Source: a virus
IMG/VR virus record: IMGVR_UViG_3300003324_000536
Coordinates: 1-20,429 of that record
Length of the DNA: 20,429 nt
Direction: 5' to 3' (one strand)
Every line of letters begins with the position of its first letter. The stretch's first letter is position 1. The translations under genes and the position numbers were made by a program. The notes beneath the pieces are model-generated. The model had not been told where the DNA came from, did no database searches, and saw nothing but the letters and a program-made list of their open reading frames with translations. This document shows, one piece after another, positions 1 through 20,429 of the stretch.

Positions 1-3000
1 CCCCACTGGCCGCCGGTGACCTCCCAAATGCCGCCCCCCGAGGTGGCAACCTTCACCGAGCCGTACTGGTCATCCCCGCCGTGCAGCAGGTCGACCATGA
101 ACTGGCGCACGTCCTCGGCGGGGATCCAGGCCGCGCCCAGCCGACCGTCCACCTCATCAATGCCCAGGTCGGCGGGGATGACGTCGCGCAGCGCATCAAC
201 GTTGGCCTGGAAACGGGCATCATGCTTGGCGGCCTCGGTGGCGGCGGCCAGTTTGCGGCGCACGTTGCCGGACAGGTAGGCGGCGGCCGGCTCCAGGGAA
301 CCCGCGGCGCGCACCGACTCGCCGACAGTGTCTAGAGGCGTGCCCCCGGTAGGCAGCTCAATACCGACGTGCTCGCCGTAGCGGCCGGTCAGACCAGCCA
401 GCCCGGACGCGTCTTCGATGTGCGCCCGGAAGGCGGCGTCTTCTTCCGCGGCGGACAGTGGGGGCTGCTCGAACACCAACGTGCCCAACCGCTGCCGGGC
501 ATCAGCCTCGTCGGTGCCCAGCATGGCGGCGATGGCTTTGAGGTTCACCTCACCGTAGGTGTCCAGGGACAGCGCCAGGGCATCGGCGGGGTTGTCGGCG
601 GTGGTGGGGATCTCCCGCGGGGCGACGGCGCGCTTGGTGAAAATGTTGGTCTTGGTGCCGGTGCCGGTTTCGGGGTCGTACACCTCCAGAGCGCGCACGA
701 TCGCCGACATGGGATCCCGGCGGAATCCACCCTGGGCTGGCCGGTTTTGCGCGCCAGTCTTGGACAGGGTGTAGCGGTTGATCGGCTTGTAGCGTTTGAC
801 GTAGGCGTCGTAGCGGTCGTTGAGGTCGCGGCGCAGCTGCCGTATCTGGGCGGTGTCGCTGACGTTGGCGGCCTCGGCGGCGAGCAGCTCGCGCAGGGTG
901 TCGCGCAGGCCGATGAGTTGGCGCAGTTCCTCAGCCTGGGTGGCGGGCACCGGGAAGGGCACCGCGGCGCCGCCCACAACCTGGGTGAAGTTGCCGTCGG
1001 CGTCTTCGGCGATGTGCCCGTCGTGCAGGTCGGACGATTCGGCGATCGCCGACGGTGACTCCAGTCGCGGTGTGGCGGCGATACCGGCCGTTTCGGCGGC
1101 GTCGGTGATGTCGCGCAGCGCCTTCGGGAGGGATTCCGACAGGTCGGTGTCGCCTTTGACGATCAGATCCCCGGTGCCGTAGCGACCTTTCTCGGCGGTC
1201 AGGTCGCCGAGCACGTACGCAGGATGGTCCAGGAAGTACTGGTTGACAGGGATGTCGTGCCCGTTGATGTCCGTGACCGGGGCGTTGATCCAGTCCTGTG
1301 AGGTGAGCGGTTCGGCGTCGGGCTCGCGGCGCCGGAAAATGAGCACGTCCTCAATGACCGAGGTGCCGGCCGTTTTGGAGTGCGACCCGGTGGGCAGGCG
1401 CACCGCGCCGATCAGGTCACCCATCTCCGCCATCTGTTTGCGCGCGGCGGAGTTCTTGGAGTCCAGGGTGTAGCGAGAGGTGAGCAGGGCGCACACGCCG
1501 CCCGGTTTGGTGGCCGCCAAGGACTTGAGAATGAAGTGGTTGTGAATGGAGTGTTTGCGGCCGGGGTTGTGGATGCGGTCGACGAGCTTGAAGTCGCCGA
1601 AGGGCACGTTGCCGACCACAGCATCCATGGATCCGGTAGGTAGGCGGGTGTCGGCGAAGGACTCATTGCGGATGGTGGCACTCGGATACAGGGCGCGAGA
1701 GATCGCCGCAGTGGTGGAGTCGAGCTCCACGCCGATCATGTCAATGTCGAGATGACCGGGGCGCAAGCCGATGAAGTTGCCCGACCCGGAGCCCGGTTCG
1801 AGCACACGCCCGCCGTCGAACCCCAAATCTTGCACGGCCTGCCAGATGGCGGTGATCGCCGCCGCATCCGTGTAGTGCGCGTTGAGGGTGTTACGCCGCG
1901 CCTCGGCCCACTCTTTGTCGTCGAGCAGTCCGCGCAGCTTCGCCCGGTCGGCGGCGTACTCGGGTTTGTCGTCGTCGAACACCTCGGGCAGCCCACCCCA
2001 CCCGGCCCAGCGCGCCAGGGTGTGTTGCTCCTCCTCGGTGGCCGGGCGGTGCTGGCGTTGCAGCTCGCGCAGCACTTCCAGGGCGGCGATGTTCGCGTCG
2101 AGCTTGGCACGCTTACCGGCCGGGGCCAGGTCATCGCCGTTGACCGGGCGAAAGTCCTGCCCACCCTCGGTGGGGATGGCGTCGACTTGCCCGCGGTCGC
2201 TGGTGGGCTGTTCGTCGGGCAGCTCGGGGGTGTTCTCCGCAACTGGCTCACCGTCGGCGGCGGTAGCCGCGTCGCGCTGCGCCTCGGTGACCGGCTGGTC
2301 TACTCCTGCGTCGGGCTGTTCAGGTTGTCCGGACTGTTCGTCGCGCCGTTCAGGTAATCCGGCCGTTTCGGCAGTGTCGGCATCTGCGCCCTCTGCGCGT
2401 CCCGATTCTGCTGATCCAGTTCCGCGCTCGCCGCCGCGAACTCGTTCATCGCCGCGGTCAGCGCCACGTCGCTGCTGTCCGGCAGTTCCGGGGGCAGGCT
2501 CGGGTCCGGTGTCGCCGGCAGCGGGTAGTCGCTGTCCGGCCAGTTCGGGGGCACGTCGGCCAGCAGTGTCTTGCGCATCACCAGTTCTGTCGCCGCCTGC
2601 TGCGCGCTGGTCGTCCGGGCCAGCTTCGCCGCGAACGTCTCCCCGGGCTGGTCCGGTCCGGCCAGGCTCGCCGCCACCTGGTCGATCTCCTGCGCCGCTT
2701 GTTCCCCGAGTGTCCCGAAGAACGTCGCCTTGTCCTCGATTCCCTCGTACGCCTTCGGTAGGTACTGCTGGTACCACTGCTCCGCTAGCGCGGCCAGTGG
2801 ACTGCTCGCGGTCATCGGCTTCTCCCGCCTGTGCGCGGTCCTGTTGCTCCCTGATGATGCCGCGTGCCTTAGCCCACAGCGGCGACCGCTCCGGGTTGAG
2901 CTGCTGCGCTTTATCCAGATGCCCGTGCGCGGTGTCGAAATCGCCCTCATCGGCGGCGGCGCGGGCGGCGCGCATGTGGTTTTGCGCCTTGCCCTGCCGG

Positions 3001-5810
3001 GTGTCGCCCTCAACGTCGGGCACGTTGCGCCGGACGGCTTGGCGGGCGGCCAACGCGTCGGCGACATCGCCGTTGTCGGCATCCCGTGCTTCACCGCGAG
3101 GCGGTGTCGCGGGGTTTTCCTTCTCGTAAGCCGCGACGATTTTCTCGTCGCCAGGGTGGGGGTAGCCGCTGGCGATGCGCTGGCGGGCGGCATCAGCGTG
3201 GCGCTGCGACACGTCACCGAAGGGGCCGGTATCCGGCGAGGGCTTGGACGGCGCGGGGGTTGAAGCCGAAGACCCAGGGGGTGGCTTCGCAGTCCCCTCC
3301 GAGGTGTCCGCCCCCGCGCCGGGCGTCACCGTAGCAACGCCCTCGACGTGGCCGCCGTAGTCCTCGGGGTTGCGCCCGCGGGCCCGCAGTTCGGTGTCGA
3401 TGGCCCCGATCGCCGAGCGGATGCGGTCGCGTTCGATGCGTTTGGCGGCGCGGCGGGCGCGGGCCTGCTCATTGCGGGTCGCTTTGCGCTGGTCGCGTAG
3501 GGCTTGCGCGGCGGCGAACAGCATGCCGGGCTTGATCCGGCCGGCGGCGATCGCGGCGTGCAGATCCCCGTCATTGTCGGGGCCGGTGATGGCAGTGCGG
3601 ATCGCAGCGAAGGCGGGGGAGTCCGCGGGGTGTTTGGCCAGCAGTTTGTCGAACCGGGTTGCTGCGGCGGCGATGGCGTCGTCGTCGCGGGGGGTGGCGT
3701 TGAGCAAATCGCCCAGGTCTTCGGCGGCGCCGGCTAACCCCGGTCGGGTCTTCGGGGTTTTAGGCTGCTCAGGCGTCCCGGCTTCTGGGGTGCCCCCCAC
3801 GCCTGGAGCCGGGGCGTCCGCTTCGTGCGCCTTCGCCTTGGCGGGCTTGGACTGGTCGCGCCGGGACAGTTCGGTTTGCAGGGCGAGCTCGGTGACGAGG
3901 TCTTGCCGGTCGGAGCCGAGCTGCTCGTCGGTTTTGGATTTGAGCGCGGCGGGGTCGGCGTCGAGAAGTTTCTCTACCCGGTCTTGCCGGCCGGCGGCCT
4001 CGGGGGTGAGGTCGAGTTCCCCGTCGGGGCCTTCGATGATGCCGAACTCGTCGGCTTGCGGTTCGGCTGTCTCAGGCTCGGGGGCGCTGTGGTCGTCGAA
4101 AGCGCCCCCGGCGGCGCGCTGGGCGGCTTCGTGCGCCGCCCGGTCACGCTCATTGGCCGGCAGGCCCGCGGCGGCGTCAGCGGCGCTGTGGGTGGCGCCC
4201 TGGGCGGCGATGGCGTCGAGGCGGCGTTGCACCACATCGGAGGGGAGCACGAGGAGGGCCTGGGCGACGTCGTGCGGATCCTGGTCGTCGGGTAGGCCCA
4301 TGCGGGTCAGCGCGTCGGCGAGGTCGTCGGTGTTGCCCTCTTGGATGGCACCCTCGGCGTCGTACCGGGCTTGGCTGGTGTCGGCGTGCCCGGCGTCGAA
4401 CGGGGTTAAGGAGGTCAGGATCTCTTGGACGGCTTGCTGATCTTTGGCTTTGGTCTTGGCGTTGGCCCAGCGCTTTTTCCGCGCGGCGACGTTGCCCCAC
4501 GGGATGCCAAGTTCCGTCAACTTCTGTAAAGCATCGTCGATTTGCGCGGCGGGGATGTCGGGCGAGGCCGGGGGGAGGGTGCCGGCGTTGGCGGTGTCGA
4601 CGATGACCCAGGCTTTGCCGTTGTTGACCGCGGCGAACTGCCCGTCGGGGGAGGCGTGCACGTCGGCGCCGGGCGCGGCGAACTGCGACAGCATGTTCAT
4701 GCTGGTGGCCGCAACTGCGCCAGCGTGCTGGTTGGACTGGTCGTGCTGGGCGGTGGCGAAGTCCTGGTACCGCTGGTGCAGCGCAGCGAGTGCAGCGGCG
4801 ACCCCTGGGCGGACGGCGGCGGGTACGGGGGTAGGTTCGCCGGGCGCGGGGGCCCCGAGGGTGGCTGTCTGCCCGACTCCAGTCGGGGCCCCCGTCGCGC
4901 CGGGCAGCTCTGGTGGGGTGTCGGGCAAGGCGTAGCCGTTGGCGTTGGGGTGCCCGTTGGGGCGGACGGTGACGGGGCCTTTGTCGGCGGTTTCGTCGGC
5001 GCGGCTGGTGGTGGCCAAAAATTCGCGGGGGCTGGCGGCTCGGCCCTGTCCGCGGGGTTTCATGCCCAGCTTGATGGGGGTGCCTACGGGCAGGCCCCAG
5101 AACTGGGAGTCGCGGACGACACGGCGCCCTGGCAGAGCCTTCACGTCGAGGATCCCCTCGTCGGGTTGACCGGAACGCTGTTCAGCGTACCATGTCACAC
5201 CGTCGGAGAGGGATTTGACTCCGGTTAATGTTGCTAAAGGGTGCGCCCCGTGCAACACCTGCGACCACTCGTAAATGTCGTAATCGTGTAAGTAGCGCAG
5301 GCCGCGGCGCATTTTCGCCCCACCCGGCCGCACCTTATAGCCGATAGAAAAGCATTCCTCGGGGCCGTAGAATTTCGCATCTGAATAAGCATCCCGGCCG
5401 GCTTGCTTATCCATGTTGTACTGGGCTTTGATCAGCAAACCACCCGCGGCGGCCGGCCACGGCGCCCCATCCGGGGTCTTTTTCGGCAACCGCGGATCAC
5501 CGGGCATCAACTCCTCGGAGTAGACCAGCTTGGAGACCTTCTGCCCCCAGTTGTGATCCGTGACCCCCTTCGGCTTAAGCCGCTTTACCGCCGTACCCAG
5601 GGAACCGGGCACGATCACGTCGCCCACCTTGTCCGGCACCCCGGACACCGCCACGATCGCCGTGATGGTGCCCTCGGCATCGTCGTGGCCGATGACACCA
5701 GTCAGCGGGGACGTGGTCTCCTCTTTGGGCAGCGCCTTCCACTCCAGTTCGCCCAAATCCGCCGGGTACTGGTCATCCTCAAGATCGAGGCGGGGCTCGG
5801 TGGTGGTCAT
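1..5810 (-). CDS. Giant HK97-type prohead protease / DarB-like N6-methylase fusion (C-terminus off window)
   Basis: At least 1,936 codons are open from ATG 5810, which overlaps the upstream stop as ATGA. Residues 1-215 look like a prohead protease (peptidase S78 family): a His in TDHNWG, a Ser in EECFSIGY, then EWSQVLHGAHPLA followed by GVK. In this family the enzyme cleaves scaffold and capsid proteins during head maturation. A long Ala/Asp/Pro-rich, probably disordered linker follows. From about residue 1240 comes a methylase region like that of P1 DarB and plasmid methylase-helicases: LARWAGWGGLPEVF, SAM motif LEPGSGSGNF (E1338-F1346), catalytic-type NVPFG (N1401), and YLSGNVRRKL near 1845. 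The helicase expected after it would lie beyond the left edge. Residues 999-1171 overlap the separate gene 2815-2300 and are Gly/Arg/Ala-rich with poor codon bias. The domain calls are firm; delivery with the phage DNA is inferred. Confidence 0.88.
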   Translation of the reverse strand, partial: MTTTEPRLDLEDDQYPADLGELEWKALPKEETTSPLTGVIGHDDAEGTITAIVAVSGVPDKVGDVIVPGSLGTAVKRLKPKGVTDHNWGQKVSKLVYSEELMPGDPRLPKKTPDGAPWPAAAGGLLIKAQYNMDKQAGRDAYSDAKFYGPEECFSIGYKVRPGGAKMRRGLRYLHDYDIYEWSQVLHGAHPLATLTGVKSLSDGVTWYAEQRSGQPDEGILDVKALPGRRVVRDSQFWGLPVGTPIKLGMKPRGQGRAASPREFLATTSRADETADKGPVTVRPNGHPNANGYALPDTPPELPGATGAPTGVGQTATLGAPAPGEPTPVPAAVRPGVAAALAALHQRYQDFATAQHDQSNQHAGAVAATSMNMLSQFAAPGADVHASPDGQFAAVNNGKAWVIVDTANAGTLPPASPDIPAAQIDDALQKLTELGIPWGNVAARKKRWANAKTKAKDQQAVQEILTSLTPFDAGHADTSQARYDAEGAIQEGNTDDLADALTRMGLPDDQDPHDVAQALLVLPSDVVQRRLDAIAAQGATHSAADAAAGLPANERDRAAHEAAQRAAGGAFDDHSAPEPETAEPQADEFGIIEGPDGELDLTPEAAGRQDRVEKLLDADPAALKSKTDEQLGSDRQDLVTELALQTELSRRDQSKPAKAKAHEADAPAPGVGGTPEAGTPEQPKTPKTRPGLAGAAEDLGDLLNATPRDDDAIAAAATRFDKLLAKHPADSPAFAAIRTAITGPDNDGDLHAAIAAGRIKPGMLFAAAQALRDQRKATRNEQARARRAAKRIERDRIRSAIGAIDTELRARGRNPEDYGGHVEGVATVTPGAGADTSEGTAKPPPGSSASTPAPSKPSPDTGPFGDVSQRHADAARQRIASGYPHPGDEKIVAAYEKENPATPPRGEARDADNGDVADALAARQAVRRNVPDVEGDTRQGKAQNHMRAARAAADEGDFDTAHGHLDKAQQLNPERSPLWAKARGIIREQQDRAQAGEADDREQSTGRASGAVVPAVPTEGVRGNRGQGDVLRDTRGTSGAGDRPGGGEPGRTGPARGDVRGEAGPDDQRAAGGDRTGDAQDTAGRRAPELAGQRLPAAGDTGPEPAPGTAGQQRRGADRGDERVRGGERGTGSAESGRAEGADADTAETAGLPERRDEQSGQPEQPDAGVDQPVTEAQRDAATAADGEPVAENTPELPDEQPTSDRGQVDAIPTEGGQDFRPVNGDDLAPAGKRAKLDANIAALEVLRELQRQHRPATEEEQHTLARWAGWGGLPEVFDDDKPEYAADRAKLRGLLDDKEWAEARRNTLNAHYTDAAAITAIWQAVQDLGFDGGRVLEPGSGSGNFIGLRPGHLDIDMIGVELDSTTAAISRALYPSATIRNESFADTRLPTGSMDAVVGNVPFGDFKLVDRIHNPGRKHSIHNHFILKSLAATKPGGVCALLTSRYTLDSKNSAARKQMAEMGDLIGAVRLPTGSHSKTAGTSVIEDVLIFRRREPDAEPLTSQDWINAPVTDINGHDIPVNQYFLDHPAYVLGDLTAEKGRYGTGDLIVKGDTDLSESLPKALRDITDAAETAGIAATPRLESPSAIAESSDLHDGHIAEDADGNFTQVVGGAAVPFPVPATQAEELRQLIGLRDTLRELLAAEAANVSDTAQIRQLRRDLNDRYDAYVKRYKPINRYTLSKTGAQNRPAQGGFRRDPMSAIVRALEVYDPETGTGTKTNIFTKRAVAPREIPTTADNPADALALSLDTYGEVNLKAIAAMLGTDEADARQRLGTLVFEQPPLSAAEEDAAFRAHIEDASGLAGLTGRYGEHVGIELPTGGTPLDTVGESVRAAGSLEPAAAYLSGNVRRKLAAATEAAKHDARFQANVDALRDVIPADLGIDEVDGRLGAAWIPAEDVRQFMVDLLHGGDDQYGSVKVATSGGGIWEVTGGQW
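2300..2815 (-). CDS. Overprinted 171-residue gene inside the giant protease-methylase gene
   Basis: This gene reads +1 relative to the giant ORF and is wholly contained in it. ATG 2815 is preceded by GGGAGA (2826-2821) with a 5-base spacer; it ends in TAG at 2302-2300. Its codons end overwhelmingly in G or C, while the giant frame here has many A/T-ending codons and a low-complexity product, so this is the better-looking coding frame locally. The protein starts MTASSPLAALAEQWYQQYLP, continues with an amphipathic helical stretch (FFGTLGEQAAQEI, VAASLAGPDQPGE, AKLARTTSAQQAATELVMRK) and a Pro-rich middle, and ends in a Gln/Asn-rich tail. I do not recognise a family or function. Its place inside a protease linker suggests a head-assembly partner or accessory factor (inference). 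A programmed frameshift product is less likely, given the internal Shine-Dalgarno and ATG. Confidence 0.78.
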   Translation of the reverse strand: MTASSPLAALAEQWYQQYLPKAYEGIEDKATFFGTLGEQAAQEIDQVAASLAGPDQPGETFAAKLARTTSAQQAATELVMRKTLLADVPPNWPDSDYPLPATPDPSLPPELPDSSDVALTAAMNEFAAASAELDQQNRDAQRAQMPTLPKRPDYLNGATNSPDNLNSPTQE

Positions 5811-7441
5811 GCACTCACTGGCTCCAGATCGAAAAGGTTGCTCACATCGCCGTCACCGTCGGCTGGCGGCGCCGCGCCGCCACCCTCCGTCGCGCCAGTG
5901 TCGGCGTCGGGGCCCGGATCGGGGACGAGACGGGAACCGAGGCTGGCCAGCCGGGCGGTGTCCGCCATCAGGTCGGCATGCTCGTCGGGCCCGCTGTCGG
6001 TGCCGGCGTCCCCGTCGGCGTCCATCTCGTCTTCCAGGGCGGCGAGGTAGCCGTCAACCCAGTCCTCGACGAAGTCGTTGCCCCAGTCGTCGACACCGGC
6101 GTGCAGCGCCGCCATGTCGGCGTCGGTGTCGTTGACCAGCATCGCCGCGGCCTTGATCTCGGCGTCCTCGGGCCACGCCAGGGCTTTGCCGCCGACCTTC
6201 AGTGCGCGACCGACGTTGCCGGCGGCGGTGTGCGCTTTCGGGCCGGGCCACTCGCCGGTGGCCATCTTGTGGATGTTCGCCGTGAGGCCGTTGAGAACGC
6301 GAGGATTGTGCACGTACTTGGCCAGATGCCGGCGCAGCCTCTTGAAGTCGCCCTTGGAGCCCGGCCGCCACTTTTTGCGCCCCTTGCCGTACGCCCAGTA
6401 GTCGCGCAACTTCTGCGCCTTCGGATCCGGGGAAGCAATCTTGACCTCAACGTCCTCGTCGAGGGACTTGCCTTCGGTGTTGGCCTGCTCCAGGGAGCCG
6501 ATGCGCTGCGTGGTGTGATGATCTGCGCCCAGGCGTTTCGCCGCGCCCTTGAGCCGGCGGATGTTCGTCTTGCGCTTCTCGGGGGGCAGCTGGTGATGCG
6601 CCCCGATCGCGCCGTGCAGATCGTCAATGGACTGCAAGGCCGGGTCGTCATCGGTGTCGCCGTCGGCGTCGACCCGGCGACCCATGTTCATGTCGGGCTT
6701 GGCGCGTTTGGTTTCCACCTCGCCCGCGCGGGCGCGCATGTCGGCCGCCCACACGCCGCCGATCTGCCCGCAGTTGGCCTCAACCCAGTCCACGCCACGC
6801 GCGTTGAGCGCTTTGCCTTCGGCAACCAGCCGGGCCACCGGGCCGGGCAGGATCGCGGCCACCTCCATGATCTCGGCAGGTGGGGTGAAGGTGATCTCAC
6901 CGGACTTGGTTTCAGCTATCACGGGTGCCTCCGCATCGCCCAGGGGGACGTCGAGCACATCGCCGGCCAGGGCTAGGCGCAGCGTGGCGAACCGGACCGG
7001 GCCGGCGTAGGTGAGTTGATCAGGTTTGAGCCCGTACCCGGCGGTGACGTGGTAGAGCACCGGGGAGTGCTGCTCGGGCGGGGTGGGGTAGTCGTCGTGC
7101 GCGGTGGTCACCCACTGCGCCCACTGGCGCAGCGGATCCAGGCCCGTCGAGTCGCCCACCAGGTACACCGCGCAGGGCTTGCGGTCCCCGCTGCCGTCGG
7201 GGTTGAGCACGGCGTGCCCGATGATCCGGGCGTCTACCGGGTCCAGGGCGGGGGCCGAGGCGGTGACCAGTTCGCGCAGTTGGTCGAGCTGCGCGGGGTC
7301 GAGGCTGGCGACGTCATCGCCGAGGTAGAGCAGGGTGAGGTGCATCTGCTCGGGAGGGTCGCCCCCATCGACGGCGAGCTGCCCGGCATTGTCGGGGACC
7401 AGGCCGAGGAATCCGCCCGTGTACTGCTGGTCATCGGCCAT
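5807..7441 (-). CDS. 2H phosphoesterase (2'-5' RNA ligase-like) fused to phage structural-type domain
   Basis: 544 residues. The N-terminal domain has two H-x-T motifs, MHLTLLYLG (H34, T36) and YHVTAGYG (H131, T133). These define the 2H phosphoesterase superfamily, whose members cut 2',3'-cyclic or 2'-5' phosphodiester bonds in RNA or small nucleotides. The middle (about residues 150-310) has an ANCGQIGGVW patch and basic helices. Residues about 325-395 (DYWAYGKGRKKWRPGSKGDF, RRHLAKYV, ANIHKMATGEWPG) resemble a short domain I associate with actinobacterial phage head proteins; that match is from memory. The C-terminus is very acidic (EDEMDADGDAG) and Pro/Gly-rich. Its TGA overlaps the ATG of the giant protease gene, so the two should be co-translated. 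The 2H domain might reverse an RNA- or nucleotide-based host defence (inference). Confidence 0.85.
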   Translation of the reverse strand: MADDQQYTGGFLGLVPDNAGQLAVDGGDPPEQMHLTLLYLGDDVASLDPAQLDQLRELVTASAPALDPVDARIIGHAVLNPDGSGDRKPCAVYLVGDSTGLDPLRQWAQWVTTAHDDYPTPPEQHSPVLYHVTAGYGLKPDQLTYAGPVRFATLRLALAGDVLDVPLGDAEAPVIAETKSGEITFTPPAEIMEVAAILPGPVARLVAEGKALNARGVDWVEANCGQIGGVWAADMRARAGEVETKRAKPDMNMGRRVDADGDTDDDPALQSIDDLHGAIGAHHQLPPEKRKTNIRRLKGAAKRLGADHHTTQRIGSLEQANTEGKSLDEDVEVKIASPDPKAQKLRDYWAYGKGRKKWRPGSKGDFKRLRRHLAKYVHNPRVLNGLTANIHKMATGEWPGPKAHTAAGNVGRALKVGGKALAWPEDAEIKAAAMLVNDTDADMAALHAGVDDWGNDFVEDWVDGYLAALEDEMDADGDAGTDSGPDEHADLMADTARLASLGSRLVPDPGPDADTGATEGGGAAPPADGDGDVSNLFDLEPVSA

Positions 7442-7787
7442 GGGTTACTCCGACGATCGGCAGCATGGGGCGCACATCGGCCTGGTAGGCGCACCACGGG
7501 TCCAGCACCCGTTCCCGGTCTGGTTGCGCGCCGTACCAGGGGTATCCGGAGCAGATCGGCGGCCGATCCGCATAGGCGGTGCAGGTGCGGGTGTGCGGGT
7601 CGAAAACGTCGCAGCGGTAGGCGTGGAAGTACTTTCCGTTGACGTCGTAGTCGCCCAGTTCGGGGATCTCGTGCCAGTGCTCGCGGGCGAACGACCCGGA
7701 GGGGCCTTCCATGTCTTCGGTGCGGAATTGCAGCCGCACGGGGTCGCAGCAGGCCCCGCAGCCGGGTGGGCAGGTGGTGTCAGTCAC
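7431..7787 (-). CDS. YkgJ-like cysteine-cluster protein
   Basis: 118 residues with CPPGCGACC at the N-terminus and, downstream, CDVFDPHTRTCTAYADRPP followed by CSGYPW. This spacing of Cys clusters is that of the YkgJ / zinc-or-iron-chelating domain family, small proteins thought to bind Zn2+ or an iron-sulfur cluster, with no settled function. It overlaps the next gene by 11 bases and the previous one by 8, so it belongs to the tightly coupled leftward operon. It is not a known virion component; an accessory role during infection is a guess. Start ATG 7787 fits the overlap pattern. Confidence 0.82.
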   Translation of the reverse strand: MTDTTCPPGCGACCDPVRLQFRTEDMEGPSGSFAREHWHEIPELGDYDVNGKYFHAYRCDVFDPHTRTCTAYADRPPICSGYPWYGAQPDRERVLDPWCAYQADVRPMLPIVGVTHGR

Positions 7788-8115
7788 AGTCTTTGGCCCC
7801 GGCGTTGGGCAGATGCCAGCTGCCGCCGGTCATCGCGTCGTCGTAGGGGCAGTCGTCGAAAAACACCCCCGAGGGGTTGATGACGAACAGGGTGAGCAGG
7901 TTGTGGCCCAGCAGATCGGTGACCACGGCGGCGCGGCAGCGGGACGGGTACACCTGGATGCCGTTGAGGCCGGGCGCGCTGCCGTGTGATCGGTAGTGCA
8001 CCGTCTCGCCCAGGCCGACGGGCACTTCACCGGGCGTATAGCGCATGTCGCGCATGGTGTCAGGCCGGCGGGAGACGGCCATGCTTGGCGCGCCGCGGAA
8101 CGTAGAAACGCCCAT
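7780..8115 (-). CDS. Small unknown protein
   Basis: 111 residues, not recognised. The body (YRSHGSAPGLNGIQVYPSRC, AAVVTDLLGHNLLTLFVINP, GVFFDDCPYDD, GGSWHLPNAGAKDCD) looks like a compact beta-rich domain with three Cys and no membrane segment. Two starts are possible: ATG 8115 (used here) or an internal ATG at residue 12 (MAVSRRPD). Neither has a clear Shine-Dalgarno. It overlaps the YkgJ-like gene by 8 bases. It is the first gene after the non-coding interval 8116-8246, so its transcript may start there or read through from upstream. Confidence 0.65.
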   Translation of the reverse strand: MGVSTFRGAPSMAVSRRPDTMRDMRYTPGEVPVGLGETVHYRSHGSAPGLNGIQVYPSRCRAAVVTDLLGHNLLTLFVINPSGVFFDDCPYDDAMTGGSWHLPNAGAKDCD

Positions 8116-8131
8116 GTGCCGCTGCTACACT
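8103..8131 (+). promoter_or_regulatory. Candidate rightward promoter, extended -10
   Basis: TAGAAA (8103-8108) is followed 17 bases later by TACACT (8126-8131), and TGC sits directly before the -10, making an extended -10. It points right, against the surrounding leftward genes, into a hairpin-rich interval with no open reading frame. The -35 half lies inside the first codons of the opposite gene (start 8115). It could drive a short untranslated RNA. Read by eye only. Confidence 0.35.
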
Positions 8132-8137
8132 CGGACT

Positions 8138-8231
8138 TGCCCTCCTGTGGGGCGAGTTGAGGTGCTTCCAGCCCTCCTCGCCGCTCCTCGGGAACGGCCG
8201 GAACCGGGACAGCCCCCTCATTGAGGGGGCT
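8138..8231 (+). ncRNA. Candidate small structured RNA
   Basis: This interval has no credible coding frame but two inverted repeats. The first pairs GGCGAG (8151-8156) with CTCGCC (8177-8182), extended by GAGG/CCTC inside a 2-base bulge, with a 10-base loop. The second is AGCCCCCTC/GAGGGGGCT (8211-8219 and 8223-8231) with a 3-base loop. Together with the promoter-like sequence just upstream, this would make an RNA of about 95 nt ending in a strong hairpin. The hairpins could equally act on the leftward transcript as a terminator or processing site between the genes ending at 8247 and starting at 8115. Confidence 0.3.
8211..8231. terminator. Strong GC hairpin, likely terminator or processing site
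   Basis: Nine perfect base pairs (AGCCCCCTC/GAGGGGGCT) close a 3-base loop. No long T tract follows on either strand, which is common for actinobacterial hairpin terminators. It lies just past the stop of the leftward membrane-protein gene (8247). Confidence 0.5.
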
Positions 8232-8246
8232 GTTCGCGTTGTGGGG

Positions 8247-8390
8247 TTAATCCCGGTGGCAGACCAGCACTTTCGCTATCACGACACAGCGATAGCTGGC
8301 GTCGGCTAAGCGAAGGCCCAGCCACACAGCGAACACCAGCGCGGCCACCACCAGCAGTACCCAGGCTGCGGCGCGCAGATAGCCATGCAT
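8247..8390 (-). CDS. 47-residue single-pass membrane protein
   Basis: ATG 8390 overlaps the upstream stop by one base (TGATG). The product begins MHGYLRAAAW and has one hydrophobic helix (WVLLVVAALVFAVWLGLRLA), then a short tail with two Cys (YRCVVIAKVLVCHRD). No clear Shine-Dalgarno is present, so translation probably depends on coupling to the zinc-ribbon gene upstream. No family is recognised. It is followed by the hairpin at 8211-8231. Confidence 0.6.
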   Translation of the reverse strand: MHGYLRAAAWVLLVVAALVFAVWLGLRLADASYRCVVIAKVLVCHRD

Positions 8391-8800
8391 CACATCGTTT
8401 TCCGGCAGTCCGAGCACACCCCGAACACGTAGGTCACCCGGCCGAATTGCAGGCGTGCGCACACCAGGTGGTCGTCGGGTGTTTCGGCGCAGATGTGCGC
8501 GCACTTGTCGCAGATGTGCGCCAGGGAGTGGCTGGCGGGCATGTTGGTGAGATGCGCGCAGCCGGGGCACACGACCATGTGCGCCAGCCAGGCCACCATG
8601 TAGACGGGTTTACCGCTGGCGTAGGTGGGCTGGTGGGTACAGGTGTCGAAGTCGCCGTCTTGCCAGGTTTGCAGCTGCGCGGCCAGTTTGTTGCGCAGCC
8701 ACAGCGGCAGGTCGTCGAGGGCTTGGAAGTGCGGGTCGGCGCGCCACGGGCTGTGGTTGCGCTTGCCTCGACCTTTGATTTTCTGAGCTTTCCTGCTCAT
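8390..8800 (-). CDS. Zinc-ribbon-like protein with three CxxC pairs
   Basis: 136 residues from ATG 8800, which overlaps the stop of the DUF932 gene as ATGA. An upstream in-frame extension exists, but it only reads the DUF932 gene in another frame. The N-terminus is basic (MSRKAQKIKGRGKRNH). A helical part (DDLPLWLRNKLAAQLQTWQD) precedes a Cys/His-rich half with CPGC, CDKC and CSDC plus several His, which suggests one or two bound zinc ions. It may bind nucleic acid or be a small regulator; no family is recognised. Confidence 0.75.
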   Translation of the reverse strand: MSRKAQKIKGRGKRNHSPWRADPHFQALDDLPLWLRNKLAAQLQTWQDGDFDTCTHQPTYASGKPVYMVAWLAHMVVCPGCAHLTNMPASHSLAHICDKCAHICAETPDDHLVCARLQFGRVTYVFGVCSDCRKTM

Positions 8801-9774
8801 TTCAGGCCTGCCAGTTCGCGCACGACTTCCAGGGCGCGGGCCTGGTCGCGGGCCACGCTGGGTTGGATCAGGGCGCGCCGGGCGCGCAGGGTGGTGGGGT
8901 TGACGTACTCGTCGTCGTGGGTGGAGTCGTCGCCGCCGCGGATGCGTTGGTGCCATTCGATGAACTCCAGCATGGTCTGGTAGTCGCCCCAGGCGGTGCC
9001 GACGATGCCGCGGTTGGTGTCGCCGTGGCGGATCACCATCATTTTGTCGATCTTGTTTTGGTGGCGGGTGACGGTGCCTTTACCGTCACCCTTGATCGGG
9101 AATGCGCGTTCGATCATGTCGCGGAACTGGTCGTCGGTGGTTTTCACCGCGAGCAGCTGGTTGGCCTCGTAAGTGGCGGTTTTGATGGCGGCCACGCTGT
9201 TGGTGAGGACTTCACCCGCGTAGCGGTGGCGGGCCTCTACGGAGGAGGTGTGGCGGATGATGACCCGGTATTTCTCCTGGGCCATGGCGGGTTGCTGGTT
9301 GGCGCATTCCACGCGGGTGCCGGTGGGGGTGAGCAGGTTCGAGCCGGTGCCGTGGCTCATGAACGCGGCAATGTAGGCGTCGACTTTGTCGCCACCGAAA
9401 GACAGCTGGTGGGGCAGGCGCATGGAGATGAACCCGCGGGCGCCGCCCAGGCCGTAGGAGGTGACGTCCATGTAGCCGGCCCGGTCGAACACCGCGCCGG
9501 TGCGCCGGGCTACGACGTCGAGGACTTCGGCGACCTGCTCGTACTGGTAGGGGGTGAAGTCGTCGCCGACGACGATGCCGGGCAGGGCTTCACCGTTGCG
9601 GTCGTCTTCCAGCAGCCACTTGCCGCGCACAGGCTTGCCGTTGTGCAGGACGGGGACTTTGCGGACGTTCATGCCGGCCATGCCGGCGGTGACGAGGGCG
9701 TGGTAGGCGGTGTCGGATCCGCGGACGTCTTCGCCGAGGATGGCGAGGGCGTCGGTGCGGGCGGGTGCGGTCAT
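8797..9774 (-). CDS. DUF932 / phage-plasmid-like protein (TIGR03299 type)
   Basis: 325 residues from ATG 9774, chosen because AGGAGG (9785-9780) lies 5 bases upstream; the frame is also open to 9810. Family features include GIVVGDDFTPYQYEQVAEVL, GGARGFISMRLP, SHGTGSNLLTPTGTRVECAN and a C-terminal GTAWGDYQTMLEFIEWHQRI. DUF932 proteins are widespread on phages and conjugative plasmids; their biochemical role is not established. It is first in the leftward run 9774-5807 and is served by a TATACT -10 element at 9826-9821. It lies between head genes rather than with replication genes. Confidence 0.88.
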   Translation of the reverse strand: MTAPARTDALAILGEDVRGSDTAYHALVTAGMAGMNVRKVPVLHNGKPVRGKWLLEDDRNGEALPGIVVGDDFTPYQYEQVAEVLDVVARRTGAVFDRAGYMDVTSYGLGGARGFISMRLPHQLSFGGDKVDAYIAAFMSHGTGSNLLTPTGTRVECANQQPAMAQEKYRVIIRHTSSVEARHRYAGEVLTNSVAAIKTATYEANQLLAVKTTDDQFRDMIERAFPIKGDGKGTVTRHQNKIDKMMVIRHGDTNRGIVGTAWGDYQTMLEFIEWHQRIRGGDDSTHDDEYVNPTTLRARRALIQPSVARDQARALEVVRELAGLK

Positions 9775-9820
9775 GGGTGCCTCCTGGATCGACCGGAATC
9801 TATTGGGCATCTGCGCAACT

Positions 9821-9867
9821 AGTATAGCGCGCGTGCCTGACAGTTTGGCTAGAGGTCGCGATACACT
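9821..9867. promoter_or_regulatory. Overlapping divergent promoters
   Basis: On the minus strand TATACT (9826-9821) is a near-perfect -10 for the DUF932 gene, with a weak -35. On the plus strand CTGACA (9837-9842) and TACACT (9862-9867), 19 bases apart, fit a promoter for the rightward cassette starting at 9901. Because the two -35 regions overlap, polymerases could compete or one regulator could set both. Confidence 0.5.
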
Positions 9868-9900
9868 GGCGGTGTTCCGGTCGATTCCACGGAGGTAGCC

Positions 9901-10200
9901 ATGCCCGAGTTAACGCAGTCCACCATCATCGCCGTCGCCAACGATGCCGTACGGCAAATCACCGAACTCCGAGACCAGGTTGCCGCTCGCGAGCAGGTCA
10001 TCACCGCTCAGCAAGCCCAGCTCGACGAAATCCGCGACGCGCTGAGCCTGCCCAACTTCACCCACGAAGTCGTGCTGTACGAAATTCGCGACGACATGGC
10101 CACCCGGGCAGAGATCCGCGAACTGCTCGGCTTGATCTCCACAGCCAGCAACACCACCGTGCTCGAAGCACTGCGGCAGCTGATCGAGCGGCGCGGCTGA
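9901..10200 (+). CDS. 99-residue coiled-coil protein
   Basis: ATG 9901 is preceded by GGAGG (9891-9895). The N-terminal half is a long amphipathic helix with heptad character (AVRQITELRDQVAAREQVIT, AQQAQLDEIRDALSL). The rest is also mainly helical (REIRELLGLI, LEALRQLIERRG). There is no membrane segment and no recognised family. Its TGA overlaps the next ATG by one base, so it should be made with the M41-like peptidase, perhaps as its oligomerising partner or substrate adaptor (inference). It runs opposite to the head operon around it. Confidence 0.75.
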   Translation: MPELTQSTIIAVANDAVRQITELRDQVAAREQVITAQQAQLDEIRDALSLPNFTHEVVLYEIRDDMATRAEIRELLGLISTASNTTVLEALRQLIERRG

Positions 10201-10697
10201 TGGCCGCCTACGACCCGAAAGAAGACTGCCTCGTCTCCGTGCACGAGGCAGCCCACAGCATCGCCTGCTACGCCCAGAAATTCCAACCCATCGAAGCCCA
10301 CATCTGGCTCGTCAACGCCGGCGGCTGGTTCACCGGCGGCGTAGTCGGATGCGGCGTCACCTACTTCACCGGCGCCAGCGAATCCGACCGCTACGGCCTC
10401 GCCGTCGTCTGCTACGCCGGGGCCGCCGGTGAAGCCCTCCTAGAGCACAAAGTAGAAGGCATCAGCATGCGCCGGGCCATGCAAAACGCCATGCCCGGCG
10501 CCGGCTCCGACTACGCCGCCGCCCAGGCCCTCTACCAAGACCACCCCATGCGCGGGCTCGTCGAGCTACCCATGGCCCGGCAAGAAGCCGCCCAGTTCGT
10601 CGAAGACAACTGGCCCGAAATCGAGTTCATCGGCCGGGCCATCCGCATCGAACGCAGCGTGCACTTCCGGCACCAGCGCGAACGCATCCCCCAATGA
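10200..10697 (+). CDS. Stand-alone M41 (FtsH-like) zinc metallopeptidase domain
   Basis: 165 residues. VSVHEAAHSIACYAQ carries the HExxH zinc motif (H15, E16, H19). VVCYAGAAGEALL (about 69-81) corresponds to the 'AGraAE' segment of peptidase M41, and GAGSDYAAAQAL supplies the expected third ligand (D104). FtsH-type enzymes pair this domain with a membrane anchor and an AAA+ ATPase; both are absent, so it cannot unfold substrates alone and probably clips a specific target. It is coupled by a one-base stop/start overlap to the coiled-coil gene and followed by a terminator. It looks like a gene carried for lysogeny or defence interplay rather than for the virion (inference). Confidence 0.78.
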   Translation: MAAYDPKEDCLVSVHEAAHSIACYAQKFQPIEAHIWLVNAGGWFTGGVVGCGVTYFTGASESDRYGLAVVCYAGAAGEALLEHKVEGISMRRAMQNAMPGAGSDYAAAQALYQDHPMRGLVELPMARQEAAQFVEDNWPEIEFIGRAIRIERSVHFRHQRERIPQ

Positions 10698-10704
10698 CCG
10701 AGTA

Positions 10705-10920
10705 TCAGTCCTGGTAGCGTGGGGAGCGAAGGCCAGCGCTCACTTTGCTGCTTTCATCCCCCCCGCGGGGGCCCCGTTGCCGAGGCTCGGGGCCCCTGGC
10801 ATTTTTACGGACACTCACCCGGTGCGGGGCCTGGAGCGCCATCCCCACTCCGAAAGCCAACCCAGCCAACGCCAGTGTCGTCAGCAGCACCCACCCCAAG
10901 ATCGCCAATGACTCCCACAT
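10705..10920 (-). CDS. 71-residue membrane protein with basic tail
   Basis: ATG 10920 lies 4 bases after the stop of the MuF gene. One long hydrophobic helix (ILGWVLLTTLALAGLAFGVG) is followed by a charged Arg/Gly/Pro-rich tail. The tail coding overlaps the rightward terminator hairpin, which may explain the composition (RGPEPRQRGPRGG). It converges on the M41-like gene with a 7-base gap. No family is recognised; a small head- or lysis-associated membrane protein is possible. Confidence 0.55.
   Translation of the reverse strand: MWESLAILGWVLLTTLALAGLAFGVGMALQAPHRVSVRKNARGPEPRQRGPRGGDESSKVSAGLRSPRYQD
10768..10806 (+). terminator. Rho-independent terminator of the rightward cassette
   Basis: GGGGCCCCG (10768-10776) pairs with CGGGGCCCC (10788-10796) over an 11-base loop and is followed by TGGCATTTTTA, giving five T. 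It sits 70 bases after the M41-like gene and would stop rightward transcription before it enters the intein region. Confidence 0.75.
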
Positions 10921-10924
10921 TCGG

Positions 10925-13255
10925 CTAAGACTGCGCCATCGTCTCGACAGGCGCCACCGGAACGGCCACGATCAACCCGTCAGTGACGCTCACCACCGAC
11001 AACGCCACCCCCGCGCCCAGCACCACCGCACCCGATCCGGCCACCCCCACCACCATGCCCGCCGGGATCGCAACCGCCAGCTGGGCCGCGTTGACCGCGG
11101 TCGCCACGCCCAGCGCCAGCGCCAGCGTTTTCGGCCACGAAATCCGCTGACCCGGCGTCACCACCGGCAGCTCGTCCAGAGTGCGGTAGGCCACCACATC
11201 CGCCGGCACCCGAACTGCCGGCACCGAAATATCACCCACGCTCGGATCCTCATTGGTCACCGCACCCACCGGCGCCGCCCCCAGTAGTTGCCGCGCCGCG
11301 CCCGGTGTGCCCGCCTCGGTCAACTCCACCGCATGCGACCAGCCCTCCAGGGGCTTGACGAACAGCAGTCCGCAGCGGCAATTCTTTGATATGATGCCTT
11401 CTGCTGTGTAGACCCCGGTTCCGGTCTGGAGGGTGTAGACATGTCCGCTGAACGGATGGCGACGTACATCAACGATGTAATCCGGCTCTATCGCGCCGGC
11501 CACACCCCGGCACGCATCGGCCAGCAGCTCGGCATACCGGGACCAACTATCCGCGCATGGCTGGTCAAGACTGGCGAGCCCCTTCGAGGACTCAGTGCCG
11601 CATGGCGCCACCGTGAGGACTTCCATGTGCTCGATACCGATGCGCTGAGTACCCGCTACCTGGCAGGCGAGTCGGAGCAGTCTCTCGCTGCCGTCTTCGG
11701 TGTAGACCGCAGCACGATTCGTCGGCACTTGATCGAAGCTGGCATCGATCCCCGTGGCCGCAGTGACGCTAACCGTGCTCGCTGGACCGCTCTGGACGGT
11801 GAAGGCCGCGCCGCGCTGGTTCGTGAGGCTCACGCCGCTGCTCGCGGCCGGATAGTTAGTGATGGGGAGCGGGCTCGCGTCGCTGCGGGTCGGGAAGCAT
11901 TGACCTGCTTCACGTCTCCCTGGGAAGTCGCGCTCGCTCGCTTGCTCGATGAGCGCGGGCTGGCGACCGAACCGCAGCGGGCGGTCGGCCGCTACAACAT
12001 CGACCTCGCCTGTTGGCCGGTCGCCATAGAAGTTCACCGCACCACGACCTATCCGATGACCTACCATGGCAATGCTCAGCGCGCTGTGGATCTGCTCCAG
12101 TGTGGCTGGCGCACCCTGTATGTCTGGATCAATCCCCGTACCGACCTGCTCACCGCGGCGTGCGCTGATCACACAGTCACTCTCGTGCAGCTCGCCCAGT
12201 GCAACCCAGCCGCGTTCGGTGAGTACAGGGTGATTCGGAGTACCGGTGAGGACGCGACCCGTCACGGTGTAGATGGTGATGACGTCACCGACGTAGGGCG
12301 CTCGGAATGACGCCTCAACATCCGGTGCGCTCACCTCTGTACCGCCGATGAAGCAGTTGGCGACTTCCCCGATTCCCTCAGGTAGCACTTCGGGATCGCC
12401 GGGGAACCGTAGACGGAATGCACCCACCTGGTATTTCCAGCCGATCGGCCGCTCTTGACCATCAGCAACACGATGGGTTGGTCTAACTTTTGGATCTCTC
12501 TTCGAAATCCACTGCATGTGCGTCACGCCCATGGCTTTCGCCGCCGCCAGGGCCGCATCCCCGGCCAGCGCGGTGGCCAGGGTGCGGCCATAGACCTGCG
12601 TCCAGTTACCGCCCCGGCGGGCCGCCGCGAGCACCTGATCGATCACCGCGTCCAGATCCTCGGCGGTGGAGTTCGCGTCCAGGATCACTGCGCGCACCAT
12701 GGCGGCCTGCCGGCGGGCCACGCCCAGCATTTGCTGCACCGCCGAATCGACCGCGCCCTCCACCTGCTGCCAGTCGAAGGCCGCCAGCCCGACGTTCGGA
12801 CGGCCTAGGGAGCGAGCGACGTGACTGGCGGCGTCGGCGACGATACGCAATCCCACCGGCCGCACCGCGTCAGCGATCTCATCGACAGTCTTATCCGGGA
12901 GGAGGTAGTCGCCGTCGAGGGCTTTGGTCTCCACCCGGCTTCTAGTAGCAACAGAGCCACCAACCCCCACCCCTGATACGGACTTCACCTGATCGGACCA
13001 GAATCGGGTGCCTTTGCGGGCTTTCGGCCCGCGCAACCGAGCGGACAGGACACCACTGAGGCGATCGTTGTAGCCGGCGATCGCTGCCGTCATCGCGGAC
13101 ACGGCCCGGTCTACCCGCGCCGCCGCATCATCAGCCAACGCGTCCCGGATCGGTCCGTGCGGCGGATCCGGGGGCGCCTCATGCACCATCGCCTGCGCGA
13201 TCGGCAAATCCGGCAGGGCATCAGCGCCCAGCAGGTCGCGCGCCGCGCTGCTCAC
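10925..13255 (-). CDS. MuF-like head protein interrupted by an in-frame intein
   Basis: 776 codons from GTG 13255, the first start after an in-frame stop; GGAGG abuts the GTG and the gene overlaps the portal gene by 35 bases. The N-extein (residues 1-300) is helical and ends in a MuF-type core (MQWISKRDPKVRPTHRVADG, FPGDPEVLPEGIGEVAN); the C-extein begins CRCGLLF. Joined, they restore ANCRC, the Cys-rich end of Mu gpF-like domains. In this family the protein sits at the portal and helps head assembly; some copies carry toxin domains and are injected. The intein is residues 301-625. After splicing the protein would have 451 residues. The hydrophobic Gly/Ala/Val C-terminus (VAIPAGMVVGVAGSGAVVLG) loosely recalls the end of ADP-ribosyltransferase domains, without their catalytic residues. 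Confidence 0.9.
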   Translation of the reverse strand: MSSAARDLLGADALPDLPIAQAMVHEAPPDPPHGPIRDALADDAAARVDRAVSAMTAAIAGYNDRLSGVLSARLRGPKARKGTRFWSDQVKSVSGVGVGGSVATRSRVETKALDGDYLLPDKTVDEIADAVRPVGLRIVADAASHVARSLGRPNVGLAAFDWQQVEGAVDSAVQQMLGVARRQAAMVRAVILDANSTAEDLDAVIDQVLAAARRGGNWTQVYGRTLATALAGDAALAAAKAMGVTHMQWISKRDPKVRPTHRVADGQERPIGWKYQVGAFRLRFPGDPEVLPEGIGEVANCFIGGTEVSAPDVEASFRAPYVGDVITIYTVTGRVLTGTPNHPVLTERGWVALGELHESDCVISARRGEQVGTGIDPDIQGAPATLEQIHSALSIAMVGHRIGRGAVNFYGDRPTGEVDVVAADRPLRFGRQPALIEQASERDFPGRREAGQCFPTRSDASPLPITNYPAASSGVSLTNQRGAAFTVQSGPASTVSVTAATGIDASFDQVPTNRAAVYTEDGSERLLRLACQVAGTQRIGIEHMEVLTVAPCGTESSKGLASLDQPCADSWSRYAELLADACRGVAGAIEPDYIVDVRRHPFSGHVYTLQTGTGVYTAEGIISKNCRCGLLFVKPLEGWSHAVELTEAGTPGAARQLLGAAPVGAVTNEDPSVGDISVPAVRVPADVVAYRTLDELPVVTPGQRISWPKTLALALGVATAVNAAQLAVAIPAGMVVGVAGSGAVVLGAGVALSVVSVTDGLIVAVPVAPVETMAQS
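11387..11433 (+). promoter_or_regulatory. Promoter and ribosome binding site of the antisense endonuclease gene
   Basis: TGATATGAT (11387-11395) is an extended -10 element with five of six matches to TATAAT. Transcription would start near 11402. GGAGGG (11428-11433) lies 7 bases before ATG 11441. On the opposite strand the -10 is written by the intein's last codons for Ile-Ile-Ser-Lys, including ATA and TCA, which are rare in this GC-rich DNA. No good -35 is seen at the usual distance, as expected for an extended -10 promoter. Confidence 0.65.
11441..12310 (+). CDS. Vsr/EDxHD-like homing endonuclease encoded antisense inside the intein
   Basis: 289 residues, ATG 11441 with GGAGGG 7 bases upstream. 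The N-terminus holds two helix-turn-helix-like units (INDVIRLYRAGHTPARIGQQ through IPGPTIRAWLVKTG, residues 10-45; LSTRYLAGESEQSLAAVFGV through DRSTIRRHLIEAGI, 69-102). Residues 158-232 resemble a Vsr-like PD-(D/E)xK nuclease: TSPWEVALARLL (E162), YNIDLACWPVAIEVH (D188, E197, H199), YHGNAQRAVDLLQCGWRTLY (H209, D217), VWINP. Vsr-like 'EDxHD' proteins are known homing endonucleases beside split inteins and introns. Every codon is the exact reverse complement of an intein codon, and there is no TTA, CTA or TCA codon, so the intein stays open. The last 55 residues or so lie opposite Hint blocks and may be partly passenger sequence. Presumed job: cut intein-free MuF alleles to spread the intein. 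Activity is unproven. Confidence 0.82.
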   Translation: MSAERMATYINDVIRLYRAGHTPARIGQQLGIPGPTIRAWLVKTGEPLRGLSAAWRHREDFHVLDTDALSTRYLAGESEQSLAAVFGVDRSTIRRHLIEAGIDPRGRSDANRARWTALDGEGRAALVREAHAAARGRIVSDGERARVAAGREALTCFTSPWEVALARLLDERGLATEPQRAVGRYNIDLACWPVAIEVHRTTTYPMTYHGNAQRAVDLLQCGWRTLYVWINPRTDLLTAACADHTVTLVQLAQCNPAAFGEYRVIRSTGEDATRHGVDGDDVTDVGRSE

Positions 13256-14921
13256 CCTCCAAGGCCTTCATTTGCGGCGCGGCGGTGACCTGCCCCCCGG
13301 CTGGGCGCCGGTCCGCACGCGCCAGCACCCGCTGGTCGGCCGGATCTCCGCCAGGACTGCCGGTGTCGCCCGGCGTGCCACCGGTGCTCGCGTCGGCACC
13401 CCCGTCGGGCCCGGCCAGCGCCATCGGTTCGGTGCCGTCCAGCAGTGCCGCGGACGGGTCCAGGCCCCCGAAGTTGGGGGGCGCCTGCCCGTCGAGCTCC
13501 GGTGGTGGCGGCTGACCGCCCAGGGGGGCCTTGCCGGCGGCCTCGGCGTCCCCGTCGTGGGCGGGATCCTCGTCGCCGACGGCGAGCCGACCCGGCGGGA
13601 TCCACAGCACGCGGGTGGCGGGCACGTTCCACGGGTCGAGGTCTTTGATCTCGCGGACCTCGTCGATGGTGATGATGCCAGCGTTGAAGTCGGCGATCGC
13701 GCGATCCTCCCGGGCCCGCTGGTAGCGGCCGAGCACCCACACGTCACTGACGTCGTGCGACAGGTAGGTGTCGTCGTCGTAGCCGCCGGGGGTGAGCACG
13801 TCCAGCTGGGTGTCGAGCATGTCGAAGGTGGGCAGCATGCCGTGCTCCCACGCTTTGGCGTAGTCGGCGTCAGAGTTGTCGAACGTCTGCCCACTGGAGT
13901 CCGACACCACCGACTCGGGCAGCCCGAACGCGACACAGATCTCGCGTTTGGTGCGGTCCATGGTGTCGCCCCACTGCATCTCCCGCGGGGTGCCCGACGT
14001 GTCGGTCCACGTCATGTCGTCAGCCTCGATCGCCACCGTGCGCGCGGCGTTCTCCGGTGCGTTGAACCGGTTTTCCAGGGTGGTGATGAACTGGTCTTCC
14101 ACCGGGCCTTTGATGGCGAGCACGCCGCCGGGGCGGCCGTCCTGCTGCATGAATCGCCGGTTGTACAACCTGGCGTAGCGGTCCAGGTCGGTGGACAGGG
14201 CCGCCGCCTCCATGGGCGACATGCCGCGCTCGAACATGGTGGGGTGCGGTGAGCGGACCCACACGATGCCCGACGGCTGGTCCTCCGGGGTGGCGTTCGG
14301 ATCGAATGGGGGCCGGTAGTCGAAGTAGGGGGCCCCGTTGGCGGCGGCGGTGGTGATGCGAAACGACTCGATCGGCGTGATGGCGCCGACCTCCAGGGGG
14401 TCGGCGGGGTTGCGCTTGCGCCGGCCGGGCACAGGCAGGATCCGGTCAGGGTCCAGGAGGTACAGGGAGTGGATGGATCCGCGCCGGGAGCGCACCGCCT
14501 CGATGAACACCCCGCGGGAGGACAGCAGGTATTGGGCGAGGAGCCGGTGGCGCCACAGTTTGGCGACTTCCCACGCGTTGGCCCGACGGTTGAGCCGATT
14601 CAGCAACGTTTGCTGGTCTTTGTCCAGTTCGCCGGGTTTGAGGATGGGGCCTTCGCGGGGGTCGTCTTTACGCAGCACGATCCGGCGGGTGCGCTCATTG
14701 GCGGCGATGAACTCCACACAGCGGAACACATAAGGGTTGAACCCGTAGCCCTCCCGCACCGCGCGGTCGACATCCCATTCGACGGTGTAGGGCTGGCCGG
14801 GCACCACATAAGCACGCGGGCCGGACACGATGCGCGAGTCCAGGGAACCCTGACCGGTGACCCCGGCGAACATGCCGCGCAGCGCGGGGAACCATGTCTT
14901 GCTGGCGCTGGCGCGGGCCAC
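13221..14921 (-). CDS. Phage portal protein (HK97 family)
   Basis: 566 residues from GTG 14921, chosen because GGAGG (14931-14927) lies 5 bases before it; the upstream GTG at 14927 overlaps that Shine-Dalgarno. Portal features are YGFNPYVFRCVEFIAANERT near the start, LAQYLLSSRGVFIEAVRS, GMSPMEAAALSTDLDRYARL, the NRRFMQQDGRPGGVLAI segment, EICVAFGLPESVV, and GIITIDEVREIKDL. The portal is the dodecameric ring at one capsid vertex through which DNA is packaged and ejected. The C-terminal 110 residues are Pro/Gly/Ala-rich and disordered. It overlaps the MuF gene by 35 bases. Unusually, no terminase gene lies immediately upstream. Confidence 0.93.
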   Translation of the reverse strand: MARASASKTWFPALRGMFAGVTGQGSLDSRIVSGPRAYVVPGQPYTVEWDVDRAVREGYGFNPYVFRCVEFIAANERTRRIVLRKDDPREGPILKPGELDKDQQTLLNRLNRRANAWEVAKLWRHRLLAQYLLSSRGVFIEAVRSRRGSIHSLYLLDPDRILPVPGRRKRNPADPLEVGAITPIESFRITTAAANGAPYFDYRPPFDPNATPEDQPSGIVWVRSPHPTMFERGMSPMEAAALSTDLDRYARLYNRRFMQQDGRPGGVLAIKGPVEDQFITTLENRFNAPENAARTVAIEADDMTWTDTSGTPREMQWGDTMDRTKREICVAFGLPESVVSDSSGQTFDNSDADYAKAWEHGMLPTFDMLDTQLDVLTPGGYDDDTYLSHDVSDVWVLGRYQRAREDRAIADFNAGIITIDEVREIKDLDPWNVPATRVLWIPPGRLAVGDEDPAHDGDAEAAGKAPLGGQPPPPELDGQAPPNFGGLDPSAALLDGTEPMALAGPDGGADASTGGTPGDTGSPGGDPADQRVLARADRRPAGGQVTAAPQMKALEGEQRGARPAGR

Positions 14922-14977
14922 GCTCACCTCCGATGATCGGGCGAGTCAATGTAGCCACGCGGCGGGGGCCTCAATGA

Positions 14978-15012
14978 TTCGACGCGCCGGGCATAAGCCG
15001 CGGCGCGTCGAA
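14978..15012. repeat. 12-bp inverted repeat hairpin upstream of the portal gene
   Basis: TTCGACGCGCCG (14978-14989) and CGGCGCGTCGAA (15001-15012) are perfectly complementary, with an 11-base middle that can add a GGC/GCC pair and an ATAA loop. It lies between the end of the membrane-protein gene (15071) and the portal start. No T tract follows. It may terminate the upstream operon, stabilise the head-operon mRNA, or bind a dimeric protein. Confidence 0.6.
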
Positions 15013-15018
15013 GGGAGT

Positions 15019-15055
15019 GCGGGCACAGCTGTTGGTGTGGTGTCCCAACGCCCGC
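15019..15055. repeat. Second inverted repeat, tandem with the first
   Basis: GCGGGC (15019-15024) pairs with GCCCGC (15050-15055), and inside it GTTGG (15031-15035) with CCAAC (15045-15049), leaving a 6-base bulge and a 9-base loop. Six bases separate it from the hairpin at 14978-15012. Confidence 0.4.
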
Positions 15056-15070
15056 TGGTGATCGTAGCGC

Positions 15071-15379
15071 CTATTCGGTGCTGGCCGGGGCCCTGTACGC
15101 CAGGGCGCGGGCCGCGGCGGCGAGCAGGCCCGCGAGGCCAAACCCCACGGCGGAGAGGCCGATCAGCGCGTAGAGAGACCAGACGGCGAGGACGACCGCC
15201 GCAACGGTGCAGATAATTGCGGCCAGTTCTCGGGCGAGCGCCTCGCGACGCGCAGCCCGGAGGGCAGCGTCAACTTCTGGCGCTGCTGGACTACCAGATG
15301 GGCGACCATGGTCACCAGCTCCGGTCGCAGTGGTAAGTGGACCCGGCCTAAGTGTGTCGTCAGTTGGAGCAACCCGCAT
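15071..15379 (-). CDS. 102-residue two-helix membrane protein
   Basis: ATG 15379 (MRVAPTDDTLRPG) has a modest GGGGAT 4 bases upstream; the frame is also open to 15472, but the extension looks like non-coding sequence. A charged helix (VDAALRAARREALARELAAI) leads into two hydrophobic segments (AIICTVAAVVLAVWSLYALI and SAVGFGLAGLLAAAARALAY). No family is recognised. It is the last leftward gene before the portal module and is preceded by the hairpin at 15470-15497. Holin-like topology is possible but unsupported by neighbours. Confidence 0.6.
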   Translation of the reverse strand: MRVAPTDDTLRPGPLTTATGAGDHGRPSGSPAAPEVDAALRAARREALARELAAIICTVAAVVLAVWSLYALIGLSAVGFGLAGLLAAAARALAYRAPASTE

Positions 15380-15469
15380 CGTGATCCCCGCAGTGCTCGG
15401 TGGCGTGCCATGGCAAGCGCAAACCTTCCAGTCGTGTCCCCTCGACCTGTGTGTGCCCTCGACACGACG

Positions 15470-15497
15470 CACCCCCCGGTTGCCCTGCCGGGGGGTG
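15470..15497. terminator. GC hairpin, likely leftward terminator
   Basis: CACCCCCCGG (15470-15479) pairs with CCGGGGGGTG (15488-15497) over an 8-base loop. It lies between the small basic gene (ends 15588) and the membrane-protein gene (starts 15379). The surrounding 15380-15587 shows no credible reading frame. Confidence 0.5.
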
Positions 15498-15587
15498 TGG
15501 TCTGTGTTAGATGCTGGAGAGCATGTGCGCTAGCTAAGCATGGTTACGCTCAGGATTCTGCACGTGCACCGCGCCCGTACTTGCGGT

Positions 15588-15707
15588 TCAGCCGGTTGGC
15601 GGATTCAGCACCGCCAAGGCCTCATCTGCGGGTAGGCGGGCAGCTTCGTTGCGTAGCCGGCGGTTCTCTGCTCGTCTTGCTTTAATGGTGGCGTCCATGG
15701 GCGGCAT
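15588..15707 (-). CDS. 39-residue basic peptide
   Basis: ATG 15707 follows GGAGG with a 6-base spacer. The product begins MPPMDATIKARRAENRRLRN and ends in TGA at 15590-15588: a short basic helix followed by a Pro-rich end (VLNPPTG). It overlaps the previous small gene by 26 bases. Too short for homology by eye; the Shine-Dalgarno and overlap are the evidence. Confidence 0.5.
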   Translation of the reverse strand: MPPMDATIKARRAENRRLRNEAARLPADEALAVLNPPTG

Positions 15708-15867
15708 AGCAGCCCTCCGTTTCTTCGAGAATGGTCGCACGCCGGTCTTGAAGCCGGCGGCGGGCGATGTCGATTTGTGCTTCCTGCCGCTCCAAATCCA
15801 TGAGCAGGTTCCTGATCAAAACCAGCTCCGGATGCTCAGCGGGGGCAGGACGTTGCGCACGGGTCAC
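15682..15867 (-). CDS. 61-residue helical protein
   Basis: GTG 15867 overlaps the preceding stop as GTGA, the overlap style used throughout this element; an in-frame ATG at 15897 is the alternative start. The product has a strong amphipathic helix (ELVLIRNLLMDLERQEAQID, ARRRLQDRRATILEE) of coiled-coil type, then a short tail (TEGCYAAHGRHH). No family is recognised; possibly a small dimeric regulator or scaffold. Confidence 0.6.
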   Translation of the reverse strand: MTRAQRPAPAEHPELVLIRNLLMDLERQEAQIDIARRRLQDRRATILEETEGCYAAHGRHH

Positions 15868-16133
15868 CGGGAGATCACGACCAGGGTGGCCTTGCATGGG
15901 GTGAGGTCGACGGTGAGAGGCCCGTAGAAGGCGCAGTCGTCGAACTCGTCAGCTTCGGTGTGCGCGTTACCGCAGACGGGGCAGAAGTGGTCGCGGCACA
16001 CGGCGTCACCGTCGTCGGTGAGCCCGGAGTAACCGGTGGCGTCGATCTTCGCCAGGCCGCCGTTGCGGCTGATGACTACGGGCACGACGGCGCTACAGGG
16101 CCGAACGGTGCACTGCTCCAAGGTGAAAGACAT
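15864..16133 (-). CDS. 89-residue Cys-rich protein
   Basis: ATG 16133 follows AGGAG with a 7-base spacer; the longer open frame to 16277 lacks a ribosome site. The protein has Cys8, Cys13, and a later cluster CRDHFCPVCGNAHTEADEFDD with one CxxC and His residues that could bind one metal ion. The end (GPLTVDLTPCKATLVVISR) looks like beta strands. Function unknown. Confidence 0.65.
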   Translation of the reverse strand: MSFTLEQCTVRPCSAVVPVVISRNGGLAKIDATGYSGLTDDGDAVCRDHFCPVCGNAHTEADEFDDCAFYGPLTVDLTPCKATLVVISR

Positions 16134-16173
16134 TGGTGTCTCCTCAGGTGAACTTGCCGGAACACCCGCGAGC

Positions 16174-16791
16174 CTACCAGCGCACTCCCTCAGGGACAAG
16201 CATGGCGCTGTCTGCGGTGATGTCCTTCTCAAACAAGGCCCCGGACAGCCGCCAATCACAGTCAGCGGTCGCGACATGCTCGAACCCTAGAGACCGGTAA
16301 TGCTCATGCAGCCGCGTGTTCGTCTTCGAGCAGTCCAACCGCAGATACCGCACCCCCGCCAGGCGGGCCAGCCACGCGCCGTAATCCACCATCGCCGCGC
16401 CAATCCCGTTACCCCGGAAAACCGGCCGCACCGCCATACGCACCAGGTAGCGGGCATTGAACAACTCCCCATGGCCGCGCGGCCAAAAGTGCGCGAAATC
16501 CAGATCCGGCCAGTGCGTGCACCCCATGCACGCCACCGGCGTACCCCGGTAGCCATCGGTGAAGATCCACAGTTGCCCGATCTCGGCGTAGCGGCGCAAC
16601 TCCTCAGGCCGGTTTTTCTCCACATCCGTCGGCAACGGGTTAGTGAAGCTCGCCGGCCACTGCCCCGTGATGCCCTTCTCCCGCAACCACGCCGCGGTCT
16701 CGTCCAGCATCTCCAGCACCCTTGACACCTGGGAGGGTGTCACCACTTCCGGGCACAGCCGGGCCCGGTCGATGCGCACACGGTCAGTCAT
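16174..16791 (-). CDS. GNAT-family N-acetyltransferase
   Basis: 205 residues from ATG 16791 (GTG 16794 is also possible), overlapping the lipoprotein gene by 8 bases. The acetyl-CoA motif A is visible in YLVRMAVRPVFRGNGIGAAM (R-G-N-G-I-G), preceded by strands carrying PVACMGC and followed by LRLDCSKTNTRLHEHYRSLG with FEHV, the usual GNAT motif B. Family enzymes move an acetyl group from acetyl-CoA to an amine. The N-terminal 60 residues (ETAAWLREKGITGQWP) resemble actinobacterial GNAT proteins; the substrate is unknown. On a phage it could modify host or phage proteins or act against a toxin; neither is shown. Confidence 0.85.
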   Translation of the reverse strand: MTDRVRIDRARLCPEVVTPSQVSRVLEMLDETAAWLREKGITGQWPASFTNPLPTDVEKNRPEELRRYAEIGQLWIFTDGYRGTPVACMGCTHWPDLDFAHFWPRGHGELFNARYLVRMAVRPVFRGNGIGAAMVDYGAWLARLAGVRYLRLDCSKTNTRLHEHYRSLGFEHVATADCDWRLSGALFEKDITADSAMLVPEGVRW

Positions 16792-17182
16792 CACGGCCCC
16801 CCGTCAACGCCTGCCGCGTCGGGGGCAGCACCGGACGATGCACCCGCAAATCCGGCTGGTAGCCCAGCACGTAGGTGACCTCACGGTGCAACTGCTCGGG
16901 CAGCACCGCCAGAACGTGGTTAGTGACCGACTGGGCATCACGGCGGGCGTCGCGCTCGCGCAGCCACGCGCGGGCCGCCAGGCCGGCGGCCACGATCGCG
17001 CCCACCACAATGAACGTGATCAGCACGAACCATCCGCTGTTGTCGCTGGACTGGTTAATCACGGGCACGACGACGGGGCCCTGCTGCTGCGGGGCGGCCG
17101 GCTGATCCGAACCGAACCCCAAACACCCCGCCACGAAAAATGTTGCCGCGATGCCCACGGCCAGCGCGAGTAATCGCCTCAT
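16784..17182 (-). CDS. Lipoprotein with additional membrane helix
   Basis: 132 residues. The N-terminus MRRLLALAVGIAATFFVAGC is a lipoprotein signal with lipobox VAGC, so Cys20 would be lipidated and the rest exported. A Pro/Gln-rich linker (APQQQGPVVVPVINQSS) leads to a second hydrophobic helix (WFVLITFIVVGAIVAAGLAA) and an Arg-rich segment (ARAWLRERDARRDAQ). ATG 17182 overlaps the GntR gene's stop as ATGA. A lysogeny-expressed surface lipoprotein for superinfection exclusion is possible from this position beside regulators (inference). Confidence 0.7.
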   Translation of the reverse strand: MRRLLALAVGIAATFFVAGCLGFGSDQPAAPQQQGPVVVPVINQSSDNSGWFVLITFIVVGAIVAAGLAARAWLRERDARRDAQSVTNHVLAVLPEQLHREVTYVLGYQPDLRVHRPVLPPTRQALTGGRDD

Positions 17183-18006
17183 GATGCTGTCTCCCTCACA
17201 GTTGGTACGTCTCTACAAGGCTGCTCGTGATAAACCACAAGCATGAATCGATGCGACGCCATCACGTCATGGGTGCAGCGCACCGCGATCCCGGCGGCGT
17301 CGTAGGAAGTGCGGCAGTTCACGAGTACAGGCATGCCTCGGTGAGACATGCGCAGTACCGCCGCCTCAGCCGGCTCGGGTGAGCGCGAGCTGATTTGGTC
17401 CTCATCGGCCACAATCTGGTGACCGCGTTCCGCCACGATGTCTAGTGGCGAGGGTTTGTTGAGATCAACAGCATCGCCATGGCCGGTAATGGCTAATTCA
17501 GTCCCGGCAGCAAGTGGGCTGCCGTCGTTGAGGTACATCGGAAAATATCCAGTAGAGATCATCACTGGTTCGCCATCGATGTACCTGATCCGACGTCGTG
17601 CTACACACTCGGCGCCGTCAGCAAGATTGAGATGTTTCGTGACGTGCGGTGGCGGAGTACCGATGAGCACCGTGAGATCGTGACCGCCGACAAGGCCTTC
17701 GTTGGCCAGCCATGTCCGCCACACGTCGCGAGTAGTGTTGCCGCGCTTGTCGATGGTGAGCAGGGGGAATCGGCGCCGCTGATCCTCGCGCACGTGCCAG
17801 CCGTGGCCTGGGATGGAGACGATGAGTCCCATCTCAGCGAGGTAGGTTAGCGCGTTGCGCGCGGTGAGGTCGGAGACTCCGAAACGCTCGCAGAGCGCAG
17901 CGATGGTAGGGAGGCGAGTGTCGTGCCGATAGGCCCCGGAGGCGATTTCTTCGGAGAGGGCTTCCACCACAGTGTCACGCTTCCTCCCACTTGCCGCAGA
18001 TGACAT
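17179..18006 (-). CDS. GntR-family regulator with UTRA effector domain
   Basis: 275 residues. The N-terminal winged helix-turn-helix (DTVVEALSEEIASGAYRHDT, RLPTIAALCERFGVSDLTAR, GLIVSIPGHGWHV) is GntR-like. The C-terminal part has UTRA features: GAECVARRRIRYIDGEPVMI, TGYFPMYL, and RCTHDVMASHRFMLVVY. Actinobacterial conjugative plasmids use such proteins (KorSA type) to repress their transfer and replication genes and their own promoter. It overlaps the GIY-YIG/GntR gene by 32 bases and the lipoprotein by 4, so all are probably one transcript. Its likely operator is the inverted repeat at 18621-18643, although the neighbouring fusion protein could bind it instead. Confidence 0.85.
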   Translation of the reverse strand: MSSAASGRKRDTVVEALSEEIASGAYRHDTRLPTIAALCERFGVSDLTARNALTYLAEMGLIVSIPGHGWHVREDQRRRFPLLTIDKRGNTTRDVWRTWLANEGLVGGHDLTVLIGTPPPHVTKHLNLADGAECVARRRIRYIDGEPVMISTGYFPMYLNDGSPLAAGTELAITGHGDAVDLNKPSPLDIVAERGHQIVADEDQISSRSPEPAEAAVLRMSHRGMPVLVNCRTSYDAAGIAVRCTHDVMASHRFMLVVYHEQPCRDVPTVRETAS

Positions 18007-18598
18007 CGGTCAGCACCTCCACTTCGGTACTCGGGCATAGTGCTACAGCCACACGGCTGCCGTCACCCCGCTTGGTTTCGATCAAGCCGAAATTACTTAA
18101 TTTGAGCAAGGCGGCGCGAAGGGTGATGAGCGAAACAGCAAATTTCTCACACAGGACAGCTTGACTGGGTAATCTATCTCCCTCGCGGAACTTTTTATCA
18201 ATAATCAGTCGAATCATCTCATCTATAACAAATTCGACTTTAGTGCCCCGCCTAACGGGGGTAACCGCACCCGATGCCTGAATTACCCAGCCGGGACGCC
18301 TGTTGTAGCGGGGTTTTTCCGTTTGGATTACACGAACCTCTTCGTTTTCCAGTGATAATCGAGTCGGCCAGAACTCGATTTCACAGCTTGCTACCTGATT
18401 CCACCACCATTTTTCTCGGGCGTGAGCGTAGAACCGTGCCCGGATGTCGTTAGTGATCCCCACGTAGATCAACTCGCCCGCTGCGTCGCGCAGACGGTAG
18501 AGCACGTGCAGCCACGTGAACGCGGCGCCCTCTGCGTCGTCAAGCCGCATGCCGGGCAGCGTTACGACCTCTGCTGGCTCAAGCGCAGCAGCGGGCAT
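17975..18598 (-). CDS. GIY-YIG nuclease domain fused to GntR-like DNA-binding domain
   Basis: 207 residues from ATG 18598, chosen because GGAGGTG lies directly upstream at good spacing; the frame extends to 18727 without a ribosome site. Residues about 30-105 are GIY-YIG-like: VLYRLRDAAGELIYVGITND, IRARFYAHAREKWWWNQV, then LENEEVRVIQTEKPRYNRR with the family's Glu and terminal Asn. Residues about 120-190 form a winged helix (VEFVIDEMIRLIIDKKFREG, LPSQAVLCEKFAVSLITLRA, LIETKRGDGSRVAV). GIY-YIG domains nick or cut DNA; GntR domains bind operators. The fusion may be a sequence-directed nuclease or a regulator with a structural GIY-YIG fold. The stretch 18085-18420 is distinctly AT-richer than its surroundings. 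Confidence 0.8.
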   Translation of the reverse strand: MPAAALEPAEVVTLPGMRLDDAEGAAFTWLHVLYRLRDAAGELIYVGITNDIRARFYAHAREKWWWNQVASCEIEFWPTRLSLENEEVRVIQTEKPRYNRRPGWVIQASGAVTPVRRGTKVEFVIDEMIRLIIDKKFREGDRLPSQAVLCEKFAVSLITLRAALLKLSNFGLIETKRGDGSRVAVALCPSTEVEVLTDVICGKWEEA

Positions 18599-18620
18599 GG
18601 TCACCTCCATAGATGTCGGT

Positions 18621-18647
18621 ATACAATCGGTTCGCGCTTGTATCATA
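18621..18647. promoter_or_regulatory. Probable operator overlapping divergent promoters
   Basis: ATACAA (18621-18626) and TTGTAT (18638-18643) form a 6-bp inverted repeat with an 11-base spacer, suited to a dimeric GntR-type protein. The leftward -10 TATGAT (18647-18642) overlaps one arm, and a possible rightward -10 TACAAT (18622-18627) overlaps the other. Binding would therefore repress the regulator operon and the rightward membrane-protein gene together. The -35 elements are weak. Confidence 0.5.
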
Positions 18648-18717
18648 ACGTACGCACGCTGCGCCTTCGGCCGGTTTTTGCCCGCAGGCCGCCGCCCCAC
18701 TGTGAGGAGTGGACTGC

Positions 18718-19656
18718 ATGGCCGCACCGCTCACCGCCGAGCAGGCACCGGTTACGCGCGTGCGCTACCTCGACCGCTGGGATGACTTCGGCATCGGCCT
18801 CGTCGTCATCCCGCTGGTGCTCTGGGGCGCGGCTAGCGTGTTCCTGCTCGCCAGGGCCTGCCACATCGACGCCTATGTCGCGTGGATCCCGGCGGTGGCC
18901 ACCACGGGTGTCATGCTCACCACCACCCGCATGGCGATGCGCCACGGCATGCCCGCTGAGATCAAAAAGTGGGCCACCTATCTGGCCGCGTTCGCGGTGC
19001 TCGCCGAGATCATCGTGGCGGGGTTGCAGCATTCCCTGCCGGCGACTCTGCAACCCCCGGCGATCGTCATGTTCATCATCGGCTGCCTGCCCACCCTCAT
19101 GGGCGCGGCCACGATCAAGGTGTGGTCCGCGGCGCACAGCGCGCAAACCGCTGCCAATGCCGCCGCCGAGCAGGCCATCATCAACGCCCAGGCGCAGCAG
19201 GCCGCGCAACTCGCCCAAGTGCAGGCGCAGCGCCAGATCATCGCCGACCAGGAGTCCGCCACCCGGCGCCGCCAGGCTGATGAGATCGAGCACGCCCGCC
19301 AGCTCGCCGCCATCGCCACTCAAACCGCGCAAGCCGAGCAGGCCGCCGCCGCTGCCCGCGAGCGGGTCAGCACCGCGCTGAACAATCCCGCGCCCGAGGG
19401 GCCGCGCAAGCGGGCCCCGAAACCGCCGGCCAAGAAGCCGACCCTGGTCACCACTGACGCGCTGGGCAATGTGGCCAAGCCGTCCCCGAAGCGGGATGCC
19501 GCGCTGCGCTACCTGATCGACAACGCGCACCGTCTCGGTGAGGTGACCGGCGCCGAGGTGGATCGGCACATCGGCGCCAACTCTTATGCCCGCCGCTACC
19601 TCGACGAGTGGGTTGCGGCTGTTCGTGCCCATCTCAGTGACAGGGGGGCCGCCTAG
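18718..19656 (+). CDS. Four-helix membrane protein with coiled coil (Spd/DUF2637-like)
   Basis: 312 residues from ATG 18718, with GAGGAG 8 bases upstream. Four hydrophobic helices (FGIGLVVIPLVLWGAASVFL; YVAWIPAVATTGVMLT; WATYLAAFAVLAEIIVAGL; IVMFIIGCLPTLMGAATI) are followed by an Ala/Gln-rich coiled coil (about 140-225), a Lys/Pro linker and a C-terminal winged-helix-like end (ALRYLIDNAHRLGEVTGAEV, DRHIGANSYARRYLDEW). This plan matches DUF2637/Spd-type proteins of actinobacterial conjugative plasmids, involved in spread of the element between hyphae or cells; the assignment is by topology, not confirmed homology. Its stop overlaps the next GTG by one base. Confidence 0.75.
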   Translation: MAAPLTAEQAPVTRVRYLDRWDDFGIGLVVIPLVLWGAASVFLLARACHIDAYVAWIPAVATTGVMLTTTRMAMRHGMPAEIKKWATYLAAFAVLAEIIVAGLQHSLPATLQPPAIVMFIIGCLPTLMGAATIKVWSAAHSAQTAANAAAEQAIINAQAQQAAQLAQVQAQRQIIADQESATRRRQADEIEHARQLAAIATQTAQAEQAAAAARERVSTALNNPAPEGPRKRAPKPPAKKPTLVTTDALGNVAKPSPKRDAALRYLIDNAHRLGEVTGAEVDRHIGANSYARRYLDEWVAAVRAHLSDRGAA

Positions 19657-20429
19657 TGGCTACCCAGACACCCGTCCGTAAGAGCCGAGGCCCGGCGCCG
19701 CGTTCCCCGCGGCAGCGGGCGGGCAAGACCGCCACCATCCGCCAGAAGAAGCCCAAGACGCTCAAACAGTGGGCCGGGAAACGGGCCTCCAAGTGGATGG
19801 GCAGGCATTGGTCCACGCAGGCGATCCGCGGTGTCTACCGGTTCGGTTCGCGGGAGGCCCAGGGCATCCGCAACCGTAAACAGGCCCGCAAGACGGGACG
19901 GCCGGCGAGCATGCCGTCGCGGCGCTCCATTTTGGCCGGCAAGATGCGCGCCAGCCGGGACCGGTTGCGGGATCGGCTCAACGGCTCAACGCACTGCGGA
20001 GGGTGCGGGCAGACGTTCACCAGCCCCCGGCAGTGGAACGAGCACGCGTGCGCGCAGAACCACGGCCCGAAGGCTGCCGCGAAAGCCCCGAAGGCGGCCA
20101 AGAATGTGCAGCCCGCGAAAGCACCCGCGCCGCCGCCACAATCCCCCACCGCGGCCAGCATGGGTGCGATCGGGGCGGCGATGGCCGCCGCCGCGAAGGG
20201 CAAGGTAGATCACTCTCATCATCCTGCGCCGACTGCCCCGGCAGCTCCGTCGATGCAGCAGCGCGCCGAGGGCGCCCAGGAGTTGGGCCCCAACCATCGC
20301 CAGGCGATGCGGGTCGCCAAGGCCCGCCTGTGGCGTAAAGAGAACACCAAGCGGCGTAAAGAGACGATGCCCTGGGGTAAGCGCGCCGCCGATCGGGCCG
20401 CCCGCGAGGCGGGGGCCTTCACCGGGGCC
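19656..20429 (+). CDS. Highly basic zinc-finger protein (C-terminus off window)
   Basis: GTG 19656 overlaps the preceding TAG by one base, and the frame stays open for 258 codons to the window edge. The N-terminal 110 residues are extremely Arg/Lys-rich (AGKTATIRQKKPKTLKQWAG, RNRKQARKTGRPASMPSRRS). A single finger follows, HCGGCGQTFTSPRQWNEHAC with a later His, of C2H2 or C2HC type. An Ala/Pro/Lys linker and another basic segment (RVAKARLWRKENTKRRKETM) run to the edge. It should bind DNA or RNA without much sequence demand. Co-translation with the membrane protein suggests a shared role, perhaps tethering DNA at the membrane for transfer or partition (inference). Confidence 0.75.
   Translation, partial: MATQTPVRKSRGPAPRSPRQRAGKTATIRQKKPKTLKQWAGKRASKWMGRHWSTQAIRGVYRFGSREAQGIRNRKQARKTGRPASMPSRRSILAGKMRASRDRLRDRLNGSTHCGGCGQTFTSPRQWNEHACAQNHGPKAAAKAPKAAKNVQPAKAPAPPPQSPTAASMGAIGAAMAAAAKGKVDHSHHPAPTAPAAPSMQQRAEGAQELGPNHRQAMRVAKARLWRKENTKRRKETMPWGKRAADRAAREAGAFTGA

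Follow-up and report, generated by a model that had tools for sequence, protein, structure and literature searches.

A small gene of 171 codons lies wholly inside a giant gene for a prohead protease and DarB-like methylase, on the same strand and in another frame, in the stretch of viral DNA analysed here (20,429 nt, hereafter the window), and this is very probably a genuine overlapping gene pair with both frames translated. The same kind of small ORF, in the same place and at the same frame offset towards the 5' side of an ORF for a DarB-like methylase-helicase, was found in about 95 relatives on viral contigs, plasmids and bacterial genomes of Actinomycetota and Pseudomonadota, with the giant frame open in every nested relative down to 40% GC. 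Judged from these sequences, both frames are kept by selection at a constant offset and the overlap in the window is the product neither of chance nor of sequencing error, the comparative evidence being decisive.

The giant ORF runs on the minus strand from an ATG at 5810 to the window edge (3..5810), 1936 codons without a stop, and continues past that edge; its complete counterparts in the viral relatives L001 and L002 encode 3168 and 3259 aa, with GAGKT and DEAH motifs, picked out by eye, that would fit a C-terminal SF2 helicase. Its N-terminal part matched phrog_80 (E 1.5e-13; residues 40-201, minus strand 5208..5693) and was 42-46% identical to annotated capsid maturation proteases. The conserved methylase region (minus strand, 3..2129), beginning LAPAGKRAKL..., was 77% identical to L001 and 68% to L002 and matched phrog_11801 and the DarB-like antirestriction family phrog_10089 (E 1.3e-158), the helicase part lying beyond the window. 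As portal and MuF-like head genes stand upstream of the giant, the giant sits in a phage head region. The small gene (minus strand, 2300..2815) runs from ATG to TAG and is preceded by a short Shine-Dalgarno match, GGGAG (minus strand, 2822..2826; a 4-mer by scan). The frame of the methylase is offset by -1 from that of the small gene, each giant codon being made of small-codon positions 3,1,2, and the coding signal moves to the small frame exactly across 2815-2300, where in the giant frame GC3 drops from roughly 0.8 to roughly 0.5 and GC1 climbs to about 0.9; GC at codon positions 1, 2 and 3 of the small frame is 0.68, 0.49 and 0.88. Read in the giant frame, the overlap DNA (minus strand, 2303..2814) gives a low-complexity linker rich in Gly, Ala, Arg and Asp, without stops or Cys; across relatives, the choice of wobble base steers the composition of this linker. 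Within the small ORF the third frame contains 7 stops, and no ATG, GTG or TTG occurs in the giant frame from 2777 to 2075. The first-pass annotation, made from the letters of the window, had described the uninterrupted giant frame with its protease head, the switch of coding signal, the Shine-Dalgarno and ATG, the GC-ending codons, a helical small protein and a Gly/Arg/Asp/Ala-rich giant frame at this place, and all of this was borne out.

In the first 11 loci that were read, the methylase frame was the small frame -1 and open throughout the small ORF without exception (11/11). A bacterial genome scan added 30 loci (with a profile from a 5-row alignment, the 11-row alignment being too divergent), which brought the searches with the small protein to 34 nested loci and 2 with a break further downstream; a sample of 396 actinobacterial genomes contributed 4 more nested loci. 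On actinobacterial plasmids, relatives of the small protein precede the methylase-helicase and are either annotated as TnpV or hidden inside the helicase CDS. A search with the methylase only, blind to the small gene, returned 11 further plasmids and 5 further viral contigs, of which 9 and 5 respectively carried the nested small ORF; Gordonia, in this search, showed a diverged ORF in the same relation to the methylase. Three plasmids of Pseudomonas, Stutzerimonas and Salmonella carried an ORF of 94-101 residues that agrees in position and offset. The Pseudomonas copy had relatives in 63 plasmid records, and a viral scan with the Pseudomonas methylase produced 40 proteobacterial phage loci, including genomes at 40% GC, every one with an ORF at the same offset inside an open giant frame (40/40). 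At three Streptomycete loci (L038-L040) the small gene ended before the methylase started, so that homologues with separate genes do exist, and no such nested ORF was seen at the gut-phage DarB loci L055-L059 or on the Lactococcus plasmid L080. Two plasmid loci from pathogens (L081, L082) were fetched and left out of the analysis, and four other loci (L084, L088, L114, L123), with an uncertain start or a sequence unlike the others, were excluded from the phage statistics. On the Citricoccus plasmid L068, one indel inside the small gene, around 2640, shifts the small and methylase frames together, and one actinobacterial genome carries tandem small-gene copies (L050/L054, G188:C7:149454-150348), the second of them nested in the methylase ORF.

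The nearest viral relatives of the small protein were those in L001 (62%) and L002 (55%), and both frames are open in both. An AF2 model of the protein (mean pLDDT 75) contained five helices, at residues 6-18, 20-25, 29-52, 61-86 and 114-144, and a structure search with this model returned weak helical-bundle matches only (best Z 6.3 over 62 residues). No significant family was found for the window protein in Pfam, PHROG, NCBIfam or PADLOC, and against Pfam TnpV (PF14198) it gave no match at E up to 1, staying below the gathering cut-off of 27 bits; the relative in L007 passed that cut-off with 28.4 bits, and other relatives scored beneath it at 19-25 bits (20.7 for L087). We class the small protein as a divergent TnpV-like helical protein. 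A tblastn search of phages with the actinobacterial copy gave no match, and with the proteobacterial copy the nested protein was found by direct search in 21 phage records, almost always beneath an annotated DarB, methylase or transglycosylase CDS. In profile comparison by hhalign, the type-1 proteins of phages proved homologous to those of actinobacteria (E 6.6e-7, probability 92), and type-2 phage proteins were linked to the plasmid proteins (E 6e-6, probability 85), with weaker links between these two halves (E 0.0007-0.018). The direct comparison of proteobacterial plasmid with actinobacterial proteins was not significant (E 0.16-0.5), so the link between them runs through the phage copies, and a common ancestry of all the nested small proteins is likely. 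The nested protein of Erwinia phage PEp14 (L087:2618-2932) matched the last 90 columns of PHROG 938 (E 1.8e-19), a profile of 2185 columns labelled 'endolysin'; in some phages the giant upstream may thus run on in the small frame and share its end with the small gene.

Selection on the overlap was found to be frame-specific. In the cores of four groups of relatives the small-frame NN/SN ratio was 0.15-0.55 (Arthrobacter 0.15, Kocuria 0.29, phage 0.55), whereas the giant frame within the overlap showed no site-specific constraint (NN/NS about 1) and was constrained in its avoidance of stops and in its composition, with Cys, Tyr and Trp avoided. In the overlap the giant product reads as a flexible, Cys-free linker that is otherwise free in sequence, and the giant frame looks like an added reading laid over a conserved small gene. 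As the small frame is conserved and has stand-alone TnpV relatives, the methylase frame was probably extended over an existing tnpV-like gene. The opposite origin, a de novo birth of the small gene within a methylase linker that was already there, is the alternative that fares best, nested loci being far commoner than separate ones (about 95 against 3), but we consider it unlikely, though by no means negligible: besides the conservation of the small frame, its relatives reach into Pfam TnpV, in clostridial transposons TnpV is reported to stand alone as an ordinary gene (PMC3158075), and the giant segment is of low complexity with a constraint on composition only.

Since a giant codon is formed from small-codon positions 3,1,2, a stop in the giant frame needs a T at the wobble position of the small gene, which is rare at high GC, and the openness of the giant frame had to be tested against codon expectation. 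On the codon usage of the window itself, 3.7 giant-frame stops would be expected from the small protein, the frame staying open in 1.8% of resamplings, and in 108 segments of equal length taken from the methylase body that shifted frame was never open. Among 20 representatives under 60% identity, each tested with the codon usage of its own methylase, no giant-frame stop was seen where 49.8 were expected (116 were seen in the third frame), although related loci are not independent and summed expectations overstate significance. Low-GC cases likewise had no giant-frame stop, against expectations of 7.7 (L110), 6.0 (L120) and 6.2 (L107). When wobble T in the small ORF was sorted by what the giant frame would read there, Ser (89 seen, 68.8 expected) and Phe/Leu (19 seen, 20.8 expected) occurred freely, and stop (53 expected), Cys (19.7 expected) and Tyr (17.0 expected) were never seen, the expectations being simple codon ones outside any formal overlap model and part of the composition shift being a general wobble preference for G over C. 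The 28 proteobacterial phage loci behaved in the same manner (seen/expected in the giant frame: stop 0/90.8, Cys 0/36.0, Trp 0/11.8, His 18/69.2). Tallied over two sets of loci, 57 and 91 stops and 21 and 36 Cys readings were expected in the giant frame, and none occurred. These contrasts far exceed what kinship and a simple codon model could explain, and such avoidance of residues and stops was absent from methylase bodies and from the separate genes of L038-L040, which argues that ribosomes do read the giant frame across the overlap and that the product of this frame matters. Were only the small gene real in 2815-2300, the giant frame being open by chance and protease and methylase being separate genes, the rarity of wobble T at 70% GC would help, as would the open-frame probability of 0.2-0.6 at some single loci and the possible starts after the small gene in L001, L002, L006 and L007. 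We regard this as very improbable: stops are missing from the representatives and the phages alike, including cases at 40-48% GC, Cys, Tyr and Trp are avoided as well, and the window, L010, L013, L020 and others offer no ATG, GTG or TTG between the body of the small ORF and the methylase.

The starts of the two genes bear on the same point. The methylase ORF of Arthrobacter, Kocuria and others opens with a conserved leader, for example MAGRKKQIDGQLSFEALWAAPEEDR, that starts 25-28 codons upstream of the small ATG. In the methylase frame, dN/dS of this leader was 0.07 and 0.20, against values above 1 in the other frames; several of these short-leader loci have no later methylase start codon. This conservation in the methylase frame also speaks against separate genes. 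A Shine-Dalgarno match of at least 4 nt was present at 38 of 39 small starts, compared with about 20% of control ATGs. The leader carries a QLSF/QLSI/QLTL motif, which we infer to resemble the clamp-binding consensus QL[S/D]LF (PMC12309361). At L008:7931, L009:7877, L020:5925, L022:5916 and others, annotation leaves out the leader with its QLSF/QLSI motif, since it puts the methylase start downstream of the small gene. A programmed -1 frameshift from the small gene into the methylase, which would turn the small protein into an N-terminal domain of the methylase and rob the open frame upstream of its meaning, would agree with the methylase frame always being the small frame -1, but it is hardly credible beside a leader conserved in the methylase frame and an avoidance of stops that extends over the whole small ORF, not merely past a slip site; with no stop between leader and methylase, the giant product needs no frameshift. 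Two sequencing or assembly indels displacing one continuous gene, conceivable for a metagenome-derived viral contig, have practically no chance of being the explanation and were refuted by independent genomes, the same offset being found in complete plasmids and in cultivated-phage records such as Erwinia PEp14 and Klebsiella LASTA. The original proposal that both frames are used and that the giant is translated through the overlap thus gains support from stop and Cys avoidance, leader conservation and frame-specific purifying selection.

Its companion idea, that the fusion of protease and methylase engulfed a separate small gene, found no support. Plasmids without the protease are already nested, with the leader of 25-28 residues or with other domains in its place, so the nesting predates the protease fusion. 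Upstream of the nested gene there may be a short leader, a region of about 425 aa, a region of about 870 aa, or the protease. Micromonospora has an unrelated N-terminus of about 425 aa (DnaG/TOPRIM-like by eye), a Streptomyces plasmid that also bears a phage portal gene has another unrelated region of about 870 aa, and the prohead protease module is common to the window, L001 and L002; L006, L007, L010 and L014 carry differing N-terminal modules ahead of the same nested pair. Modules have been swapped repeatedly upstream of the overlap, and the protease appears as one of several later N-terminal additions. On balance we favour, with some reserve, the view that an out-of-frame overlap with a partner gene is general and ancient in DarB-type giants, with an obligatory partner, a linker selected for composition and, upstream, a site of module exchange that has received a clamp-binding-like leader, a primase-like domain, the prohead protease and transglycosylase.

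In the arrangement proposed here, the small TnpV-like protein would be initiated inside the giant gene, from a Shine-Dalgarno and an ATG of its own (2815), and end at 2300, and ribosomes coming from the head of the giant would read the same DNA one base earlier, crossing the overlap as a linker that would join the N-terminal module, in the window the prohead protease, to the DarB-like methylase-helicase. DarB of phage P1, carried in the head, is believed to go into the cell together with the DNA (PMC9024508) and protects DNA from restriction (PMC9024508, PMC5512222); by analogy, the giant may travel in the head and shield entering DNA from restriction. As the small protein is welded to the giant gene across many elements, we put forward, though only tentatively, that it is a dedicated partner of the giant and may serve localisation, packaging or control.

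Other features were noted elsewhere in the window. The MuF-like head morphogenesis gene (minus strand, 10925-13255) contains an intein at residues about 301-630 (Pfam Intein_splicing, E 0.0014), with PHROG head-protein matches on either side. Antisense to it, within the intein part, lies an ORF of 289 aa (plus strand, 11441-12310) with matches to Pfam HTH_23 (E 1.6e-10) and, weakly, to the restriction-endonuclease-like MTES_1575 (E 0.007), which is possibly the intein endonuclease encoded on the opposite strand and would then form a second overlapping pair. A GIY-YIG nuclease fused to a GntR-type DNA-binding domain (minus strand, 17975-18727; Pfam E 1.3e-6 and 8e-13) adjoins a second GntR-like gene (17179-18006).

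Many known nested same-strand genes are young or bound to one lineage, and to our knowledge few long ones are well established in bacteria and mobile elements. The annotation of the records examined gave at best truncated neighbours or one of the two genes and is misleading, as the frames show the methylase open through the small ORF. If the present reading is true, DarB-type antirestriction giants have an overlooked partner protein and many of their N-termini are misannotated, and the loci would offer an extensive natural record of the way in which a single piece of DNA is tuned for two proteins. The overlapping pair was found undescribed in searches of the open-access literature, and the text of Iyer et al. 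2017 on DarB of P1 and the polyvalent proteins (PMC5512222) mentions neither TnpV nor 'overlapping'. The giants share with that group a methylase, occurrence in phages and plasmids, often other N-terminal domains and, presumably, a helicase part and a role in antirestriction, and differ in that a second gene lies here between the N-terminal module and the methylase. TnpV of Tn4451-type transposons, a stand-alone protein postulated to be Xis-like (PMC3158075), resembles the relatives of the small protein by profile; it differs in standing alone, and the window protein is without a significant match to its Pfam family. For a small DarB partner there is a precedent in P1 Ulx, a 17 kDa protein of the virion head whose entry comes directly ahead of DarB in the order of ORFs and which is recorded as an aid to the localisation of DarB (PMC9024508), a likeness that we take as a functional analogy only. 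The closest parallel in gene layout is comS within srfAB of Bacillus subtilis (PMC12915044), where a small same-strand gene likewise lies inside a giant in another frame and both products are used. That nested gene belongs to one operon in one genus group, whereas the present pair spans at least two phyla, on phages and plasmids alike, lies near the 5' side of the giant and has a linker selected for composition in the giant frame. Nested same-strand genes are known as such, and it is the breadth of the present pair that is unusual.
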